From assembly GCF_019688735.1 (NCBI RefSeq), contig NZ_JAIFYA010000002.1:496001-560000 (forward strand): a stretch of DNA of 64,000 bases, in the 5' to 3' direction. This stretch comes from Thermosulfurimonas sp. F29 (GTDB lineage: Bacteria > Desulfobacterota > Thermodesulfobacteria > Thermodesulfobacteriales > Thermodesulfobacteriaceae). The position numbers were made by a program, and so were the translations under genes. How positions within the stretch are numbered: position 1 is the stretch's first letter; each line of letters opens with the position of its first letter. This document shows positions 1 to 64,000 of the stretch, piece by piece. The notes under the pieces are model-generated. The model was not told where the DNA came from. It was given only the letters and a program-made list of their open reading frames with translations, and ran no database searches.

Positions 1-1
1 C

Positions 2-1060
2 GAGCACACCCCGGCCTGGCGGCGCTTGCAGCGTTCTCTCCAATACTGGTCCGCCATTCAACGCCTCACCAACGCCCCGGACAAACAAACGGAAAATTAC
101 GCGGTGGATTTTTCGGCCACCCGACTGGCCCTTGTGCCCATTCGGGTGGCTCACGTGTTGCAGCAATCCTCACGCTGGCAACAGCTCCCCAAAAGCTTTG
201 TTTCCGCTACCCTGTCGGACGGACGACGCCATCAGCCCTTCCGCTTCTTCGTGAAGTCCCTCGGGCTGGACGAAAACCGGGTGCTTTCGGTGCGACTCGC
301 TTCGCCTTTCCCATACGCCGAGTGCGCCGTGCTTTATGTGCCGCAGGACGCCCCCGATCCCTCCGCGGATGAGGAAGCCTGGAAGATATGGATGCTCGAA
401 GAAGCGGAACGCCTCGTTCGGCTCACCAGGGGAGGCGCTTTGATCCTCGCCTCCTCCTGGAAGGACTTGGAAATTCTCGCCGAACACCTCAAGAAAACCC
501 TGGGGAAGTCCCTGCCCATCCTGGTGCAGGGCGAACGGACCAGCGCTTCCATCCGACAGGAGTTCCTTCGCTCCGACCGCGTGGTGGCCATCGGCACGGA
601 AACCTTCTGGCAGGGGTTCGACGTGCCGGGTCTGAACCTGCGCCAGGTGATCATCACCCGTCTGCCCTTCATGCCGCCCGACGACCCGATCGTGCGCAAG
701 CTGATCGAAAACGAACGCCGCCGCTTGCAGGCTCGGTCCGGCGTGGCAAGCGCCCTTCTCGACGACGAAAAAATCTCCCTCAAAATCTTCAGCGAATTCC
801 AGCTGCCGCGGGCCGTGCTCCTCTTCAAACAGGGGTTCGGACGACTCATCCGTACCGAGCAGGACCGCGGCGTGGTGAGCGTGCTCGACCCGCGCATCCT
901 GACCCGCCGCTACGGACAAAGATTCCTGGACGTCCTGCCCGGCGAACTCCCCCTGGCCGTTTCTTTTGAGGAACTGAAACAGGACGTGCAACGCCTCTTC
1001 CCAACCCTTTCCAAAACGAGAAGAATGACGGGGAGGCTTGAACCATGGGAGAAATCGTGA
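2..1060 (+). CDS. dinG: DinG-family ATP-dependent DNA helicase, C-terminal part (cut by window edge)
   Basis: The frame is already open at base 2, so only about 352 C-terminal codons are visible. The visible part matches the second RecA-like domain of XPD/DinG superfamily 2 helicases: FVSATL near base 197, then GTETFWQGFDVPG near base 594, LPFMPPDDP, and QGFGRLIR near base 830 followed by VSVLDPR. These are motifs III, V and VI in the family order. Members unwind DNA 5'-3' and act on R-loops, D-loops or repair intermediates. The Walker A, DEAH box and any Fe-S cysteines lie outside the window, so the subtype cannot be decided. A TTG at 26 is only an internal codon. The stop overlaps the next gene by 16 bases, making this the visible head of a tightly coupled plus-strand operon reaching 4925. 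Confidence 0.9.
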   Translation, partial: EHTPAWRRLQRSLQYWSAIQRLTNAPDKQTENYAVDFSATRLALVPIRVAHVLQQSSRWQQLPKSFVSATLSDGRRHQPFRFFVKSLGLDENRVLSVRLASPFPYAECAVLYVPQDAPDPSADEEAWKIWMLEEAERLVRLTRGGALILASSWKDLEILAEHLKKTLGKSLPILVQGERTSASIRQEFLRSDRVVAIGTETFWQGFDVPGLNLRQVIITRLPFMPPDDPIVRKLIENERRRLQARSGVASALLDDEKISLKIFSEFQLPRAVLLFKQGFGRLIRTEQDRGVVSVLDPRILTRRYGQRFLDVLPGELPLAVSFEELKQDVQRLFPTLSKTRRMTGRLEPWEKS

Positions 1061-1341
1061 CGAGCAAACCCTTCAAGGTGAAGGCCGACGAGGTGAACGT
1101 ACTGGCGCGCCTGGTGCGTGCCATCTCTCAACAGGAAGGTGTGCGCAATGTCTTCGTGCACCTGGAAGACGTAAGCCGCAACGGAAACAGGAATCCCGTG
1201 ATCACGGTGCGACTGGTCTCTTTCTACCCGGAAAGCGATCACCTTAGACAGGCCACAGAACGACTCATAAAGAAAATCGTTCACCGTTTCGTCGAAACTC
1301 GAAAACCGCGCCTCCGCCGCACCGTCGAACTCGGAAGATGA
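1045..1341 (+). CDS. small conserved-looking hypothetical protein (98 aa)
   Basis: No family recognised. The ATG at 1045 has a GGGGAGG ribosome site about 9 bases upstream, inside the end of the helicase gene. The product starts MGEIVTSKPFKVKADEV and alternates predicted helix (LARLVRAISQQEG) with beta strands (VRNVFVHLEDV, NPVITVRLVSFYP). That suggests a small compact alpha/beta cytoplasmic domain. It has no signal peptide or membrane segment. Its stop overlaps the next ATG (ATGA), so it is translationally coupled to the exported protein that follows. Position between a helicase and exported proteins gives no clear function. Confidence 0.75.
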   Translation: MGEIVTSKPFKVKADEVNVLARLVRAISQQEGVRNVFVHLEDVSRNGNRNPVITVRLVSFYPESDHLRQATERLIKKIVHRFVETRKPRLRRTVELGR

Positions 1342-2330
1342 AGCACATACAGCAACACGGTGCAAGCTTCGTTCCGCGTGCCATTCTTCTGCTGGTGCTC
1401 ATAGTGTGGTTGCTTGCTCCGTTTCTTCCCGGAGAATCGTGGGCTTTTAGGTGTCCCTTCTGGGTGAAGGTGAAAAGTGTTTCCGGGGGTGCAGCCTCTA
1501 AGATCGCTCGTCAGGTGCTGATTCGCTTCCGCGAACTGTGGCGCGAAAAAGCCGAGTTCTTTCTGCGCCAATGGCTGGAAAAAGAAGCGCCCTTTTTTGC
1601 CAACCTGTGGGAGCACTACCAGATGCTTCCTCCGACCTTTCGCGTCCCCTTGAACGTGACCGAAGCCCGCGCACCCGATGCCGAAGTGCGGTGGCGCAAC
1701 CTCCTCACCCGCGCGGAAACCGAAGCCTCCCGGCTGAACCTCGGAGGCTGGTCGGATTCCTTCGATGCGGATCCCCTCCCCGGCTACGCATCGTCCTCCT
1801 CGTCATCCGGCCTCCGTGCCTTCGTCGAAGACGCTCAAGCGGGACGCATCGACTACCGCCGCCTGATCGTCGAAGTGCTGCCCGCCCCCCCTGAAACGAA
1901 AAACTCTTCCCGCGAAGCCGTGGAACACCACCTGCGGGAGATCGCCCTTCTGCTGGGTCCCACACCGGCCGACCCGCGTCTCCTGTCAACCGATCTTCCC
2001 GCTCCGGAAAGAACCTACGCCCTCCGCATCGCTCAACGGATACGCATGCTGCGTGAAACGGTTCGGGACACCTGGCACCGAGCCACGGAAGACGCCCTCT
2101 GGAGCCGTCAAACCCGCAAGTGGCTCGAAAACCTCCATCCCGGCAATGACCCACACTACGCTTACACCCAAGCCGCCAAGGAAATCCGCGAGCTTGAAAA
2201 ACTCTCAATTCAACTCGAACGACGACTCCTCCAGGAGGAAGCCCTGACGTTGCGTCTGCAAGCCCTGAAAGTTCTACAGGAGGTTCACGATGAGGAAACG
2301 GATCTGGTTTCCGTTTTCAGAAAGCGTTAA
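1338..2330 (+). CDS. exported helical protein, paralog A of a four-gene family (330 aa)
   Basis: Function not recognised. The N-terminus is a signal peptide or anchor (about residues 13-37: AILLLVLIVWLLAPFLPG, then ESWA). Two segments recur in neighbouring genes. The first is an N-domain with ASKIARQVLIRFRELW and FFLRQWLEKEAPFFANLW. The second is a C-domain with EIRELEKLSIQLERRLL followed by QALKVLQEVHDEETDLVSVF. The products at 3202 and partly at 2633 and 2290 carry the same two patterns, so this is a local duplication family. A low-complexity SSSSS stretch and a variable helical middle separate the domains. Location in a transfer element, a signal peptide and coiled-coil character resemble VirB5/TrbJ-type proteins, but no sequence motif proves this. 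The ATG overlaps the upstream stop. Confidence 0.8.
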   Translation: MKHIQQHGASFVPRAILLLVLIVWLLAPFLPGESWAFRCPFWVKVKSVSGGAASKIARQVLIRFRELWREKAEFFLRQWLEKEAPFFANLWEHYQMLPPTFRVPLNVTEARAPDAEVRWRNLLTRAETEASRLNLGGWSDSFDADPLPGYASSSSSSGLRAFVEDAQAGRIDYRRLIVEVLPAPPETKNSSREAVEHHLREIALLLGPTPADPRLLSTDLPAPERTYALRIAQRIRMLRETVRDTWHRATEDALWSRQTRKWLENLHPGNDPHYAYTQAAKEIRELEKLSIQLERRLLQEEALTLRLQALKVLQEVHDEETDLVSVFRKR

Positions 2331-2646
2331 AACCCGTGCGGTTCTTGCAGCAGCGGTCGGATTGCTCGTTCTCGGCAGCGGTGTCGGACTCTGCGGGTCG
2401 ACAACGGAGATCTCCCCCCTCTTTCTTTCCCACGCAGCCAATCACGACCTTAAAGCGGCCAGAGAGAAAACCGTGGAGAATATAGCCCTGCTGACCGTCC
2501 GCCTCCGCGCCATGGCCCTGGAAAACATAAACCTGGCCCTCACGATACTGCGACACGTGCAAAAAGATTCCGCTGACCTGAGCTCAATCTTCAGAACAAC
2601 GCGAACAGAACCGCCGCAAAGGAACCCCGCATATGCGACGGACTGA
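2290..2646 (+). CDS. exported short helical protein, C-domain-only paralog (118 aa)
   Basis: Starts at an ATG preceded by AGGAGG, overlapping the previous gene by 41 bases. A hydrophobic signal (about residues 16-36, AVLAAAVGLLVLGSGVGLCG) is followed by a single helical domain. The end, LTILRHVQKDSADLSSIF, matches the C-termini of the neighbours at 1338 (LQEVHDEETDLVSVF) and 3202 (VHFIHQQEADLASVL). It therefore looks like a free-standing copy of the C-terminal domain of this family. A cysteine at the end of the hydrophobic stretch (GLCG) could make it a lipoprotein, but the lipobox is poor. Biochemical role unknown; probably a periplasmic structural partner of its paralogs. Confidence 0.75.
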   Translation: MRKRIWFPFSESVKTRAVLAAAVGLLVLGSGVGLCGSTTEISPLFLSHAANHDLKAAREKTVENIALLTVRLRAMALENINLALTILRHVQKDSADLSSIFRTTRTEPPQRNPAYATD

Positions 2647-3205
2647 ACGCATTGTCGTCATCATGGCGATACTGATTTTGGTGTTTCGGGTTTCCGGCGC
2701 ACGGGCCCTCTGGCCCATAGGCGCGCTTGTCGTTAAGGAAGCCGCGGCACGGATCATCGCTCATTACATCCGTGAAGAGCTCCAGCGTCGTCTATGGGAA
2801 GCCTTGGAAAAAAAGTTCTGGGAAACCCTGGAGCACCGATCACCATTGCTGGCCGAGGAAGCACAGCGCTTGGGAGTCACGCCGGATCCGCGTTCCTGGG
2901 GACGTGCCATGCGCCTTCTGGCCGCCCGCGGTTTCGTCTCCCGGTGGGACCTTCACGCCGGACTGTGGCGGCTCTTCGAGGTGGAAACCCGTTTGCAACC
3001 CGCCGAACGAGCGCACCCGGTCGTCGTCAACCTCCCCCCGACACGATACAACCCTCCCGAGATGCTTCACCGGGGAAGTCCCTTCGGGGAAACCGTCCTT
3101 CGCATCGAACGCGGACTGGCGAACCGAGGTGCCTGGGCGAAAGCGGCCCTTCGATTCAGCAACAGCACGCTGGCCGTTATCCGGGATGACGGAGGTTCAC
3201 CGTGA
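2633..3205 (+). CDS. exported helical protein, N-domain-dominated paralog (190 aa)
   Basis: An N-terminal signal (IVVIMAILILVFRVSGARA) is followed by KEAAARIIAHYIREELQRRLW and EALEKKFWETLE. This closely matches the N-domain of the protein at 3202 (KETAARLIAQRIEEEIRDRLW, RAVEKPFWENLW). The shared C-terminal E-x-DL-x-SV/IF pattern of the paralogs is missing. The second half (SRWDLHAGLWRLFEVETRLQ and onward) is unlike them. Together with the 118-aa C-domain-only neighbour it looks like a two-gene version of the two-domain proteins. The ATG at 2633 overlaps the upstream gene by 14 bases. Function unknown. Confidence 0.78.
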   Translation: MRRTERIVVIMAILILVFRVSGARALWPIGALVVKEAAARIIAHYIREELQRRLWEALEKKFWETLEHRSPLLAEEAQRLGVTPDPRSWGRAMRLLAARGFVSRWDLHAGLWRLFEVETRLQPAERAHPVVVNLPPTRYNPPEMLHRGSPFGETVLRIERGLANRGAWAKAALRFSNSTLAVIRDDGGSP

Positions 3206-4065
3206 AAAGATACGGCGCAAAATTGCTGACGGTAATCTGGATCGTTTTGTTCTGTGTGATCGGATCGTTTCGGGTCGCCTGCGGTGCAAGCGTGGGTTTC
3301 AACGACATCAAGGAAACCGCCGCCCGGCTCATCGCACAGCGCATTGAGGAGGAGATCCGCGACCGTCTGTGGCGCGCGGTGGAAAAACCCTTCTGGGAAA
3401 ACCTCTGGCGGTTGCGCAAACGCTTTTTTGAAAACCTGTGGCGACGCTATCTGGAGGAAGCGGCCCCCACCATCGCGCTAACGAATGCCCTCCGAGGAAC
3501 CCTCCCCGCGGAAAACCGCGTTGATCCCGAAACCCTTCTGGCGACGATCCTTTCGTCTCCTCCCGCTCAAGGGAACGACACGGCGATCACCGCAACCGCG
3601 AACGAAACACAAATGACGACACCCGAATGGACCGTGAAACAGGCACGGCTTGCCGGAGGAATTCCCCTGACGCCGCTTGAAGCACTCTCCGGCAAACCCT
3701 TCCCGATAGCCTCTCAAACGGCTCTCGCTTATCTCCGCATCGAGTACAAACGAAAACTGGCGATTTGGGCACTGGAGACCGCTCGCCGTGATCTGGTGTT
3801 CGTGCACGAAATCGAAAAACACCTGAACGACCTCAAAGCACCCCCAGAAAACTACTCGTACGGTCAAGCCCTCAAAGACCTGGTAAGGCTCAAACAGCTC
3901 GAAGCGATCATACGCGCGCGCATGCTGGAGGAATCCTCGTTGCGTTCGCGTCTCGAAGTCCTCGAACTTGTCCACTTCATTCATCAGCAGGAGGCGGATC
4001 TCGCTTCCGTACTGCGGCTACCCTCCGCCCTCCCGGAACAAAACGTCTCCCGCGGGAACCGATGA
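3202..4065 (+). CDS. exported helical protein, paralog with both domains (287 aa)
   Basis: Starts at a GTG after GGAGGTTCACC, overlapping the upstream stop (GTGA). The signal peptide is about residues 8-29 (LLTVIWIVLFCVIGSFRVACG). The N-domain (KETAARLIAQRIEEEIRDRLW, then repeated FWENLW/FFENLW) is followed by a Thr/Ala-rich middle. The C-domain is RLKQLEAIIRARMLEESSLR, then VHFIHQQEADLASVL. This domain order matches the 330-aa product at 1338. The repeated FxENLW blocks suggest amphipathic helices that pack side by side. No catalytic motif. Likely a periplasmic component of the transfer or pilus apparatus, inferred from context only. Confidence 0.8.
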   Translation: MKRYGAKLLTVIWIVLFCVIGSFRVACGASVGFNDIKETAARLIAQRIEEEIRDRLWRAVEKPFWENLWRLRKRFFENLWRRYLEEAAPTIALTNALRGTLPAENRVDPETLLATILSSPPAQGNDTAITATANETQMTTPEWTVKQARLAGGIPLTPLEALSGKPFPIASQTALAYLRIEYKRKLAIWALETARRDLVFVHEIEKHLNDLKAPPENYSYGQALKDLVRLKQLEAIIRARMLEESSLRSRLEVLELVHFIHQQEADLASVLRLPSALPEQNVSRGNR

Positions 4066-4925
4066 TGACCGAAAACCTGACCTCCGAAGAGCGTCGCCTT
4101 CGCACCCGACAACTTCTTACGGATTACTTCCGCCTCAAGCGAGCCATACTGCGCCGGGTTCTCCTCAATCATCCTGAGACCTTCAGGGAGACCTTCGAAG
4201 CTTTCCTGCTCCGGTTCCGAGGAACCACACTTCCGGGAAACCGTAAAAAATCCCTTCGAACCGTGGAAACCCAATGGCGGGAACTCGTACGGGAAGCGCG
4301 GGAAGTCCGAAATGCGGCAACCTGGCGTCGAGCACTTGCCCGTCGCAACCGACTGGCCGGAACCCTGATCGAGCTGGGTTTCCCGCTGGAAGACCTCAAA
4401 CCCTTCATGACTCCGGCCGAGTGGAACGAAGGCCGTCGTCTCCGCAACGCCATCTTCGAACTCAATCTGCCTCTTGCACGTCACGTTTTGAGTCGCTGGA
4501 AACAGGTTTTCCCCCACGAAGAAACCGAAGACCTGCAACAGGTGGCCGCGGAAGCGCTCCTCAAAGCCATCGATCACGTGGTCCCCAGCAAAGCCCACAA
4601 GTTCGCAACATACGTCTTCAGAGCCGTCTGGACGGCTCTGAAACGCTTCCAAGAGATCGAAACCCGCCATGTCGAAAACCGGGTTTCCCCAGACCTCCGT
4701 GCCGCTCGCCTCAGAGATTCCGGGCTCGACGAGGAAGACGCCTGCCTGCTGTCGGACGTGGAGCATCTGTCCGATCGGCGCGACGGCGATCCCGAACACC
4801 GGCTCATCATCCGAGAAATCCTGGAGGAAAAAATCTCCGAAACACGCTGCCCGGTCGCTCAGAAGTCCAGATCGCAGCAGAGGTCGTCCAGGGGATCCAC
4901 CGTTTCCCTTGGGCAGGGTTTCTGA
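4062..4925 (+). CDS. sigma-70-like protein with region 2 but no region 4 (287 aa)
   Basis: Residues about 128-205 match sigma-70 region 2: RNAIFELNLPLARHVLSRWK, then EDLQQVAAEALLKAIDHV, then KFATYVFRAVWTALKRF. Compare the usual RN-LVE-NLRLV, EDLIQEG--GL and KFSTYA--WIR patterns. Region 2 normally binds core RNA polymerase and melts the -10 element. Near residue 246 DPEHRLIIREILEEKI looks like the entrance to region 4, but the helix-turn-helix does not follow. The last ~22 codons (4859-4925) lie antisense over the end of the convergent ATPase gene and read as low-complexity Ser/Arg/Gln. Either region 4 was lost or this is a region-2-only regulator. The ATG at 4062 overlaps the upstream stop. 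It may be an element-specific transcription factor. Confidence 0.75.
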   Translation: MMTENLTSEERRLRTRQLLTDYFRLKRAILRRVLLNHPETFRETFEAFLLRFRGTTLPGNRKKSLRTVETQWRELVREAREVRNAATWRRALARRNRLAGTLIELGFPLEDLKPFMTPAEWNEGRRLRNAIFELNLPLARHVLSRWKQVFPHEETEDLQQVAAEALLKAIDHVVPSKAHKFATYVFRAVWTALKRFQEIETRHVENRVSPDLRAARLRDSGLDEEDACLLSDVEHLSDRRDGDPEHRLIIREILEEKISETRCPVAQKSRSQQRSSRGSTVSLGQGF

Positions 4926-6100
4926 GGAGGTTTCTCCCTCAGGATGCGGGGAGGTTCCATGCGGAACCCTTCCCGACGAAGATCCTCCAGATAAGAGTTC
5001 AGATCATCATCCCACTCGTCGGGCACGTTGACGCACGACCGGGCGATCTCGGCCGTTAGAAACCCGGCGGCCACGAAGCGGGCCAGGCAATCCGCCATGC
5101 GCCTGCGCTTCCACCTCATCCGCTCCCGCACCCTGCGGCGATCCTCCGACCACAGATCGTCGCGCGCTCCCCGGTCCACTTCGAGAAACTCCCAGGCCAG
5201 CACCCGACGTCCCCACCGGGTGGGCACCAGAGTCTGCGCCAGAGCACCCCGCCACACCTCGATCAACCTTTCCCGCACCGCTTGCCGGTCTCTCACGTCG
5301 AAAAAACCCTCCAAACGCTCCATCACGCCGTCCGCCGTGGAAGCGTGCGCCGTGGCCAGAACCAGATGCCCCGTCTCCGCGGCGGCCAGCAAAGCCAGAG
5401 CCGTTTCCGCATCCCGCACCTCGCCCACCATGATCACGTCCGGGTCCTGCCGCATGGCCGCCCGTAAACCGTCCCGAAAACTCCGCGTGTCCCACCCCAC
5501 CTCCCTCTGGCTGATCAACCCCATCCCTGAAGGGATCTCGTACTCTATGGGGTCCTCAAGGGTGATCGCCCGAATGGGCCGCCGAGCCAGCAGGTGACGC
5601 AAAACCGCGGCCAGCGTCGTGGACTTTCCCGAACCGGTGGGACCGGCCACAAAAATCACCCCGGCGCGTACGTTTTCCACCAGCCTGAGAAAGTCTTCAG
5701 GCAACCCCAAATCCGATGGACTGAACTCAATGGCCTTCAAGCGCCGCACGGTAATGAAAAGATTGCGTCCCGCCAACGCCGCGTTAACCCGAAACCGCCT
5801 CCGCGTCCCCGCCACCGGCAACTCCACCGAAAAATCCGCCTCCACTCCCTCCTGCAACCGAAACAGCACGTCCGATTCGCGCTTGAGAAGATAGTCCACC
5901 AGCAACCGCCGACACAGATCCGCCGTCACCGGACGATCCCCCAAAGGCGTCAAGACACCCTCAATGCGAAGCATGGGGGGATGCCCCGGTTGCACATGCA
6001 AATCGCTGGCATCCGTCTCCTCGAAAACCCGAAACAGGTCCTCCCCGAACGTCTCAGGCCGCAGAACGAAAGGCAACACGCGCCGGGGTCCCTCACTCAC
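4859..6100 (-). CDS. PilT/DotB-type secretion ATPase (413 aa)
   Basis: Hexameric ATPase of the PilT/GspE family powering pilus retraction or type IV secretion at the inner membrane. The N-domain (DASDLHVQPG, residues about 30-39) is typical of PilT. The catalytic core has Walker A GPTGSGKS (153-160), an Asp box ITLEDPIEYEIP, Walker B DPDVIMVGEVRD, and the His box TGHLVLATAHAS. The C-terminus is unusual: instead of the PilT AIRNLIRE segment it has a long Arg-rich helical tail ending in PQKPCPRETVDPLDD. DotB/TraJ of the Dot/IncI systems is a reasonable alternative, as other Dot-like genes lie at 29-44 kb. Start GTG at 6100 has GGAGGTG upstream and overlaps the preceding gene by 8 bases. The 3' end overlaps the convergent sigma-like gene by 67 bases. 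Confidence 0.9.
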   Translation of the reverse strand: MSEGPRRVLPFVLRPETFGEDLFRVFEETDASDLHVQPGHPPMLRIEGVLTPLGDRPVTADLCRRLLVDYLLKRESDVLFRLQEGVEADFSVELPVAGTRRRFRVNAALAGRNLFITVRRLKAIEFSPSDLGLPEDFLRLVENVRAGVIFVAGPTGSGKSTTLAAVLRHLLARRPIRAITLEDPIEYEIPSGMGLISQREVGWDTRSFRDGLRAAMRQDPDVIMVGEVRDAETALALLAAAETGHLVLATAHASTADGVMERLEGFFDVRDRQAVRERLIEVWRGALAQTLVPTRWGRRVLAWEFLEVDRGARDDLWSEDRRRVRERMRWKRRRMADCLARFVAAGFLTAEIARSCVNVPDEWDDDLNSYLEDLRREGFRMEPPRILREKPPQKPCPRETVDPLDDLCCDLDF

Positions 6101-6812
6101 GGCACACCTCCACCGAATACGTGCACGGAACGTCTCTTAAGGTCCCGTTGGCCACCGGTCTTTCGTAATCCCGAAGAACAAAAACCCCTTGAATGTTTTC
6201 GCCCCGCAGAGCCCGCCAGAAAACGTCCACCGCCCGTTTGAGGCATTCCTCGCCGGACTCCCGTTTCTTTGCGGGAGGGGCGTTCCCGGATGAACAACCC
6301 GCGCGACCCGCCACGAGCCGCACCTCATCGTCGCTCAAACGCCCCGCAAACCGTACCCGACGATCCTCGGTCTGAAGAACCGCCGCAAGCCGCATCAGCC
6401 CGGACCCGCGATTTTCCCTCTCAAGAACGAACCTCAAAGCGGGAAGAACTTCGCCCCAAAGGGCGTTTCCTCTGACGACATTAGCTTCCACCCGAATGCG
6501 TTGAGCACCGATGGTTACCGTCAACCCTTTCACTAGAACCACCGGTTCTCCGGCACAGAGAATCCGTCCGCGCTTCCAGTAAACCTCCGCACGCCTGAAA
6601 TGCACGATCACCCGATCGGGATCTCCGGACAAATCCGGACGGCACGCCTCACCGAGAACCAAATGCACCGCATCGGTCAAAGCCCGATGCGCCGTGAGCA
6701 CCGTTCGATCCCGGACGAACCACCGCACCGCGACGATCACCGCGATGACCATCGCCGAGACGACAACCACAGCCGCCGTCAACGCCTTGTCAAACGAGAT
6801 CCTTCTCGCCAT
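6093..6812 (-). CDS. membrane-anchored periplasmic protein, unknown (239 aa)
   Basis: Start taken as the ATG at 6812 (MARRISFDKALTAAVVVV), which places one transmembrane helix at about residues 10-32 (LTAAVVVVSAMVIAVIVAVRWF) right at the N-terminus. An upstream in-frame extension would read antisense-like sequence. The rest is a periplasmic domain with alternating strands (VLVKGLTVTIGAQRIRVEANVV, RVRFAGRLSDDEVRLVAG). It contains single cysteines, two of them near the C-terminus (RDVPCTYSVEVC), possibly forming a disulfide. No recognised family. It sits between a lytic transglycosylase (23-base overlap) and the PilT-like ATPase (8-base overlap), so it is probably a pilus or transfer assembly protein. 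Confidence 0.72.
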   Translation of the reverse strand: MARRISFDKALTAAVVVVSAMVIAVIVAVRWFVRDRTVLTAHRALTDAVHLVLGEACRPDLSGDPDRVIVHFRRAEVYWKRGRILCAGEPVVLVKGLTVTIGAQRIRVEANVVRGNALWGEVLPALRFVLERENRGSGLMRLAAVLQTEDRRVRFAGRLSDDEVRLVAGRAGCSSGNAPPAKKRESGEECLKRAVDVFWRALRGENIQGVFVLRDYERPVANGTLRDVPCTYSVEVCRE

Positions 6813-7302
6813 CGAAAATGAGGTTCGCCCGGAAGGCTTCCTCCAGCACGCGGGCCGCGTACGAGTACCGCTGTGCGCCCAAGTAGTCACAAAGGGCCAA
6901 CCGTATGTTGCGTCTTCGCCGCAGGGCCTCCTCCAGGATGAACATCCCCAAACGCAGATTGAGATACGGATCCATCAGCTCTTCGGGACTTTTCAGTCCC
7001 AACCGCGGTCCCCAGTACGGAAAGTGAATCTGCATAAGCCCCACGGCACCCGCCGGGGAAACCGCCCGCGGGTTCCAGTCGCTCTCCACCTTGCAAATCG
7101 CCGCCGCCAGCGCCCCCCAAAACCGCACACTCTTCCACCGACTGAAACGCACATGATCCATCACCGCCCGCGCAAAAACATCCCCCAACCGCTCATCTCC
7201 CGCCAACATCCGCAGCTTTTCCTCCGCTTCCCTCTTACCACCGAAAAAGGAACACGAAAACAGAGCACGAAACGTGTCCGTCAGAAATTGACGCCTGGTC
7301 AT
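6790..7302 (-). CDS. lytic transglycosylase (SLT domain, 170 aa)
   Basis: Cleaves peptidoglycan to open a path for an envelope-spanning machine; functionally like PilT of the R64 thin pilus or VirB1. Residues about 63-100 carry the SLT signature: AAAICKVESDWNPRAVSPAG with catalytic Glu73, then AVGLMQIHFPYW, and later the LNLRLGMFIL segment typical of the family. The N-terminus is MTRRQFLTDTFRALFS, a twin-arginine-like RRxFL followed by a short hydrophobic stretch and Cys17, so it could be a Tat substrate or a poor Sec signal. The second half (RRRNIRLALCDYLGAQRYSYAARVLEE) resembles the end of standard SLT domains. It lies 6 bases downstream of a lipoprotein gene. Confidence 0.9.
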   Translation of the reverse strand: MTRRQFLTDTFRALFSCSFFGGKREAEEKLRMLAGDERLGDVFARAVMDHVRFSRWKSVRFWGALAAAICKVESDWNPRAVSPAGAVGLMQIHFPYWGPRLGLKSPEELMDPYLNLRLGMFILEEALRRRRNIRLALCDYLGAQRYSYAARVLEEAFRANLIFDGEKDLV

Positions 7303-7308
7303 TTTCTT

Positions 7309-8040
7309 CTACCGGTTTTCCGAAGTTGGAACAGGCGACGACGGGGTCAGACGCAGCGATTGCGCCGCTCGGTCCAGAATTTCACGCGTTCTCTCCCCGG
7401 TTCGGTTTTCCGGAAAAGTCCCGTTTCCCGCATTCCCGACCGACTGACGCCCGACCGACCGACGCGACTCCGCCGCACTGCCGCCGTTCAAGCGACCCTC
7501 CAGGGCCGCAAGCCTTCTGTCCAGCAGCTCCAGCTCTTCGGCCACAGCCGCAAGCTCAGCCTGCCGCGCCTCCAGATCCTTAACCTTGCGCTGTAGCTTC
7601 TCAAAGGCCTCAGCATCAATGAGACGCTTCCCGCCCGCGGTCTTCTCCAGAACCGCCAACCTTCGCTTGAGCTCCATCAACGTCTTCCGTGTCTTCTCTC
7701 GCTCGCTCTCCAAACGCTTCCTTAAGCGCTGCACGTTTTCCTCAAGATGCGCAATCCGAAGGTTTTGCTCATCCGCCTCCGTTGCCTTCGCTTCAAGCAT
7801 GAGCACCCGACGCCCCAATCGATACAGAATCTCCTCGTCGTCCCTCAAGCGATCCAGACTCCCCGAAACGTCCTCCGTCATGCCTTCCAGGGTGTCCAGG
7901 CGCTTCTTGACGTCCCGCATGTCCCGTGCGAAAAGCGTCTGCTGCGCTTCCACCGCCGCAAGCCTCCGGTACAGATCCGGCGAAGGCCCGCAGGCCGCAA
8001 GCAACACCAACAGCACCAAAACTCCTCCCGCTTTACGCAT
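7309..8040 (-). CDS. coiled-coil lipoprotein (243 aa)
   Basis: Signal peptide II: MRKAGGVLVLLVLLAAC with lipobox LAAC and lipidated Cys17, then GPSPDLYRRL. Residues about 25-180 are one nearly continuous coiled coil (RLAAVEAQQTLF, RLGRRVLMLEAKATEADEQ, LQRKVKDLEARQAELAAV). A Gly/Ser/Arg-rich tail follows. The architecture resembles the coiled-coil trimerising part of YbgF/CpoB-type envelope proteins, but the TPR part is absent. It is probably an envelope scaffold or alignment protein of the pilus. The ATG at 8040 overlaps the upstream PilT-type gene (stop at 8033), so the two are co-translated. Confidence 0.85.
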   Translation of the reverse strand: MRKAGGVLVLLVLLAACGPSPDLYRRLAAVEAQQTLFARDMRDVKKRLDTLEGMTEDVSGSLDRLRDDEEILYRLGRRVLMLEAKATEADEQNLRIAHLEENVQRLRKRLESEREKTRKTLMELKRRLAVLEKTAGGKRLIDAEAFEKLQRKVKDLEARQAELAAVAEELELLDRRLAALEGRLNGGSAAESRRSVGRQSVGNAGNGTFPENRTGERTREILDRAAQSLRLTPSSPVPTSENR

Positions 8041-9208
8041 GATTGACCCCCTCGACAGCGTTTTGTACTTTCACGATTCCCTCCGCTTGAAGCCTGCGCA
8101 CGCATTCCTCGAAGAAAATCACCCGCGGATCCGCAGCCCGCGCCGTCTCCATGGCCGAACGCAGTTGCCCGAACCGTCCCTCCCGTATGTTGTTCGCAAT
8201 GCCGCCCGTGACCACCATCACCTCATACGCCGGAACCACCCCGCGCCCGTCCGCTCTCGGCAACAGCCTCTGACAAATCACCACCCTCAAACAGGAAGCC
8301 AGCATGGCCCGAATCAACCCCTGCTCCCCTCCGGGAAACACCGACACGATCCGCTCAACCGTTTCGACCGCCGTGTTCGTGTGTAGCGTGGAAAACACCA
8401 GGTGACCGGTCTCCGCCGCGTGCAAAGCCAACCGCATGGTCTCCAGATCCCGCATCTCCCCCACCATGATCACGTCCGGGTCCTGCCGAAGCACCGCGCG
8501 CAACGCCTCCGCAAACCCCGAAGTATCCCGCCCCACCTCCCGCTGATGCACCTCCGCCTGTTCGTTCCCGTGAAACAGGTACTCGATGGGATCCTCGATG
8601 GTGACATAGTGACCCGGACGGACCCGCAGGGCGTGCGACAGCAACATGGCCAGGGTGGTGGACTTGCCCGATCCGGTCGGCCCCGTCACCAGCACCAGAC
8701 CGTGCGAGAAATGCACGAAATCCAGAAAAAACTCCGGCAACCCCAGCTTCTGCGGGGATTCCACCGCTTCCCTCAAACGCCTGAAGGCCGCACACAGCTC
8801 CTGCCGCCCGCGGGCCAGATACAGGTTCCCCCGGAACCGGGTCCCTCCGGACGTCACTAAAGCGAAATCCTTGGCACCCGTGCTCTTGAAATCCATGCGT
8901 CCGTTGGCGTCAAGCAAACCGAGCAACCCCCGCACTAGGTCCGTCCGCCACCGTTCAACCTCCGCCAGCACCTCCGAAGGATGCTCCGGATCGTTCGCTC
9001 CAGATTCCTTCCCGGAAACCGCACGAAACTCGCCACCGCCGCGTACGTAAAGCCGCGGCTCCCAGGGACGACCAAGCGGAACCGTAAGATGCACGTCCGA
9101 TACGTCCAGGCTGCGCACGCATGCATCCAACAGCCGCAACACCGCAGCCGTCTCCGCCGGGACCTCAAACGTTGAATCCCTCCTCTCGTGCAGTTCATTT
9201 TCCGTCAT
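8033..9208 (-). CDS. pilT: PilT-type twitching/retraction ATPase (391 aa)
   Basis: Disassembles type IV pilins from the pilus base, pulling the fibre in. It has an N-domain DVSDVHLTVPLG, Walker A GPTGSGKS (176-183), Asp box VTIEDPIEYLFHG, QREVGRDTSGFAEALRA, Walker B DPDVIMVGEMRD, and His box TGHLVFSTLHTNTA. Near the C-terminus ANNIREGRFGQLRSAMETA corresponds to the AIRNLIREGK-Q--S-M--G segment diagnostic of PilT retraction ATPases. Residues 60-90 carry an extra acidic insertion. The ATG at 9208 has GGGAGGG upstream and is the first gene of a minus-strand pilus operon running to 4859. IncI thin pili are not known to encode such an ATPase, so this element's pilus may be retractable (inference). 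Confidence 0.93.
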   Translation of the reverse strand: MTENELHERRDSTFEVPAETAAVLRLLDACVRSLDVSDVHLTVPLGRPWEPRLYVRGGGEFRAVSGKESGANDPEHPSEVLAEVERWRTDLVRGLLGLLDANGRMDFKSTGAKDFALVTSGGTRFRGNLYLARGRQELCAAFRRLREAVESPQKLGLPEFFLDFVHFSHGLVLVTGPTGSGKSTTLAMLLSHALRVRPGHYVTIEDPIEYLFHGNEQAEVHQREVGRDTSGFAEALRAVLRQDPDVIMVGEMRDLETMRLALHAAETGHLVFSTLHTNTAVETVERIVSVFPGGEQGLIRAMLASCLRVVICQRLLPRADGRGVVPAYEVMVVTGGIANNIREGRFGQLRSAMETARAADPRVIFFEECVRRLQAEGIVKVQNAVEGVNHA

Positions 9209-9242
9209 CGGACGCCCTCCCTTGAGGGATTTCGGAAACCCT

Positions 9243-9283
9243 TAAAAAGAAAAAAGGGAGAAGGCCTGGAAGCCCTCTCCCTT
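9243..9283 (-). terminator. rho-independent terminator (minus strand)
   Basis: Read on the minus strand, a 12-bp stem (AAGGGAGAGGGC pairing with GGCCTTCTCCCTT, one G-T wobble) with a short loop is followed by TTTTTTCTTTTT. It lies directly after the 300-aa gene ending at 9320 and before the PilT operon start. It ends the DNA-processing transcript and isolates the pilus operon. Confidence 0.85.
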
Positions 9284-9319
9284 CGGGTTGACCTCTCCGA
9301 ACAGGATCGAGACTGAAGC

Positions 9320-10222
9320 TTAACCGTGATCGTTGGAAACGCGCACGCGTCCCCGTCTCGCCGAGGACACCGTGCGCCGCACCGTCGCCTGCTGCGCCTG
9401 AACCGTGCTCCGTGCTGTCGTCTGCTGCGTTGCTCCCTGCGCCTGCCGCGGACCCTGCGGCTGCATCTCCTCGCCTCCGACCGCCGCCTCCGGTTCCTCC
9501 GGTCCGACCTCCGGTTCGACAACGTCCCCCGGCTCGGAAGCAACGGCCTCCGGCTCCGCTCCGGCAGGAGCATAACCTTCATCTACCTCCGCATTCGCGG
9601 AAACCGCGGCCTCCTGCTCGCGACGACGCCGCATCTCCATCTGCCGCTCAAGCTCCCTCACCGCATCCGCCTCCCGCACCAGGTTCGCTATGTCCCGCAA
9701 ACGCAGCTCAAGAGCCTCCAGCAACAAAGGATCCACCGGGAAGGAAATGGTCTTCGCCTCGGAAGGCGCCTTCGCCCCCGGAGCATACACCTTCCGAGAC
9801 CCGAACAGAATCAACGCCTCCCGCGGCTCCTTCACCACCGCTCCCGACTGATCCCGCACCTCCACCTCGTAAGTCTTGAACTGAACCCCCAGCGTCTGCA
9901 CCACCTGCGTCCCGTCCTCAAGCTCCTGCACGTGCGGAAGAAGCAACCGGTCCTCATACCCACCCCGTCCCATGTTCACCCAAGCCAAGTACCCCCTCAG
10001 CGCCTCCTCACCCTGTTCACGGTAAATCCGTAACACCTGCGCCAGCGCCAACAGCTCATGATCCTCCGGAGATATCACAATCCGAGCCGTCTCACCCTCC
10101 TGCGCCTCCCGATCCAGAAACGTCACATAAGCCCTGCCCTGCTTCTGCGAAAACTCTACCTGAAACCCCGACTTCTTGGTGAAAAACATCCTGTAACGCT
10201 TGTCTTCGGGCATGCTCGCCAT
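9320..10222 (-). CDS. hypothetical protein with compact N-domain and low-complexity tail (300 aa)
   Basis: Function not recognised. The start is the ATG at 10222 because GGAGGTGTGGTT directly precedes it; an upstream in-frame start would put the ribosome site inside the gene. Residues about 8-60 are strand-rich (RYRMFFTKKSGFQVEF, GRAYVTFLD) followed by a helical region (DHELLALAQVLRIYREQG). Residues about 165-200 form a charged helix (READAVRELERQMEMRRRREQ). The last ~90 residues are acidic then Gln/Thr/Arg-rich (GAEPEAVASEPGDVV, TQQTTARSTVQAQQ) and end RRGRVRVSNDHG. A strand-rich N-domain plus a disordered tail beside a topoisomerase could suit a single-strand-binding protein, but no OB-fold signature is visible. 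A strong terminator follows the gene. Confidence 0.78.
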   Translation of the reverse strand: MASMPEDKRYRMFFTKKSGFQVEFSQKQGRAYVTFLDREAQEGETARIVISPEDHELLALAQVLRIYREQGEEALRGYLAWVNMGRGGYEDRLLLPHVQELEDGTQVVQTLGVQFKTYEVEVRDQSGAVVKEPREALILFGSRKVYAPGAKAPSEAKTISFPVDPLLLEALELRLRDIANLVREADAVRELERQMEMRRRREQEAAVSANAEVDEGYAPAGAEPEAVASEPGDVVEPEVGPEEPEAAVGGEEMQPQGPRQAQGATQQTTARSTVQAQQATVRRTVSSARRGRVRVSNDHG

Positions 10223-10318
10223 AACCACACCTCCTTCACCGTTTTTTTTGACGAACGACAAAAGAACCCCGTCTTCGACCGGAAACCTTGATTTTTTTTC
10301 GTGGACGGTCAGAAACGG

Positions 10319-11977
10319 TCAGATGCCGACGGGAGAGAGACGCAAACGCTCGGAGGCCTTCGGCAGGCGTTGCACGTCAAGGCGACCCCGGCTCCCCTCG
10401 CGCAGAGTCTCCACCATCTCCGCCAATCCGAGCCGACCTTCTTCATACTCCTCAAGCATCCTCTCCAGGTGCGCCGAGAGGTTCATCCCCAGCCAGGGTT
10501 CCCGGTCCCGCACCCACTCCAGCAAAACCGTCCCCGGCTCCCGCACCTCGAATCGGTCCTCGCTCACGTATCCCTTTTCACAGAGACTCGCAAGAATCGG
10601 AACATACGTCGAAGGCGCTCCCACACCCCTCTCGTCCACAAGCCTCATAAAATCCTCAAACACCCACCCGGCATCCTTCGATAGAATCAACGCCCCTCCC
10701 GCCCACACCTCAATATCCCTGTCCTCCCGGATCGCCCGCGTCAAAACCTCCTCAAACCGCCGGTTCTCCTCGGATCCGTCCAGCGCAATCGTCGTCCTCT
10801 CCCGCGAACCGTCCGACCATGTGATCTCCACCTCGTACCGCCGCTCCCCCCACACCGCCCTCTCCACGAACATCCGATACAACCGTTCATACGCCGCAAT
10901 CAGCTCAGACATTTCTTCCTTCTTCTCTTCCTTCTTCTTTTCTTCCGTTTCCGCCTCGGCCTTGAGAAGCCTGGCCACATCGTCCACGGCCAGCGCCATC
11001 GCCGGACGCAACCCTTCGTGCGCGAATCCGTCCTCGCGGGGAACCGCTTCCGCAGGCAACAACCCCTCGAACACCGCCACCGCCTTGATCGTTTCCACCC
11101 CTTCGGGGGAAAACTCCTCACTGCGCGTGCGAGGATACGAAGCCAACCCCTTCTCGTACAGCCGCTGCAGGCTCCGGTAAGACCTCAAAGCCTGCCGCAC
11201 ACCCGCTCGCCTGCCCGTGCTTCCCAGAAATCGGGCCAGCTTCGTGCCCTGTGCCCTACGAACGCGGTCCACACCCAACACCCGCATGCGCCCCCATCCC
11301 TGTCCGTCCAAGCGAACAACCGCACCGACCGCGCCCGCAAACCCCCGCGCCGCCACGAGCAGCTTCGACCCCTCAACGTCCCCCCGACGCAAACCGTCCA
11401 GCAGATCCAGAAACGCCATCTTCACCCGTCCCACCGCGGGATGCCCCCATTCCCTGCGCCAACCGTACCGAATCAACTCCGCCGCAGCCCGCCTGGAAAA
11501 CTCCCAACCAATCAAACGATCCACCAACCGACGCAAGGTTTCCGCCTCCGCCCGGTGGCGATCCGGTTCCTCCACCATGCGTTCACAGGCCCGCTGCACC
11601 GCTCTCTCCTCCAAAACGCTCGCACGCACGCGCCGCATTTCCCCTCGTGCCCCGACTCTCCTCGCCAGATCCCACACGTGCATCGCCGTCAGCTCCCCCA
11701 TGCGATCCGCATCCGTGACCACCAGGATCAAGTCGCCCGCCTCGGTTCGCTGCAACGCCCTGGCCAGAAACCCCAACCGCCGCCTTGACACCGGCGTCCA
11801 CTCCGGCTCCCCGTTCTCACTGATCCCCAACCGGTTTCCGGGAAGATCGTAAAGAGCACCCCCCGTAGCCAGGACCACAACCTCGCGGTCCCCGAAAACC
11901 TCCCGAAACACCCGACGCGCTACGGCAATCTTCCCGAAAGCCTCAACTATTACCACCAAACGACCCCGACCCCTCAC
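10319..11977 (-). CDS. divergent type IA DNA topoisomerase (552 aa)
   Basis: Relaxes negative supercoils or decatenates DNA by a 5'-phosphotyrosyl break in one strand. The N-terminal TOPRIM has Glu12 (VVIVEAFGK) and D89-A-D91-R-M93-G-E95, where the family normally has DxDREGE, so the first Glu of REGE is replaced by Met. The active-site segment is LYEKGLASYPRTRSEEFS with Tyr281 and Arg283. AHEGLRP replaces the usual HEAIRP, and GVGAPSTYVPILASL plus EKGYV matches the GIGRPSTYA---L--RGYV motif. No zinc-finger tail; at 552 aa it is shorter than TopA. GTG at 11977 has GGAGGGATGC upstream and overlaps the upstream gene by 35 bases. A second, more standard enzyme is encoded at 49389. Confidence 0.85.
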   Translation of the reverse strand: MRGRGRLVVIVEAFGKIAVARRVFREVFGDREVVVLATGGALYDLPGNRLGISENGEPEWTPVSRRRLGFLARALQRTEAGDLILVVTDADRMGELTAMHVWDLARRVGARGEMRRVRASVLEERAVQRACERMVEEPDRHRAEAETLRRLVDRLIGWEFSRRAAAELIRYGWRREWGHPAVGRVKMAFLDLLDGLRRGDVEGSKLLVAARGFAGAVGAVVRLDGQGWGRMRVLGVDRVRRAQGTKLARFLGSTGRRAGVRQALRSYRSLQRLYEKGLASYPRTRSEEFSPEGVETIKAVAVFEGLLPAEAVPREDGFAHEGLRPAMALAVDDVARLLKAEAETEEKKKEEKKEEMSELIAAYERLYRMFVERAVWGERRYEVEITWSDGSRERTTIALDGSEENRRFEEVLTRAIREDRDIEVWAGGALILSKDAGWVFEDFMRLVDERGVGAPSTYVPILASLCEKGYVSEDRFEVREPGTVLLEWVRDREPWLGMNLSAHLERMLEEYEEGRLGLAEMVETLREGSRGRLDVQRLPKASERLRLSPVGI

Positions 11978-12512
11978 CGCATCCCTCCATCAGGTCACGC
12001 ACAAAATCCAAACGCGACTTCGTGAGCACCCGCCAACCGTCCTGATGAGCCACCTTCGGCTCGAACGGATGAGGCGTCATCGCCACCACTAGGTCAAGCA
12101 CATTCCCCTCCGTCCCACGGGGACGTCCCACGAAAACCACACCGCTTCGTCCCCTGAACGGCGCCTTGGTCTCCAACCACCACGCCAACATCCGCCGCAC
12201 GTCGTTTCCCTCGAAACCCTCCGGCGTCCCTCCCGTAAACCTCACCCACCAACAGTAAGCCACCCGTTCCACCGGTCGCCCCCGACCCGCAGCAGCAAAA
12301 CTTCCCACCATCAGCCACCTCTTCCACACCTCTTCCAGATCGTCCAGAAACTGCGCAAAAGCCTCCGGCCCGGAAAGCCGTACCATGCTGTACGGCATCC
12401 TGAACCCGTAAACCTCCGCCTCCTCCACACGCCACAAAAACTCCTCCGCCAACCGCCTTAAATCCTCAACACTTCCCAAAAGCGTCAACCGACTACTCCG
12501 CACCTCCGCCAC
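11943..12512 (-). CDS. hypothetical protein (189 aa)
   Basis: No family recognised. The GTG at 12512 has AGGAGGGGC upstream; a later in-frame GTG also exists. The sequence looks like a soluble alpha/beta protein: LTLLGSVEDLRRLAEEFLWRV, then a Trp-rich centre (EVWKRWLMVGSFAA, YCWWVRFTGG). A conserved-looking strand block follows (SGVVFVGRPRG, NVLDLVVAMTPHPFEP), and the end is Gly/Ser-rich. It lies between the Fe-S nuclease and topoisomerase genes in an overlapping minus-strand operon, so a DNA-handling role is plausible but not shown. Confidence 0.75.
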   Translation of the reverse strand: MAEVRSSRLTLLGSVEDLRRLAEEFLWRVEEAEVYGFRMPYSMVRLSGPEAFAQFLDDLEEVWKRWLMVGSFAAAGRGRPVERVAYCWWVRFTGGTPEGFEGNDVRRMLAWWLETKAPFRGRSGVVFVGRPRGTEGNVLDLVVAMTPHPFEPKVAHQDGWRVLTKSRLDFVRDLMEGCGEGSGSFGGNS

Positions 12513-12522
12513 CCTGCCCCTC

Positions 12523-13917
12523 CTATCGGGAAAACTCGGAAACCATCCTGTTTTTCGCCACGGAATTTCTCTTCTCCCTCTTGGGATTCGAAGACGCAGC
12601 TTCCGTGCGACAACTCCAGTAGGAATAAACCCGCGACGTCAAACAGCGACGCACCACCTCCTTCTCTTCCTCCGAAAGGCCCTCGAACAACTGCCGATCA
12701 AATTCTTCCCGTTCAAATACCGTTCGCCACACCCGCACCCTCGGAAGCCTGACACAGTCGTTCGGCATAAGCATCCCTTTCTCCCAGAATTCATCCAGTA
12801 TCCGCGTGAGCTCCCGCTTGGCTTCATCACGTTGCTTCTCAATGCGCTTCAATTCCTCATCAAGATGAGCAAATTGCTCGGCAAGCTCCTCAAGACGCCG
12901 ATGCGTTTCCTCATCCGCCCCCAGATCCTCCGGCCTCACCTCGCGTCGTTCGCCTTCGTCTCTCTCCGCCGTCCGCTGCCGCTCCAGCAACCCTCCGAAA
13001 GTCCTTGCGCACGCCATCCGCGCTTCACAGAAACGACACTCCCGCAACTCATCACTAGTCAACCGCCGCACCTCCTTAAGTACTTCAACGAAGGCGTTCT
13101 CTCCGCCGGATTCACGCCACATCCGCACCGCCTGCCCCACATCCCGCAACCGACGCTCAAGACGCTCCAAAAACCGCGCCAGCACCACCGGCTCCGCCGA
13201 TAAGCGACGCGCCCGACCCTCCCTCACAAGATGAGCCTCCACAAACCGCAAAGCGTCCTCCCCGGGCTCATACCGTAACCGCACCTCCAAAAACTCCGGA
13301 CGGTTGCGATTCTTGTAAAACAACACGGCCTCCGCACCGCGTTCTTCGCTCAACCCCAACACCGCCGCATACAACCCCGCCTGCACCACATACCTCCGGC
13401 TCTCCCGGAAAAAAGGACCGAACCCCTTCTTCTCCAGAACCTGCGTCAACCTGTCAAAGTGTGCCCCCGATACCGCCTTGTGCTCGAACACCTCCGTTTC
13501 CCCCGTTTCCGGGTTGCGCAGAAGCGCATCCGCATGCCCGTGCAATACCGAAACCCCGCTCTCGAAACCAACCCCGCACACCGGACACCGTGCATACCCG
13601 CTTCCCGCAAGGAACAAAGCCGCATCCCCGGCATCCTCGATAAGCAAGTCAAGAGGTGCCTGAACTCCCACCACCTCCACTCCACCCTCTCTGAGCTGAC
13701 GCAGAGTCAGGTCCTCGTGCGTCTCTCCGTCCTGCATGATACCCAACAATATGTCGTCCGGCTCAAACCGATACCGACCCGTCGCCTCCAGAAAAAGCTC
13801 CCGCTTGCAAGCCCCCGCATTCGAGGGCGAAAAATAAAAAGCCGCCCGTTCGCGGGGTTTCTCATCCCTCAAAACCTGCGCCCCGCGCCGCACAAATTCT
13901 CCGTAGCTTACCGTCAT
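12523..13917 (-). CDS. PD-(D/E)XK nuclease with Cas4/AddB-like Fe-S cysteines (464 aa)
   Basis: Predicted RecB-family exonuclease. The catalytic core shows GHAD (Asp130), EVFEHK (Glu145-x-Lys147), and Q179 in VVQAGLYAAV, followed by EAVLFYKNRN; this is the D...ExK...Q order of the RecB nuclease domain. Cys37 (NAGACKREL) plus C294-x2-C297-x5-C303 (ECRFCEARMAC) reproduce the four-cysteine layout that holds the 4Fe-4S cluster in Cas4 and AddB. An extra CPVC pair at 111-114, just before the core, might bind zinc. Beyond residue 310 a charged coiled coil (EETHRRLEELAEQFAHLDEEL) and a basic tail are added, so the protein is longer than Cas4. No cas genes are nearby. ATG at 13917 has GGGAGGG upstream. 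Confidence 0.85.
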   Translation of the reverse strand: MTVSYGEFVRRGAQVLRDEKPRERAAFYFSPSNAGACKRELFLEATGRYRFEPDDILLGIMQDGETHEDLTLRQLREGGVEVVGVQAPLDLLIEDAGDAALFLAGSGYARCPVCGVGFESGVSVLHGHADALLRNPETGETEVFEHKAVSGAHFDRLTQVLEKKGFGPFFRESRRYVVQAGLYAAVLGLSEERGAEAVLFYKNRNRPEFLEVRLRYEPGEDALRFVEAHLVREGRARRLSAEPVVLARFLERLERRLRDVGQAVRMWRESGGENAFVEVLKEVRRLTSDELRECRFCEARMACARTFGGLLERQRTAERDEGERREVRPEDLGADEETHRRLEELAEQFAHLDEELKRIEKQRDEAKRELTRILDEFWEKGMLMPNDCVRLPRVRVWRTVFEREEFDRQLFEGLSEEEKEVVRRCLTSRVYSYWSCRTEAASSNPKREKRNSVAKNRMVSEFSR

Positions 13918-13932
13918 CGTTCATCCCTCCCT

Positions 13933-14202
13933 TCAAGAGGATCCCAATGAAGCGACTTCCGACCGCACAAACCGCGCCAATTGCTCGCCACACATCGCCA
14001 CACGTACCACCACCGGCCCCTCATTGTCCGAAACAGCCCGCCGCACCCTCATTAACCGACGGGCCTCATTCGCCGTCTCCGCAAACAGCACCGTCCCCCT
14101 GCCGCCCTCCAGAAAAACCACCAAAGCCGTGCCCGTCCGCCAAACCTCAAGATCCTTAGTAACACCTTTGATCCGTAAAGTGTCTCCCTCAACACGAAAC
14201 AT
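13933..14202 (-). CDS. small hypothetical protein (89 aa)
   Basis: Start placed at the ATG 14202 (MFRVEGDTLRIKGV): GGAGGG lies 5-10 bases upstream and the ATG overlaps the stop of the upstream gene (TGATG). The fold appears to be mainly strands (TLRIKGVTKDLEVWRTGTAL, VVFLEGGRGTVLFAE) then a helix (TANEARRLMRVRRAVS) and a strand (PVVVRVAMCG). No known family. Cytoplasmic by composition. Probably a small subunit or regulator of the nuclease that follows. Confidence 0.7.
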   Translation of the reverse strand: MFRVEGDTLRIKGVTKDLEVWRTGTALVVFLEGGRGTVLFAETANEARRLMRVRRAVSDNEGPVVVRVAMCGEQLARFVRSEVASLGSS

Positions 14203-14846
14203 CACATCCCTCCAACCGCGGGATAATACCCCGGCATGCGTTTCGTAGCCTCGCACACCTCCTCCACACGCTGCGACACCACTCGCCCGTTCTCCTCCAC
14301 ATACACGCGCCGCAAATGACACCGCGTCTCCGCATCCTGCCGGAAATCGTTTTTCCGCGGCACCTCCGTTTTTCGCGGCGACGATGCCTGTAATGCCGTC
14401 CGGTTTTCCCCGTTCGTTTGAACCATCCAGCGCAACCCCTCGTAAACCACCACCCCCGTCGCCGCTTTGATGCCGCGTTCAAGGTCGCTATCTTGACGTG
14501 AACCGGTCATGGCCGTCGCTCCGGCGCTTATTCCGCGGGCCATGGTCTGCTTTAGATCAAGGGTCTTCCCCGTCAGGGCCGAATACAGCACCGCCCCGGC
14601 CGCCGTGCCCGCAACCGCCGCCGCCGCTCGCTCCAGATCGGAATCCCGCCGATCCGTAAGCATCGTCCCCGCAGCCGCTCCCACCACCTCAAAAAACGCT
14701 TCCCTCCAATCCCCCGCCCCGGCCTGCGGCGCAATCGCGGACAGAAACGCCATACCCGCCGCCATCGCCGCCACAAACCGCCGACGCGCCCTCCGCACAA
14801 ACTCCCGCGACCCACCGCCGCCTAAATCAAACGACAACACCTTCAT
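14202..14846 (-). CDS. glycine-zipper-like repeat protein (214 aa)
   Basis: Start chosen at ATG 14846 because GGGAGGTGACGGAGA precedes it; the GTG at 14858 lies inside that ribosome site. A Sec-like hydrophobic stretch (about residues 22-44, FVAAMAAGMAFLSAIAPQAGAG) follows a basic RRARRR. Two internal repeats follow: GAAAGTMLTDRRDSDLERAAAA--GTAAGAVLY, and AGATAMTGSRQDSDLERGIKA-TGVVVYE. They share SDLER and small-residue helices like glycine zippers, which oligomerise in membranes. The C-terminal third is hydrophilic with two cysteines. Known glycine-zipper proteins include outer-membrane and pore-forming types; the exact role here is unknown. First gene of the minus operon, divergent from the DsbC-like gene. 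Confidence 0.75.
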   Translation of the reverse strand: MKVLSFDLGGGGSREFVRRARRRFVAAMAAGMAFLSAIAPQAGAGDWREAFFEVVGAAAGTMLTDRRDSDLERAAAAVAGTAAGAVLYSALTGKTLDLKQTMARGISAGATAMTGSRQDSDLERGIKAATGVVVYEGLRWMVQTNGENRTALQASSPRKTEVPRKNDFRQDAETRCHLRRVYVEENGRVVSQRVEEVCEATKRMPGYYPAVGGM

Positions 14847-14863
14847 CTTCTCCGTCACCTCCC

Positions 14864-14893
14864 TTTTCTTTTTACTCCCTGTCGAAAAAGAAA
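14864..14893. promoter_or_regulatory. divergent-gap inverted repeat TTTCTTTTT / AAAAAGAAA
   Basis: Nine-base arms (14865-14873 and 14885-14893) separated by 11 bases lie in the 68-bp gap between divergent starts at 14846 and 14915. In each direction the AAAAGAA copy sits a few bases upstream of the ribosome site. The same motif recurs in most divergent gaps of the window, so it is a candidate shared leader, promoter or operator element. Confidence 0.5.
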
Positions 14894-14914
14894 TCCTTAA
14901 TGAGGAGGACCGCC

Positions 14915-15745
14915 ATGAAAAAACCGCTGAAGAAAACTACAATCGGAGCAACCCTGGGTATCCTGTTTACCGGTGCAACCCTGCTGGTTCCCGGTCAGCC
15001 GTTCGCCGCCGGAACCTGCCCCACTAAAGCCAAGGTCCGCACGATCCTCAAAGACTTGCCCCCCGAAGTTTCCATCGTCACCGTGCGCCCGGTTCCCTCG
15101 CTCCCTCACTGGTGCGGCGTTTACCTGCGTTCGCCCATGGGCGACCTCGAACCCCTTTACCTCCACACGAAACACCCCAACGTGATCGCGGAAGGAACAT
15201 TCATCAACACCGATACGCAACTGCCCCTGGACTTTGAAATCCGCCTGGCCCTGCAGAAACTGTCCCCCGCCGATCTCGAAAAACTCAAGTCGCTCACCGC
15301 CTTCAAAATAGGCGACCCTCAGAAGCCCACGGTTTACCTGATCGTCGATCCCGACTGTCCCTTCTGCCATGCGCTGGAAAACTCCTTGGATTCAGCGATC
15401 CGCGAGGGACGTCTGCACGTGGCCGTGATCCTCTTCCCGCTCCCTATACATCCGCAGGCCGAGGACCACGCCGTTGCGGTCGCCTACGTCGCTCGCAAAA
15501 ACCCCCAACGGGCCTGGGAAATGCTCCTCGAACGCTCGTTCGACATCCCGGAAACCCCATCGCAGGACGAACTCGACCGTATCCGTGACGGCCTCCAGGA
15601 AATCGAACGTATCCTGTCGGAAGACCTGAACTTTCAGGGAACACCCGTTATCGTGTTCGCCGACGGACGATTCTGGCTGGGAGGGCTTCCCGTTCACGCC
15701 GTTCTTCAAGCCGCCCACAACAACAACAAAACCACGAGGAGGTAG
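14915..15745 (+). CDS. DsbC/thioredoxin-like periplasmic disulfide protein (276 aa)
   Basis: Likely disulfide isomerase or reductase for exported proteins. Signal peptide at residues 1-32 (MKKPLKKTTIGATLGILF to FAAG). The thioredoxin fold begins near residue 138 (PTVYLIVDPDCPFCHALEN) with active site C148-P-F-C151. A cis-Pro loop GTPVIVFADG lies near residue 249, followed by FWLGG. An N-terminal domain (residues 35-125) with a SPMGDLEPLYLHTKH strand block resembles the dimerisation domain of DsbC/DsbG. Two more cysteines (35 and 67) may form a structural disulfide. Start at ATG 14915 is set by GAGGAGG; an earlier ATG would overlap that site. Conjugative elements often carry such enzymes (TrbB, DsbC) to fold Cys-containing pilus proteins; the Cys-rich exported proteins at 59-64 kb are candidate clients (inference). 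Confidence 0.88.
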   Translation: MKKPLKKTTIGATLGILFTGATLLVPGQPFAAGTCPTKAKVRTILKDLPPEVSIVTVRPVPSLPHWCGVYLRSPMGDLEPLYLHTKHPNVIAEGTFINTDTQLPLDFEIRLALQKLSPADLEKLKSLTAFKIGDPQKPTVYLIVDPDCPFCHALENSLDSAIREGRLHVAVILFPLPIHPQAEDHAVAVAYVARKNPQRAWEMLLERSFDIPETPSQDELDRIRDGLQEIERILSEDLNFQGTPVIVFADGRFWLGGLPVHAVLQAAHNNNKTTRR

Positions 15746-15748
15746 ATC

Positions 15749-16810
15749 ATGCACACCGTTCGCCTGACCGTCGGTCTGGACCCCGGCTTCGGGTTGACCA
15801 AAGCCGTCTTTCGGTTCGCGGACCGGGATGAACCCCGTTCCCTGAGCTTTCCCTCGGTGCTGGCCATTGTTTCCCGTGAGGATGAATTCGCCGAGGACGG
15901 TCTGTTTCTCCCCGGCGAACTGCAGTTTGAAGCCGGAGAAACCGTTCCCTTGGACAACGGAACGCTTTGCGTGACGGGACGAACCGCAGCCGCCTTGCCC
16001 GGTGCGCGTCAACCCCAGGATTACGCTTCCTGGTTCGAAACCGCGCCGCTTCTAGCCGCAGCCGGGATCTCTCGTATCCTGCATGGCTCCCACCGCGACG
16101 TCGCTCTCATCACGGTCGTAAGCCTACCCCCCGCTGTCTGGAACAACCGTTCCGATTTCGCCGCCGCTGCGACGAAAACCCTGAAAAAAATCGTCCGTGA
16201 AACACGGGTCTTCTGCGTCCCCCAAGGGTTGGGAATCCTGAAGACCGTTTACACCGAAAACCCGGATGCCTTCGCCGACGTCGAACGATTAGCTGTAATC
16301 GACATCGGCCACAACACCACCGATGTGCTCTGTTTTCTGCAGCCCTCTCCCGGTCAGTTCCGATTCCTGCGCGGGGAAAGCCTGGCTCGATCCGGTGTGC
16401 GGGCTTTTGTGACCGAACTGCGCTCCGTTCTTGCCCGCATGGACGCGCGCTGGGCGGAGATCCCCTTCCCCGAACTGGAATACATCGCAGCCTTTCGGCG
16501 TCATCGCCTTCCCTCCGACGCCATACGCGCAGCCCTGGATCGATATCGCCCCGCCCTGGAGTCCAACCTGCGTCGACTGCTGGGTGAAGACCTCTTTGCC
16601 GCTGACGCCTTCGTCCTGGGAGGAGGCGGCGCAGCTCTGCTACCCGCGGACTTCTTCGCCTCCGTTCTCGGCGAAAAATCCTGCTCCACTTGCACCCCAC
16701 GCCTCATCAGACCCCGCGAAGTCTCCCCCGAATTGGCCAACGCTTTCGGTCAACACCTGCTGGCCGAGGAGCTGAACCGAAAAATCGCACAGGAGGTGCA
16801 CCATGACTAA
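15749..16810 (+). CDS. parM: ParM/StbA-type actin-like segregation ATPase (353 aa)
   Basis: Forms filaments that push plasmid copies apart. Actin-fold signatures: phosphate 1 LTVGLDPGFGLTKAV (residues 7-20), phosphate 2 LAVIDIGHNTTDVLCFL (around 185), and adenosine loop FVLGGGGAALL (around 292). Length fits the family. ATG at 15749 follows GAGGAGGTAGATC three bases after the DsbC-like gene. The downstream gene overlaps it by eight bases and encodes a small protein of the size of ParR/StbB, as in type II partition operons. Distinguishing ParM from MreB-like or Alp proteins needs structure or alignment. An adjacent repeated centromere (parC) was not seen between 14.8 and 17.2 kb. Confidence 0.88.
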   Translation: MHTVRLTVGLDPGFGLTKAVFRFADRDEPRSLSFPSVLAIVSREDEFAEDGLFLPGELQFEAGETVPLDNGTLCVTGRTAAALPGARQPQDYASWFETAPLLAAAGISRILHGSHRDVALITVVSLPPAVWNNRSDFAAAATKTLKKIVRETRVFCVPQGLGILKTVYTENPDAFADVERLAVIDIGHNTTDVLCFLQPSPGQFRFLRGESLARSGVRAFVTELRSVLARMDARWAEIPFPELEYIAAFRRHRLPSDAIRAALDRYRPALESNLRRLLGEDLFAADAFVLGGGGAALLPADFFASVLGEKSCSTCTPRLIRPREVSPELANAFGQHLLAEELNRKIAQEVHHD

Positions 16811-17150
16811 AAACCCCAACGACACCACACGGGAGAAAAAAAGCCTCAGCATCCGCATCAACGACCCCGAAGCCGTCCGTGTCCTGTCGCAAATACGCGT
16901 GGCCCCTTCCGTGCTCGTGGAAGCCATGGTGCTGGCCTTCGCTCGTTTTCCCGAAATCCGCCAACGGGTCGCCGAAGTGCTCTTCAACATCGACCACTCC
17001 CGCGACGCCGTGGCCCGCATAGCCCGAACCCTGGAAGAAATCGGAAACGCCATCTCCGAAGAACCACAGACAAACACCCCCTCAAACCGAACAGACGACA
17101 CTCTGCTCGAATCGCTTCAGAAGGATCTGGAAAACCGGTTCGGATTTTAA
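16803..17150 (+). CDS. ParR/StbB-like small DNA-binding partner of ParM (115 aa)
   Basis: The product is a basic N-terminus (TREKKSLSIRINDPEAVRVL) with the strand-helix pattern of a ribbon-helix-helix protein. Helices follow (VAPSVLVEAMVLAFARFPEI, RDAVARIARTLEEIGNAI) and then a disordered Thr/Asn-rich linker. It ends in LQKDLENRFGF, resembling the short C-terminal tail ParR uses to cap ParM filaments. Overlap with the ParM gene supports the assignment. Its centromere would be expected nearby but no iteron set was seen; the large array at 27.2 kb is 10 kb away. ParR proteins are poorly conserved, so the call rests mainly on size, RHH pattern and context. Confidence 0.7.
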   Translation: MTKNPNDTTREKKSLSIRINDPEAVRVLSQIRVAPSVLVEAMVLAFARFPEIRQRVAEVLFNIDHSRDAVARIARTLEEIGNAISEEPQTNTPSNRTDDTLLESLQKDLENRFGF

Positions 17151-17209
17151 GGCGTTGCATTCTTTTTTAGCCCCTTACCGGGGACAATTGACCTTGGAGG
17201 AGGTGTTCC

Positions 17210-18175
17210 ATGAATGCCGCAATGAACACCGCTAATGAAAACACCGTTAATGAAACCGGCCGCACGCGTGAAGTGGAAGCGGTCGTGCACCAGGTGAGCT
17301 GGAACCCGGACAGCGGCGAACTCACCCTGTTCACCGAGGACGGCGAAACCTTTCGCACGCAGTGCGACAGCGGCAATGAATACGAAACCTACAAACAAAC
17401 GTTTCTGGGAACACGGGTGAAGTTCGTCGTTGACGATCAGAACCGGATCGTCCAATTCGACACTCTCGGAAGAGAAGCCTGGTGCACCCATGTGGAACAC
17501 ATCTCCCGCGGCGATACCGAAGACCTTTATCGGCTACACCTCATCGCGCGTTCGGGGCATGCCTTTTACCTTGAAGCTTCTCCGTCGGAACTGGCCGAAC
17601 TCCTGAAAGTTTCCCCGGAAATATTTAGCGACCCCGAAAACGTCCTGCGCTATTTCGACACGGAACTCGTCACTTTCGGTGTACCGGATTACCTGGCTCC
17701 CAACCACTTCGTCAACATAAACGAAGTCAACGTGCGGAAGGAAAAACCGTTGCGGGCATTCGATTTCGAAGGGCCTCTACGGGTGGATGTTTCCCTTGAT
17801 GGTCGCGAGCATCGTCTGGAGTTCTGGAACAAGACACGCCCCGGTGAAAACCGCGAGGTGCGCCAAATTTCCCCGGAAGCCTTCGGACACCTTCACGGCA
17901 ACAGGATCCGCCTGCGCATCCGCATCGTAGCCAACGTGAACGGCAATGAAGAAGTGCTCTACGAGACCTCGACCTCTCTCAACGTCAAAGACCTGCAGAA
18001 GAACGGTTTACGGTTGATCATGCACCCGCATGGTGTGCTGACGCTTGAGACCTCCTCACCCGATTCTCCCATGGTAGCAGCAGCTATACCCGTAACCCGC
18101 TTCATAGCCCGACACTTCCCGCCGCGACAGGAAAGGACAACCGAACAGGAACAAAAAACTCAACAGGAAAAATAA
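17210..18175 (+). CDS. hypothetical strand-rich protein (321 aa)
   Basis: No family recognised. ATG at 17210 follows TTGGAGGAGGTGTTCC. After an Asn/Thr-rich N-terminus the sequence alternates short strands: EVEAVVHQVSWNPDSGELTL, GTRVKFVVDDQNRIVQF, LYRLHLIARSGHAFYLEA, PLRVDVSLDGREHRLEF, GNRIRLRIRIVANVNG. This suggests two or three beta-barrel or sandwich domains, possibly OB-like. There are no membrane segments or signal peptide, so it is cytoplasmic. The C-terminus is Gln/Glu/Lys-rich (TEQEQKTQQEK). It follows the partition pair and precedes a possible frameshifted gene. A nucleic-acid-binding role is conceivable but unsupported by motifs. Confidence 0.75.
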   Translation: MNAAMNTANENTVNETGRTREVEAVVHQVSWNPDSGELTLFTEDGETFRTQCDSGNEYETYKQTFLGTRVKFVVDDQNRIVQFDTLGREAWCTHVEHISRGDTEDLYRLHLIARSGHAFYLEASPSELAELLKVSPEIFSDPENVLRYFDTELVTFGVPDYLAPNHFVNINEVNVRKEKPLRAFDFEGPLRVDVSLDGREHRLEFWNKTRPGENREVRQISPEAFGHLHGNRIRLRIRIVANVNGNEEVLYETSTSLNVKDLQKNGLRLIMHPHGVLTLETSSPDSPMVAAAIPVTRFIARHFPPRQERTTEQEQKTQQEK

Positions 18176-18328
18176 AAATCCCATGAGCAAGCTGTCCGGG
18201 TTGAAGCAGACGTTGATGACATCGACAAGAAGTCTTCCTTCGAACCGGAACCCGAATCCGGGAAAAGCGAAAAACGTCCTGTTCGGCGCTCGACAATCAA
18301 TCGTGCGACGACGGAAAAACGCTCCGGA
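18176..18328 (+). other. probable frameshifted N-terminal coding segment of the next gene
   Basis: In the frame of the gene at 18329 the codons upstream read as ordinary acidic protein (VEADVDDIDKKSSFEPEPES then GKSEKRPVRRSTINRATTEK) with no start codon. An ATG at 18183 (MSKLSG) lies in another frame. Adding one base to the GGG at 18198-18200 would join MSKLSG to VEADVDD. Either a one-base deletion (mutation or sequencing error) or frameshifting at this run explains the pattern. Confidence 0.55.
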
Positions 18329-18883
18329 GTGACCTCACGCTACACCACACGTGATCCCCTCACGAACGAAATACGTTTGCTCAACGAGCGCCTGGCGGAA
18401 TTTTTGAAGTCCATGGAAAACTTTACGGAAAGACAGCAACGCGAATCCCTCATGATGCACAATCGGTTGCAGGTCACCCTGGAAACGGTCCAGCGGATCG
18501 CCGAACGACAGAATCAATATCTACAAAACATTGTTCAGGAGAGGTCGAAAGAACAACGCCTCAATATACTGGATGTGGCTATGAGACATGCCACCAATCT
18601 CACTTCTCAACTCTGCACCATCATGCGAAGTGCGGGAATACGCATCGAACCCACCGACTTTCTCACCCTGCATTCCTCCGCCTTCAGGTACTGTCTGCGG
18701 ATTTTCGCTCAGACAAGTGACACAAACAAATCCTGGAAACAGATCCTGCAGGAATACGATCTTTTGAACCAGAAAATTCAGGAATTAGCGCATTCCGTAA
18801 CACCCGCCGGAATGCCATCCGATATGAACATGACAACAGATGTTACCGCACATCGGCACAACCGATTCCAGCAGGAACCTTAG
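18329..18883 (+). CDS. hypothetical helical protein, N-terminus probably frameshifted (184 aa)
   Basis: The GTG at 18329 is the first standard start in frame and has no ribosome site; the true start is probably the ATG at 18183 in another frame. The visible product is helical: LTNEIRLLNERLAEFLKSME, then LQVTLETVQRIAERQNQYLQ (a coiled coil). A more globular helical part follows (ILDVAMRHATNLTSQLCTIM, SAFRYCLRIFAQTSD). Codon use is A/T-richer than neighbours (AAA, ATA, AAT). No family recognised. The gene ends convergent with the 111-aa gene, leaving a 44-bp gap. Confidence 0.65.
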   Translation: MTSRYTTRDPLTNEIRLLNERLAEFLKSMENFTERQQRESLMMHNRLQVTLETVQRIAERQNQYLQNIVQERSKEQRLNILDVAMRHATNLTSQLCTIMRSAGIRIEPTDFLTLHSSAFRYCLRIFAQTSDTNKSWKQILQEYDLLNQKIQELAHSVTPAGMPSDMNMTTDVTAHRHNRFQQEP

Positions 18884-18927
18884 CCGCCTGATACGGAAAA
18901 GCGATGCGGAAAACCAAGAACGATAGA

Positions 18928-19263
18928 TCAAGATCCGCACCGAATGCGCATAAACCAACACGATTTTCGGACTTTCTGCACCCGTAATCCGGCCATAAGA
19001 GCCCCTAACGCCGGATCGTGTTGATACGCTTCCTCCGTCAGCTTCTCCCAGAGTTCCTGCGCGGCGGCTTCCGATAAATCCTCTCGATCATCCCGAACTG
19101 GCATTCCGTCAGCCCGCTCCTCACACGCATCGCCTTCTTCTTCGCCACTTTTCGGCTCCGAAAACGCTCTATCCCGTAGCCGACACAGATCGTCCGGAAA
19201 ATCGTCCGCACAAAGGTCCTCACCGTCCCAATGCCGATACACAAGCTCCTCCATCGCTTCCAT
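18928..19263 (-). CDS. small acidic hypothetical protein (111 aa)
   Basis: Start taken at ATG 19263 (MEAMEELVYRHWDGEDLCAD); an adjacent GTG at 19266 overlaps the stop of the upstream gene, so translation is coupled either way. The N-terminal 75 residues are very acidic (PKSGEEEGDACEERADG), followed by a helix (LSEAAAQELWEKLTEEAYQHD). The end is basic (RVQKVRKSCWFMRIRCGS). No domain recognised. The charge split could suit an anti-factor or a partner of the PilL-like protein upstream, but nothing proves it. Confidence 0.6.
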   Translation of the reverse strand: MEAMEELVYRHWDGEDLCADDFPDDLCRLRDRAFSEPKSGEEEGDACEERADGMPVRDDREDLSEAAAQELWEKLTEEAYQHDPALGALMAGLRVQKVRKSCWFMRIRCGS

Positions 19264-19265
19264 CA

Positions 19266-20123
19266 CTACTTCGAAGCCGCTTCCACTACACGTACGGATC
19301 GCCCGGCCAGGTAAAATATCGCCCTAAGCCCACGCCGCTCCAGTATCTTCTGAATCACATCATACAAGTCCCGTCCCCGGATCTCGCTGTCCGCCTCCAC
19401 CTCGTAATCCTTGTCCGTGGCCCACCAACCAGGCGGCGTGCGCCAACCGTAACCCGCCAGTATCCGCTTCACATTCTCCGACAAAAGCCCCCGCTTCAAG
19501 TGAACCGTCACAACGCAAGCCCCCGTAACAGGAACACTCGCGGAAACACCGGACGACACGGATGACCTCTTCATCTCCGCAATCTCCTGACGTAACCTGC
19601 GTATCTCTTCTACCGCCTGCTCACATGTCCCTACGCTTCTTTCCTCTAAATCCGCCAACCGAGCCAGAATTTCCTGGAAGGGATCCTGCACAACCTCCGG
19701 GGAACCCTCCGGAGATACCCAAGACTCCCCCGAAGGGGATGTCTCGTTCAAAGACGCTGCCTCCCGCCCGGGAACCGAAGACACAACGGACTCCGTGTCT
19801 TCAGTAAACCGGTTCTCAGCGGGAGGAACAGATGGCTCCTCCGAAACGGGTTCCGCACGCGACAATGCTGTAGATGCCGGGGAAGCCGCTTCGTTTTCCC
19901 TCAATATGTTGCGCCAGTCACCATACTTCCGAACACACTCCAACGTCTTCGCATCCACATAAAATCCCACCCCCCCTTCCATCTTGCGCTCCAGCTTGCG
20001 CAACAAATCCAAACACACCGTCTTTTCCCTCACCCTTTCCGCCTTCGCAGGCTCCGGCGCCTGAGCCCAACCCGTCCCCGCCAAAAACATCGCCAACACC
20101 AAACCCCCTACAACCCTGCGCAT
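19266..20123 (-). CDS. PilL/TcpQ-like pilus assembly protein (285 aa)
   Basis: Exported: signal MRRVVGGLVLAMFLAGTGWAQ. A disordered Ser/Glu/Pro-rich middle (residues 75-150) and a short coiled coil (CEQAVEEIRRLRQEIAEMK) lead to a C-terminal domain from about 205. That domain reads VVTVHLKRGLLSENVKRILA, YGWRTPPGWW, YEVEADSEIRGRDLYDVIQK, then AIFYLAGRSVRVV. This reproduces the TcpQ/PilL pattern L--G-L--N---L---YGW, W----Y, L-G-DL, A-FY-GNR---V. In type IVb pili this domain (similar to secretin N0 domains) supports the outer-membrane secretin, here the lipoprotein at 54943. It is far from that gene, which is unlike R64 where pilL heads the pil operon. Confidence 0.7.
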   Translation of the reverse strand: MRRVVGGLVLAMFLAGTGWAQAPEPAKAERVREKTVCLDLLRKLERKMEGGVGFYVDAKTLECVRKYGDWRNILRENEAASPASTALSRAEPVSEEPSVPPAENRFTEDTESVVSSVPGREAASLNETSPSGESWVSPEGSPEVVQDPFQEILARLADLEERSVGTCEQAVEEIRRLRQEIAEMKRSSVSSGVSASVPVTGACVVTVHLKRGLLSENVKRILAGYGWRTPPGWWATDKDYEVEADSEIRGRDLYDVIQKILERRGLRAIFYLAGRSVRVVEAASK

Positions 20124-20171
20124 CAGACTCCTCCTTCCCTCTTTTCGTTTTCCATCGTCACAAAAAAAGAA

Positions 20172-23087
20172 CTACATGATCCGCTGATCACTCGCCTGCT
20201 CCCACATCCACTCCGCTTCTTTACCGTTCACATTTTCGGAATCGGTTCCCCCAAAGCCATTGTCTTTCCCGTTTCCTCTTTTCGTGTTCGTCAACACCGC
20301 CAGGCGACGCTCAATAATCGGCACCGAAACTTCCACATACACCTCCCCGTTCCAGTCCACCTTGATTCCGGAAGCCACCTGCTGCCGCTTGATAACCTCC
20401 AGCACCCCCCGCATGTGCAAATCCTCCCCGCGCTCCCGCACAATGGGAACCAAATCCGACAAACCCACCACCACCTTCCTTCCCGTCTTCCCCACCTGCG
20501 ACTGCCGAGCCAAATCCCACAACGCCTGTAACACCACAATGTCCTTGTAAAAAACCGCCACCGCAACCTCACTATGCTGACGACCAATCTCCCACAAAAT
20601 TTCACCGAGATTCTGACTACCGCATACCTCAGCCAACGTCGCCAAAGGCCGAACCAACTCCAACACCCGCCCTGTTAAACACACCCCCTCCACTTCCTCT
20701 TTTTCTTCCTTCCGCTTTTCCCGCCGCACCCCTTCAAATAAAACCCGCCAGCGTTCGTCATTACCCGCATCCTGATACACTTCCCGCACCAAACGAGCAT
20801 TTTTCAAGTACGCCACCACCAGCGCCCCCCGTATCCTCTCCCAGTCCTCCGAATCCGCCGTCGGCGTCGGAAACTCCCGTATCTGCCGAACCAGATTGAT
20901 CGTTATCATCCGATCCCGTAAATCCAACAGCGGCTCCCGAAACCCCGCAAACACCTTTGGCCCGTAACAGTCAAAAACCCGAATCTCCCGCTTTCCACGA
21001 TTACCAATCATCACTATCGCCCGACGACCCGTGTCCCTCGTGTAAGTCCCCGCCAAAAAGTTCACCATCGGCTCAAAACCCCTCAAACTCAAAAACTCCG
21101 CCTGATCAATCAACAACGTCCCCCGGAAACCATCCAGTATGTCTCCTATCGCCGCCTCCGAGGGACGCGTCACCAAATGCGCATTAAAACACAACCGCTC
21201 CAAAAGCTGCATCGTCCGAGTTTTTCCGCTTTCCTTCCCCCCGAATAAAAACAAAAACGGCACCGCCGTGAATAACCGATGAAAATACGTCATCACCGTG
21301 TATAACGCTAATATCTCATAATGCGCCTGCTTGCTTAATCCCACATACTTGCGAAACAGCCCGTAAAGCTCACTATACAGCTCTCGCAAATCGCCTTTCT
21401 CCTGTCCCTCACGCACCCGAACCAGCAAATTCGTCCCCCCAACCGCATGATTCAATGACGGTAAAGCCGTCCCCGACGGACGTATTACGTATCGTTTGGA
21501 TTCCTTACCTTCCACCTCAAATACCAACAAGGGCTGACCGCGCTCCACACTCCGTATCTGAACCTCTCCGTTCACATTCAACAAATGTATGTTGAACCGC
21601 ACCGTCTCTCCCGCTACAAGTTCCTCCGCTTCATAACCCGCAACAATAATCTCCGTCCCCGTTTCCTCATCAAACACCGCATCCAGCGCCGGATGCAAAA
21701 AACAAATCTGCGGTCGCTCTAAAAACTTTCGCTTCGCCAGCCTGCGTAACCGTTTTTTCAATTCCGCCACCGTCATGCCGCGACTTTTCGCTAGCTCGAC
21801 AAGCACCTTTTCTCTTTCCTCCTCATCGTACTTCATCGCCGCATCCGCCAACAGCAGCAACTCCTCATCTTCATCCCGTAAATCGTCTCCCATGCGCTTC
21901 AGAGTACGACGCGCTTCCGCTTCCAAACCGCTCGCTCCCAAGGTCTTCGGAGCAAGCCCTTCGCTCTCCGCCGCCTCACCCTCCCAACCGTCTCCACGCG
22001 CCAGCCCCGCTACAAACTCCCTCAAGGACCGCACCCGCAAACTCCTCAACGAAACCTTCTCGCTCCCCTTGACATACTCATCAGGATCCCGACCGGCGGG
22101 AATCTCCAACACCCCCAGCTCCGTCCCTTCCTCGCTCCAAATCCGTTCCAACACATCCGCCTTACGCACCAACGTCCGCACCGCACTCCACTCCGCATCC
22201 GGCGCAAAAATCAACCGCGACGGACACCGCAGTCCGTACCTCCGAAATACCTCCGGCGTAAATCGATCCACCATTCCACCCGCCGCCACTACGGTCACAC
22301 CGTCCCCGTAAAGCCGCGTTCCCAACACCCATGCATCCGCCGCTCCCTCACAAACTATCACCACATCGCCGTCCCTGTACCGATGCAACCCGAACGGCAC
22401 CCGCGCATTCCGATCCACCGCAATATACAGCACCTTGCGATCAGGATGACTGCCTTCGGAATGCTCACGCACCAAACGCCCCCACCATCCCACAACACGC
22501 CCCGTGCCGGGCTCAATCACCGGCGCCACCAAACGCCCCACAGCCTGCCGCCATAACCTCCGCCCACGCTGCGAACCAAACACCTCCTCAAAACGCGAAC
22601 GATCCGCCTCCTCCACCACCCCCAACTGATACAACATCACCTCCATCGGCTCGAGATCATACCCCTTCACCCGACGCCATGCCCGACTCCACTCACCTTT
22701 CTGCAACACATCTTCATACAACCGATCCTTCAATACCGCATGAAGCTCCCGCACCTTTCGCAAAAACCGTTCCGTCGGATCCCTTCCGTTGGTTTGTTTT
22801 TCCGGCTGTCCCTCCGGCGCAAGCTCGGGATAGTGTTTGCGTAACCACTCCGCCGCTTCCCTGAAATCGTGCGCCGTTCCCGCTTGTAACACTACGTCCA
22901 CCGCCGAATAACTCCGTCCACACCCGAAACAGTACCCGCGCCGACCGTCAAACCGAGGCCCCCCCACCGCAAAACTGGGATGAACCTCTTGATGAAACGG
23001 ACACCGGAAAAACACGTACGTCCCCATGCGTTTCCCCGGCCCAAAACCTAAATCCTCCAGCAAACGCACCAATCCCATGGATTCCAT
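20172..23087 (-). CDS. primase-helicase fusion (DnaG-type CHC2/TOPRIM plus P-loop ATPase, 971 aa)
   Basis: Likely the element's own replication primase, joined to a helicase-like motor. The N-terminal zinc ribbon has C29-x2-H32 (RCPFHQEVHPSFAVGG) and C53-x2-C56 (YCFGCG). The TOPRIM part shows VVIVCEGAADAWVLG, AAGGMVDRFTPE, and LIFAPDAEWSAVRTL, where a DAE replaces the usual DxD. An acidic helical linker (about 390-450) follows. The second half carries a Walker A (FGGKESGKTRTM, near 615), Walker B-like GTLLIDQAEFLS, and FAGFREPLLDLRDRMITI with candidate arginine fingers. The C-terminus (EVIKRQQVASGIKVDWNGEVYVEV) resembles a winged-helix DNA-binding domain. ATG at 23087 follows GGAGGGGG. Size and layout match plasmid and phage primase-helicases such as the P4 alpha type, without close identity visible. 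Confidence 0.88.
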   Translation of the reverse strand: MESMGLVRLLEDLGFGPGKRMGTYVFFRCPFHQEVHPSFAVGGPRFDGRRGYCFGCGRSYSAVDVVLQAGTAHDFREAAEWLRKHYPELAPEGQPEKQTNGRDPTERFLRKVRELHAVLKDRLYEDVLQKGEWSRAWRRVKGYDLEPMEVMLYQLGVVEEADRSRFEEVFGSQRGRRLWRQAVGRLVAPVIEPGTGRVVGWWGRLVREHSEGSHPDRKVLYIAVDRNARVPFGLHRYRDGDVVIVCEGAADAWVLGTRLYGDGVTVVAAGGMVDRFTPEVFRRYGLRCPSRLIFAPDAEWSAVRTLVRKADVLERIWSEEGTELGVLEIPAGRDPDEYVKGSEKVSLRSLRVRSLREFVAGLARGDGWEGEAAESEGLAPKTLGASGLEAEARRTLKRMGDDLRDEDEELLLLADAAMKYDEEEREKVLVELAKSRGMTVAELKKRLRRLAKRKFLERPQICFLHPALDAVFDEETGTEIIVAGYEAEELVAGETVRFNIHLLNVNGEVQIRSVERGQPLLVFEVEGKESKRYVIRPSGTALPSLNHAVGGTNLLVRVREGQEKGDLRELYSELYGLFRKYVGLSKQAHYEILALYTVMTYFHRLFTAVPFLFLFGGKESGKTRTMQLLERLCFNAHLVTRPSEAAIGDILDGFRGTLLIDQAEFLSLRGFEPMVNFLAGTYTRDTGRRAIVMIGNRGKREIRVFDCYGPKVFAGFREPLLDLRDRMITINLVRQIREFPTPTADSEDWERIRGALVVAYLKNARLVREVYQDAGNDERWRVLFEGVRREKRKEEKEEVEGVCLTGRVLELVRPLATLAEVCGSQNLGEILWEIGRQHSEVAVAVFYKDIVVLQALWDLARQSQVGKTGRKVVVGLSDLVPIVRERGEDLHMRGVLEVIKRQQVASGIKVDWNGEVYVEVSVPIIERRLAVLTNTKRGNGKDNGFGGTDSENVNGKEAEWMWEQASDQRIM

Positions 23088-23139
23088 AGCCCCCTCCTTC
23101 GCTGCGTGTTTTTGATGAGGGAAAAGCGAAACGAACGGA

Positions 23140-23634
23140 CTACAACATCAGCTTTTCCTTGAGACGCAGATGTAACTTGCGTTCCGCCCCCAGCTGGCTC
23201 CCTATCATCAACAGCATCCGAACCGCCGGTGCTATCGCTTCCTCCAAAAACCTTAACATCAATTCACTCCCGTACTGACGCCCTTCTTCGCCTCCCCGCC
23301 GCACCACCCGCAACACCTCCTCAAGATACCGATTGAGTGCCACACGAGCCGTGCGTAAATACGCATCACAAAGACTCCGATCCCGCGCCAGCCTGTATGC
23401 AACCGACCTCACCGTTTTTATAAACGCCTTCTCCCCTCGACCCGCCGCCTCCACAATCTTCTCCGCATCCTCCGCTTTCAACTTGATCAAATCCGTGAAC
23501 AGCACCGCACACACCACCTGCAATTGCCTCTCGTCCAAACACGCCAGCTTCCGAACCGCTTCCTCCTGAACAAGCCCCTGACGAGCCCAAATCTCAAGAC
23601 GCCGATGCATGTTGGTGCTGGTCGTCCCGGCCAT
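23140..23634 (-). CDS. hypothetical helical protein (164 aa)
   Basis: Start set at ATG 23634 (MAGTTSTNMHRRLEIWARQG) after GAAGGGGGG; a longer start would overlap the upstream gene more. Nearly all helix: AVRKLACLDERQLQVVCAVL, DLIKLKAEDAEKIVEAAG, SLCDAYLRTARVALNRYLEE. It ends HLRLKEKLML. No signal peptide or known motif. The gene overlaps the end of the 567-aa gene by 41 bases and precedes the primase-helicase, so it belongs to the replication/partition operon. Confidence 0.72.
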   Translation of the reverse strand: MAGTTSTNMHRRLEIWARQGLVQEEAVRKLACLDERQLQVVCAVLFTDLIKLKAEDAEKIVEAAGRGEKAFIKTVRSVAYRLARDRSLCDAYLRTARVALNRYLEEVLRVVRRGGEEGRQYGSELMLRFLEEAIAPAVRMLLMIGSQLGAERKLHLRLKEKLML

Positions 23635-25297
23635 CGTCGCCCCCCCTTCTCTCCGGTCTTTTGTCAGCAAAAATCTTCATCTCACCGGGCGAGACCGTGC
23701 CCCTCAGCTCATAAAACTGCTCCAACAGCTCCACCAACAAAACCGGATTCTCCCGCACCTTCTCCGTCCAGTACCGACTGTTGGCCAGCATCGGATGCAA
23801 CCGCACCGCCGCATAGTCCAAAGCCGCTACCGTCGCTATCGGCTCCTCCCGCACCAGCTGCTTCAGCTTTTTCCAGGCCTCCCGATCCAGCACCCCCTCC
23901 GCATCCAACACCTCATAGAAGTGCTTCCTCAAAACATTGGCCACCCGCGCATTCTCCTCCTCGGCACGCTCATACGCCAAACGGAAAAACACACGAAAAC
24001 TCTCCCGGTCCCACCGGAAAAGCAGCTCCAATAACTCACGCTCCATCACCTCGTCCCGTTCAATCCTCGGAACCACCTTCTCATGATGCTCCTCTTCATC
24101 CTCTTCCCGCGGCGTGTCTTCGCAAACCTCCACCGTCCGTAACGACTTCTTGTACTCATCGAGAATCTGAAAGTGAATGCGCCCGTGTTCCACTCCCAAC
24201 CGCTGCTCAATCAAATCGTCGTTCACCGTGTACAGCCGATCAATCGACCAGAACACCCAGAACCAAAATTCCTGCTGTAAATCCTCTTGATGCGCTCGCA
24301 CCCACTCCTCATAAAACTTCGCTAAACCCGGATGCTTCTTGAAATCCTCCGCCCTGTTCTTCCACGCCCACCTCAGCTGCTGCCAGGGATGCGCTCTCCT
24401 CCGCCCCCACTCCTCCCATGCTTTGAACGCCTCCTGACGCGCCTCCCGAAACTGCTGCCACAGCTCCTCAAGCTCCTTGATCGACTGCGAATACACAATC
24501 TCAAAAGCCCGATCCCCTTCCCTCTTCGCCCTCTCCACAATGCCACGCCAGAAATTCAACACCTGATGAACATGAAACTCGTAATACTTCATCAGCGGCT
24601 CTCCCAATATGATCAGGTGCTGAATGTGGTGCACAATCCTGTTTTCTCCCTCCCGGAATACATCCGGGTACCCGAGCTCCGCATCCAACAAGTACTTGTG
24701 CAACCGATTTCGAATCTCTATGTACTTGCGCGTCGTCCGATAACGTTTGTCCAACGTATCCGGACGCGCCTCTTTTAACTCTTGCAAAGTCTCATACAGC
24801 TCTTGTAAGCTCCGCACCTCCTCATCCTCCTTGTCAAGATTGGCTCCGTAAAGCTCAAAAAATGCCTCCCGTAATATTTCGGATTTGTCCCGCTTCTTCG
24901 CCTCCTGACGCTTGCGCTCCTTCTCAAGATTTTTCTCCAACAACTCCTGCGCCGATCTCTCCCACGCCTCTATCACCTGCTTAATACGCTTAACCGTTTC
25001 CCGTTTTCTGCAGTCCACTACAGCAGAAACATCCCCCGCCGCACCCTCCGTCACACAACCATTCCCCTCTTCCGCCTTTCCGGTCACTACCGCATCATTC
25101 GTCGTGCCAAATGCGTCATCCGTATCACCGGATGTACTTGCGGACACAACATCCCCGCATTCCGTGGAACAATCTTCAACACCGGAAGAACCAGAATCGT
25201 CAGAAGCAACAAACGATGCGCAATCCGCTGCACTCTCGTTCTTTTCTTCCGCTTTCCCGCAATCCGCTTCAGCACTCACGTCGCTTCGTGCGCTCAC
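23594..25297 (-). CDS. large helical hypothetical protein (567 aa)
   Basis: GTG at 25297 overlaps the ParB-type gene stop by four bases (GTGA). The first ~95 residues are disordered (Ser/Asp/Glu/Cys-rich, e.g. ADCGKAEEKNESAADC and VEDCSTECGDVV). The remainder is densely helical and charged with many aromatic residues (LMKYYEFHVHQVLNFWRGIV, LQQEFWFWVFWSIDRLYTV). An acidic EEDEEEHHEK insertion lies near residue 400. No catalytic motif recognised. Position between ParB-like and primase-helicase suggests a partition or replication accessory factor. Confidence 0.78.
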   Translation of the reverse strand: MSARSDVSAEADCGKAEEKNESAADCASFVASDDSGSSGVEDCSTECGDVVSASTSGDTDDAFGTTNDAVVTGKAEEGNGCVTEGAAGDVSAVVDCRKRETVKRIKQVIEAWERSAQELLEKNLEKERKRQEAKKRDKSEILREAFFELYGANLDKEDEEVRSLQELYETLQELKEARPDTLDKRYRTTRKYIEIRNRLHKYLLDAELGYPDVFREGENRIVHHIQHLIILGEPLMKYYEFHVHQVLNFWRGIVERAKREGDRAFEIVYSQSIKELEELWQQFREARQEAFKAWEEWGRRRAHPWQQLRWAWKNRAEDFKKHPGLAKFYEEWVRAHQEDLQQEFWFWVFWSIDRLYTVNDDLIEQRLGVEHGRIHFQILDEYKKSLRTVEVCEDTPREEDEEEHHEKVVPRIERDEVMERELLELLFRWDRESFRVFFRLAYERAEEENARVANVLRKHFYEVLDAEGVLDREAWKKLKQLVREEPIATVAALDYAAVRLHPMLANSRYWTEKVRENPVLLVELLEQFYELRGTVSPGEMKIFADKRPERRGGDDGRDDQHQHASAS

Positions 25298-26883
25298 GAA
25301 GTCACCGAATGATCCTCCACGCGCAATCTCCCCTCCTCATCGTCCTCCTCAGCGGCCTCAGCGTTCTCATCGAAAACTATTTCGTCAACCGATGCCCCAT
25401 CCGTCGCTTCTTGGATCATTTCCACCGCATCAACCCCATCATCAATCGTATCGTGGTTGTAAAAATTGCGTTCCTGCACGGCGGCTAAATTCCGTTCGTA
25501 AGCCTCCCGCATCTTTTCAACAGACGGAACACGTTGCTTGCGCCGGGGATCCTCTTCCGGCCACTCCTGCTCGCCCAACATGAACAACACGAACGCCTTC
25601 AGCTCCTTCAACAAATGCTCCAGCTCCAAAATGCGACTCTTGTACCGCCACACCACATCCCGCGAAAACGGAGAAAACACCCGCGCGTTCCCCGCCTTCG
25701 CCGCAATCCGAATGGCGTCCATTGCCGAGGTGAGCCGATTGCATAACTCCCCCATCAGCTCCATCGGGAAATCAATCGCACGCAACAACCGCCACTCTTC
25801 CGGTGTCATCATCCTCTGTAACTCTCGACGCGCCTTCTCCGCCTCGGCACGATACTTCTCCATGCGACGATGCACTTTGTCAAATTCGCGCTGTAACTTC
25901 TGCAACCGTTCCTCCAGTTCCCGCATATCTTCCGCCGAACCACCCTGCGTATGATCCAACTTGTCCTGAAGCTCTTGAATACGTTGCTGTAGCTTCTGTA
26001 CCTTCTCCTCTTGCTCACGTTGCATCTGCTCCAGATGCTCCACTAACCGCGCCTGTACCCGCCGCTCCACTTCCTCCTCCATTGCTTTCTCCAGCTCCTC
26101 GCGCACCTGTGCCTCCACCTCTTCGCGAATTTCCTCCCTCAACGCCTCTTCATCTATTTCTTGTTCACCCAACTCTTCTTTTGTTTCCTCCATAGTCGCC
26201 AGCCGAGCCGCTACCTCCTGCTCCACCCTCTGCTCAAACTCCCGCTCCAACCGACTCCTCAACTCGCTCTCCACCTGCTGCTGTATCTCCGCCCTGATCC
26301 TTTCCAAATCAATCTCATCCGCCGTCTTCGTAGCTTTCTCGCCGGTCTCGACTCCAGACTCCTTTGAGAGACCCCAAACTACACTTTGCACCTCATCGTC
26401 ACTCCACTTCACCTGACCATGCGCCAACCTCTTAAATAATTCGGGATTAGCACGCGCTAAATGAGCTAATAAAACGACCTTGTAGTCCCAAACCCCTATC
26501 CACTTTGCTAGTTTCCGTAAACCTTCTCGGTCAAGAGGATCGACATACTTTGTCAGTATCAACCAGCTTGCCATGCGCATGCGCGTGTTCGTGTCCAAAT
26601 TGCGGCGCAGACAATTCAGGCTCACCAGCGTCTGAAGCAGTCGATTCGGTGGAAGAGACCGTACGTCCACAACCGGCACCTTTTCCAGCCCGGCCTCCCG
26701 CGCTGCCTTTAACCGATGATGCCCATCCAGAACCACCGTGCCCATGGTTACAATGGGCACCAAGAGATCACCGGTTTCCTTGATCTGCCGAACCAAAGCC
26801 TCAAAAGTTTCCGGAGGCATCGGAGGAAACTCTTTCGCCACCGGATGAACCTGCAACATGTTGACCTGACGATACTCGACCAT
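25294..26883 (-). CDS. ParB/Srx-domain protein with a long coiled coil (529 aa)
   Basis: ATG at 26883 follows TTAAGGAGGTGCGTT. Residues about 3-100 are a ParB N-terminal domain: VNMLQVHPVAKEFPPMPPET, then IVTMGTVVLDGHHRLKAARE (ParB box II-like G-HR-x-A), and SLNCLRRNLDTNTRMRMASW. ParB N-domains bind CTP and load onto parS-type DNA. A short helical domain (about 105-165) could be the DNA-binding part. From about 180 to 360 there is a nearly unbroken Glu/Arg/Gln coiled coil (RIRAEIQQQVESELRSRLER, EKVQKLQQRIQELQDKLDH), far longer than in standard ParB. The C-terminal third is helical and ends acidic. No ParA ATPase gene is visible nearby. The 1.3 kb gene-free region just upstream holds repeats that may be its binding site (inference). 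Confidence 0.8.
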   Translation of the reverse strand: MVEYRQVNMLQVHPVAKEFPPMPPETFEALVRQIKETGDLLVPIVTMGTVVLDGHHRLKAAREAGLEKVPVVDVRSLPPNRLLQTLVSLNCLRRNLDTNTRMRMASWLILTKYVDPLDREGLRKLAKWIGVWDYKVVLLAHLARANPELFKRLAHGQVKWSDDEVQSVVWGLSKESGVETGEKATKTADEIDLERIRAEIQQQVESELRSRLEREFEQRVEQEVAARLATMEETKEELGEQEIDEEALREEIREEVEAQVREELEKAMEEEVERRVQARLVEHLEQMQREQEEKVQKLQQRIQELQDKLDHTQGGSAEDMRELEERLQKLQREFDKVHRRMEKYRAEAEKARRELQRMMTPEEWRLLRAIDFPMELMGELCNRLTSAMDAIRIAAKAGNARVFSPFSRDVVWRYKSRILELEHLLKELKAFVLFMLGEQEWPEEDPRRKQRVPSVEKMREAYERNLAAVQERNFYNHDTIDDGVDAVEMIQEATDGASVDEIVFDENAEAAEEDDEEGRLRVEDHSVTS

Positions 26884-26963
26884 AACGCACCTCCTTAAGT
26901 TGGTGTTTTTTTCATCCCCGTCATTAAGCCTAACAAACACGGCAGGTTGAAAATGGCGGCTTT

Positions 26964-26993
26964 AAAAAAACCCGGCCCCATTGCGGGGCCGGG
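26964..26993 (-). terminator. rho-independent terminator (minus strand)
   Basis: On the minus strand a perfect 9-bp stem CCCGGCCCC / GGGGCCGGG with loop GCAAT is followed by TTTTTTT. It lies 80 bases upstream of the ParB-type start and would end a transcript coming through the repeat array from the coiled-coil gene at 28921. Confidence 0.9.
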
Positions 26994-27007
26994 CGAAAAA
27001 GAGAGGG

Positions 27008-27109
27008 GGCGGACGATGGCGGATGTCCTGTGGGCTATTACAATCAAAAGAAAACCTTGATGCTCCAAACAGCCTACTATCTCTGTAAGCCTTCCCGCCA
27101 TCATCCGCC
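27008..27109. repeat. 15-bp inverted repeat enclosing 72 bp
   Basis: GGCGGACGATGGCGG at 27008-27022 pairs with CCGCCATCATCCGCC at 27095-27109, with one mismatch. The interior includes AATCAAAAGAAAACC. It lies between the terminator and the palindrome array in a gene-free region. It could be a structured RNA, an origin or recombination hairpin, or the ends of a small mobile remnant. Confidence 0.6.
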
Positions 27110-27176
27110 TTCTCGTTTTGCACTAAAAAAGAAAGCCTGGTCGGAACACTTCGCCGTTGCTCTCTTTGCGCCCCCA

Positions 27177-28195
27177 AAAAACTGGCACCCCCCCTAGGGT
27201 TTTTCCCAAAATGCACGAATCGCCCAAAAGGTGGGGGGGGATGCCAGTTTTCTGTCTCGAGAAACTGGCACCCCCCCCAGGGTTTTTCCCAAAATGCACG
27301 AATCGCCCAAAAGGTGGGGGGGGATGCCAGTTTTCTGTCTCGAGAAACTGGCACCCCCCCCAGGGTTTTTCCCAAAATGCACGAATCGCCCAAAAGGTGG
27401 GGGGGGATGCCAGTTTTCTGTCTCGAGAAACTGGCACCCCCCCCAGGGTTTTTCCCAAAATGCACGAATCGCCCAAAAGGTGGGGGGGGGATGCCAGTTT
27501 TCTGTCTCGAGAAACTGGCACCCCCCCTAGGGTTTTTCCCAAAATGCACGAATCGCCCAAAAGGTGGGGGGGGATGCCAGTTTTCTGTCTCGAGAAACTG
27601 GCACCCCCCCCAGGGTTTTTCCCAAAATGCACGAATCGCCCAAAAGGTGGGGGGGGATGCCAGTTTTCTGTCTCGAGAAACTGGCACCCCCCCTAGGGTT
27701 TTTCCCAAAATGCACGAATCGCCCAAAAGGTGGGGGGGGATGCCAGTTTTCTGTCTCGAGAAACTGGCACCCCCCCTAGGGTTTTCTTCAAATCGACCAA
27801 AAGGTGGGGGGGGATGCCAGTTTTCTATCTCGAGAAACTGGCACCCCCCCTAGGGTTTTCTTCAAATCGACCAAAAGGTGGGGGGGGATGCCAGTTTTCT
27901 ATCTCGAGAAACTGGCACCCCCCCTAGGGTTTTCTTCAAATCGACCAAAAGGTGGGGGGGGATGCCAGTTTTCTATCTCGAGAAACTGGCACCCCCCCTA
28001 GGGTTTTCTTCAAATCGACCAAAAGGTGGGGGGGGATGCCAGTTTTCTATCTCGAGAAACTGGCACCCCCCCTAGGGTTTTCTTCAAATCGACCAAAAGG
28101 TGGGGGGGGATGCCAGTTTTCTGTCTCGAGAAACTGGCACCCCCCCTAGGGTTTTCTTCAAATCGACCAAAAGGTGGGGGGGGATGCCAGTTTTT
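27177..28195. repeat. 13-unit tandem array of palindromic G8/C7 elements
   Basis: Thirteen tandem boxes. Each begins AAACTGGCACCCCCCC and ends GGGGGGGATGCCAGTTT, so each box has its own terminal inverted repeats. Boxes are joined by a linker reading TCTGTCTCGAG (or TCTATCTCGAG). The first seven units have an 83-bp period (one is 84), with core AGGGTTTTTCCCAAAATGC then ACGAATCGCCCAAAAGGT. The last six have a 74-bp period with a shortened core (AGGGTTTTCTTCAAATCG then ACCAAAAGGT). Across each linker the arms fold into a hairpin of 16 pairs with one bulged A. The boxes are nearly identical, so this is not CRISPR. Possible roles: partition site, replication iterons, or tandemly amplified mobile miniature elements. 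The open frames across it on both strands are artefacts of the period. Confidence 0.95.
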
Positions 28196-28216
28196 GCGCC
28201 TTCCCCAAAGAATCCC

Positions 28217-28921
28217 TCAATTTTTAGGGTGATGGGAGAAAGGCAATTGTTGTCCCAAAGCTTCCAGAAGAACCGAAAAACCATCGCAAGTCGAAGCCAT
28301 CTCTTTTCGCAACTCCTCAAATTTTTCTCGACGCTTCCTACGTATCCCTTGGAAAACTTCCGCGAACCTTTCCTTCCAACGACGAAAAATCTCCGCTTTT
28401 CGCGTGGACAAATTTTCCAGCTCCTGAACAGTTTGTCTAAGATCCGCTTGCACACTCTTTTTTTCTTGTCGCAGTTCTCTCAAGGCCTGCTGAATGCGCT
28501 TTTTTTCTTCCTGTAAGGTCCGCAACTTCTCAGCCAGCTGTTCCTGCCGCCTCTCTAGCTCCCGCTTCTGGTTCTCTACCTTCTCCTTCTGTAGCTTCAA
28601 CCGAGCAAGCCGCATCTGGAGGTCGCGAATGCGTTCCCGTACCTGCTTGTACTCCCAATACCCTTCCAGCACATCCGAATCCTCAAATACCTCCTTCAAA
28701 TCCGTGATAATCGTGATCCGGTGCAAAGGTTCCTGCTCATTGGAAGACCTCCACAGCCGTTCTAGTTCCTCCGCATCCCGCGCACTAAACCCCAGGTACC
28801 GCCATACCAACCTCAAACGCCGGTAAACCTTCTGTTTCCTGTCGCCTACAACCATTTCCGCCTTCTTGAACGCCAGATTCGTTAAACGTCTCAACACGTG
28901 CTCCTTTACCCAATCCTGCAT
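28217..28921 (-). CDS. coiled-coil hypothetical protein (234 aa)
   Basis: ATG at 28921 follows AAAGGAGGGAGGGTT. The N-terminal 90 residues are globular and helical (VLRRLTNLAFKKAEMVVG, VYRRLRLVWRYLGFSARD). Residues about 90-185 form a continuous coiled coil (LQMRLARLKLQKEKVENQKR, LRTLQEEKKRIQQALREL). A basic C-terminus (GIRRKRREKFEELRKE) follows. It lies directly upstream of the palindrome array and transcribes toward it; the terminator after the array would end its message. A DNA-bridging role at the array is possible but unproven. Confidence 0.78.
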   Translation of the reverse strand: MQDWVKEHVLRRLTNLAFKKAEMVVGDRKQKVYRRLRLVWRYLGFSARDAEELERLWRSSNEQEPLHRITIITDLKEVFEDSDVLEGYWEYKQVRERIRDLQMRLARLKLQKEKVENQKRELERRQEQLAEKLRTLQEEKKRIQQALRELRQEKKSVQADLRQTVQELENLSTRKAEIFRRWKERFAEVFQGIRRKRREKFEELRKEMASTCDGFSVLLEALGQQLPFSHHPKN

Positions 28922-28996
28922 AACCCTCCCTCCTTTCGATTGTTCTCTCCTACCAATCAAAGTAACTAATTCGCACCCTGCGCCTCGGCGGGGCGA

Positions 28997-29692
28997 TCAG
29001 CGAAAAATACGCTTGACAGCGTGACGGCGTCCCACCTCTTCAACCTGCTGCCACACGATCCAGAGTCCCCAGGGATTTTCCAGGGATCGGTCGCCCATGT
29101 GCATCTTGTAAATCACTCGCAGGGTCAGGGTTTTGCGTCCCTTGGCGGAAACGTCGGTTCGATCCACCGTAACGCGCGCCCAGACGAATCCGTTTTTGAA
29201 GGCCACATCAACGGGTTGCACGAACCGTATCAGAGTTTGCGCTCGACGCTGCCGGAGCGACTGCACGAATCTTCCGGCCACCATCCCCTCCGCCAACGCC
29301 TTGAGGTACGACGGCTCGTAGTAAAACCTCAACCGCCGTATGATGACGCGCTTCCAAACTTCGGGGTTGTCCGCCAGAAATTCTCCGTAGTTCCACTCGA
29401 ACAGTTTGCGGGTCACTTCTTTCGCAAAGGCCTGAACTTCGATGGTGAGCACGCGTTTGCGCTGGCTCCATAAGGCCGGGTAAGGACGTCCGTCCGGCGA
29501 GTAGGCGAGAGGCACGGGAGGCCTGCGCGCCAATACGTTCAATCCGTAAAGCGTGAGACATAGGGCCACCAGAGATAGTGCCGTTCCGAGACTTGCAAAA
29601 AGAGCTATCCGTCGCCACCACCGGACACTACGCGCCAGTTCATATATTGCGACAATGGGCTCGGCGGATTCGGACTCGGATCTTGTCCGCAC
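28997..29692 (-). CDS. DotI/IcmL/TraM-like inner-membrane T4SS protein (231 aa)
   Basis: Component of Dot/Icm- and IncI-type secretion cores (VirB8-like fold). A single N-terminal membrane helix at about 28-52 (IALFASLGTALSLVALCLTL) is followed by LAYSPDGRPYPA, matching the Y-AT-DGR--PL stretch of DotI/TraM. Then come FAKEVTRKLFEWNYGEFLAD, YYEPSYLKALAEGMVAG, and the terminal block VIYKMHMGDRSLENPWGLWI, where NP-G--I is typical. Length (231 aa) fits the family. GTG at 29692 follows GGGAGGTAGAGCC. It is divergent from the tail-anchored protein at 29761. This is the best marker that the secretion system is of the MPF-I class. Confidence 0.75.
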   Translation of the reverse strand: MRTRSESESAEPIVAIYELARSVRWWRRIALFASLGTALSLVALCLTLYGLNVLARRPPVPLAYSPDGRPYPALWSQRKRVLTIEVQAFAKEVTRKLFEWNYGEFLADNPEVWKRVIIRRLRFYYEPSYLKALAEGMVAGRFVQSLRQRRAQTLIRFVQPVDVAFKNGFVWARVTVDRTDVSAKGRKTLTLRVIYKMHMGDRSLENPWGLWIVWQQVEEVGRRHAVKRIFR

Positions 29693-29716
29693 GGCTCTAC
29701 CTCCCGGATCAAGTGA

Positions 29717-29737
29717 TTCTTTTCTCGACGAAAAAGA
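29717..29737. promoter_or_regulatory. divergent-gap inverted repeat TTCTTTTC / GAAAAAGA
   Basis: Arms at 29717-29724 and 29730-29737 with a 5-base spacer (TCGAC) and one mismatch, in the 68-bp gap between divergent starts 29692 and 29761. Same AAAAGAA theme as other divergent gaps. Confidence 0.5.
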
Positions 29738-29760
29738 CTCCCTGAAAACGGAGGAGTGCC

Positions 29761-30582
29761 GTGCGGGATGAGGAACTTCAGGACCTGTTGGAAGCCATTG
29801 GCGATTCGACTCCGGTTTCCATTAGTCGCGGCGACAAGAGTGACAAGGCACCTGCCCTAGAATCTTCCGTTGAAGATGTCGTGGGGGGCCTTGAGCGCGA
29901 TATGGGACAGAAGGCCGCCGATCTCGAAGCGGACGTTGTTTCCGAAACGGAAGCAACGGAAACCCCGGCTGAACTAAGGATGGCAACGCCGGAAGGAGGA
30001 ATCGATCTGGAGACTTCCGCTAAAACACGGCGCACCGTGCAGTCGGTGCGGTCTGCTACCCGTGTCACGGCTTCCACCGTGAAGTCCGAACTGAAGCGGG
30101 AAATCCGCGAACTGCAGGGTGCCGTCAATCAGCTGTTCATGGCCGTGTGTGCTCTTTACGAGATCGTGGAAAATTTCGTCCAGCAGAACCTATCCGTTCA
30201 GGACCGACATCCGCAGCCTCAGAGCCAACCGCCGCACACACAGCCGCAAGACGAAAAACCCGACGAACAGTTCCGTTCCCCCGAAACCACTGAAACCGAT
30301 ACGCAGAGGCCTGTTGAACCCGCATCGTCTGTATCCGATACGAAGTCCGCGCCTTCAGCGCCTTCCGAAGCCGGTTCTCATGAGTCCTCAAAGCCCGCAG
30401 AACCCCAACCAGAACCTCAACCGCAGGTCCAACCGCAAGCTCGATCCGAATCTAAACCCGACGATATTCCGTCTTCGTTTGTTGACCGCTTGTTGCAAAA
30501 TCCCAAACTCATGGCGGGCATTTTCGGCGGTGTTTTCGTTCTCGCAGTGATTCTGTTTCTTCTGGTGTTCGCGCTGCGCTAG
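29761..30582 (+). CDS. tail-anchored membrane protein with disordered middle (273 aa)
   Basis: GTG at 29761 follows CGGAGGAGTGCC. The product is hydrophilic for 245 residues and ends in one membrane helix (LMAGIFGGVFVLAVILFLLVFALR), so it is probably inserted by its tail with the bulk in the cytoplasm. Residues about 95-140 form a helix (TVKSELKREIRELQGAVNQL, ALYEIVENFVQQNL). The next 100 residues are Pro/Gln/Glu/Ser-rich (PEPQPQVQPQAR). IcmG/DotF (TraP) also combines a membrane helix and coiled coil, but with the helix at the other end. Its four last bases overlap the convergent gene. Confidence 0.75.
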   Translation: MRDEELQDLLEAIGDSTPVSISRGDKSDKAPALESSVEDVVGGLERDMGQKAADLEADVVSETEATETPAELRMATPEGGIDLETSAKTRRTVQSVRSATRVTASTVKSELKREIRELQGAVNQLFMAVCALYEIVENFVQQNLSVQDRHPQPQSQPPHTQPQDEKPDEQFRSPETTETDTQRPVEPASSVSDTKSAPSAPSEAGSHESSKPAEPQPEPQPQVQPQARSESKPDDIPSSFVDRLLQNPKLMAGIFGGVFVLAVILFLLVFALR

Positions 30583-31388
30583 CCTGTCCGGTCGGGCGTC
30601 AGTAGCTCGAACACTTCCACCACCTCTTCGCCCACTTCATCTGGTTCCTCTCGACCGTTCGCTGAGGTCTTTTGCTCCGCCGGTTCGGGCAGCAGGTCGA
30701 AAAAGTTCGTCATGCTGCGAATTTCTCGCAGGGTGTGTTGCTCCAGCTCTTTGGGATCGCTGATCAGCTGCAGGGTTTCCCCCCGCTGAAGGCAGCGTTC
30801 GAAAAAGTTGATGAACATGCGTCTGCGGTCCTTGTCGAATTTGCCGAGTTTGCGGGCTATGACGTTGGGCGGCACGTTTCGATCCTCTCGCACTCTGGCG
30901 AACCATTCGACCAGTTTTTTCTCGTCGGTGTCGGTTTCGGGAGGGGGCAGTTTCATGCGGCGGACGAGATCCTGGAAGGAAAGTTTCCGGTATTTTCGGA
31001 TGACGGTGTTTTCGGTCAGGGGACGACGGCGCAGGAAATAAACCAGGCACACCGCACCACACTCGACGGTTAGGGCGATGATCAACCGGGAAAGGCTCGG
31101 TCCGTACTGCGATAGGGTGCGTTGGAAAAATTCCCAGCTCACGGGATGGTGGAGGGCCGTTTGAAAGGCGCTGAGACCGAGAAGCAGCGCGTATCGGCTG
31201 TGCTCGAAGTCGAGAGCCAGAAGCGCTCCGATGGCTCTTATGCATGCGTAAGCCAGGAAGACCGGTGCGCGGAAAACGGGGACGTATGTCCAGAAGACCC
31301 AGAGACTGAACCCGGTGGCGCCCAGCAGAACCGAGAGGAAAACAACGTTCGATAGTCCGCCACCGCTGGTATGAGATTCGCGACTCAT
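30579..31388 (-). CDS. membrane protein, possible DotM/TrbA-type coupling partner (269 aa)
   Basis: The N-terminal half has three to four membrane helices (VVFLSVLLGATGFSLWVFWT, FLAYACIRAIGALLALDF, a helix near 90-125 including LIIALTVECGAVCLVYFL). A cytoplasmic domain follows (KYRKLSFQDLVRRMKLPPPE, RKLGKFDKDRRRMFINFFER) with an acidic tail. This plan resembles DotM/IcmP/TrbA of Dot-type coupling complexes, but no signature residue was identified, so the name is only a suggestion. The ATG overlaps the stop of the DotC-like lipoprotein (ATGA), so both are co-expressed. Confidence 0.65.
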   Translation of the reverse strand: MSRESHTSGGGLSNVVFLSVLLGATGFSLWVFWTYVPVFRAPVFLAYACIRAIGALLALDFEHSRYALLLGLSAFQTALHHPVSWEFFQRTLSQYGPSLSRLIIALTVECGAVCLVYFLRRRPLTENTVIRKYRKLSFQDLVRRMKLPPPETDTDEKKLVEWFARVREDRNVPPNVIARKLGKFDKDRRRMFINFFERCLQRGETLQLISDPKELEQHTLREIRSMTNFFDLLPEPAEQKTSANGREEPDEVGEEVVEVFELLTPDRTG

Positions 31389-31963
31389 GGTTCAGCGCGG
31401 AGGTGTCGCACGACCAGCCAGTAACGACCGGTTGCGGAAGGCAGAATGGTCAAGCGCCAAGAGGGGTATTCGCGGCGGAGGGCTCGCAGGGCGGCTTCGG
31501 CTTCCCGGCGACTGTCGTATACGCCCAGCGGTTCGAGGTGTTCCGGGTTGAGGAGTTTATCGAGATCCCACGGGTTGTCGGCGACGAGACGGGCGGGACG
31601 CACGATACGCACACGGTAGGCGGGGCCGCGGTATTCGCGTCCGTCCGCGGAGAGACGTCCGCGTACACGCTCGACGGCGATCACCGGGGGAACCACCATG
31701 CCACGGTGAGCGGCCCTTTCGAATTCTCGCCATGCTTGGTACGCTTGCATGTTTTCCCGAAGGATTCTCAGGACTTCCCGACGGGCTTCACGGTAGCCTT
31801 CCTTCCAGCCTTGGAGGTAGCCTTCACGCCGGGCTTCGCGCAGACGGACCGTCATGGCCTGCTGAACCGCTTCCTGCGGTGATTCCACCGGTTGACGGAA
31901 ACCGCATCCCGACGCCAGCACACCCGCCATGAACATCACGCCCAGCATTCGCAGGACAGCCAT
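31385..31963 (-). CDS. DotC/TraI-like outer-membrane lipoprotein (192 aa)
   Basis: ATG at 31963 follows CGGAGGGACGACGC. The lipobox VLASGC gives Cys20 in MAVLRMLGVMFMAGVLASGC. The middle resembles DotC: REGYLQGWKEGYREARREVL, a helix, then AHRGMVVPPVIAVERVRGRL, and YRVRIVRPARLVADNPWDLD. DotC has A---G---G, VLPPVI-E, and Y-I---ARFV--PP-WR in that order. It is shorter than DotC. Instead of the family's GW--G--QA end it finishes with a SPOR-like stretch, YDSRREAEAALRALRREYPS then GRYWLVVRHL. DotC helps build the outer-membrane ring with DotD and DotH. It is divergent from the DotH-like gene. Confidence 0.65.
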   Translation of the reverse strand: MAVLRMLGVMFMAGVLASGCGFRQPVESPQEAVQQAMTVRLREARREGYLQGWKEGYREARREVLRILRENMQAYQAWREFERAAHRGMVVPPVIAVERVRGRLSADGREYRGPAYRVRIVRPARLVADNPWDLDKLLNPEHLEPLGVYDSRREAEAALRALRREYPSWRLTILPSATGRYWLVVRHLRAEP

Positions 31964-31985
31964 GCGTCGTCCCTCCGTAAAATCG

Positions 31986-32029
31986 GTTCTTTTTCGGAAA
32001 TTCGAAGTTTCGGGGAAAGGAAAAAGAAC
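31986..32029. promoter_or_regulatory. divergent-gap inverted repeat GTTCTTTTTC / GAAAAAGAAC
   Basis: Perfect 10-base arms (31986-31995 and 32020-32029) separated by 24 bases lie in the 66-bp gap between divergent DotC-like and DotH-like genes. The right arm abuts the GTG start at 32030, the left lies just upstream of the other gene's ribosome site. Confidence 0.55.
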
Positions 32030-33094
32030 GTGCGTTTGATTGCGTGGGTAATCGCGATTGGATGGTGGCTGGGCATGATGGTTCAGGTGGCATTCGCGGC
32101 GGGCTCCGACAGGACGAACGGTACGGTTCCGGTGAACTTCGACCTGATCTATCAGCGGAGTGTGGAAAGTTCTCGACTTGCGGAAACCCGTTCGCCGGGG
32201 AAGACAAAGGGGGGTTCTCTGCTCGAAGGGTTGGAAGGGTACCGTGAGGTTTCCGCCGAGGGGGAAGGGGATCGGCGTGCTGAGCTTCGGCGGAGGGTGC
32301 TGTCCACGCCGCCGGAGCGTTTGCGGGAATTGAAACGGCGCGTGGTTGAACACCGACGTGCTTTCGAGGAGCCTCTGGTCAATCGTCCCGGCGAGGAACG
32401 CACGGTGATTGTGGCCCGGCGGTTTCGTTCGTGTGCGGACTGGAGGACGCCGTTCACCGTCAATGTAGCGGTAGGGCGCCTGACGGTGCTTGAATTCGGC
32501 TGGCCGCTGCGCGCCGGGAAAAACAAACAAACCTATGCCCTAAGCGACGCCGAGGCTTTTCAGGTGGTCGCACTTGACGAGCGACACCTGGCGGTGCTCC
32601 CCCGTCTTCCCTTTCGGGTGGCTGACATGGTGGTGTTCGTGAAGCGGAAGGGTCCCGGCGGGGAGACGGAATGTCCCCTGTTGCTGTTTCTGCGGGAGAC
32701 CACGGGCGCACAGGACCGGTTCGACGGTCTGGTGCGTTTCGAGCTTCCGACGCTTGACGAGAAGAAGCGGCTGGCGGATGAGGACCTGCTGCGTTTGTGG
32801 GAGACCTATGAATCGAAGCATGGCATCTCAGCGACGGATCTGCTGGGACCCTCCTGGTCGTGCAAGGTGAAATCCGATGTCTCCGGCGATGCGTTCGAGT
32901 GCCGCTTTACAACCGATCAAACGGCGTACCTCTTCTTGAGGGGCAGGTGGGACTGTCCGGAGGGATGTCCGCGTCAGGTGTGGTTTCCCACGGAGGGTTT
33001 CACTGTCGTTCGGAAGGGAGCCGATGAGGAACCGTTGGTTTGCGAGCATCGTGAGTCCCGCTGGGCGCCTCGAAAGTGTTTTCGGTGGAGGTGA
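32030..33094 (+). CDS. DotH/IcmK/TraN-like core-complex protein (354 aa)
   Basis: Start is GTG 32030, giving a clean signal peptide (VRLIAWVIAIGWWLGMMVQVAFAA). The central region matches the DotH order: LSTPPERLRELKRRVVEHRR, then NRPGEERTVIVARRF, then WRTPFTVNVAVGRLTVLEFG and a predicted beta sandwich (DRHLAVLPRLP-like segments). Compare the DotH pattern TPEQI--LR, PR---V-L-PG, PP-I-L--G--T-I-F. A Cys-rich C-terminus (WSCKVKSDVSGDAFECRF, WDCPEGCPR, VCEHRES, RKCFRW) is extra and may form disulfides, consistent with the DsbC-like protein. DotH forms the outer-membrane ring. The gene leads a plus-strand cluster with the lipoprotein at 33098. Confidence 0.6.
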   Translation: MRLIAWVIAIGWWLGMMVQVAFAAGSDRTNGTVPVNFDLIYQRSVESSRLAETRSPGKTKGGSLLEGLEGYREVSAEGEGDRRAELRRRVLSTPPERLRELKRRVVEHRRAFEEPLVNRPGEERTVIVARRFRSCADWRTPFTVNVAVGRLTVLEFGWPLRAGKNKQTYALSDAEAFQVVALDERHLAVLPRLPFRVADMVVFVKRKGPGGETECPLLLFLRETTGAQDRFDGLVRFELPTLDEKKRLADEDLLRLWETYESKHGISATDLLGPSWSCKVKSDVSGDAFECRFTTDQTAYLFLRGRWDCPEGCPRQVWFPTEGFTVVRKGADEEPLVCEHRESRWAPRKCFRWR

Positions 33095-33097
33095 GCC

Positions 33098-33835
33098 GTG
33101 AGGAAAATGATCGTTTTGCTGGTCGCAGCGGTCGTCACGTGGGGATGCGCGGGGCCCATGCAAACTCCTCCCGATCTGGTCCCCGCAGGCGAAGTCCGAA
33201 GCGAAGCGAAAAACCGTGTCGGGATAGCCGCACCGCGGTCCGAAAACGCTTCCTCCCTTTCCGGAGAAAACGCGGACCGTTCCGGGGAGCTTGCGGGAGG
33301 CCTGAAGGCATACCTTGATGCGGCGGAACGGGCCGCTGAGGGCCGCGCGGCGGTTGAGCATTCCTTGGGGCCGTCGGCGTCCGCGGCGGTTTCGGAGGGA
33401 AGCGCTGTCTTCCTGTTGCGGGTGCACGAATTTCACCGCAGCGACACCCTGCGAGATCTTTTTGCGCGCAACCGGCTGTTCGCGGTGTTCGATCCGCCCT
33501 CACTCGGCGACCGCAAGCTGAGCGGAGACGTTTTCCTCACGGATAGCGAAGACCTGGTGGACTTCCTTGAGGAGGTGGAAAGACTCTTCGTGGAGAGGAT
33601 CGGCCCCCGCAGTTTCATCGTGCGTCGGTGTGCGGAGCGTGTGTATCGTTTGCCGACAAGGACGGTTTCCGGGGATTCCCGGCGTTTTCTCCTTCAGGTT
33701 CTCGCTCTCACGGACGACGAAAGTGCTTGGGTGCGTTGGGTTCCCGACCGAAGGCTTCTTTTCGTATATGACGACCGGCAGGGACACGAACGCATTGAGA
33801 AGTTTTTGAAAGCTCTTACGGAGGAGACGAAATGA
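33098..33835 (+). CDS. lipoprotein with a secretin-N-like domain, possible DotD analog (245 aa)
   Basis: GTG at 33098 follows TGGAGGTGAGCC three bases after the DotH-like gene. The lipobox is near residue 17 (VVTWGCAGP). Residues 20-100 are low-complexity. From about 105 the sequence alternates strands and helices: VFLLRVHEFHRSDTLRDLF, ARNRLFAVFDPPSLGDRKLS, FLTDSEDLVDFLEEVERLFV. A second similar block follows, including WVRWVPDRRLLFVYDDRQGH. This resembles the secretin N0/N1 type fold, which DotD also has. It sits beside DotC- and DotH-like genes as DotD does. No decisive motif, so the name is tentative. Confidence 0.65.
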   Translation: MRKMIVLLVAAVVTWGCAGPMQTPPDLVPAGEVRSEAKNRVGIAAPRSENASSLSGENADRSGELAGGLKAYLDAAERAAEGRAAVEHSLGPSASAAVSEGSAVFLLRVHEFHRSDTLRDLFARNRLFAVFDPPSLGDRKLSGDVFLTDSEDLVDFLEEVERLFVERIGPRSFIVRRCAERVYRLPTRTVSGDSRRFLLQVLALTDDESAWVRWVPDRRLLFVYDDRQGHERIEKFLKALTEETK

Positions 33836-34251
33836 GGGCGAAGCGGATGATTTACGGAGTTATTAATGCTTTATTGCTGGCGCCTTTTGCGGTGTCGGAC
33901 GCATGGGCGGCGGACCAACAAACGGGCCAAGTAAGTTCAGGCACGATTCCCCAAATGGTGAAGCGGGCGGCGGGGTTAGCGCTTTGGGCGTTGATGTTTG
34001 CTCTTCTGATCGGTGGATTGTTTCTGGTGGTGACGGGGTTCTACAAGGTGGCCAGCGCCGATGAGGACCCCCGTGAGAAGAAAGCCGGGAAGCACCGCAT
34101 CATTTGGGGCATCGGCATGGGGCTCGCCGCAATCATCTTCATGGGGATGATTCTCTACCTGTCGAACAGCGCCAAGGTGTCGGTTTCGAACTTCGGCCCC
34201 GGCGGGATGCTTCAGGGTGCAGGCAATTCTCCCGAAAACCTCTTCCAGTAA
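33832..34251 (+). CDS. small two-helix membrane protein, IcmC/IcmD-like (139 aa)
   Basis: ATG at 33832 overlaps the preceding stop. A signal-like N-terminus (MIYGVINALLLAPFAVSDAWA) is followed by two membrane helices (LALWALMFALLIGGLFLVVTG and IIWGIGMGLAAIIFMGMILYL). A basic loop (EDPREKKAGKHR) lies between them. TraQ/TraR and IcmD/IcmC (DotP/DotE) proteins of Dot-type systems are small two-helix membrane proteins of this kind. The next gene (34270) encodes a paralog with the same MVKRAAGL---L--- start and second-helix WG-----A-I-F pattern. It may form a pilin-like or inner-membrane ring component. Confidence 0.7.
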   Translation: MRAKRMIYGVINALLLAPFAVSDAWAADQQTGQVSSGTIPQMVKRAAGLALWALMFALLIGGLFLVVTGFYKVASADEDPREKKAGKHRIIWGIGMGLAAIIFMGMILYLSNSAKVSVSNFGPGGMLQGAGNSPENLFQ

Positions 34252-34269
34252 GGCGGACAAGAGCCGGTT

Positions 34270-34554
34270 GTGGATGCCACGGATCTGGTCACGATAGTCA
34301 AGCGGGCGGCGGGTTTGACGCTTTGGGTCTCGGTGTTTTTCGCCGAGATCATGGGGCTGGTGAGCTTCATCAACGGCATACGCACCAAAGCCTCCGACGA
34401 TCACCCCGAAGCTCAGAAACGGGGCACGCGCATGATGGTCTGGGGTGTGATCCTGGCGCTGGCGCCTATTCTTTTCGTCGGACTGGTGCTGTACCTCACT
34501 CAGGGCACACGCATTTCCACGCCCTGGAGCAATCCCTTGAGCAACCTGTGGTAA
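34270..34554 (+). CDS. small two-helix membrane protein, paralog of the previous gene (94 aa)
   Basis: GTG at 34270 is the only reasonable start after the previous stop at 34251. VTIVKRAAGLTLWVSVFFAE matches the previous product's MVKRAAGLALWALMFALLIG. The second helix, MMVWGVILALAPILFVGLVL, matches HRIIWGIGMGLAAIIFMGMI. The loop is KASDDHPEAQKRGTR. It lacks a signal peptide. The pair looks like a tandem duplication of a TraQ/TraR (IcmC/IcmD)-type protein. The next gene starts two bases after its stop. Confidence 0.72.
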   Translation: MDATDLVTIVKRAAGLTLWVSVFFAEIMGLVSFINGIRTKASDDHPEAQKRGTRMMVWGVILALAPILFVGLVLYLTQGTRISTPWSNPLSNLW

Positions 34555-34555
34555 T

Positions 34556-35017
34556 ATGACCGAACGAACCCGCAACCGCTCCGAATCCAATGAAGAACCC
34601 GAACTTAACGAAGACCGGTGGTGTCGCCTGGTCAACGCGCCCTCCGTGTTTCCCATTCCCATTGTTCCGCTCATCTGGTCCGTGAAGACGCCCGCCGAGG
34701 ACCTGCTGGTGCTTGCCGCCGGAGGGGTGTTTTTCTGCCCGATAGCGCTGGTGGTGGAAATCTTCAAAGGGTTCAGCGGTGCCCTGGTCGTGCTGGGGGG
34801 TTATCTTCTGGTGTTTCTCGTGGCGGCCTGGTTGCTTGCGGCGGAGTTCGCGCGGTTTCCTAGGCGACGTGTGGCCTGGGAGCTCCTGCGGGACCTCCTC
34901 TACGGAGAAAAATTCCTTTCCGGCGGGGAACGCAAACCGATTACCGATCCGAGCGAACGGTTTCCTTGGTTGGCTAAAACGGCGGAGACGGTTCCTTCGG
35001 AAACGGAACCGGCGTGA
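34556..35017 (+). CDS. membrane protein with two to three helices (153 aa)
   Basis: ATG at 34556 is directly behind the previous stop. A hydrophilic N-terminus (RSESNEEPELNEDRWCRLV) is followed by helices around LVLAAGGVFFCPIALVVEIF and LVVLGGYLLVFLVAAWLLAA. A basic/aromatic cytoplasmic tail follows (FARFPRRRVAWELLRDLLYG). It could correspond to IcmT/TraK or a VirB3-like component, but no diagnostic motif is seen. Its end overlaps by 44 bases the convergent gene ending at 34974. Confidence 0.65.
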   Translation: MTERTRNRSESNEEPELNEDRWCRLVNAPSVFPIPIVPLIWSVKTPAEDLLVLAAGGVFFCPIALVVEIFKGFSGALVVLGGYLLVFLVAAWLLAAEFARFPRRRVAWELLRDLLYGEKFLSGGERKPITDPSERFPWLAKTAETVPSETEPA

Positions 35018-35654
35018 TGAGGTTGCTGCGCTCGCGGCGCTGTGTTCGTTCGGCGGATGGAGCTGTGACGTTTGCCGTGCGTTGCAGGTGCCGCAGGGCC
35101 CCAGCGCGCAGGATGGCCGTCACGCTTGCGGGGCGTCCCAGGCCGAGATGCACGTTCATCCTCCGTTCGTCTTCCCCCGAACGGACCGGACCGATCCTCT
35201 TCGTGAGGTGCAATGTGCGCAGGTGCATGTAGTCCCGCAGGGCTAACTCCAGCGAGCGTCCTAACAGGTTCAGCCAGAGACGCCCCAGAATCACGGCCTT
35301 CCGGTGGGGACTGGTCGTTTCCAGAAGGGCCGCTTTCTGCTCCAGAAGCTCCCGGCTCGTGACGAACAGAGTGTGCAGGTCGTGCACGCTTCCGGTCTCC
35401 CACAGTCGCCGCAGAAGGGACCGTCGGACCGGAGACCGCATCCGCGAAAGTTTCCCGTGCACTTGAATTTGCATCCGCGGCGAAGGTTCTCCGTGCAGTT
35501 GAACCTGCAGGATTCTGCGCACCTCGTCCGCCAGACCCGGAAAGACGTATTCCAGGTCGATCCGGGCCTCAACGGGAGACGGAGAACCGCGGGGATGGGG
35601 TTCGTTCGGGTTTTTCCGTTCGGGTAGCTCTGCTGATTTCGGTTCCTGCGGCAC
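34974..35654 (-). CDS. hypothetical basic helical protein (226 aa)
   Basis: Start GTG at 35654 is preferred because AAGGAGGTGGCTC lies just upstream, inside the end of the 94-aa gene; the overlap is 86 bases. A helical core reads VFPGLADEVRRILQVQLHGE, SPVRRSLLRRLWETGSVHDL and ILGRLWLNLLGRSLELALRD. It then runs MHLRTLHLTKRIGPVRSGED and ends in a Pro-rich tail. No signal peptide; cytoplasmic and basic. No family recognised. It is a minus-strand gene embedded in a plus-strand secretion cluster. Confidence 0.65.
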   Translation of the reverse strand: MPQEPKSAELPERKNPNEPHPRGSPSPVEARIDLEYVFPGLADEVRRILQVQLHGEPSPRMQIQVHGKLSRMRSPVRRSLLRRLWETGSVHDLHTLFVTSRELLEQKAALLETTSPHRKAVILGRLWLNLLGRSLELALRDYMHLRTLHLTKRIGPVRSGEDERRMNVHLGLGRPASVTAILRAGALRHLQRTANVTAPSAERTQRRERSNLITPVPFPKEPSPPF

Positions 35655-35853
35655 GAGCCACCTCCTTAACGAACTCAAGGGGTCCCTTCACCTTTATTGT
35701 AACCAGACAGCGCGCCAGGGCGTCAAGTTCCTCATCGGTGAGTTCGCCGAGGATTTCCCGCGCTTCGGGGATCTCGCTTAGCGCCTGCGCCGCCGTTCGG
35801 ACCGCTTCCTCCAGAGCCATCACGAAAACCAGAGCCCGCTCGATCGGTTCCAC
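35569..35853 (-). CDS. small hypothetical protein (94 aa)
   Basis: GTG at 35853 has AAGGAAGG seven bases upstream; the region further upstream would read antisense to the large ATPase gene, so the longer frame is rejected. The product is a helical MALEEAVRTAAQALSEIPEA followed by REILGELTDEELDALARCLV, a strand VTIKVKGPLEFVKEV, and a basic tail. It could be a small DNA-binding or regulatory protein, but no motif is clear. Divergent from the DotO/VirB4-type gene by only 34 bp. Confidence 0.62.
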   Translation of the reverse strand: MEPIERALVFVMALEEAVRTAAQALSEIPEAREILGELTDEELDALARCLVTIKVKGPLEFVKEVARAAGTEISRATRTEKPERTPSPRFSVSR

Positions 35854-35887
35854 CTCTCCCCTTCCTTTCTTTTTCGGTTTTCTCGAA
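35854..35887. promoter_or_regulatory. 34-bp divergent gap with a CCGAAAAAGAAAGG leader
   Basis: On the minus strand the gap reads CGAGAAAACCGAAAAAGAAA before the ribosome site of the 94-aa gene. No ribosome site is seen for the plus-strand ATPase start at 35888. The gap is too short to hold two ordinary divergent promoters, so at least one must lie in coding sequence. Confidence 0.4.
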
Positions 35888-38608
35888 ATGTTCAGGAAAA
35901 GAACGCTGGCCGGACTGTTTCCGCTTTTTTGGCCGGAGGATTCTGGGTGGTGTCTTTCCGACGGGGGATACGCCTCGCCGCTGGTCGAGTTTCGGGGACC
36001 GCCCCTAGAAAGCCTGGGGGAGAATGATCTTTCGGTTCCCGTGGAGCGGTTCGCTTCTCTCCTGCGGGGACGCACGGGAGAGTTCTGCGTGTCCTGGCTG
36101 CTGGCGTCGTTTCCCTTCCCGGATGCGGAGACGGTGCGGGGATGGCGGAACACGATGCGGACCGAACCGCCGGACCCGACGCGGTTCACCATGCACCGAC
36201 GCGTGTTTCTCCAAGTGTCGGCCCCTTTCGATCCGGGACGGTTCGGCGACGACCGGTCCCGCATGTTGGCGGAACGGCGCGCCCTGCGGACCTCGATCTC
36301 GGCGCTGCTGGATGAGATCCGCCGCCTGGGTGCGGAGACCCGTCCCCTTTCTCATGAAGAAACCCTGAGCGCGGTCGCTTTGCTGCTGCATCCCTACCGC
36401 TGGCGCGATGTCTTCTGGCGAGGCGAGCTCCCCCCGCGGTTCGACCCCGTGAGGCGTCTTCCCGTTCTGTCCGACACGGTGTTTCTGGGGGAAGGGCGGT
36501 TCTTCTACGATGGGTACTGTTTTTCGTGCTGGTGGCTGGCCAATTTTCGCCGGTTCGATGCGGAGGACTTCTGGCAGGCCTGGGTGGAGGCCTCGGACCT
36601 GCGGGAGGAGGAGGGGTGTGCGAGTCTGTACCTTGTGCACTTCACGCCGCCTCACGGAGGGGCCTTTGAGGAAAAGCTCAAGACGGAGGCGTCCCTGGCG
36701 CGGGCGACGGCTTTCGGGAGGGCTCGGGAGGACAACCTGCTCAAAAGCCGCGCCATCGAAGCCTTCCTGCGGGCGGGAGCCGAAAGGGGCGAAACCGTGG
36801 TGCAGACCGCGGGTTACTGCGTGGTGTGCGCACCGGACGTCCAGCTCCTCCGACGGGCGGAAACCCGAATCAGAAGCGCCTTCAGCGCTGCGGGTGTGGA
36901 TCTTTACTGCGATGTGGGGTATGCGGTCGAGGCCCGGTTCGTCTGGCCCTTCGGCGCGGGTTATCGTATTCCCGAATCCCGACGCCTGTACCTGCTCGCC
37001 GGGCAGTCCGCACGGATAACGCCGGGGCTTTTCGGTTCCTTTGTCGGGGACCGCGAAAACCCGGTGATACTGGGACGCAACCGTCAGGGTGAACCCTGCG
37101 GGTTCAATCCCGTTTCGTCCCGTGCGGCCAAGTGGTGCGGGTTCATCGTAGCGCCTTCGGGAAGCGGTAAGACCTTTCTGGCTCAAAACCTGATCGCCGG
37201 ACTTTGGCGTTCGGTTCACGAGCCCTTCATCGGGGTAGTGGACTTCGCCCGGTACCCTTCGTATCAGGCCCTGATCGAGACCCTAGGCGGAGACTGCCGT
37301 GTCGTTTCCTTGGACGAGGACACCGAGGTGCTCAATCCGCTGGAGTATCCGATTTTTTATCGGGAGCCGCCGGAGGATCTGGTGGCGTTCCTTTCGGAGC
37401 GGTTTTTCCCCGCAGCGCTTGAAGGCATGAGCATGACCGAACGCAAGTTACTGGAGAAAGCGATACGTCGGGCTTACCGCATACGTCTTGACCTTCGCGA
37501 GCAACCCCGCGCGGTGGACCCCTACGCTTCGCCTGCGCCGGAGTTTTTGAACTTTCACACCTATCTGGAGGCGCGGGACTTCTATGCGGAGACCTGGCGA
37601 CGGACCCGGAAACCGGAGGCCCTGGCTCTGGCCCGGCTGGCGCACGCCTGGGCCTTGCCTCGCCCGGAGGACCTGCTGGAGGTGCTTCAGTCACCGGGAT
37701 TCGCCGTGACGGAGGAGGACCGCCGCGACGCGCGGTCCGTGCATCGGCGGTTGACCGCTTTCCTCACCGGGGCACGGGATCGGATCTTCAACCGCGCACC
37801 CGCGCAACAGGTCGTCTTCCGATCCGATCCGTTCTACGTGTGGGGGGGACGCCTGTTGGGGTTTCGCGATCTGTGCGCCTTGGTGTTCATGCTGGTATGG
37901 CGCAGGATGCTTTACTGGTCCGGGGCTCTGGCCCGCGAGGATCAGGTGGACACCGGTCTCCTGGACGAACGGGAGCAACGGCTTTTCGTGCGGAAGAAGG
38001 TGTTCATCGTGGACGAGTTCCACAATTTGAGGGGAGTCCCCGCGGCTTTGGCGGAGCTGGTGGATGTGGCCCGTCAGGGACGCACCATCAACGTGTCCGC
38101 CTGGCTAATTTCTCAGAGCCTGAGCGACCTGGACGCCGAGCAGATGAAAATCTTTGCGGAAAACAGCGGATTCAAAGTGTTCCTGCGCCTCACTTCGCCG
38201 GAGAACCCTCAAACCGCTCCGGTGAACGAGGCGGCGGAATTTTTGGGGTTGGATGAGCGACGCAGGGAACTGCTGAGGTCCCTGACGCTTACTTCGCGGT
38301 ACTCCGAGGCGTTCGTGGTGATGGAGGGTTTGGGAGCCGGGGTGTTGAGGTTCGTTCCCTCGGCGGAGGAGCGCTGGATCGGCACCACCCGTCGGGAGGA
38401 GACCGTTCTGCGGGATGCCTGCGTACGGATGCTTCTTCAGGAGATGCCTTCGCTTCCGCGGAGGCGGGCTTTCCTGGTGACGGTGCGGGTGCTGGCCGAG
38501 TTTTACCCCGAAGGGGCGCCCGGCGAGGTTTCCCCGGAGGCCGTGCGGGAACGGTTTCTGCGCCGGGCGCGGGATTTTCTCAGCGCGACGGAGCACAGCA
38601 GCGCTTGA
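35888..38608 (+). CDS. VirB4/TraU/DotO-type secretion ATPase (906 aa)
   Basis: Energises type IV secretion at the inner membrane. ATG at 35888 (MFRKRTLAGLFPLFWPE) is chosen as the frame before it is antisense to the 94-aa gene. The N-terminal 400 residues are the non-catalytic VirB4-type part (RRVFLQVSAPF, AEDFWQAWVEASDLREEEG). The motor shows Walker A APSGSGKTFLA (about 422-429), FIGVVDFARYPS, and CRVVSLDEDTEVLNPLEYP. Walker B is KVFIVDEFHNLRG (near 705), followed by QGRTINVSAWLISQSLSDL and the terminal FLRLTSPENPQTA. This order is typical of VirB4 and the IncI TraU/DotO family. Its end overlaps the convergent 179-aa gene by 29 bases. Confidence 0.88.
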   Translation: MFRKRTLAGLFPLFWPEDSGWCLSDGGYASPLVEFRGPPLESLGENDLSVPVERFASLLRGRTGEFCVSWLLASFPFPDAETVRGWRNTMRTEPPDPTRFTMHRRVFLQVSAPFDPGRFGDDRSRMLAERRALRTSISALLDEIRRLGAETRPLSHEETLSAVALLLHPYRWRDVFWRGELPPRFDPVRRLPVLSDTVFLGEGRFFYDGYCFSCWWLANFRRFDAEDFWQAWVEASDLREEEGCASLYLVHFTPPHGGAFEEKLKTEASLARATAFGRAREDNLLKSRAIEAFLRAGAERGETVVQTAGYCVVCAPDVQLLRRAETRIRSAFSAAGVDLYCDVGYAVEARFVWPFGAGYRIPESRRLYLLAGQSARITPGLFGSFVGDRENPVILGRNRQGEPCGFNPVSSRAAKWCGFIVAPSGSGKTFLAQNLIAGLWRSVHEPFIGVVDFARYPSYQALIETLGGDCRVVSLDEDTEVLNPLEYPIFYREPPEDLVAFLSERFFPAALEGMSMTERKLLEKAIRRAYRIRLDLREQPRAVDPYASPAPEFLNFHTYLEARDFYAETWRRTRKPEALALARLAHAWALPRPEDLLEVLQSPGFAVTEEDRRDARSVHRRLTAFLTGARDRIFNRAPAQQVVFRSDPFYVWGGRLLGFRDLCALVFMLVWRRMLYWSGALAREDQVDTGLLDEREQRLFVRKKVFIVDEFHNLRGVPAALAELVDVARQGRTINVSAWLISQSLSDLDAEQMKIFAENSGFKVFLRLTSPENPQTAPVNEAAEFLGLDERRRELLRSLTLTSRYSEAFVVMEGLGAGVLRFVPSAEERWIGTTRREETVLRDACVRMLLQEMPSLPRRRAFLVTVRVLAEFYPEGAPGEVSPEAVRERFLRRARDFLSATEHSSA

Positions 38609-39119
38609 CCGCGGCGGTTCTTCCGGTCTTTGCGGTTCGGTTAACGCCGAGTTCCCGGACGGCGCGCCGCAGGACCGGATGTTCGAGTTCTCCCGATCCG
38701 GCTCCGATTACCCGCCAGGTGCCGTTTTCGCACGCCACAACGATCCAGCCGTTCGGCTCGGCGGGATGCGCCGCCACCAGCCTGCCCGATTCCTCTTGAT
38801 GGAGAACCGTCGGAGGTTTTCTTGGGTCCAGAGTCAGGGCTACCGTGTCCTCTTCGTTCTGTTGGGTTAAGGCGAATAGCACACTCAGCGGAATGTCCTC
38901 AAGGCGGGTTAAACGCTCGCCGAACCGTTCTCGGAGCCATTCTTCGTCCGGTCGGGGATGGGCCTTCCCCAGGTAAACCCAAGACCGCACGCCCTGCGGG
39001 CTCGAAGCGTTGCCGGACAGCACGAGCACGCGGTCCAGGACTTCTCCTTCGGGCACCGCCGTGTACGGATCAAAGACGCCGGGATCGGAAACCCTGAAAA
39101 CGCCGCGGAACCTGAACAT
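38580..39119 (-). CDS. hypothetical protein (179 aa)
   Basis: ATG at 39119 (MFRFRGVFRVSDPGVFDPYT). The N-terminus predicts strands (RVLVLSGNASSPQGVRSWVY), then helical LRERFGERLTRLEDIPLSVL, then strands (TVALTLDPRKPPTVL, NGWIVVACENGTWRVIGA). The C-terminus is basic (RTAKTGRTAAVKRCCAPSR). No family recognised. Soluble. A single minus-strand gene between the VirB4-type ATPase (29-base tail overlap) and the multi-helix channel protein. Confidence 0.68.
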   Translation of the reverse strand: MFRFRGVFRVSDPGVFDPYTAVPEGEVLDRVLVLSGNASSPQGVRSWVYLGKAHPRPDEEWLRERFGERLTRLEDIPLSVLFALTQQNEEDTVALTLDPRKPPTVLHQEESGRLVAAHPAEPNGWIVVACENGTWRVIGAGSGELEHPVLRRAVRELGVNRTAKTGRTAAVKRCCAPSR

Positions 39120-39143
39120 GGCAAGCCCCCTTTCGCTTTTTTC

Positions 39144-39178
39144 TTTTTTCTTTTCCCGTCTTGACGGAAAAGAAAAAA
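39144..39178. promoter_or_regulatory. divergent-gap inverted repeat TTTTTTCTTTTCC / GGAAAAGAAAAAA
   Basis: Perfect 13-base arms (39144-39156 and 39166-39178). Further pairing of GTC with GAC around a TT loop makes a hairpin with one bulged C. It lies in the 72-bp gap between divergent starts 39119 and 39192. Longest of the AAAAGAA-type repeats. Confidence 0.55.
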
Positions 39179-39191
39179 CGAAAACCTATCG

Positions 39192-40742
39192 ATGAACGAT
39201 CAAGCGAGAAAGAGAGCGTTTTTTCTCTGTGCGGCGTGCGTCCTCATTGTTTTTTGGGCGTGCGTGGGGGGAAATGTCTGGGGAGCGGAGCACTCGACGA
39301 GCAATGCCGAGCAGATGGACTACATCGCGCTGGTCGCCGAACCCTTGCGGATTCTCAAGTCCCACCTCGATTACGTGTTCCGCGGTCAAGGGAGCCTGGG
39401 ATACGGTCAGGGCTACAATGTGGTCGTTCAGGGGTTGGCGGATGCGCTCTTCAAGTACGTGTTCTGGCCTGCTTTTCTGGTGGCCTGGATTGCGGCCATA
39501 GCGCGTCACCTGCTGCGGATCTTTCGCGGGGAGGCGGTCTCCGATCTGTCCATGATCGTCAGGTTCTGGGGGACCTTTCTGTTGGCTTTGTTTTTGATGC
39601 TTCCGGCGCGCGTGTTCGGGATCGACGTGCAGGATTCGCGGCCCCTTTGCATGTGGCTGGTGCTGAGGGGAGCGGACCTCGGCATGGAGGCCGGAGGCAT
39701 GGTGCTGGACTATGTAGCGGGGACCCTCGCCGCGGAATCCGAAAGCGAGGCCCAGGGTTCCTCTGGGGCTGAAGCGGGCGCATTGCCGGAATCCGACATG
39801 GGAACCTCCGCTTCAACCGAAAACAGCGCAAACTTCACGAGCGCCGCACAAGCGATGCGGGCCGTACAGGAGTTCGCCAGGGCCATGTTTCTCATGCAGA
39901 CGGAATTGGGCGAAGATCCCACCGCTCCCGACGAACGGGACTGGTTTCTGCTTGCACCGTTTCTCTACTTTCGGCTCCAGAAGCTGGCCAATCAACAGGC
40001 AAACGAGGCTGCCCAACAAATCCGGCAAGCAATAGAGAACGATCCCGACCTGCGGCGTCGCATCGAGGAAGCGCATGTTCTCCTGATGGAGAAAACCCGC
40101 AAGAGCAAGCTGATAGCCGCCCTCACGGGGGTGCTGTTTCTGCTGATCGGGACTCTGGTTTCCGGAGGGGCCGCTTTGTCCACCCTGCTGGCGCTTTTCG
40201 CCTCCGGAAGCCTGGGAGTCGCCGCCGGAACCGCCACCGACCTCCTCAACAAATTCCTGCTCACGGTCCAGTACGCCGTAGCCAACCTCTTCTTCGTGGG
40301 AGGTGCGATGGTGGCGTTCTACGTGGCCGCGGGATACTTCCTGATACGGGCCGTGATGCTGGGACTGCTCGCTCCGATTCTGGCTTTCGTCTATCCCTTC
40401 GGGGAATGGGGACGACACAAGCTGCGGCACTTCGGCATTTCCACGCTGGCTCTGTTCGGCACCCCGGTGCTGCTGGCGGTGTTCGTGTTCGCGGTGCTGG
40501 TGCTCAAGGTGCTGGTGGTGGATGTCCTCTCGCGTCTCATCGTCATCGTGGTTCAGCTGGTCTTTGCGAACTCGGCCCTTTATGTGTTCGTTTCCATGGT
40601 GGCCGCGGTAACCGCACCGGTGCTCTTCGTGCGTCCGGTAGCACGAATCATGCTCAGCGCGAACTCCTACCTGCAACAGCTTCTTGAATACGGATTCCGT
40701 CACGTGGAGGAGGAGGCTCACCAGGAACTCATCGGCATCTGA
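39192..40742 (+). CDS. polytopic membrane protein, DotA/TraY- or VirB6-like (516 aa)
   Basis: The signal-like start (AFFLCAACVLIVFWACVGGN) is followed by a soluble stretch (HLDYVFRGQGSLGYGQGYNV) and membrane helices (YVFWPAFLVAWIAAIARHLL, FWGTFLLALFLMLPARVF). A long hydrophilic loop (about 185-300) follows, then a dense cluster of five to six helices (LIAALTGVLFLLIGTLVSGG, NLFFVGGAMVAFYVAAGYFL, GTPVLLAVFVFAVLVLKVLV, VFVSMVAAVTAPVLFV). DotA/TraY have this plan: a few helices, a big loop, then a C-terminal cluster. VirB6 is the alternative. Probable inner-membrane channel of the transfer machine. Its stop overlaps the convergent gene by 25 bases. Confidence 0.72.
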   Translation: MNDQARKRAFFLCAACVLIVFWACVGGNVWGAEHSTSNAEQMDYIALVAEPLRILKSHLDYVFRGQGSLGYGQGYNVVVQGLADALFKYVFWPAFLVAWIAAIARHLLRIFRGEAVSDLSMIVRFWGTFLLALFLMLPARVFGIDVQDSRPLCMWLVLRGADLGMEAGGMVLDYVAGTLAAESESEAQGSSGAEAGALPESDMGTSASTENSANFTSAAQAMRAVQEFARAMFLMQTELGEDPTAPDERDWFLLAPFLYFRLQKLANQQANEAAQQIRQAIENDPDLRRRIEEAHVLLMEKTRKSKLIAALTGVLFLLIGTLVSGGAALSTLLALFASGSLGVAAGTATDLLNKFLLTVQYAVANLFFVGGAMVAFYVAAGYFLIRAVMLGLLAPILAFVYPFGEWGRHKLRHFGISTLALFGTPVLLAVFVFAVLVLKVLVVDVLSRLIVIVVQLVFANSALYVFVSMVAAVTAPVLFVRPVARIMLSANSYLQQLLEYGFRHVEEEAHQELIGI

Positions 40743-41392
40743 ACGCGACTGAAACGCCTGATCTGGAAGCTGTAGGTTTCGAAGTCGTCCCGTTCGGGGT
40801 TGTATCGGTGGTAGTCGCCCTTGGGGACGTGTTTTTGCCAGCAGCGGCGCAGGATCTCAGGAGGGACACCGTGGGCGTAGATTTGCGGCGGTTCGTCGTC
40901 CCAGCGCACCAGGAAGGCGCATCCCGGCAGCTGCCTCACGATGCGACGCAACTCCTCGCGGAATTCGCTCCAAGTCTCGCACCGCGCTAGGCGCCTCCTC
41001 ACGGCCTGGATCACCGGGGACAGCTTGCGTTCAAGGGCGAGGTTGCCGTGCTGAAGCATGCGGTCGGGGTCCTTAACGTGCACCACGATCCATTCGAGAA
41101 GGACCGCGCGAGGGGTTCGGGCCGGTTGCGTTTCGGTCCGCGTGGTCCCCTTCGGTTCCCTTTGAGGGGAAGAGGGTGCCTGCGGTTGCGGATGGGTCTC
41201 AAGCCACAGTTCGTAAAACCGCTGCTGGTCCTCCGGGGAGAGGGCTTCCAGCTCGTCGAGAACCTCCTCATAATCGCCTTCGTAGAGTATTTCCTCCGCT
41301 TCGACCGAAAGTCCCGTTTCGGGGTCATAGCGACAGACCGCTTTCGGGGCGGATTCTTCCAGGCGCTTCAGTAAACGCTTCAGGTGTTCCAT
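40718..41392 (-). CDS. hypothetical protein (224 aa)
   Basis: ATG at 41392 (MEHLKRLLKRLEESAPKAVC). The N-terminal third is acidic and helical (DYEEVLDELEALSPEDQQRF), then a Pro/Gln linker (PQPQAPSSPQREP). A folded C-terminal half follows (PRAVLLEWIVVHVKDPDRML, RRRLARCETWSEFREELRRI, FLVRWDDEPPQIYAHGVPPE). No family identified. Soluble, no signal. The divergent neighbour starts only 41 bases away. Confidence 0.68.
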   Translation of the reverse strand: MEHLKRLLKRLEESAPKAVCRYDPETGLSVEAEEILYEGDYEEVLDELEALSPEDQQRFYELWLETHPQPQAPSSPQREPKGTTRTETQPARTPRAVLLEWIVVHVKDPDRMLQHGNLALERKLSPVIQAVRRRLARCETWSEFREELRRIVRQLPGCAFLVRWDDEPPQIYAHGVPPEILRRCWQKHVPKGDYHRYNPERDDFETYSFQIRRFSRVQMPMSSW

Positions 41393-41413
41393 TCGACGTC
41401 TCCAACCGGAAGG

Positions 41414-41433
41414 TTCTTTTCGCCGGAAAAGAA
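41414..41433. promoter_or_regulatory. divergent-gap inverted repeat TTCTTTTC / GAAAAGAA
   Basis: Perfect 8-base arms at 41414-41421 and 41426-41433 with spacer GCCG, filling half of the 41-bp gap between starts 41392 and 41434. The right arm touches the GTG start of the mini-metalloprotein. Confidence 0.55.
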
Positions 41434-41703
41434 GTGGTACGGATTCGGGTGGATGCGTCTTTGTCGGAGCCTTTTGTGGTGCGTGACGGGGAGGGGATCG
41501 TGCTGTGGACGCCGCCGGAGACCGATGGTGGGAGGCTTCTTCACGAATGCTTGCATGTCCGGCTGATGGAGGAGGGAAGAATTCCGCCGCCGGAGGAGGA
41601 AGAGGTCGTGCGGGATCTTGAGGCGAGGATCGAGGGGGAGATCGAGCGGAAGATCAGGCGCCGGTTGCCAGGCGTTCGGGGAGACGACGCGCCTCTTCGA
41701 TGA
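41434..41703 (+). CDS. mini-protein with HExxH zinc-protease motif (about 89 aa)
   Basis: The product has a strand-rich start (VVRIRVDASLSEPFVVRDGE) and GIVLWTPPETDGGRLLHECLHVRLMEEG, where HECLH is a HExxH zinc site. Acidic EEEEVVRDLEARI follows, which could supply the third ligand as in ImmA/IrrE or gluzincin-like proteases. The start is uncertain: the GTG at 41434 sits directly after GGAAAAGAA, and a GTG at 41449 is possible. Only about 90 residues, so just the metal-binding helix pair fits. Its end overlaps the T4CP gene by 50 bases. It might cleave a repressor or pilus component, but that is only a guess. Confidence 0.5.
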   Translation: MVRIRVDASLSEPFVVRDGEGIVLWTPPETDGGRLLHECLHVRLMEEGRIPPPEEEEVVRDLEARIEGEIERKIRRRLPGVRGDDAPLR

Positions 41704-43888
41704 TGCGGAGGGCGGTTCGGGTGGGTTTCACCAGGTCGGCGGGGTTCACGGTGAGGCGGTCCGCAAGCCGGGTCCGTTCCTGTTCCAGGATTTGGCGGAT
41801 GCGGGCATCCACGCGGGAGGTGCCCGCGGCGTTGCGCGCGAACACCTGGCGTGCGGTCGGAGCCCGAAGCTCGAAAAGCCGCGCCAGATAAAGCGTTCTG
41901 TTCTCCAAGAGACGGAGCACCTCCCGAAAAACTTCAGGGGAACCCAACGGAACCCGTCCCGTGTAGTTTCGCCGGAACCACTCCCACAGGTCACGCACGA
42001 GGGTGTCGCTTTTTTCGGAGGTTGCGGTTTCGGTCTTTTCGAGTTCTCCGGTTGCGGTTCGGTTCGCGGTTGACGGGGCCTCGGACGCGGAGGGTTCGGT
42101 GTTGTCCTCTCGGTTTTCCGGGAGGGGGAGGACTTTCACGGGCTTGAGTAGGCCGAGGCTTTTGACTTTGCGGCCTTCCATGAAGGGCACCCGGAAGGGC
42201 ACGAGGCGGTCCTCGTATATGAGGTAGGCCTGACCGGGACCGAGGGCGGTAAGGTCCAGGATACGCAGGCGATCCCGTTCTTGGACGGACCAGGATTCAG
42301 GGACCTCGTCGCGCGCAAGACCCAGAAATCCTTGTTCCCGTCGGACCGAACCGGGAACGAGCTTCCATTCCTTGCCGCTTCGTTCGATGGCTATCTCGGC
42401 GGTCTTCTTGTCCTCGATCTTCATGAAGATTTTGATGTTGGTGTTGGCCACCAGGGCTTCGCCTTCGGCCTGATCCCGCATGAGACGGCCCAGTTCCTGG
42501 GCGGAGATGCCCACGGCGTAGTTCAGGGACCGCGCCTGGGCCAGCACGGTGGAAAACCCCTTCACGGCGTACGAACCGTATTCGTCGAGGATGCATACAT
42601 GCGGCAGAAGGGGGCGCACCCGCCGCACCTGACGTTCGATCTCCTTGGCCTCGCCCACCACGGTTTTTCCCAGAAGCTCGTTGAGGGCGATCTTGATCAC
42701 GGCGAGGATCATCTTGCCCATCTGCTGGAGAGTGGCTTCCGATTTCCCCAGCGAGGGAAGGAGCACGTAGAGGATGCGGGAGTTTTTGATCACGTCCAGC
42801 ATGTCTATGTCGGGGTTTCGCGTGGCGGTTATGGCGCCGTAGGTTCCTCCGAGGAGGTCGAGGGCGGCGTCCCACTGCTGAGCGGCGAACCCGTGCTGCT
42901 TCACCACCTGTTCCGTTTCAAGGCTCACGTCTGCGTCGTCCATCTCCTGCGAATCCGCGCCTCCCGCCTGTTTCTTCATCTGGTCGAGCAGTTTTTCCCA
43001 GGGTCCCAGCTGATCCAGATACGAAATGAGGCGCTGACCCACGGGAACACCGAATTCGTCTTTCTCCGGGATGATGTTGTTGCGGACCATGTCCGCGAAC
43101 CGGAGGACGTTTCTCAGGCTGAGGGCTTCCTTGACGTCCCAGAAGGTGAAGGGGCGGTAGAGGGGTTTGTAACGGCCCCGGTCGTCGTGGTCGCGGAGCC
43201 AGACCAGGATGGTGAGCACGCTTCTCATGAGGACGAGTCCGCGCTGTTGCCAGTATTGACCGTCGCCGGAGACCTCCGGCAGGAAGTTGGCGCATATTTC
43301 CGTGAGGGCGTCGGCGTCTCCGCGCAGAAGGGGATTGAAGGTGTTGGACTGCCGGGGGTCCAAGAAGTTGAGCACCAGAAAGTCGTCCCGGCGGTCGCAT
43401 TCCTCCACCAGCTGGCAGAAGACCTCGAAGGTGTCCTTGGTGTCGGATTTTCCGTCCACGAAGGTGGCACCGCCGCCCACGTGCATGACGGAGTAGAGCA
43501 GTTTGCGTATGAGGGTGGTTTTTCCCGCTCCGGTGGTACCCAGTATGAGAAAGTGGCGGGTGAGCTTGTCGAAGGGGATGATGAGATCCCATCCCTCGGC
43601 GGTTCGTCCCAGGTGCACGAAGGGAACCAGTCCCAAGGGGTAGCGGGGGTCGTTCTTCTTGCGTTCGACGGTGAAGAGGGGACGGGGTTCCCGTTTGCGG
43701 GCGTAGGAGGCGTATCCCAGGAGTCCCGCGAAGGGAAGCAGGCCGAGCTCAGGGGTGCGGAGGGCTATCCCGGCGAGGGCGGGAATGAGGGCGGCCAGCG
43801 GGAGCAACAGTTCGGCGGTACGGCGCCGTGCGCGCCATTCTTCCGGACGGGTCGTCCCCAAATGCGTGCGCTCCGGTTTGAGACCCAT
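41654..43888 (-). CDS. type IV coupling protein, VirD4/DotL/TrbC class (744 aa)
   Basis: Docks the relaxase-DNA complex to the secretion channel. ATG at 43888 (MGLKPERTHL); upstream in-frame TTG is less likely. N-terminal helices (AELLLPLAALIPALAGIALR, LGLLPFAGLLGYASY) precede IPFDKLTRHFLILGTTGAGKTTLIRKLL (Walker A GTTGAGKT, 117-124). Then FVDGKSDTKDTFEVF, FNPLLRGDADALTEI, VKNSRILYVLLPSLGKSEAT-like helices, and Walker B HVCILDEYGSYA. LNYAVGISAQELGRLMRD and ANTNIKIFMKIEDKKTAEIA follow. The overall order matches TraD/DotL family NTPases, with an extra C-terminal domain (about 560-744) as in DotL. It is divergent from the pil operon across a 65-bp gap with a palindrome. Confidence 0.88.
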   Translation of the reverse strand: MGLKPERTHLGTTRPEEWRARRRTAELLLPLAALIPALAGIALRTPELGLLPFAGLLGYASYARKREPRPLFTVERKKNDPRYPLGLVPFVHLGRTAEGWDLIIPFDKLTRHFLILGTTGAGKTTLIRKLLYSVMHVGGGATFVDGKSDTKDTFEVFCQLVEECDRRDDFLVLNFLDPRQSNTFNPLLRGDADALTEICANFLPEVSGDGQYWQQRGLVLMRSVLTILVWLRDHDDRGRYKPLYRPFTFWDVKEALSLRNVLRFADMVRNNIIPEKDEFGVPVGQRLISYLDQLGPWEKLLDQMKKQAGGADSQEMDDADVSLETEQVVKQHGFAAQQWDAALDLLGGTYGAITATRNPDIDMLDVIKNSRILYVLLPSLGKSEATLQQMGKMILAVIKIALNELLGKTVVGEAKEIERQVRRVRPLLPHVCILDEYGSYAVKGFSTVLAQARSLNYAVGISAQELGRLMRDQAEGEALVANTNIKIFMKIEDKKTAEIAIERSGKEWKLVPGSVRREQGFLGLARDEVPESWSVQERDRLRILDLTALGPGQAYLIYEDRLVPFRVPFMEGRKVKSLGLLKPVKVLPLPENREDNTEPSASEAPSTANRTATGELEKTETATSEKSDTLVRDLWEWFRRNYTGRVPLGSPEVFREVLRLLENRTLYLARLFELRAPTARQVFARNAAGTSRVDARIRQILEQERTRLADRLTVNPADLVKPTRTALRIIEEARRLPERLATGA

Positions 43889-43897
43889 GCCGCCACT

Positions 43898-43924
43898 ACA
43901 CAAAAGAACCCGGTTCTTTTGTGT
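43898..43924. promoter_or_regulatory. near-perfect palindrome ACACAAAAGAACC-C-GGTTCTTTTGTGT
   Basis: Two 13-base arms (43898-43910, 43912-43924) around one base, midway between the divergent T4CP start (43888) and pil-type start (43954). Arms face each other the opposite way to most other gaps here. A size of 27 bp with two half-sites one turn apart is typical of a dimeric repressor operator. Confidence 0.6.
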
Positions 43925-43953
43925 TTTCAGTTCCGGATGCGGAGGGTTGCGGG

Positions 43954-44526
43954 ATGCGGCAACGGGAACTGTTTCTTCTGCTGGCGGCGTTGATTTTTCT
44001 GTTCAAGGCGACCGGCTGGATGACGGCACGGTGGATAAAGGGGGAACAGCTCGCCGTGCGGCAGCTCGAACGACGACAAGCCGCGCTTCGAAAGGACGTG
44101 CGGCGACTGCGGGATCTGGCCGAAAGTCTCCGTTTCAGGCACGAAAAAACCGTTTTCCGTCGGATCGGTTTCGCGGAGGCCGCGCAGAGGCTTCCGGCAG
44201 GCCTCATGCTTTTCAGGGAAGCGAAGGGATCCAGGCGGTGGATGCTGCGGACGCCTCTGAGGTCTCCGGCGGACCTGGAGGCGGCGCTTGCGCTTCTTCA
44301 CGAAAGACTGGGACCCGGAATCTTCGCGTTCGAAAGGTTCGTGCTTCCCTCCCCGGACGAGCCCGGCGGGAAAACGACAGGGGAAGGGGGTTACGCGGAT
44401 TTCGCCGTGTTTTTCGAGACGAGAAAATGTCCCTTCCCCGTGCGGGTCGAGGCCTCGGATGAGGAGTTTCTGCGGTGGCAAGTCGGTCCCAATCCCTTCT
44501 GCCCGGACGAAAAGGGGGTCCGCTGA
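43954..44526 (+). CDS. membrane-anchored coiled-coil pilus protein, PilM/PilO-type candidate (190 aa)
   Basis: ATG at 43954 has GGAGGG about 9 bases upstream. An N-terminal membrane helix (LFLLLAALIFLFKATGW) is followed by a coiled coil (VRQLERRQAALRKDVRRLRD). A periplasmic alpha/beta domain follows (FAEAAQRLPAGLMLFRE, FAVFFETRKCPFPVRVEASD). Short anchored coiled-coil proteins like this occur as alignment-complex subunits (PilN/PilO in type IVa, PilM in R64). The gene starts the thin-pilus operon and overlaps the next ATG (TGATG). No decisive motif. Confidence 0.65.
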   Translation: MRQRELFLLLAALIFLFKATGWMTARWIKGEQLAVRQLERRQAALRKDVRRLRDLAESLRFRHEKTVFRRIGFAEAAQRLPAGLMLFREAKGSRRWMLRTPLRSPADLEAALALLHERLGPGIFAFERFVLPSPDEPGGKTTGEGGYADFAVFFETRKCPFPVRVEASDEEFLRWQVGPNPFCPDEKGVR

Positions 44527-45833
44527 TGTTTTTCGATTACAAGAACCGTTCCACCGTGAAGTCCGAGTACGAGGACGCCCTGGTGATTTGCAACCATGTG
44601 GTTTGTGTGTCCCTGCGGCCCTGGCGTTTTGCGGGGCTGGAGCACCGGGCGGTCAACGTGCTGTCGCTTTTCGCCGGGGAAACGGAGGAGGAGCTGATTC
44701 GGACGTGCGCCGAGGGGTGGTGGCGGCGTGTGCGCATCGCGGAAGCCATCGGGGAACCCCTGAACTCCGTGCTGCGGGCTGCCGGAGCCGAAGACAAAGC
44801 GGTGTGGACTCTGACGGACATCACACCCTCGGAAACGTTTCGGCGATTCGGCGCGGCCAGCAAAATCGTGATCCATTTTTCGTTCCCCGCGGCGGCGAAG
44901 GGTGTGCCTGTGGATGCCGTGGTGACGGCATCGCTGTGGGCGAGGCTTGCGGGCGACTGGTGGTTGGTGGAATCGACGCCGGTTCCGTTGGAGTTCTGGC
45001 GAGCGCGGTTGCGTCTCGATCAGAAAGCCGCAGCGAAACTGATCGAAGAGTTTTGCGCCGGACGGGTTCTCCGTGAGGGGGATGTGGTGGTGCGTGCTCT
45101 GGAGTGGCTTGCGCCGTATCTGGACAAGAACGATGCCCTGGCCGAGGCGTTTCCCGAATTTGACGAGTACCGGGAGGCCTGGAAGCAGTTTCAGGAGGAG
45201 CTTGTTCGTCGCAGGGAAGCGGATCCGGGTCGTTATCTGGAGGTTTGTCTGTTGGGGGATCGTCGTCTTGAGTGGCCGGTGCGGGAGGCGGAGTGGCGGG
45301 TTTACGAGGAGGTTCGTCGGGAGCGAGCGAAGCAGTCGGTGTTGCGCTTTGCGGCGGCGGGGTTGGCGGTTTACGCGGTGTTGACCGCGGCGACGACGAC
45401 GCAGCGGCTCTGGACTCTCTACCGGTTGCACGAGCGACGCGCGGCACTTGAACGGGAAACGAACGAACTGGCCCGGCTCAAGGAGGATCTGGCCCGGCGG
45501 CTGGGAGATGTGAGCCTCGCGGAGACGTATCTACGGGAGACGGCGCGGGAGCGGTTTTTGCGGATGCTGGTGAAGGCGCTTGCGGGCTGTTCGCCGGAGC
45601 ATCTGGAGGCGCATTGGGAGGGAGATCGCCCGGTTCTTGTCGGGCGGTTTCCCCTCACGGAACCGTGCTGGCGGAGTCTTGAAAGCCTGCGGGCCGTCGT
45701 GCCGGGTCTGGTCGTGCGCGTGAAGCCCGATGAAGGAGAGGTGACGGTTTCCTCCTATTCGCTGAGGAGACCAAGAACGGGAAAACCGGGACAGGGAGGC
45801 GGCGGTGCGGCGCGAGGTTCCCGGCTCCATTGA
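44526..45833 (+). CDS. PilO-type (R64/TcpD-like) pilus assembly protein (435 aa)
   Basis: ATG at 44526 overlaps the upstream stop. The first ~280 residues are cytoplasmic (EDALVICNHVVCVSLRPWRF, ADWWLVESTPVPLEFWRARL, AEWRVYEEVRRERAKQSVLR-like). One membrane helix follows near 285 (LRFAAAGLAVYAVLTAATT), then a coiled coil (LYRLHERRAALERETNELAR) and a periplasmic domain (FLRMLVKALAGCSPEHLEAH, VPGLVVRVKPDEGEVTVSSY). R64 PilO and TcpD share this plan: a large cytoplasmic part, one helix, then a coiled coil and ferredoxin-like domain. It is followed directly by the PilQ-type ATPase, as in R64, supporting the call. Confidence 0.65.
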   Translation: MFFDYKNRSTVKSEYEDALVICNHVVCVSLRPWRFAGLEHRAVNVLSLFAGETEEELIRTCAEGWWRRVRIAEAIGEPLNSVLRAAGAEDKAVWTLTDITPSETFRRFGAASKIVIHFSFPAAAKGVPVDAVVTASLWARLAGDWWLVESTPVPLEFWRARLRLDQKAAAKLIEEFCAGRVLREGDVVVRALEWLAPYLDKNDALAEAFPEFDEYREAWKQFQEELVRRREADPGRYLEVCLLGDRRLEWPVREAEWRVYEEVRRERAKQSVLRFAAAGLAVYAVLTAATTTQRLWTLYRLHERRAALERETNELARLKEDLARRLGDVSLAETYLRETARERFLRMLVKALAGCSPEHLEAHWEGDRPVLVGRFPLTEPCWRSLESLRAVVPGLVVRVKPDEGEVTVSSYSLRRPRTGKPGQGGGGAARGSRLH

Positions 45834-47805
45834 GGAGTTTCGCAGGGTTTGCGAGGAACACCTTCAGGCTCTGGCGCAGGGTGCACGGTTCGAGTTCGTT
45901 CGGTCCGTGGACCGAACCGACGACGATCTGCGTGATCTCCTGCTTCACCTGATACGGGTATGCGATTCGGCGCACTACTGGTTTTCCAGACAGCGGACGG
46001 TGAGCGATCTGGTTTTCGTGGCTTACGACCGGCGGGAGATCGAACCGTATACGGATCTGCTGGCGGCGTTTCTGGCGCATTTGGTCGGGGCACGTTTCAC
46101 GAACGACCTGCAGACGCTTCTCCGAACCGTGTCGGAAGGGAACAAACAGGTTTCCCGCGATGCTCTGGACCGGGCCATGGACGCTTACGTGTTTTCAACG
46201 GAGGGGGGTTGGACGGTGACCCCCAACCCCTTTGCGGCGCTTCTCACGGGGGCACGTTCCTCGCGGATGATCGTGACGCCTCCCGGCCTTTACGTGCGGT
46301 TTCTGCAGCACCTGGCCGGGGAAAGCGGCGATGAGGAACCGTTCCGCGTGTACACGATGCTCATCCCCCGTGTGTTCTGGGAGGATGTGCTGCGGGAGGC
46401 GTACCTGCGGAACGCGTCGGATGTGCATGTGGAGTTTCATCCCCGGCGGCGCACCATACGGGTGTTCCTGCGTGTGGACGGGGTGTTGCGGCTTGTCAGG
46501 GAGATTCCCGACACAGGGGTGCGCCACGATCGGCTGGTGAACTACCTTCAGGTGCTGGCCAAGGCCAATCCGGGGGACTACACGGGGGTTCAGGACTACC
46601 GGATCGCCTGGCGCGTCGGGCCGCAGAGTGTGTTCGACGTGCGGGTGTCGCTGCTTCCCACGCAGACGGAGGAAGGCCGTCGGGCGCAGGTCTGTCTGAG
46701 GCTCACGCACGCGCGGGGGTCCGGCGGCAAACGTCGGTTCGTCCTGGAGGACTTGGGGTTCTTTCCCGCCACGGCGCGCAAGCTGCACCGGTTTCTCCTA
46801 CGGAAGCACGGTCTGATTCTGGTGTGCGGTCCCACGGGATCGGGGAAGAACACCACCGTGTACGCCCTCTTGGAACACCTTTTCCGGGAACCGATCAAGA
46901 TCATCACCATCGAGGATCCGGTGGAACACGTTCTGGAGGCGGAGAGGGCCAGTCTGGTTCAGATTACCGTCAACCCGGAGGCGGAGGTGACCTTTGCGAA
47001 CGCTTTGCGGGGGGTTTTGCGGCACGATCCCGATGTGATTTTCGTGGGCGAGGTGCGCGACGAAGAGACGGCGCGGGAGGTGCTGCGGGCCGCGGTGACG
47101 GGTCACCTGGTGATCACCACGGTGCATGCCACTTCGGTGCTCGAAGCCCCCATGCGGTTCACGCACACGCTGGGGCAGCCCGCGGACCTGGTGGCTTCGG
47201 TGCTTCGGGTGGTGCTGAACCAGAGGTTGGTGCGGAGGGTGTGTCCCCGGTGCGCCCTGCGGGTTCCGCTGAATGAGCTGGCCGATCGCATCCCGGCCCT
47301 CATCGCCAGGTACGGCGAAAAGATCTACATAGGCCGGACCCTTTACTGGACGCACGAGATGTGGCGGGATTTTCTGGAGGACCTGAGGCGGTCCTTTCGG
47401 GTTTTGCCTGCGAAGATGATCAGGGTTCCCATGGGGGTGCTTTTTGCGGAGAACGGTGCACCGACTCCGTGTCCGGACTGCCGCGGGGAGGGGTTCCGCG
47501 GTCGCACGGTGCTGTGGGATCTGTTGTCCACGGGGGCACTTTTCCGGCGCATGGTGGCGAGCGGTGCCTACGACTTTTCCCGCATGGACGAGCTTTTCAA
47601 AGATGCCGGTGCGGAGGGCGTGTCGGGGGAGACCATGAGCCAGGTGGGATGGCGTCTCGTGCTGGAGGGAGTCGTTTCGCCCTGCGAGGTGGAGCGGCAT
47701 GCGCGGCTGAGGGTGGACGCGCTTCCGCCGGACTTCTTCGGCGCAAAGCAGTCCGGTTCGGTGAACGACGAAACGTGGTGGGACGCCCCTATGCTCGATG
47801 TTTGA
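45805..47805 (+). CDS. pilQ: PilQ/GspE-type pilus extension ATPase (666 aa)
   Basis: Polymerises pilin. GTG at 45805 overlaps the upstream gene by 29 bases. An N-terminal domain of ~190 residues precedes NASDVHVEFHPRRRTIRVFL (the -D-H-EP--- site) and IRIYGK-like segments. Walker A is CGPTGSGKNTTVYAL, with Asn349 in place of the usual Thr/Ser. The Asp box ITIEDPVEHVLEAERASLVQ, Walker B DPDVIFVGEVRDEETAREVL and His box GHLVITTVHATSVLEAPMRF follow. Then come a QRLVRRVCPRCALRVP pair of cysteines and, about 75 residues on, PCPDCRGEGFRGRTVLWDLL, the two CxxC pairs of GspE/PilB zinc loops. It is longer than R64 PilQ (about 520 aa), more like GspE. The Asn at the Walker A Ser/Thr position is unusual. 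Confidence 0.9.
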   Translation: MRREVPGSIEEFRRVCEEHLQALAQGARFEFVRSVDRTDDDLRDLLLHLIRVCDSAHYWFSRQRTVSDLVFVAYDRREIEPYTDLLAAFLAHLVGARFTNDLQTLLRTVSEGNKQVSRDALDRAMDAYVFSTEGGWTVTPNPFAALLTGARSSRMIVTPPGLYVRFLQHLAGESGDEEPFRVYTMLIPRVFWEDVLREAYLRNASDVHVEFHPRRRTIRVFLRVDGVLRLVREIPDTGVRHDRLVNYLQVLAKANPGDYTGVQDYRIAWRVGPQSVFDVRVSLLPTQTEEGRRAQVCLRLTHARGSGGKRRFVLEDLGFFPATARKLHRFLLRKHGLILVCGPTGSGKNTTVYALLEHLFREPIKIITIEDPVEHVLEAERASLVQITVNPEAEVTFANALRGVLRHDPDVIFVGEVRDEETAREVLRAAVTGHLVITTVHATSVLEAPMRFTHTLGQPADLVASVLRVVLNQRLVRRVCPRCALRVPLNELADRIPALIARYGEKIYIGRTLYWTHEMWRDFLEDLRRSFRVLPAKMIRVPMGVLFAENGAPTPCPDCRGEGFRGRTVLWDLLSTGALFRRMVASGAYDFSRMDELFKDAGAEGVSGETMSQVGWRLVLEGVVSPCEVERHARLRVDALPPDFFGAKQSGSVNDETWWDAPMLDV

Positions 47806-47824
47806 GGTGAAGGGAGGTGATCGG

Positions 47825-49039
47825 GTGGCGAGGCTTCTTGCGGAGTTCAAGGAGCGTCGGAAGCTGCTTGCGGCGGCGGGAGGGTTCACGGCGGTGTTGA
47901 TTGCGGTTGTGCTGGTGGTGAAGGCCGTGTTGTTTCCGAAGCGGACGCCGACGAAACGGGCCATCCCGCCGATGGCCTCCTCGGTGCGGCGCAACCTTTC
48001 GCCCTTCAACCCGGCGCCCACGGAGTCTCTGCACGAGGCGCAAACGAAGGAGATCGAGAAACTTGCCTCGGAAGGGGTGTTGGTTCCTCCGGTAACGGCG
48101 AACGGCGACGTTCATCCGAAGCCGAAGCCGATGACGCCGTCCCCGAAGACGTCGAAACCTTCCCCTTGCCCTTCGTTTCATCCGTCCGTGCGGGAGGTTT
48201 CCCGTGAGACCGCAGGGAGAGCGGCGGGAGATGAAGATTTGCTGCTTGCGCTGTGGGATGAGGCGGTGCGTTCCACGCGCCTTGGGCTTGCGGTTCTGTC
48301 CTCTCCGGCTTCTGGGGGGAAACGGGAGCGGTCGGCGAACGGTTCCGGGACCTCCGGTTCGTCTTCCGGCGGGATCGCGAGCGGGACGGAGAGGGTGTGC
48401 GAGCTTTCGGCGGAGGTGGACGAGCCCACGGTGGGCATTCCGGGGCGTCGGATGCCGCTCGTGTTGCGGGTGACCGATCCGGGGACCTGTGCGGGTTTTG
48501 CGGCAAACCGCGATTTTCTCCTGGGGGAGACGACCGCCGATCCCGTTTTGATGCGGGCAACGGGTGTGGTGCGGGAGCTGGTGCACGCGGACGGGACGAC
48601 GACGAAGGTGGAGGGCTGGGTGTTTTCGATGCGAGGGTTTCCGGGGTTCGGATGGTATGTGGTGCGCAACGATCGCAAGCTGGCCTTGCTCAAGGCGTTT
48701 GCGCGGGCGTTTTCGGCGGGGTTTGCCGCGGCGCGGAGGGATTCCACGGGTGTGGTCTGCAATGAGAACGTCTGTCTTCAGTATCAGCGCAAAGCGGACA
48801 ACCGGTTCCGGGAGGGCCTCATGGCGGGACTGTCGGAGTTCTTCGGAGCGGCGGAGAAGACGAGCGAGGCTGAGCTGCGGCGTCTTCCGCCGTTTCTGGT
48901 GGAGATTCCCCGACGTCTTCCCGTGCGGGTGATGCTGCGGTGGCGGAGCGGTCAGAGGAGTCCGGCGAAGACTGTGGCCAAAGCAGCGCCGGAGACCAGG
49001 GCGGCCACGACCTCTTCGGTCCAGTCCCAGGTGCGGTAA
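47825..49039 (+). CDS. single-pass periplasmic protein, possible DotG/TraO- or VirB10-like (404 aa)
   Basis: Start GTG at 47825, set by AAGGGAGGTGATCGG, a near-complete complement of the 16S tail; an ATG at 47798 lies inside the end of the previous gene. A membrane helix is at about 17-38 (LAAAGGFTAVLIAVVLVVKA). A Pro-rich spacer follows (KPKPMTPSPKTSKPSP). From about 200 a strand-rich domain follows (VGIPGRRMPLVLRVTDPGTC, LVHADGTTTKVEGWVFSMRG, FPGFGWYVVRNDRKLALLKA). The plan (anchor, Pro-rich linker, beta domain) matches VirB10/DotG C-domains, but the family motif is weak. It follows the PilQ-type gene and its end overlaps the convergent gene by 88 bases. Confidence 0.6.
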   Translation: MARLLAEFKERRKLLAAAGGFTAVLIAVVLVVKAVLFPKRTPTKRAIPPMASSVRRNLSPFNPAPTESLHEAQTKEIEKLASEGVLVPPVTANGDVHPKPKPMTPSPKTSKPSPCPSFHPSVREVSRETAGRAAGDEDLLLALWDEAVRSTRLGLAVLSSPASGGKRERSANGSGTSGSSSGGIASGTERVCELSAEVDEPTVGIPGRRMPLVLRVTDPGTCAGFAANRDFLLGETTADPVLMRATGVVRELVHADGTTTKVEGWVFSMRGFPGFGWYVVRNDRKLALLKAFARAFSAGFAAARRDSTGVVCNENVCLQYQRKADNRFREGLMAGLSEFFGAAEKTSEAELRRLPPFLVEIPRRLPVRVMLRWRSGQRSPAKTVAKAAPETRAATTSSVQSQVR

Positions 49040-49377
49040 AGGGGTATCCCGATCCAGAGGATTCCCGGCGGGAGAAGGGGCACCCCGGCGCGGGAGAGGG
49101 CATCGCAGAGGACGTGGACGAGGGCACCGAGGGGAACGGCCAGGGCCAACCGGACGGCTTCCGGTGGGACGTCGAAGAGGGCGGCGGTTTTCCGCATCAA
49201 GAGGAAGAGAGCCAGCCAGATGAGGGGCGAGTGTGTCCAGTCGCGGTGTCGGCGGAACCCGAAGGCGAGTTTATCGGGGAGGAGGGCGCCCCAGGCGGCC
49301 AGCGCCGCCGCCACCGGATTCCCGAAAACGGCCCATCCCACGGTGAACCCGGTGTGGAGGTGGTTGCGCCACTGCAT
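48952..49377 (-). CDS. YdjM/DUF457-type membrane-bound metal-dependent hydrolase (141 aa)
   Basis: ATG at 49377 follows GAGGGGAAGAACT; the longer frame upstream would be antisense to the topoisomerase gene. The sequence reads RNHLHTGFTVGWAVFGNPVA, then AWGALLPDKLAFGFRRHRDW and THSPLIWLALFLLM. The H----G, LLPD and HRD-THS patterns are the metal-binding motifs of the YdjM/LexA-regulated inner-membrane hydrolase family. A second membrane block is LAVPLGALVHVLCDALSRAG, with HVLCDAL as a further site. It ends TVFAGLL. The biological substrate of this family is uncertain. It overlaps the DotG-like gene tail by 88 bases and lies 11 bases from the topB gene end. Confidence 0.8.
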   Translation of the reverse strand: MQWRNHLHTGFTVGWAVFGNPVAAALAAWGALLPDKLAFGFRRHRDWTHSPLIWLALFLLMRKTAALFDVPPEAVRLALAVPLGALVHVLCDALSRAGVPLLPPGILWIGIPLYRTWDWTEEVVAALVSGAALATVFAGLL

Positions 49378-49388
49378 AGTTCTTCCCC

Positions 49389-51485
49389 TCAGCGGTCGTT
49401 CGAGGACGCTTTGCGAAACCGGCGTGTGGTTTGTCGTCGAAGGGAACGTCGTCCGCGCGGAGCGCGGGAGCGCGTTGGGGCCGCGGTGGGTGCCGAGGGA
49501 AGGTTCAGGGTTTGGTTCCGCACGGCCTGAACGATGCGGTCCACCTCGGTTTTCACCAGCTTCTTGATTCCGTTGACGAAGCGGTCGTAAGAGGCCTGCC
49601 CCCGGCCGATGGCGGCGAGCTCTTTCTCCCAGACGGCGGTGGTGGCGGGATCCGCGGCGGAGAGCTTCAGGCGACACGCGGCCTCGTAACAGGCCATACC
49701 CTTCGGGGAAACCGCAAGGGTCTTCCCGCGGGAGACGACGTAACCGCGCGTCTTGAGGGTTTCGATGATCTGGTCCCGCGTGGCGTCCGTGCCGATCCCC
49801 CGTGCTTCCTTCAGAATTTCACGCAGGCGGGGATCCTTGACCAGACGCCAAGCGTTCTTCATGATCGAGACCAGGGTTCCCTCGGTGTAGCGCGGCGGGG
49901 GTTCGGTCTGTTTGCGCTCGGTGCGAACGTTTTCGAGGGAAACGGTTCGGCCGGGACGGATGTCTGCCTTCAGCTGAGCGGTTTGCGGAACGCGTCCGGG
50001 CGGGTAGTGGCGTTTCCAACCGGGGGAGACGAGCACGGTGCGTTTGAGAACCAGTTCGTAGTCGCCGCAGCGCAGGCGAACCTCCAGAGTTTCCTGGACG
50101 GCGGGTTCGTCCACAGCAGCACGCATGCGGGCCTTGATCAGTTCGAAGAGCTTACGTTCGTCCGGGGAAAGTTCCTTCCCCGCTGCGCTTTGGAGGCGTT
50201 CAACCACGATGGCGTGGTGAGAGGCTTCGGCCACGGCTTTGTCGTTGATCAGGCGGGACCAGGCCCGCTTGAGAGCCTGTCCGGGGTCGGGAACACCGAC
50301 CATCTTGAGGGACCGGGCCAGTTTGTTCGCGTTGGAGGAGGCCATGTAAGGGCAGGACGTGCGGGGGTAGGAGATCATCTTGTGTGTTTCGTAGAGGGAC
50401 TGAGCCAGGTCGAGGGTTTTACGGGCGGAGAACCCGTAGAGCTTGTTGGCCTCGGACTGGAGTTCCGAGAGGGAGAAGAGCCGCGGCGGGGGGACGATTT
50501 GTTTGCGGCGGTTGACGGAGACGACACGGGCGGAGCCGAGGCGGGCGATGGTTTGAGCCGTAGCGCGGGCGTCCTCCTCGCGGGCGAACCGGAAGGGCGC
50601 GGAGGTCCCGGAGCGGTTCCGCGCCGAACCGTCATGTTCCGGGGGATCCGTTTCGGTTTCCTCTTCGGTCTCTTCGGCTGTCGGTGAGGAGGTTCGGAGT
50701 TCGGGGATGTTTTTCAGGGCCGGGCAGGGGACCACGTAGGCTTCGCCCCAGGGTGTGCGAGCGCTTACCAACCAGTAAGGCTGGGGGACGAAGCGGGCGA
50801 TTTGTTCTTCCCGTTGGGCGAGGATGGCGAGCACGGCGGTCTGGCAGCGACCTATGGAGTACACGTTTCGGCAGGACCGTTGCGGCGGTGTTTGCGGGTG
50901 GGAGGCATCCGCGGCCAGAGTGAGGGCGCGGGTCAGGTTGATCCCGTAAAGCCAGTCGGCGTGCTGACGGGCAAGGCCCTCGGCGTAAAGGTGACGAAAC
51001 TCGTCATTGTTGCGAAGTTCCCGCTGAAGCACCCGGCGCACCACTTCCGGTGTAAGGGCCTCCGAGGTCCAGAACCGCAGGATCGGTCCCTTCCAGCCCG
51101 CATACCGCAGGATGAGTATGCCCAGGAGGTGTCCCTCCCGGTCGGCGTCCGTGGCCAGAATCACCCGCGAAATCTTTCCGCTTTGAACGAAACCGCGGAT
51201 GGCCTGCAACTGCTGACGGGTTTTCGGTATGGGGCGGTACTCGAAACGGGCGGGAAAGATGGGAAGTCCCTGAAAGGACCATTCCTTCAGCCGGGGGTCG
51301 TATTCTTCGGGCATTTTTAGTTCGAGGAGGTGGCCGTATCCCCAGGTGATGATGGTTTCTTCGCCGTTCAGGAGGTCGGGATCGCGGACCACGTAGTGGG
51401 TGCGGTCCCGTTTCAGGGTGCGGGCGAAGGCTTTGGCGATGTCCTGGGCGACGCTGGGTTTTTCGGCGAGGATCAAGACGGCCAT
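49389..51485 (-). CDS. topB: type IA DNA topoisomerase III (698 aa)
   Basis: Decatenates plasmid copies and may relax transfer intermediates. The TOPRIM part has AEKPSVAQDIAKAF (Glu8) and VILATDADREGHLLGILIL. The usual E-G-E becomes E-G-H, so the last Glu is His, which still keeps both Asp and the first Glu. GYGHLLELKMPEEY and WSFQGLPIFP are TopB-like. VYSIGRCQTAVLAIL and LARQHADWLYGINLTRALTL follow. The active-site tyrosine is in THKMISYPRTSCPYM. The HHAIVV motif and RGIGTDATRDQIIETLKTRG match the TopB C-domain. No zinc fingers. Ends basic (RSRAPRGRRSLRRQTTRRF). RP4 TraE and many conjugative elements encode a similar enzyme. The gene is in the same strand group as the YdjM-like gene. Confidence 0.93.
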   Translation of the reverse strand: MAVLILAEKPSVAQDIAKAFARTLKRDRTHYVVRDPDLLNGEETIITWGYGHLLELKMPEEYDPRLKEWSFQGLPIFPARFEYRPIPKTRQQLQAIRGFVQSGKISRVILATDADREGHLLGILILRYAGWKGPILRFWTSEALTPEVVRRVLQRELRNNDEFRHLYAEGLARQHADWLYGINLTRALTLAADASHPQTPPQRSCRNVYSIGRCQTAVLAILAQREEQIARFVPQPYWLVSARTPWGEAYVVPCPALKNIPELRTSSPTAEETEEETETDPPEHDGSARNRSGTSAPFRFAREEDARATAQTIARLGSARVVSVNRRKQIVPPPRLFSLSELQSEANKLYGFSARKTLDLAQSLYETHKMISYPRTSCPYMASSNANKLARSLKMVGVPDPGQALKRAWSRLINDKAVAEASHHAIVVERLQSAAGKELSPDERKLFELIKARMRAAVDEPAVQETLEVRLRCGDYELVLKRTVLVSPGWKRHYPPGRVPQTAQLKADIRPGRTVSLENVRTERKQTEPPPRYTEGTLVSIMKNAWRLVKDPRLREILKEARGIGTDATRDQIIETLKTRGYVVSRGKTLAVSPKGMACYEAACRLKLSAADPATTAVWEKELAAIGRGQASYDRFVNGIKKLVKTEVDRIVQAVRNQTLNLPSAPTAAPTRSRAPRGRRSLRRQTTRRFRKASSNDR

Positions 51486-51503
51486 GACGGAACCTCCGGT
51501 GTT

Positions 51504-51533
51504 TTCTTTTGGGGGTTGCGGTGAAGAAAAGAA
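51504..51533. promoter_or_regulatory. divergent-gap inverted repeat TTCTTTT / AAAAGAA
   Basis: Seven-base arms at 51504-51510 and 51527-51533 with a 16-base spacer, in the 71-bp gap between topB (start 51485) and the 101-aa gene (start 51557). Same arrangement as in other divergent gaps. Confidence 0.5.
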
Positions 51534-51556
51534 GCGGATGACGGAGGAGCGGAGTT

Positions 51557-51862
51557 ATGTTTCGTCCTTCGGAGGGCATGCGTAAGGCCATGGCGAGGCT
51601 TGCCGGGGAGAGAGGTGTGCGGTTGTCTCAGGAGGAGGATCCGGTTGCGGGGGAGGCGGAGAGGTTGCCGACGGAGGTGGGACCGGAGGTTTTACGGCGG
51701 GCGGCGTGGATTGTGCGTCGTCGTGCGGAGGAGCTGGCGGTGCGGGTTCTCGGCAGGCCATCTTCCCCGGCGGCAGTTCAGGGACGCCAGGGAAGTTCGG
51801 CGCCGGGGCATGAGGCGTTGTCCCAGTTTCCATCCGGGCCGAGCCAGGCCTTGAAGAAGTAG
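51557..51862 (+). CDS. small hypothetical protein (101 aa)
   Basis: ATG at 51557 follows ACGGAGGAGCGGAGTT. The product MFRPSEGMRKAMARLAGERG is helical and basic, then has an acidic patch (RLSQEEDPVAGEAERL). RRAAWIVRRRAEELAVRVLG follows, ending in a Gly/Ser/Pro tail. The tail overlaps the convergent pilin gene by 85 bases, so part of the tail may not be selected as protein. No domain recognised; possibly a small DNA-binding protein. Confidence 0.55.
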   Translation: MFRPSEGMRKAMARLAGERGVRLSQEEDPVAGEAERLPTEVGPEVLRRAAWIVRRRAEELAVRVLGRPSSPAAVQGRQGSSAPGHEALSQFPSGPSQALKK

Positions 51863-52308
51863 TCCGAGTAGGGCGCGGGAGTTACGCAGTAAGCGGTGTA
51901 GGTGTGGTTGGCCGCGTCGTAGGAGATGTCCCGGTCGAGGACTAGTCCCTGAAAGTCGGGGTTGCGCACGGAGACGGCGATGTAGGTGTTTGTGTTGAGG
52001 CAGGCGGGGTCGCCTGCTCCGGTTCCTCCCCAAAAGGAGACTTCGGTTCCCGGCGGCGGGGAGGCCCGGAAGTATCCTTCGGTGGCGAGGACGGTGAGGT
52101 TGTCGGGAAGGCGGTCGTTGTTGATCCAGTAGCGGCAGAGGGCGTCGGCTGCGGCGCGGGCAAAGGCCACGGCGCGTCTTTCGCGGTTGACGGCCACGAC
52201 GCGCCGAAGGTAGGGAAACGACAATGCGGCCAGAGCCGAAAGGATCGCCAACATCACGGCCAGCTCAAGCAGGGTGAACCCCGAAGTTTTCAACCGGGTA
52301 TCAGACAT
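51778..52308 (-). CDS. type IV prepilin, pilin 1 (176 aa)
   Basis: A 10-residue leader (MSDTRLKTSG) precedes the processing site G|FTLLELAV with Glu at +5. The hydrophobic helix is FTLLELAVMLAILSALAALS. The rest (ALCRYWINNDRLPDNLTVLA, TEGYFRASPPPGTEVSFWGG) has a C-terminal disulfide candidate (DPACLNTN, YCVTPAPY, NASCPGAELP). Its gene is on the minus strand, divergent from pilin 2. Whether it is the major pilin or a minor tip pilin cannot be told; the length and one pair of cysteines suit a minor or pseudopilin. Confidence 0.9.
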   Translation of the reverse strand: MSDTRLKTSGFTLLELAVMLAILSALAALSFPYLRRVVAVNRERRAVAFARAAADALCRYWINNDRLPDNLTVLATEGYFRASPPPGTEVSFWGGTGAGDPACLNTNTYIAVSVRNPDFQGLVLDRDISYDAANHTYTAYCVTPAPYSDYFFKAWLGPDGNWDNASCPGAELPWRP

Positions 52309-52335
52309 GCGAAACGATCGTCCTCCCTCCGAGTC

Positions 52336-52363
52336 TTTCTTTTAGAAGGGGAACCAAAAGAAA
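52336..52363. promoter_or_regulatory. divergent-gap inverted repeat TTTCTTTT / AAAAGAAA
   Basis: Perfect 8-base arms at 52336-52343 and 52356-52363 with a 12-base spacer, in the 76-bp gap between divergent prepilin starts 52308 and 52385. The right arm leads into AACAGAAGGAGG of the pilin 2 ribosome site. Confidence 0.5.
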
Positions 52364-52384
52364 AAAACAGAAGGAGGTATGGCC

Positions 52385-52936
52385 ATGAGGAGACAGGCGG
52401 GATTCACGTTGATTGAGCTTGCGGTGGTGATGATTTTGATTGCGGGGCTTGCGGCGTTGCTGGCCACGCAGGTGCCGGGGTATCTCACGAAGCGGAAGAT
52501 TGAGCAGCTGTCGGTGGCGCTCAGTCAGATGGGCAGGGCCATAGAGACGATGCGGGCGGACGAGGACTGTGGTCCCCTCTACAACTTCCTGACTCAGGGT
52601 TGTCAGGGTGAAACTGCCCCCGCAAGCGCCAAGGACTGGCTTACCAGTCACGGAATCAACCTCAGCACCCGGTTTTTCCGGGGAATGACTTGGGACGTCG
52701 CTGTGGATTCGACGGCTTCGGCGTATGCGGAGATCACGGTCAACAATCTGCCCAACCAGGACATTTGTGCCAAGGTGGCCGAGAGGTTCAACGCGCTCAA
52801 CGGGGTGACCGACGTGGCGAACGGCACGGATACGGCGGGATACGCCAGCAGCAATGCGTCCATGCGGGCTGTGTGCGACACCACAGCCAGTCCTCCGGTT
52901 CTCAAGGTGCGCATTGCCGGATACAGGACCTGGTGA
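52385..52936 (+). CDS. type IV prepilin, pilin 2 (183 aa)
   Basis: Start ATG at 52385 is chosen over 52379 because the GGAGGT site would touch the earlier one. A 6-residue leader (MRRQAG) precedes G|FTLIELAV. The helix is FTLIELAVVMILIAGLAALL. The mature part (IEQLSVALSQMGRAIETMRA, DEDCGPLYNFLTQGCQGETA, SMRAVCDTTASPPVLKVRI) is compatible with a major pilin: it ends with a Cys and is of type IV pilin size. The next gene starts four bases after its stop, so pilins 2 and 3 are co-expressed. Confidence 0.92.
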   Translation: MRRQAGFTLIELAVVMILIAGLAALLATQVPGYLTKRKIEQLSVALSQMGRAIETMRADEDCGPLYNFLTQGCQGETAPASAKDWLTSHGINLSTRFFRGMTWDVAVDSTASAYAEITVNNLPNQDICAKVAERFNALNGVTDVANGTDTAGYASSNASMRAVCDTTASPPVLKVRIAGYRTW

Positions 52937-52940
52937 TCCG

Positions 52941-53396
52941 ATGGCCGGAAGGAAGGGGTTCACTTTGTTGGAGCTCGCCGTGGTTTCGGTCGTGATCGGG
53001 TTGCTGGTTGCGGTCGGGGCCGTGGTGGTTCCCGGTTTGATGGAGCGTTATCGGGTTAAGGCCGCGGTGGGGTTTCTGGCCGGAGTGCGGGAGCAGGTTT
53101 ACCGTCGGGCCGAGGCGCGGGGGACCCCCACGCTGGCTCAGCTCTGGACCGCCGAGGGATGGAGCCTGCCTTTCACCTGGAGCCAGAAACCCCCCGTGGG
53201 CCAGACCGTCACGGTGGGGTGGACCCTCTGCGGCGGCGACGATGACTGCCTGACGGTGACGGTGCAGGGCCGCCTCCCGGAGCTGGATCTTCTCTGTCGG
53301 GTCGGGAATCAAGCATACCGGACGGGGGTGGCCCGAAATTGCACCTGTAACGTCAACGGCACGCAGTCGGTGCTGGAATGCGTTCTGGTTCCCTGA
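52941..53396 (+). CDS. type IV prepilin, pilin 3 (151 aa)
   Basis: ATG at 52941 begins MAGRKG|FTLLELAVVSVVIGLL. The leader is 6 residues. The mature region (VGFLAGVREQVYRRAEARGT, LWTAEGWSLPFTWSQKP, VGWTLCGGDDDCLTVTVQGR) contains paired cysteines, ending ARNCTCNVNGTQSVLECVLV. This is shorter than the others, perhaps a minor pilin. The start lies four bases after pilin 2. Confidence 0.9.
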   Translation: MAGRKGFTLLELAVVSVVIGLLVAVGAVVVPGLMERYRVKAAVGFLAGVREQVYRRAEARGTPTLAQLWTAEGWSLPFTWSQKPPVGQTVTVGWTLCGGDDDCLTVTVQGRLPELDLLCRVGNQAYRTGVARNCTCNVNGTQSVLECVLVP

Positions 53397-53521
53397 ATGG
53401 AAAAACGAAAAGGTTCGAGCTTCCGCTTGAGAACCGCAGCGGCGGGGAAAACGTGGAGGCTGCATCGCTTGTTTGTTTCCTGACCCGTATGCTTTGCGTC
53501 GAGCTGAGGGACGCTTGGCGT

Positions 53522-54280
53522 ATGCGGAAGGCATCGGCGGTTTCGGAGTCCAACGCATCGGATGCGGAAGATGGTGGTCGGAAGGGATTCACGCTGTTCG
53601 AGCTTGCGGTGGCGATGCTGGTGTTGTCTTTGGTGGCGGCGCTGTGGTTGCCCTCCCGGTTGGCGAAGACCCGGATTGCGTCGGCGGAACGTTTGGCGGC
53701 GGAGCTGAACTGGACCCTCGAAGCGGCACGGCGGTACTACTGGTCGGACGTAGGGAAACGCAATTTTCCGTCCGTTTGGAGCGACCTCACGACCAACGGA
53801 TTTCTTCCCAAGGCTCCCCAGGATCCCTTCGGGGGGACGGTTTCCATCTCGGCCAACAACACGGCGGTTCCGAAGCGTCTCGTCATCACGATTTCCGGGG
53901 GCATAGCCCGGTATAAAGAAGCCGGGGCGGTGTTGGCGCGTGTGCCTTTCGCTGTCTTGGATAGGAGCGCGAGTCCCCCTCGGATCGTGGTGACCATGAC
54001 CGAGGCCACGATCTTCCCGGTCAAGGATGAGGAGATCATGTTTGCCGGGGTGGTTCCGAGCGGGACGACGCTGACCAAGCGGTCCTGTCCGGTGCGCGGG
54101 GCCTGGGAAGCGTACGTGACGCCCGTAATGTTTGCGTCGAGTGACGGATATCCGATTCAGGGTGTGCGGGCCTGGTATGAGAGTCTGAACGACACTTCGT
54201 ACCGGGTGTGGTGCGAGGTGGCAACGGCTCTGGGAAACGGCACGGACTGCTACGTGGCTGTTTACGAGATCTGTCCCTGA
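53522..54280 (+). CDS. type IV prepilin, pilin 4 with long leader (252 aa)
   Basis: Start ATG 53522 (MRKASAVSESNASDAEDGGRKG) gives a 22-residue leader before G|FTLFELAVAMLVLSLVAALW, typical of type IVb prepilins. An earlier ATG at 53489 and a GTG at 53453 would make the leader longer. The mature part is the largest of the four (230 residues): RLAAELNWTLEAARRYYWSD, TVSISANNTAVPKRLVITIS, and a C-terminus with VWCEVATALGNGTDCYVAVY, where two Cys may pair. Large size suits a minor or tip pilin. It overlaps or closely follows pilin 3. Confidence 0.82.
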   Translation: MRKASAVSESNASDAEDGGRKGFTLFELAVAMLVLSLVAALWLPSRLAKTRIASAERLAAELNWTLEAARRYYWSDVGKRNFPSVWSDLTTNGFLPKAPQDPFGGTVSISANNTAVPKRLVITISGGIARYKEAGAVLARVPFAVLDRSASPPRIVVTMTEATIFPVKDEEIMFAGVVPSGTTLTKRSCPVRGAWEAYVTPVMFASSDGYPIQGVRAWYESLNDTSYRVWCEVATALGNGTDCYVAVYEICP

Positions 54281-54292
54281 TTTTCCGGTCAA

Positions 54293-54817
54293 TTAAGCGA
54301 GGCGTTTCGGGAACGGCGTCATGAGGATGTCGTGTTCCTGTTGGCGGCGCTGGTGTTCCCTGTGCCAGGCCGCAAGGCGCAGTTCGACTTCGTTTCGGAG
54401 TCCCAGTATATCGGCGTAGAGGCGGACGGACTGTTCCAGTGTGGGGTCGGGGCGTCGTCCGCGGCGCAGCAGGTCGCGGCGGATGTTTTTCAGGGCGGTT
54501 TCCAGGAACCGGAGGCGTTTGCGTCGCAGGATTTTTTGTATCTCGGCGGCCAGGTCGCCCATGATCTCCGTGAACTCGGTTTCCAGGGTGCGGGCGAGGT
54601 CGGACCGGTTCGCCGCCCGCAGGCCGACCAGGATGGAAGCCAGTTTGCGCACGGATTCGTGATCCAGCTCACCCCGACCGGCCATGGCCCTTATTTCGAC
54701 CATAAGCGCGCGGGCTCGGGCCGCCTCCTCCGCCGTCCGCTCGTCAGACGGGGCCGTCCCGCCGGACGATTCCGCTTGGGGAAACGCTTGGGGAAACATC
54801 GATGCGGCCGAATCCAT
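54293..54817 (-). CDS. hypothetical helical protein (174 aa)
   Basis: ATG at 54817 (MDSAASMFPQAFPQAESSGG). After a disordered start it is helical: TAEEAARARALMVEIRAMAG, KLASILVGLRAANRSDLART, LAAEIQKILRRKRLRFLETA, LRNEVELRLAAWHREHQRRQ. Soluble, basic; no recognised family. A single minus-strand gene between pilin 4 and the secretin. Confidence 0.7.
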   Translation of the reverse strand: MDSAASMFPQAFPQAESSGGTAPSDERTAEEAARARALMVEIRAMAGRGELDHESVRKLASILVGLRAANRSDLARTLETEFTEIMGDLAAEIQKILRRKRLRFLETALKNIRRDLLRRGRRPDPTLEQSVRLYADILGLRNEVELRLAAWHREHQRRQQEHDILMTPFPKRLA

Positions 54818-54874
54818 CGCGTTATCTCCTTCTCGGACTTAAGTCAGGTTGCCCGGATCAATCCAGCTTCCTCG

Positions 54875-54904
54875 AAAAGAAAGGCGCGTTGCGGGAGTTC
54901 TTTT
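54875..54904. promoter_or_regulatory. inverted repeat AAAAGAA / TTCTTTT upstream of the secretin gene
   Basis: Arms at 54875-54881 and 54898-54904, in the 125-bp gap between divergent starts 54817 and 54943. Arms face inward, like the palindrome at 43898, rather than outward as in the other gaps. Confidence 0.45.
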
Positions 54905-54942
54905 GGAGATAGGGACAAAATTGTCGCAAGGGAGGGAGCGCC

Positions 54943-56496
54943 GTGAAGCGAATCCGGGAAGGGATTTGTAGTCGTTTAACGGGCTTGATCGTGTTGGCCG
55001 TAGCGCTGACGGTGTTTACGGGATGCGCGGGAAGAATGGAGCGCATGGGGCCGGTGGACCTGGATCGGACCATGAAACGGGAACTTGAGCGAAGTCTCAC
55101 GCCGAAGGAGGCGAAAACGGTGGAGAAGCATCTGCGGCCCGTGCGGACGGAAAAGCCTCCGACGGTGCGAATCGAGGCGGAGTATCCCGCGCGTCCCGTG
55201 CGGCGCAGGCGGTGCGTTTGCTCCCGACGGATACCCGTGGGCGGAAGGGAGACCCTGGGAGAGTTTGTGCGGCTGCTGCGGATCTATGCCGGTGAGGTGG
55301 AGGCGGTCCTTGCGCCGGAGGTGAAAGACGAGGACCTGCGGAAAGCGGAGGTGGACTGGGGACCGGTGCGGTTCCGCACGCTGTGCGAGATCGGCGAAAC
55401 GGTGGAGCGGCAGACCGGGTTCGTGGCGACGGTGGACCGGTCGGAGGGCCGCTGTCGGTTGCACCTGGGGCGGTGGGTGCGCCGCAGTTTCGTGGTACCG
55501 GTGGCGGTGCTTGAGGAGACCTCCGGCACTTCGATAGAGCGGGAGGGGTTTCACGTGTCGGCGCAGTCGTCCAACCATTTCCGGGAGAACCTGGAGCGTG
55601 TCCTGGCGGATCTGATCGGGAAGGACGGGCGCTGGGTGTTTTACGAGTCGCTGGGGCGGCTGGACGTGGAGACGACCCCGGAGCGCATGGTTCGGGTGGA
55701 ACGGTATGTGCGGGACCTGGTGCGCAACCTGAACGCGGCCATACGGGTGCGGGTGACCATGGTACGGCTCAGTCGGTCGGATGCTTACGAGTTCGCGCTG
55801 GGGTGGAAGTTCCTGCTGCGGCGCCTGATACTGAAAAAGCCCTGGGAGTGGGGCGTAGGGAGCAAGACCGGCGAGTTCGTCTTCCAGGGTGGGAGCACGC
55901 AGCCTCGCGAGGACGCCTACGCCCTGGGTTACCGAAACCTGGCCAACCCGGACAAGCATGCATTGCTGGTGAACTTTCTGCGGAAGAAGCACCACGGCGT
56001 GGTGGTGGACGCCACGGAGCTGTACTTGGCGCAGGGCGGGACGGCGGTGTTCTCCGAGGGTGAGGAGCGGGAGTACGTGTCGAAGGTGGAGACCAATGTG
56101 GTGAGCGGGGAGACGGCCACCACCTCGCACGTATCCGTGACGAAGGGGAAGCTCAGTCTGGGGTTCGACGTGAAGGTCCAAGGTCAGGCGGACCGGGAGA
56201 GCGGGGTGGTGACGCTTTCGCTTTTCATTGCCCGGCAGGACCTGGTGAATCTGGAGAAGGTGACCTTTTCGGATGGGACGGTGGTGCAGAACCCGGACGT
56301 GACGGTACGGAAGCAGTACTTCACCCTGCGGGTGAAGAGCGGGGAGCCGGTGGTGGTGGCGGCTTCAGCGCGGCGGGCGGTGGTGTTCGACCGCAAAGGG
56401 GCACCGCCGCTTGACTTTCTGCTTGGCGAGCGCGGCAAGAGTCAAGAGGGACAGGTCGTGCTCATGATTTTGACTCCGACCATCGTCACTCTGTGA
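54943..56496 (+). CDS. pilN: PilN-type outer-membrane secretin lipoprotein (517 aa)
   Basis: Forms the outer-membrane pore for the thin pilus. GTG at 54943 follows GGGAGGGAGCGCC. The lipobox ALTVFTGCAG gives Cys28. N-domains (VGGRETLGEFVRLLRIYAGE, RRSFVVPVAVLEETSGTS) lead to the secretin core: TMVRLSRSDAYEFALGWKFL, VLYLAQG-like VDATELYLAQGGTAVFSEGE, and EREYVSKVETNVVSGETATT. The C-terminal strands read KLSLGFDVKVQGQADRESGV, then VTLSLFIARQDLVNLEKVTF, ending RGKSQEGQVVLMILTPTIVTL. The order is that of secretins of the PilN/BfpB lipoprotein class. It heads the operon with PilP- and PilR-like proteins, as in R64 (pilN-O-P-Q-R), but O and Q are 10 kb away. Confidence 0.85.
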   Translation: MKRIREGICSRLTGLIVLAVALTVFTGCAGRMERMGPVDLDRTMKRELERSLTPKEAKTVEKHLRPVRTEKPPTVRIEAEYPARPVRRRRCVCSRRIPVGGRETLGEFVRLLRIYAGEVEAVLAPEVKDEDLRKAEVDWGPVRFRTLCEIGETVERQTGFVATVDRSEGRCRLHLGRWVRRSFVVPVAVLEETSGTSIEREGFHVSAQSSNHFRENLERVLADLIGKDGRWVFYESLGRLDVETTPERMVRVERYVRDLVRNLNAAIRVRVTMVRLSRSDAYEFALGWKFLLRRLILKKPWEWGVGSKTGEFVFQGGSTQPREDAYALGYRNLANPDKHALLVNFLRKKHHGVVVDATELYLAQGGTAVFSEGEEREYVSKVETNVVSGETATTSHVSVTKGKLSLGFDVKVQGQADRESGVVTLSLFIARQDLVNLEKVTFSDGTVVQNPDVTVRKQYFTLRVKSGEPVVVAASARRAVVFDRKGAPPLDFLLGERGKSQEGQVVLMILTPTIVTL

Positions 56497-56512
56497 AGAA
56501 GGGGGTGAAGCC

Positions 56513-57664
56513 ATGAGGAAAACGAAGAAGTTCGTGGTCGTTGGTGGGGTTTTAGCGGTTTTAGCGGTGCTGGTGTTGGCGGGGGCGGTGGTGTGGAAGG
56601 TAGTGTTTCGGCGGCCCGGAATTGTTTCCCGGAGGCCGACGGCGGTTCGGTCGGTTTCCAAGCGGGTTGCGGGAAAGGTTGCGGGGAACCGTGTCGTGCG
56701 CGGCGGTGCGGCGGCACGGCGCGGTGAGCGGTCAACCGGGAAACGTGCGGTCGAGCGGCGGGCCGAACCGGGGAAGCAGGCGGAGGGGCTTGCGGCGAAG
56801 CTGAAGCCGATCGAACCGACTCAGGCGGCTCAACCGGAGAAAGCGAAAAAAGCGGTGGCTGAGGAGAACAAAGAGGAGAGCGAAAAGTCGGTCGGGTTGT
56901 TTTTGGCGCTTGTCGGGAAGAAGGAGAAGGCGAAGGGGAAAGCGGAGGAAAAGGCGGTGGGAAATCCGGAAGAGGCGGCGAGGAGGCTTCTTCTGGAGGA
57001 ATTCGAAAGGGCGCGTTGGATTGCGGCGGAGGCGGTGCCGGGGGACGGTTCGGCGGCGAAGAGTTATCGGGACTGGCTTGAGGAGGAGGGGCGCTGGCGG
57101 CGTTTGGCGCGGACGCTGGCGAACCGTCGGAGGGTGATCGAGGAGGAGGTGAAGGCTTTGCGGTCGCTTGCGGACCTCTACGGTGCGGTGCGCAGGATCG
57201 AGACCGAGGAAAAGACGCTTCTCGGTGTCAAGCGTCGGCAGGTGGAGGAGCCGGGGGCGAGGTTTTTCGGGCCGGAAGCCGGAAGTGCCGATTCAGGAAT
57301 ATCGCTTGCTCCACTTCCGACGCCTGAAAACCTTTCCTCGGAGCAAAAGCCGTCGGAGGCTTCGCCGCCGCGGAAGGCCAGCGAAATCGTTTCGATTGAG
57401 CCGGTCGGAAAGTCTCCGGAGGTGAATGCTTCGGAGGACCATGTTTTGCGGCTTGTGGGGGTGGTGGGCGATGCGGTGGTGTTCGAGACCGCGGGCGGCA
57501 AGCGGACGGTTTACCGCGTAGGTGACGTGGTGAGGGATCGGGTGCGTCTGGTTCGGGTTGAAGGCGGCGGTGTGGTGGTGCGATGGATCCGTGGCGGATG
57601 GAAGCATTCGGTGGGCGAGGAGGAGCATCTGTCGGTAGGCGCCGTTCTCGACACGGAAGGGTAA
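56513..57664 (+). CDS. PilP/GspC-like inner-membrane protein (383 aa)
   Basis: ATG at 56513 lies 17 bases after the secretin. A membrane helix at about 7-30 (FVVVGGVLAVLAVLVLAGAV) is followed by a long basic/Lys-Glu linker (KPIEPTQAAQPEKAKKAVAE). A helical part follows (EAARRLLLEEFERARWIAAE, ANRRRVIEEEVKALRSLADL). The C-terminal ~75 residues match a PilP/GspC HR-like beta domain: LRLVGVVGDAVVFETAGGKR, VYRVGDVVRDRVRLVRVEGG, VVVRWIRGGWKHSVG. That domain (G--G-----V---GD------I) contacts the secretin. Its linker is much longer than in R64 PilP (about 150 aa). Confidence 0.72.
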   Translation: MRKTKKFVVVGGVLAVLAVLVLAGAVVWKVVFRRPGIVSRRPTAVRSVSKRVAGKVAGNRVVRGGAAARRGERSTGKRAVERRAEPGKQAEGLAAKLKPIEPTQAAQPEKAKKAVAEENKEESEKSVGLFLALVGKKEKAKGKAEEKAVGNPEEAARRLLLEEFERARWIAAEAVPGDGSAAKSYRDWLEEEGRWRRLARTLANRRRVIEEEVKALRSLADLYGAVRRIETEEKTLLGVKRRQVEEPGARFFGPEAGSADSGISLAPLPTPENLSSEQKPSEASPPRKASEIVSIEPVGKSPEVNASEDHVLRLVGVVGDAVVFETAGGKRTVYRVGDVVRDRVRLVRVEGGGVVVRWIRGGWKHSVGEEEHLSVGAVLDTEG

Positions 57665-57688
57665 GATTCCGAGGGGGGGGAGTGCGGA

Positions 57689-58714
57689 ATGTTCACGGAG
57701 CGGTTGCGGCGGAAGAAGCTCAAGCGAGAGTTTTTCACTTATCTGGCGAATGTGTTGGGGGCGTTTTCGGTGGTGGAGGCGGTGCGGGGTTACATGGTGG
57801 TGAGTGAGGAGGCCCGACGGGTTTGCGAGGTGATTCTGCGGGAGATGGAACGGCGGCGGACTTTCACGGAGGCGGTTCAGCGGGCCTTCGGGACCCTTTC
57901 GCACCACGAAGTGATGATGCTCATGGCCGGGGAGAAGACCGGCGATCTGGCCACGGCCGTCAGAAAGATGATGGAGCTCGAGGCCAAGGAGCGGGAGGAG
58001 AAGCGGAAGGCGATCGTGGCTTTGATTCAGCCTGTGGGGGCGTTGTTTTTCGTGGTGTTGTTGATTTTTGTGACGGTGTTTTTCACTCTGCCCAAGCTGA
58101 GGCCGCTTGTGGATGCGCTTCCGCCGGAGAAGGTTCCCCGGTTCACGGCTTTCGTGTTCGCGGCGGGCGATTGGCTGAGGGAACGGTTCTGGTGTGGTGC
58201 GGGAGCGTTTTTGGCGGTGACGGTTTATGTGCTCAAGAATGCGGAGCTTTTGTTTGAGATGCCCGTGGTGCGCAGTCTGCAGCGGTTGCGGCTTCAGTAT
58301 CTCTTCTTCGACATGCTGTTGACTTACGGGGAGGCGGGGTACACGCTTACGGAGGCGTTGGACGTGATGGCGGCGCAGGAACTACGGAGAGGTCGCCGTA
58401 CGATGTTCGGGCACGCGGTGACGCGGATACGGCAGCGGTTGCAGGCACGGGGCGATCTTGTGGAGGCCATGAAGCGGACGGGGCTTTTCGACGACGAGGC
58501 GCTGGTGTTCATGACGGCGGCGGTGCGCGGGGGCATGAGTGTGGACACGTTGCGGATGGCCTCGAACGTGTATCGGGCGCGGTTCTATGCGGAGATCGAG
58601 AAGGCGAAGAACCTGCTTGCGCCCGTGGCCATCGTGCTGACGGCGGGGGTCATGTTCATCGTGTTTGCGGCTATTTGGATACCCCTCATGCAGATTTCCT
58701 CTTCGCTGGGCTAG
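57689..58714 (+). CDS. pilR: PilR/PilC/GspF-type inner-membrane pilus assembly protein (341 aa)
   Basis: Inner-membrane platform that the pilus ATPases drive. ATG at 57689 (MFTERLRRKKLKREFFTYLA) with GAGGGGGGG upstream. The N-cytoplasmic helices ANVLGAFSVVEAVRGY and FTEAVQRAFGTLSHHEVMML, then AGEKTGDLATAVRKMMELEA, give the GspF GE--G-L---L pattern. Membrane helices: VALIQPVGALFFVVLLIFVT and the final LLAPVAIVLTAGVMFIVFAA. A second repeat RLRLQYLFFDMLLTYGEAGY and MKRTGLFDDEALVFMTAAVR follows. At 341 residues it fits R64 PilR. It ends the pilN-pilP-pilR trio. Confidence 0.85.
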   Translation: MFTERLRRKKLKREFFTYLANVLGAFSVVEAVRGYMVVSEEARRVCEVILREMERRRTFTEAVQRAFGTLSHHEVMMLMAGEKTGDLATAVRKMMELEAKEREEKRKAIVALIQPVGALFFVVLLIFVTVFFTLPKLRPLVDALPPEKVPRFTAFVFAAGDWLRERFWCGAGAFLAVTVYVLKNAELLFEMPVVRSLQRLRLQYLFFDMLLTYGEAGYTLTEALDVMAAQELRRGRRTMFGHAVTRIRQRLQARGDLVEAMKRTGLFDDEALVFMTAAVRGGMSVDTLRMASNVYRARFYAEIEKAKNLLAPVAIVLTAGVMFIVFAAIWIPLMQISSSLG

Positions 58715-58805
58715 TGTTCCGGTGTGGTTGGGGCGTTCAGGAGGGGGTGGGGTTCTTTTTGGAATGAGAGGCTTACAAAACCCGATGAGAAGGAGGAGCG
58801 TTGTC

Positions 58806-59237
58806 ATGAAGGGCAACCATTTTCGATTTTGGCTGATTGTAGCGCTTTGGACTCTTGTCTTTTTCGGGGCGGGGCTGTTAGCCTGGATGCCGCGAGGCTA
58901 CTCTTGTAAACAAGAGCGCGATCAATTAAAGAACAAGGTAAATTCTTTGACGCAGGAGATAGCTCCTTTGACGCAAGAGCGTGATCAGTTAAAGGACAAG
59001 TTAGCGTCCTTGACACAAGGGCGTGATCAATTAAGGGGTCAAGTGGCTTCCCTGACGCAGGAGCATGATCAATTGAAGAATCTTCCTCTGGTCACGGAAA
59101 CCACCTTAAGGTTGCATTTTGCGCAACAGGCTGTAGAAAATGTGCGTCGAAGTCTGTACCATCGGGTGGCTATCTGTCGGGCTCTCGGAGGCGAGTGGCG
59201 CGGTTCCCTGGAGGACGGTTACTGCGAGGTTCCTTAA
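58806..59237 (+). CDS. membrane-anchored coiled-coil repeat protein (143 aa)
   Basis: ATG at 58806 follows AAGGAGGAGCGTTGTC. One membrane helix (FWLIVALWTLVFFGAGLLAW) precedes four short repeats with the core QERDQLKDKLASLTQ (also QERDQLKNKVNSLTQE and QGRDQLRGQVASLTQ, QEHDQLKN). These form a coiled coil of about 60 residues. The C-terminus (VRRSLYHRVAICRALGGEWR) has two cysteines. A/T-rich codons and DNA-level repetition suggest recent expansion. It may bridge membrane and cell wall. A good terminator follows the gene, so it ends the pilus transcript. Confidence 0.75.
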   Translation: MKGNHFRFWLIVALWTLVFFGAGLLAWMPRGYSCKQERDQLKNKVNSLTQEIAPLTQERDQLKDKLASLTQGRDQLRGQVASLTQEHDQLKNLPLVTETTLRLHFAQQAVENVRRSLYHRVAICRALGGEWRGSLEDGYCEVP

Positions 59238-59271
59238 ACGTCGGAAGTCGCGACACAGCGGCACAGTCAGG

Positions 59272-59306
59272 AGGGGGAGCGACATTGCTCCCCCTTTTTC
59301 TTTTTG
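59272..59306 (+). terminator. rho-independent terminator (plus strand)
   Basis: GGGGGAGC and GCTCCCCC form an 8-bp stem around GACATT, followed by TTTTTCTTTTT. It lies 35 bases after the coiled-coil gene and before the large exported protein at 59345. Boundaries are approximate by one or two bases. Confidence 0.85.
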
Positions 59307-59344
59307 GCCTCAAGAAAACTCCCCAATTTTAGAGGAGGTGCGAC

Positions 59345-61420
59345 ATGCGACTCTCGACGTCCATTCGTTTCGTGGTCGCCGTGGTGCTGCTGTGGCTGTG
59401 TCTTTCCTTCCGGGTTGGCCTGAGAGGGATGGAGCAATCAACGGTCCGGGCCGCAACCGGTGTCACGGTCCCCCGGTTCGAGGTGCGGGGCGTTCTCACC
59501 GTCTCCCTGGTGACGTCCTGCGGCGAGGCGGATTCCTCGAACGGTTCCGCAAACGGTTCCGCCGAAGAGGTGGTGCTTTACCGGCGTGTCTACGAGGAAT
59601 CGGGTTCGGCGGGGGAGTTCGTGTTGGTTCCTGACGGTCGTCACGAATTTGCGCGCATCGCGGTGGAGACGGTGGGCGGCAGGGCGCGGATACACCGTCT
59701 GGTTCTGCCGGGTCTTGTCGTCGAGAATCTGGCCGTGGGTGAGGACGAAGACGACGATCCGTGCGCGCATCCCGAATACTACACGCCGGAGGAGCTTGCG
59801 GCTCTCGGTTGCGGAGCCGACAATGAGACCGCGGAGCGAACCGTGTTGGACGTTTGTTTCAGCCTCACGGAGGCGGGTTCTCCGCCGATTCGTTGTTTGG
59901 AGGCCTCAAGCGACGAGGCCCGCTTTGAAGGGGAGAGCGAAGGTCTGACGGCGCTGGTCAGCGGACGGGGACGGCTGTGTTTCGCGCCGGAAGTCTTCGA
60001 GGTCTGGCGGTGGAACGACGGAGCGGGACATGTCGAAACCGGCGGCATCGGAACCGATAATACGGAAAACGGGACGGAAACGGCTGCGGAAATCGAAACA
60101 CGCTGGATCGGCGAGCGACAGGGTTTCGAGGTTCGGTTCCACGGATCGGGTGAGTTCGCCGTGGGGACGGAGGCCGCGCAAGGGGTTCTCTACTGGAACG
60201 GAGAGAGGTGGACGACCGAACCGGTTTACTACGAGCTGAACGACTTCGACGCCTTCCTGCCGGGACCTCCCCTGAAGGGTGTCCTGCGAGTGTTCACGGC
60301 GGGAAACCATCGCCTGTTTCTGGAGTCCCGGCGTTCGGGAAGGAGGTATCCGTTCGCGCTGAATGTTCCCGTCGGCGAAGGGAACGAAACCGCTACCGGA
60401 GAAAACAGTGGTGACACCAACGGAACCGTTCGATTCACGCCGGACGATGTGGCAGAAGTCTGGCTGAAGGGGATACTTGCGAGCAAGCCGGAGTCGCTGT
60501 TTTCCGACCGGCGTGTGCTCAACTTTGCGACCGGTCACGTCGTGGTGCGGCTGTCGGGTCCCTGGGTGATGCCGGTCAGCCGCTACGGACGGGTGGAGGG
60601 GTTGCTGGGTTTCGCTTATGCGGTGCGGTCGAGTAACGGGACGCTGAACTTCGAGCCGGTGCGGGTTTTTTGCGAGGGATACAATCCCGGAGCGGTTCCG
60701 AAGCAGGTGGGCGAGGCTCGTCTTGCCGACGGAGGGGATCTGGTTCAGGCGCAGGTTTATGTGGTTTACGTGCCTTACGAGGAGCGGTGTTTGCGGACGC
60801 TGGTGCTGGAGTATGCGTATGCGGACAACGCCACGGACAGCGGAGGCGGGCTTTTGCGGTTGAGCCGCAAACGTTATCCGACGGCGCGGATCGGTCGAAA
60901 TGAGGGACCGGTTCTGGACGCAAACGGTGATCTTGCGTGGCCGGGTGTTTTCGAGGTGGTTAGCGAGGAGGGCCATCGGGTGTGTGCGGAGCGGTGTGCG
61001 CCGGTGGTGACGGCGGGGCGGTGGGTTTACGTGGTGCCGCAGGACGGGGTCGTGCGTCGGTTCGATCTGGCGCGGCGGCTGGTCAATGTGGACGGGGCGC
61101 TGGTTCTCGTGAACGGACGCGGCGAGGTGGAGTTCGTGTGGAATGGTGCGTACGGGAACCGTTTGCGGCTGGTGAACAGCGACGGATACGGGGCATGGGT
61201 GTGCGGTGCGGACGGAAGCGCGGACGTGCGGACACCGTGTGACCTTCAGGGGGGCGAGATTTTCGACCTGCGGGCGACGCGCGAAGGTGTATGGGGACGG
61301 CTCACGGTTCCGCTTGTGCCGACCTATGCGCCGTTCTGGTCCTTTGCGGCGGAGAGATCCGACGTGCAGGTCTGCGTGATCGGCTGGAACGGTACTCGCC
61401 TGTGCGGAGGGTTGCCGTAG
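59345..61420 (+). CDS. large exported Cys-rich surface protein (691 aa)
   Basis: ATG at 59345 follows AGAGGAGGTGCGAC. A signal peptide (residues 1-28, MRLSTSIRFVVAVVLLWLCL then SFRVGLRG) precedes a long extracellular part with strand-rich segments (RFEVRGVLTVSLVTSCGEAD, RYGRVEGLLGFAYAVRSSNG). An acidic Ca-site-like stretch GEDEDDDPCAHPEYY lies near residue 135. About 16 cysteines occur, many as near pairs (DVCFSLTEAGSPPIRCLEA, HRVCAERCAPVV). Many NGT and NETA sites also occur. No family recognised. Its position behind the pilus genes and its size recall tip adhesins such as PilV, without homology shown. The Cys content fits the DsbC-like enzyme at 14915. Confidence 0.75.
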   Translation: MRLSTSIRFVVAVVLLWLCLSFRVGLRGMEQSTVRAATGVTVPRFEVRGVLTVSLVTSCGEADSSNGSANGSAEEVVLYRRVYEESGSAGEFVLVPDGRHEFARIAVETVGGRARIHRLVLPGLVVENLAVGEDEDDDPCAHPEYYTPEELAALGCGADNETAERTVLDVCFSLTEAGSPPIRCLEASSDEARFEGESEGLTALVSGRGRLCFAPEVFEVWRWNDGAGHVETGGIGTDNTENGTETAAEIETRWIGERQGFEVRFHGSGEFAVGTEAAQGVLYWNGERWTTEPVYYELNDFDAFLPGPPLKGVLRVFTAGNHRLFLESRRSGRRYPFALNVPVGEGNETATGENSGDTNGTVRFTPDDVAEVWLKGILASKPESLFSDRRVLNFATGHVVVRLSGPWVMPVSRYGRVEGLLGFAYAVRSSNGTLNFEPVRVFCEGYNPGAVPKQVGEARLADGGDLVQAQVYVVYVPYEERCLRTLVLEYAYADNATDSGGGLLRLSRKRYPTARIGRNEGPVLDANGDLAWPGVFEVVSEEGHRVCAERCAPVVTAGRWVYVVPQDGVVRRFDLARRLVNVDGALVLVNGRGEVEFVWNGAYGNRLRLVNSDGYGAWVCGADGSADVRTPCDLQGGEIFDLRATREGVWGRLTVPLVPTYAPFWSFAAERSDVQVCVIGWNGTRLCGGLP

Positions 61421-61522
61421 ACGCGGTCATCGTTTCGTGTGCTCAAGGGGTTTTCGGGAGAGAAAGTTCTTTTCGTTTCCTTCCAAGCAGGGCGGAAAAA
61501 AGATTGTGCCGGGAGGCGAGCA

Positions 61523-64000
61523 ATGAAAGCAGGGAAACGTATTGGTTTGGTTCTGGTTTTGAGCTGGGTTTTGGCGATGATGGGGTGGAGAGCGGTTCAG
61601 GCAAGCTGGTTTTACATATATGCTCCCGATGCGAAGGTGGATGCTGAAACAATTTACCCAGGATGCAAGTGGTATCTGGTGGAGCATTATGAAAACGGAA
61701 CGGAGAAGGTCAGGCCTCTGTACAACCCCTGCCAAATCAGCGCTGTAGTTGGAGCAGATGGCGTAAAGCGTGAAAGTTACCAGGGTTTAAGTTCTTCTGC
61801 ACATGGTTCCTTGGGGGCTTCCGCTTCGATGGCTTTTCCCTTGACTTCTGCTCGCCGTGTCCGGGATTACTTCTTGGGACGGTTTTATCAAGAGGCTCTT
61901 CGGCTTTACCTTAGCGACTTGCGTTATCCAAGGAACACGAGGCTGGCAGCAGGAGTATGCGATGGCTCTTTTGCATCTCATTGCCGTACAAAACGATTTG
62001 TTCACTGGAGAGACATTTATGGTTGGCACTATTGTGCTTGCATACTCGGATATCAAGTGTCGCCACGCATTGAGACTACACCGGAAGTTCCGGAAAAGAT
62101 TGATCGGAATTATGTGCCTGTTCCAGATGACCTCTGGCAAAAAGTCGCTAAGCAGGGCAAAGTATTCGTGCTTAAGCGGCGTCTGGGGGATGCTTCCTTT
62201 TCGGAGAAAGATGTGATTGGATGGATTGATTGGAATGACGAGTGGTCCAATGGACACTGGGTTGTACCCAGCAGTATAAAAGCTCGATATTACGGAGCTT
62301 CCACTTCACGAGATTCCGCATCAATTGATTTTGCTTCACTTCCCCTGCCCATTGTGCAGGCGGTTATTAAAAACCGATCTGAGGTTGAGCAATGTTTTTA
62401 CTGGCGCACGGAAGCAGGGGATGCAGTCAAAGTGTTTTGTTTAGACGAAAAAGGAAACCTGAAGCAGGAAGATCCGGTGGCAGTCAGGGTGGAAGTAACG
62501 AAGATAATGGCGAGTGACCAACGCATTTTTCGCTTAATAGATGCGAGAGGCGTGGTGTTGGCTGAAATAGACGAATCTTTGCGTCAGGAGATGTTGAAGC
62601 CTGATTCCAAGAGATCCAAGCAGGCGAAAGACAGGCTGCGCATGTTGCGTTATGCATGGAACCTTCTTCCTTTGTATCGGCAGGGGGATTCCGACCACAT
62701 GATTGGTTGGTGGAACAACGGGCGCATTGATTCGTTGGTTTTGAGAGGAGAAAACGGCACGCTTATAGCGGCAAACGATAACCGTCGTGTATCGTTGTAT
62801 ATAGGACCGGCTCTTGAAAAGACAAATTGGCCACAAAAGGTGTTTGTGAAGCATTCGGAAATTTGGAGCAATAGAAGGTATAGGGGACGCAAACTCGAAA
62901 TTTTCGACTTGTCTGACAAAAAACTGGGAGAAGTGTTAGCCAATTTCCATTCATACAGAAATAAGCAGTGGGCTGTGATTGTCACATACGACAGAAGAGG
63001 ACAAGTTGTTGGCAGAATACAATCTGCTCCGTTTTTCTATTCTCGCGTTGATTTTGAGAGGAACAAGAGGGCATCCAAGCTGTGGTGGCACTATAGATTT
63101 TCAGATCTATATTCACATTCGGGCACATTGTTTTGCACCAAAAGCACCGAAAAGAAGCATTCCTTGGACTGTATAATGGCGTCCAAAACGACCGTTGCAA
63201 AGGTGGCGGATAACTGGCGTCGCGAAATTCAAGCGGTGCTCAGATCTCGCTATACTGATGAAGAAAAAAAGCGGCGCGTTAGGCGGTTGGCCTACATGGG
63301 CTGGAAACAGGTGGAGGAACTGCTAACGGAGGGAAACATTGGAAACCCGCAGGATTTGGAGGAGTCACGGTCTTGGCTGTTACGGTTACGGACGCTGGCG
63401 GACAACGGAACTGATCCGGCCAAGATCGTTCATTGGGACAAGGATCTCAAGCGCTTTATTTGGGCGGATTCTGAGAGTGTCTGGCGGGAAGCGATGGATC
63501 ACGGTTCCAAGGAGCTTCGCGCGTGGTTAAAGCGCAAACAGGCTCTTATATTGCCGCCGTTGCGGGTAGCGCTGAGTCTTTCGGCGGAACGGGTTACGGT
63601 TGGGCAGACGATACAGGCGACGTTGATTGTGGACGCGCCTGCCGGTGTGAATCGGTGTTGGTTGCAGGTTGCTGAGAAGGGAACCGGGCAAGCCGAAGAT
63701 GATGTGCTGATCAAGCGAGAGGTGCAGCCCAATAGTGTTTTAAAAGTGCGCTTCAACAGGGAAGGGCGTTACAGGATTGTCGGTGTTTGTGAGGACAATT
63801 ACATACAGGCTGTTGAGGAGGAAGACAATGGATCCCAGCGTTTTCGGCAAGCGCGGGCTGAAGTGGCGGTGAAAGTTGATAGAGGCATTAAAGTGACGCG
63901 GGAGTTTTTGACGGGTTACCATGGTTTCCGTGGCGGAGGGTCCGGTTTTGAGGGTTCAAAGGGCGGTAACAATTCTGGGAGAGCAGATTCTTCGAAGGGA
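61523..64000 (+). CDS. very large exported protein, open at the right edge (at least 826 aa)
   Basis: ATG at 61523 follows GGGAGGCGAGCA; the frame runs without a stop to the last base, so the gene continues beyond the window. A signal peptide (IGLVLVLSWVLAMMGWRAVQA) is followed by SWFYIYAPDAKVDAETIYPG and a chain of strand-rich segments with cysteines (TRLAAGVCDGSFASHCRTKR, VEQCFYWRTEAGDAVKVFCL). Near 64-70% of the visible length lies LRMLRYAWNLLPLYRQGDSD. Near residue 675 there is an Ig-like or beta-sandwich stretch (LRVALSLSAERVTVGQTIQA). The visible end is Gly/Ser-rich (GGGSGFEGSKGGNNSGRADS). Codons are A/T-richer (AAA, TTT, ATA, TTA) than in the pil and transfer genes. Adhesin or toxin-like surface function is a guess. 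Confidence 0.75.
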   Translation, partial: MKAGKRIGLVLVLSWVLAMMGWRAVQASWFYIYAPDAKVDAETIYPGCKWYLVEHYENGTEKVRPLYNPCQISAVVGADGVKRESYQGLSSSAHGSLGASASMAFPLTSARRVRDYFLGRFYQEALRLYLSDLRYPRNTRLAAGVCDGSFASHCRTKRFVHWRDIYGWHYCACILGYQVSPRIETTPEVPEKIDRNYVPVPDDLWQKVAKQGKVFVLKRRLGDASFSEKDVIGWIDWNDEWSNGHWVVPSSIKARYYGASTSRDSASIDFASLPLPIVQAVIKNRSEVEQCFYWRTEAGDAVKVFCLDEKGNLKQEDPVAVRVEVTKIMASDQRIFRLIDARGVVLAEIDESLRQEMLKPDSKRSKQAKDRLRMLRYAWNLLPLYRQGDSDHMIGWWNNGRIDSLVLRGENGTLIAANDNRRVSLYIGPALEKTNWPQKVFVKHSEIWSNRRYRGRKLEIFDLSDKKLGEVLANFHSYRNKQWAVIVTYDRRGQVVGRIQSAPFFYSRVDFERNKRASKLWWHYRFSDLYSHSGTLFCTKSTEKKHSLDCIMASKTTVAKVADNWRREIQAVLRSRYTDEEKKRRVRRLAYMGWKQVEELLTEGNIGNPQDLEESRSWLLRLRTLADNGTDPAKIVHWDKDLKRFIWADSESVWREAMDHGSKELRAWLKRKQALILPPLRVALSLSAERVTVGQTIQATLIVDAPAGVNRCWLQVAEKGTGQAEDDVLIKREVQPNSVLKVRFNREGRYRIVGVCEDNYIQAVEEEDNGSQRFRQARAEVAVKVDRGIKVTREFLTGYHGFRGGGSGFEGSKGGNNSGRADSSKG

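Follow-up and report, generated by a model that had tools for sequence, protein, structure and literature searches.

A tandem array of palindromic boxes in the putative origin region of a 120-kb ICE: a probable docking site for inheritance proteins

The locus and its element

Thirteen near-identical palindromic boxes—a copy number taken from one assembly—stand in tandem over about 1 kb, upstream of an operon for a ParB_N-domain protein and a primase–helicase and with a coiled-coil gene on the other side. The window, that is the whole stretch of 64,000 nucleotides analysed here, corresponds to C2:496001-560000 of the 2.35-Mb genome of Thermosulfurimonas sp. F29. Coordinates are those of the window unless a contig is named, and the features are as follows.

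15749-16810, plus strand: actin-like protein of the ParM/Alp type; no other candidate for a segregation motor was seen in the ICE
20172-23087, minus strand: DnaG-like primase with a CHC2 zinc ribbon, in fusion with a Walker-type helicase-like region (GGKESGKT); homologue on contig C4
23594-25297, minus strand: second operon gene, no family match
25294-26883, minus strand: ParB_N-domain protein with a long coiled coil, first operon gene beside the array; below the Pfam cut-off, PHROG ParB-like matches to 1e-6
26970-26994, minus strand: intrinsic terminator for leftward transcripts through the array
27008-27109, minus strand: inverted repeat with 15-bp arms (27008-27022 and 27095-27109), forming a long structured hairpin that immediately precedes the terminator
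27165-27178, plus strand: left copy of the imperfect direct repeat TTTGCGC---CCCCAAA, abutting the array
27179-28193, no strand: tandem array of 13 palindromic boxes, from repeat analysis
27179-27760, no strand: seven-unit 83/84-bp block, core TTTTTCCCAAAATGCACGAATCGCCCAAAAGG
27242-27270, no strand: first of 12 linker palindromes, TGCCAGTTT-N11-AAACTGGCA, the rest following at 83/84- or 74-bp steps
27761-28193, no strand: six-unit 74-bp block with the shorter, partly substituted core TTTTCTTCAAATCGACCAAAAGG
28193-28209, plus strand: right copy of the flanking direct repeat, TTTGCGCCTTCCCCAAA
28217-28921, minus strand: coiled-coil protein that has a helical head; its gene reads toward the array
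30681, no strand: minimum of the cumulative GC skew of the circular ICE (bootstrap 95% 22.9-32.9 kb)

The borders of the surrounding element are marked by a 44-bp direct repeat of the 3' end of tRNA-Lys, found at window coordinates -22104 and 98285 (C2:473896 and C2:594285), with a tyrosine integrase just inside the left copy. The window is therefore part of an integrative conjugative element (ICE) of ~120.4 kb, whose circle measures 120,388 bp. Its T4SS genes comprise a VirB4/TraC-like gene (35738-38608), a coupling protein (41654-43903) and GspE/DotB-type ATPases; a secretin, pilus genes, two topoisomerases and the actin-like gene are also present. No relaxase was identified among the proteins scanned, for which reason the array was not read as an oriT. 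Scans of a genome contig collection found no relatives of the T4SS ATPase or the primase–helicase. The right part of the ICE carries an IS605-type OrfB/TnpB gene (L026:185-1486) and an RRXRR-HNH endonuclease gene (L026:4133-5545), in this order. A cargo block (window -16259 to -4955) has its counterpart at 40829-57221 of contig C4, a second replicon of the same genome: the proteins of this block are mostly 60-96% identical, whereas the core genes of ICE and C4 are about 30% identical at the protein level. This difference suggests that cargo may have been exchanged recently between the two elements.

The ParB_N match of the 25294-26883 product has an E value of 8e-4. ParB_N proteins of relatives align to its N-terminal domain only, and the structure model of this N-terminus is unusable (pLDDT 52). 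For the actin-like protein, matches to PF17989 and PF21522 (E 5e-5 and 1e-4) fall just below the curated cut-offs. No ParR-like partner for it was identified in the ICE, and no centromere-type repeat array was found beside its gene at 13.8-19 kb, the boxes being about 11 kb away. Inside the ICE there is neither an AAA_31 match, as expected of ParA, nor a match for a DnaA-like gene. Viral contigs gave no match for ParB_N or primase–helicase alone and only zinc-ribbon matches for the primase–helicase alignment; other loci that share the helicase part have no comparable repeat array in the stretches examined.

Architecture and uniqueness of the array

The array begins with seven 83/84-bp boxes, starting at 27179, 27262, 27345, 27428, 27512, 27595 and 27678 (83, 83, 83, 84, 83, 83 and 83 bp long, in this order), and continues with six 74-bp boxes, starting at 27761, 27835, 27909, 27983, 28057 and 28131, the final one without linker. 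This mapping bears out the seven-plus-six arrangement proposed in the earlier note. A Tandem Repeats Finder score of 1505, against 50-130 for all other arrays in the window, excludes an origin by chance. The left half-site reads AAACTGGCA and the right half-site TGCCAGTTT in 13/13 units, such that the 9-bp half-site—AAACTGGCA or its complement—is identical in 26/26 instances. The 12 linkers, with the consensus TCTRTCTCGAG, read TCTGTCTCGAG in eight cases and TCTATCTCGAG in four, with one G/A as the sole difference. The C-tract is C7 in nine units and C8 in four, and the G-tract is G8 in 12 units and G9 in one. The 74-bp core had been described as the longer core minus 9 bases; the 9-bp loss is there, but several substitutions separate the cores as well. 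Within each block, the units are nearly homogeneous. The two unit types read as two older lineages, each locally amplified.

At 10.5 bp/turn, the 83/84-bp units correspond to 7.9-8.0 helical turns and the 74-bp units to 7.05, and the helical phase is hence kept across both unit types. Adjacent arms can fold into hairpins on either strand (z about -5). The earlier note counted 12 such hairpins of 16 pairs; the stems do reach 16 pairs or more, but carry one bulged A. Formation of quadruplexes, also raised before, is weakly supported by the layout and was set aside: a G8 run comes once in every 74-84 bp, and extra minus-strand GGG runs occur in the 83-bp type only. Several further identities were rejected. 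A CRISPR array would bear unique spacers, of which there are none, the cores being identical within each block; a protein-coding repeat conflicts with unit lengths of 83 and 74, which are not multiples of 3, and with stops in all six frames; and a known structured RNA found no Rfam family match.

Both ends of the array are symmetric, falling at inverted-repeat tips, and both are touched by the imperfect flanking direct repeat (14/17 bp). Among random 25-bp flank pairs, 116/60000 score as high (about 0.2%). This repeat may be the trace of a discrete insertion of the array or its founder. The flanking genes, the terminator and the second inverted repeat are as the earlier note described them. 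On the minus strand, 26970-27109 forms a long hairpin with inner stems directly before the intrinsic terminator (z -5.25 together)—possibly a small RNA or leader.

The array is present once in its genome, and every exact or one-mismatch arm in this genome falls within it. Isolated boxes are lacking in the genome, and the rest of the ICE likewise has no single box. Array DNA has no homologue in 99 relatives, the exact palindrome pattern is absent from 395 phylum genomes, and the array was not found in 72,556 plasmids or 50,697 phages. IMG/VR holds no array, its matches to one arm or linker palindrome being single sites. Neither the box sequence nor its layout turned up in any other genome, plasmid, phage or viral contig searched. 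A dispersed miniature inverted-repeat element was set aside, as there are no scattered copies in this genome or the other genomes searched.

Replication signal and a sister replicon

The usual view is that an ICE, should it replicate, does so from its transfer origin. The cumulative GC skew of this ICE has its minimum at 30,681 and its maximum at 87,805, which are 47% of the circle apart. Block bootstrapping gives a median of 28.9 kb for the minimum, and the array lies inside the 95% interval—at 2.5 kb from the minimum itself, within an interval that spans about 10 kb. Left of the skew switch, plus-strand GC3 skew is negative for 16/18 plus-strand and 23/25 minus-strand ORFs; right of it, the skew is not negative for 24/26 plus-strand and 12/15 minus-strand ORFs. 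The sign of the third-position skew hence tracks position and not gene strand. We infer from this pattern, which is that expected of bidirectional replication, a fixed origin near the array. Between 22.5 and 33 kb, no direct-repeat family other than the array exceeds two copies, and the window holds no exact DnaA-box-like site (TTWTNCACA). A 120-kb ICE that combines a plasmid-grade bidirectional skew with a centromere- or origin-like array makes a testable case of an ICE as a true replicon.

Contig C4 (145 kb) bears a related operon of primase–helicase, two small genes and a ParB_N/coiled-coil protein. The primase–helicases of ICE and C4 share 34% identity along their length, and the skew minimum of C4 likewise lies just upstream of its operon. 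The slot next to the operon holds DnaA-like, ParA and ParB genes on C4, and the array and the coiled-coil gene in the ICE; no palindromic-box array was seen upstream of or beside the C4 operon. The array therefore sits where the sister replicon keeps its apparent initiation and partition cassette. As a paralogous replicon that shares the operon and bears ParA/ParB/DnaA-like genes where the ICE has the array, C4 lends itself to comparison.

Some further observations concern C4 itself. Its replicon module (110191-123700) comprises the primase–helicase operon, DnaA-like, ParA and ParB genes and a possible actin-like gene. Repeats containing TATCGATA at 123759-123818 and 104704-104764 could be partition sites of C4. 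Two CRISPR-like arrays with the same repeat lie at 124312-125500 and about 137685-138154, one of them with an identical duplicated spacer; none of their spacers matches the ICE stretch compared. The contig ends in runs of 44 T (1-44) and 43 T (145223-145265), which may have arisen as an artefact when a circular molecule was closed.

Candidate functions and known systems

We consider the array probably a docking site for proteins that copy or segregate the ICE. A sopC-like centromere is the most likely form of such a locus, given the palindromic half-sites, the integral helical turns of both unit lengths and the neighbouring ParB_N/coiled-coil gene; the chief alternative is a set of origin iterons. 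As a whole, the proposal of a cis-acting inheritance locus of a bidirectionally replicating circular 120-kb ICE, acting as a sopC-like centromere, is tentative, and we rate it a little short of an even chance. The ICE would be copied bidirectionally as a circle, with the array located near its origin and upstream of the replication operon. A dimeric DNA-binding protein would find palindromic half-sites in each box, and all 13 together would give rise to one large nucleoprotein complex. The likeliest ligand would be the ParB_N/coiled-coil product, possibly together with the coiled-coil product of 28217-28921. This complex would serve as the centromere and would probably pass the circle to the actin-like protein.

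Several observations count for an inheritance locus: the ICE borders, the position of the array inside the interval of a skew minimum that is independent of gene strand, and its standing there as the sole repeat family of more than two copies, upstream of the ParB_N and primase–helicase operon. C4 shares operon and skew position and has in the slot DnaA-like, ParA and ParB genes, which are missing from the ICE. The half-sites are identical in all units although the cores differ, with helical phase kept, and the layout of sopC is likewise one of tandem repeats holding inverted repeats. On the other hand, homogenisation of the tandem array, rather than selection, may account for the identity of the half-sites. 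The C4 operon manages without an array, such that its presence is not a general requirement of the operon proteins, and DNA binding by the ParB_N product is putative, given its weak match and the unusable N-terminus model. The missing ParA gene, the distance of the actin-like gene and its missing ParR partner, the lack of single boxes elsewhere in the ICE, and the distance to the skew minimum with its broad interval count against the proposal as well. The earlier note had considered a centromere, iterons or miniature elements. The first two are favoured by the skew-inferred origin, the ICE boundaries, the position upstream of the operon and the missing ParA and DnaA matches in the ICE, while the dispersed miniature element is disfavoured by the lack of isolated boxes.

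As origin iterons, the boxes would be bound by an ICE initiator—the primase–helicase or an operon partner being candidates—and would set firing and copy number, with partition located elsewhere. The skew interval, with its one repeat family of more than two copies, fits this explanation, as do the missing DnaA-like gene, the missing TTWTNCACA site and the primase fused to a helicase-like region encoded just downstream. Usual iterons measure about 20 bp, however, which the units of 74-84 bp, each palindromic, far exceed. The AT content of the array reaches at most 62% per 60 bp, with no strongly AT-rich stretch, and no such array accompanies the C4 primase–helicase, which resembles its ICE counterpart over its length. 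An iteron origin would be expected to have short direct repeats that are not palindromic, a DnaA box and an AT-rich region; the array does not conform to this picture, and we judge this explanation unlikely.

The array could also be a selfish or neutral satellite, that is a miniature element with terminal inverted repeats that inserted and then multiplied through slippage or unequal exchange, without function. The symmetric ends abutted by copies of TTTGCGC---CCCCAAA agree with this, local amplification typically leaves blocks such as the 7 x 83 followed by 6 x 74 seen here, and no array homologue exists elsewhere in the collections searched. Yet the genome holds no isolated box, and the linker differs from the flanking repeat, which argues that the units were not joined by target duplication. 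Both unit lengths keep the helical phase, and a location at the origin would be coincidence; we hold a satellite to be improbable. A device at the RNA level, in which leftward transcription from gene 28217 would meet a chain of hairpins and the terminator as an insulator or attenuator protecting origin or operon, can draw on about a dozen strong GC-rich hairpins with an A-tract and a T-tract beside each on both strands and on the structured element downstream, but deserves very little credence, since, in contrast to usual intrinsic terminators, the T-tracts lie 3-5 nt past the stem and the loop has 11 nt, a regular terminator is already present, Rfam gives no match, and helical phasing is not expected for RNA.

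Among known systems, iteron-type origins likewise have tandem repeats in the origin region beside a replication gene; the unit of the array has about four times the length of theirs and holds a palindrome. The locus also resembles the KfrA-type coiled-coil DNA-binding proteins of IncP/IncU plasmids with their repeated operators, in that a coiled-coil protein with a helical head is found by repeats and a ParB-like gene (PMC7783346). The repeats of KfrA-RA3 are 9 bp long, however, and the array lies downstream of the 28217 gene and not on its promoter; a KfrA-type operator was rejected, as this protein has no KfrA match in Pfam or NCBIfam. With type II systems (ParM/ParR/parC), the ICE shares the actin-like ATPase, but not centromere repeats next to the actin gene. 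Active partition of an ICE is already known from SXT/R391, whose actin-type srpMRC likewise combines an actin-like protein with a candidate centromere (PMC4489591). In the present ICE, a ParR-like gene was not identified and the array is remote from the actin gene; judged by its GC skew, this ICE is more likely to replicate in theta mode than from oriT.

The layout resembles that of sopC (parS_F, type Ia) of the F plasmid, where twelve 43-bp tandem repeats holding an inverted repeat lie by a ParB_N-type gene on a low-copy replicon (PMC8465637, PMC5016525); sopC-type sites carry short inverted repeats inside longer iterons (PMC5016525). The array differs in its longer units of two lengths, in its 9-bp half-sites with G8/C7 tracts, in its residence on an ICE without ParA partner and in its position upstream of the parB-like gene, whereas sopC lies downstream. 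Because ParA, one defining test, is lacking, we do not file the array as a member of the type Ia par loci; what we claim is a similar mode of action. In its most specific form, the proposal is a long shot: a new kind of segregation locus, in which a giant palindromic-box centromere located at an ICE's theta origin would be recognised by a ParB_N/coiled-coil adaptor and linked to an actin-like motor rather than to ParA. If true, such a centromere would join ParB-type site recognition to actin-type movement.
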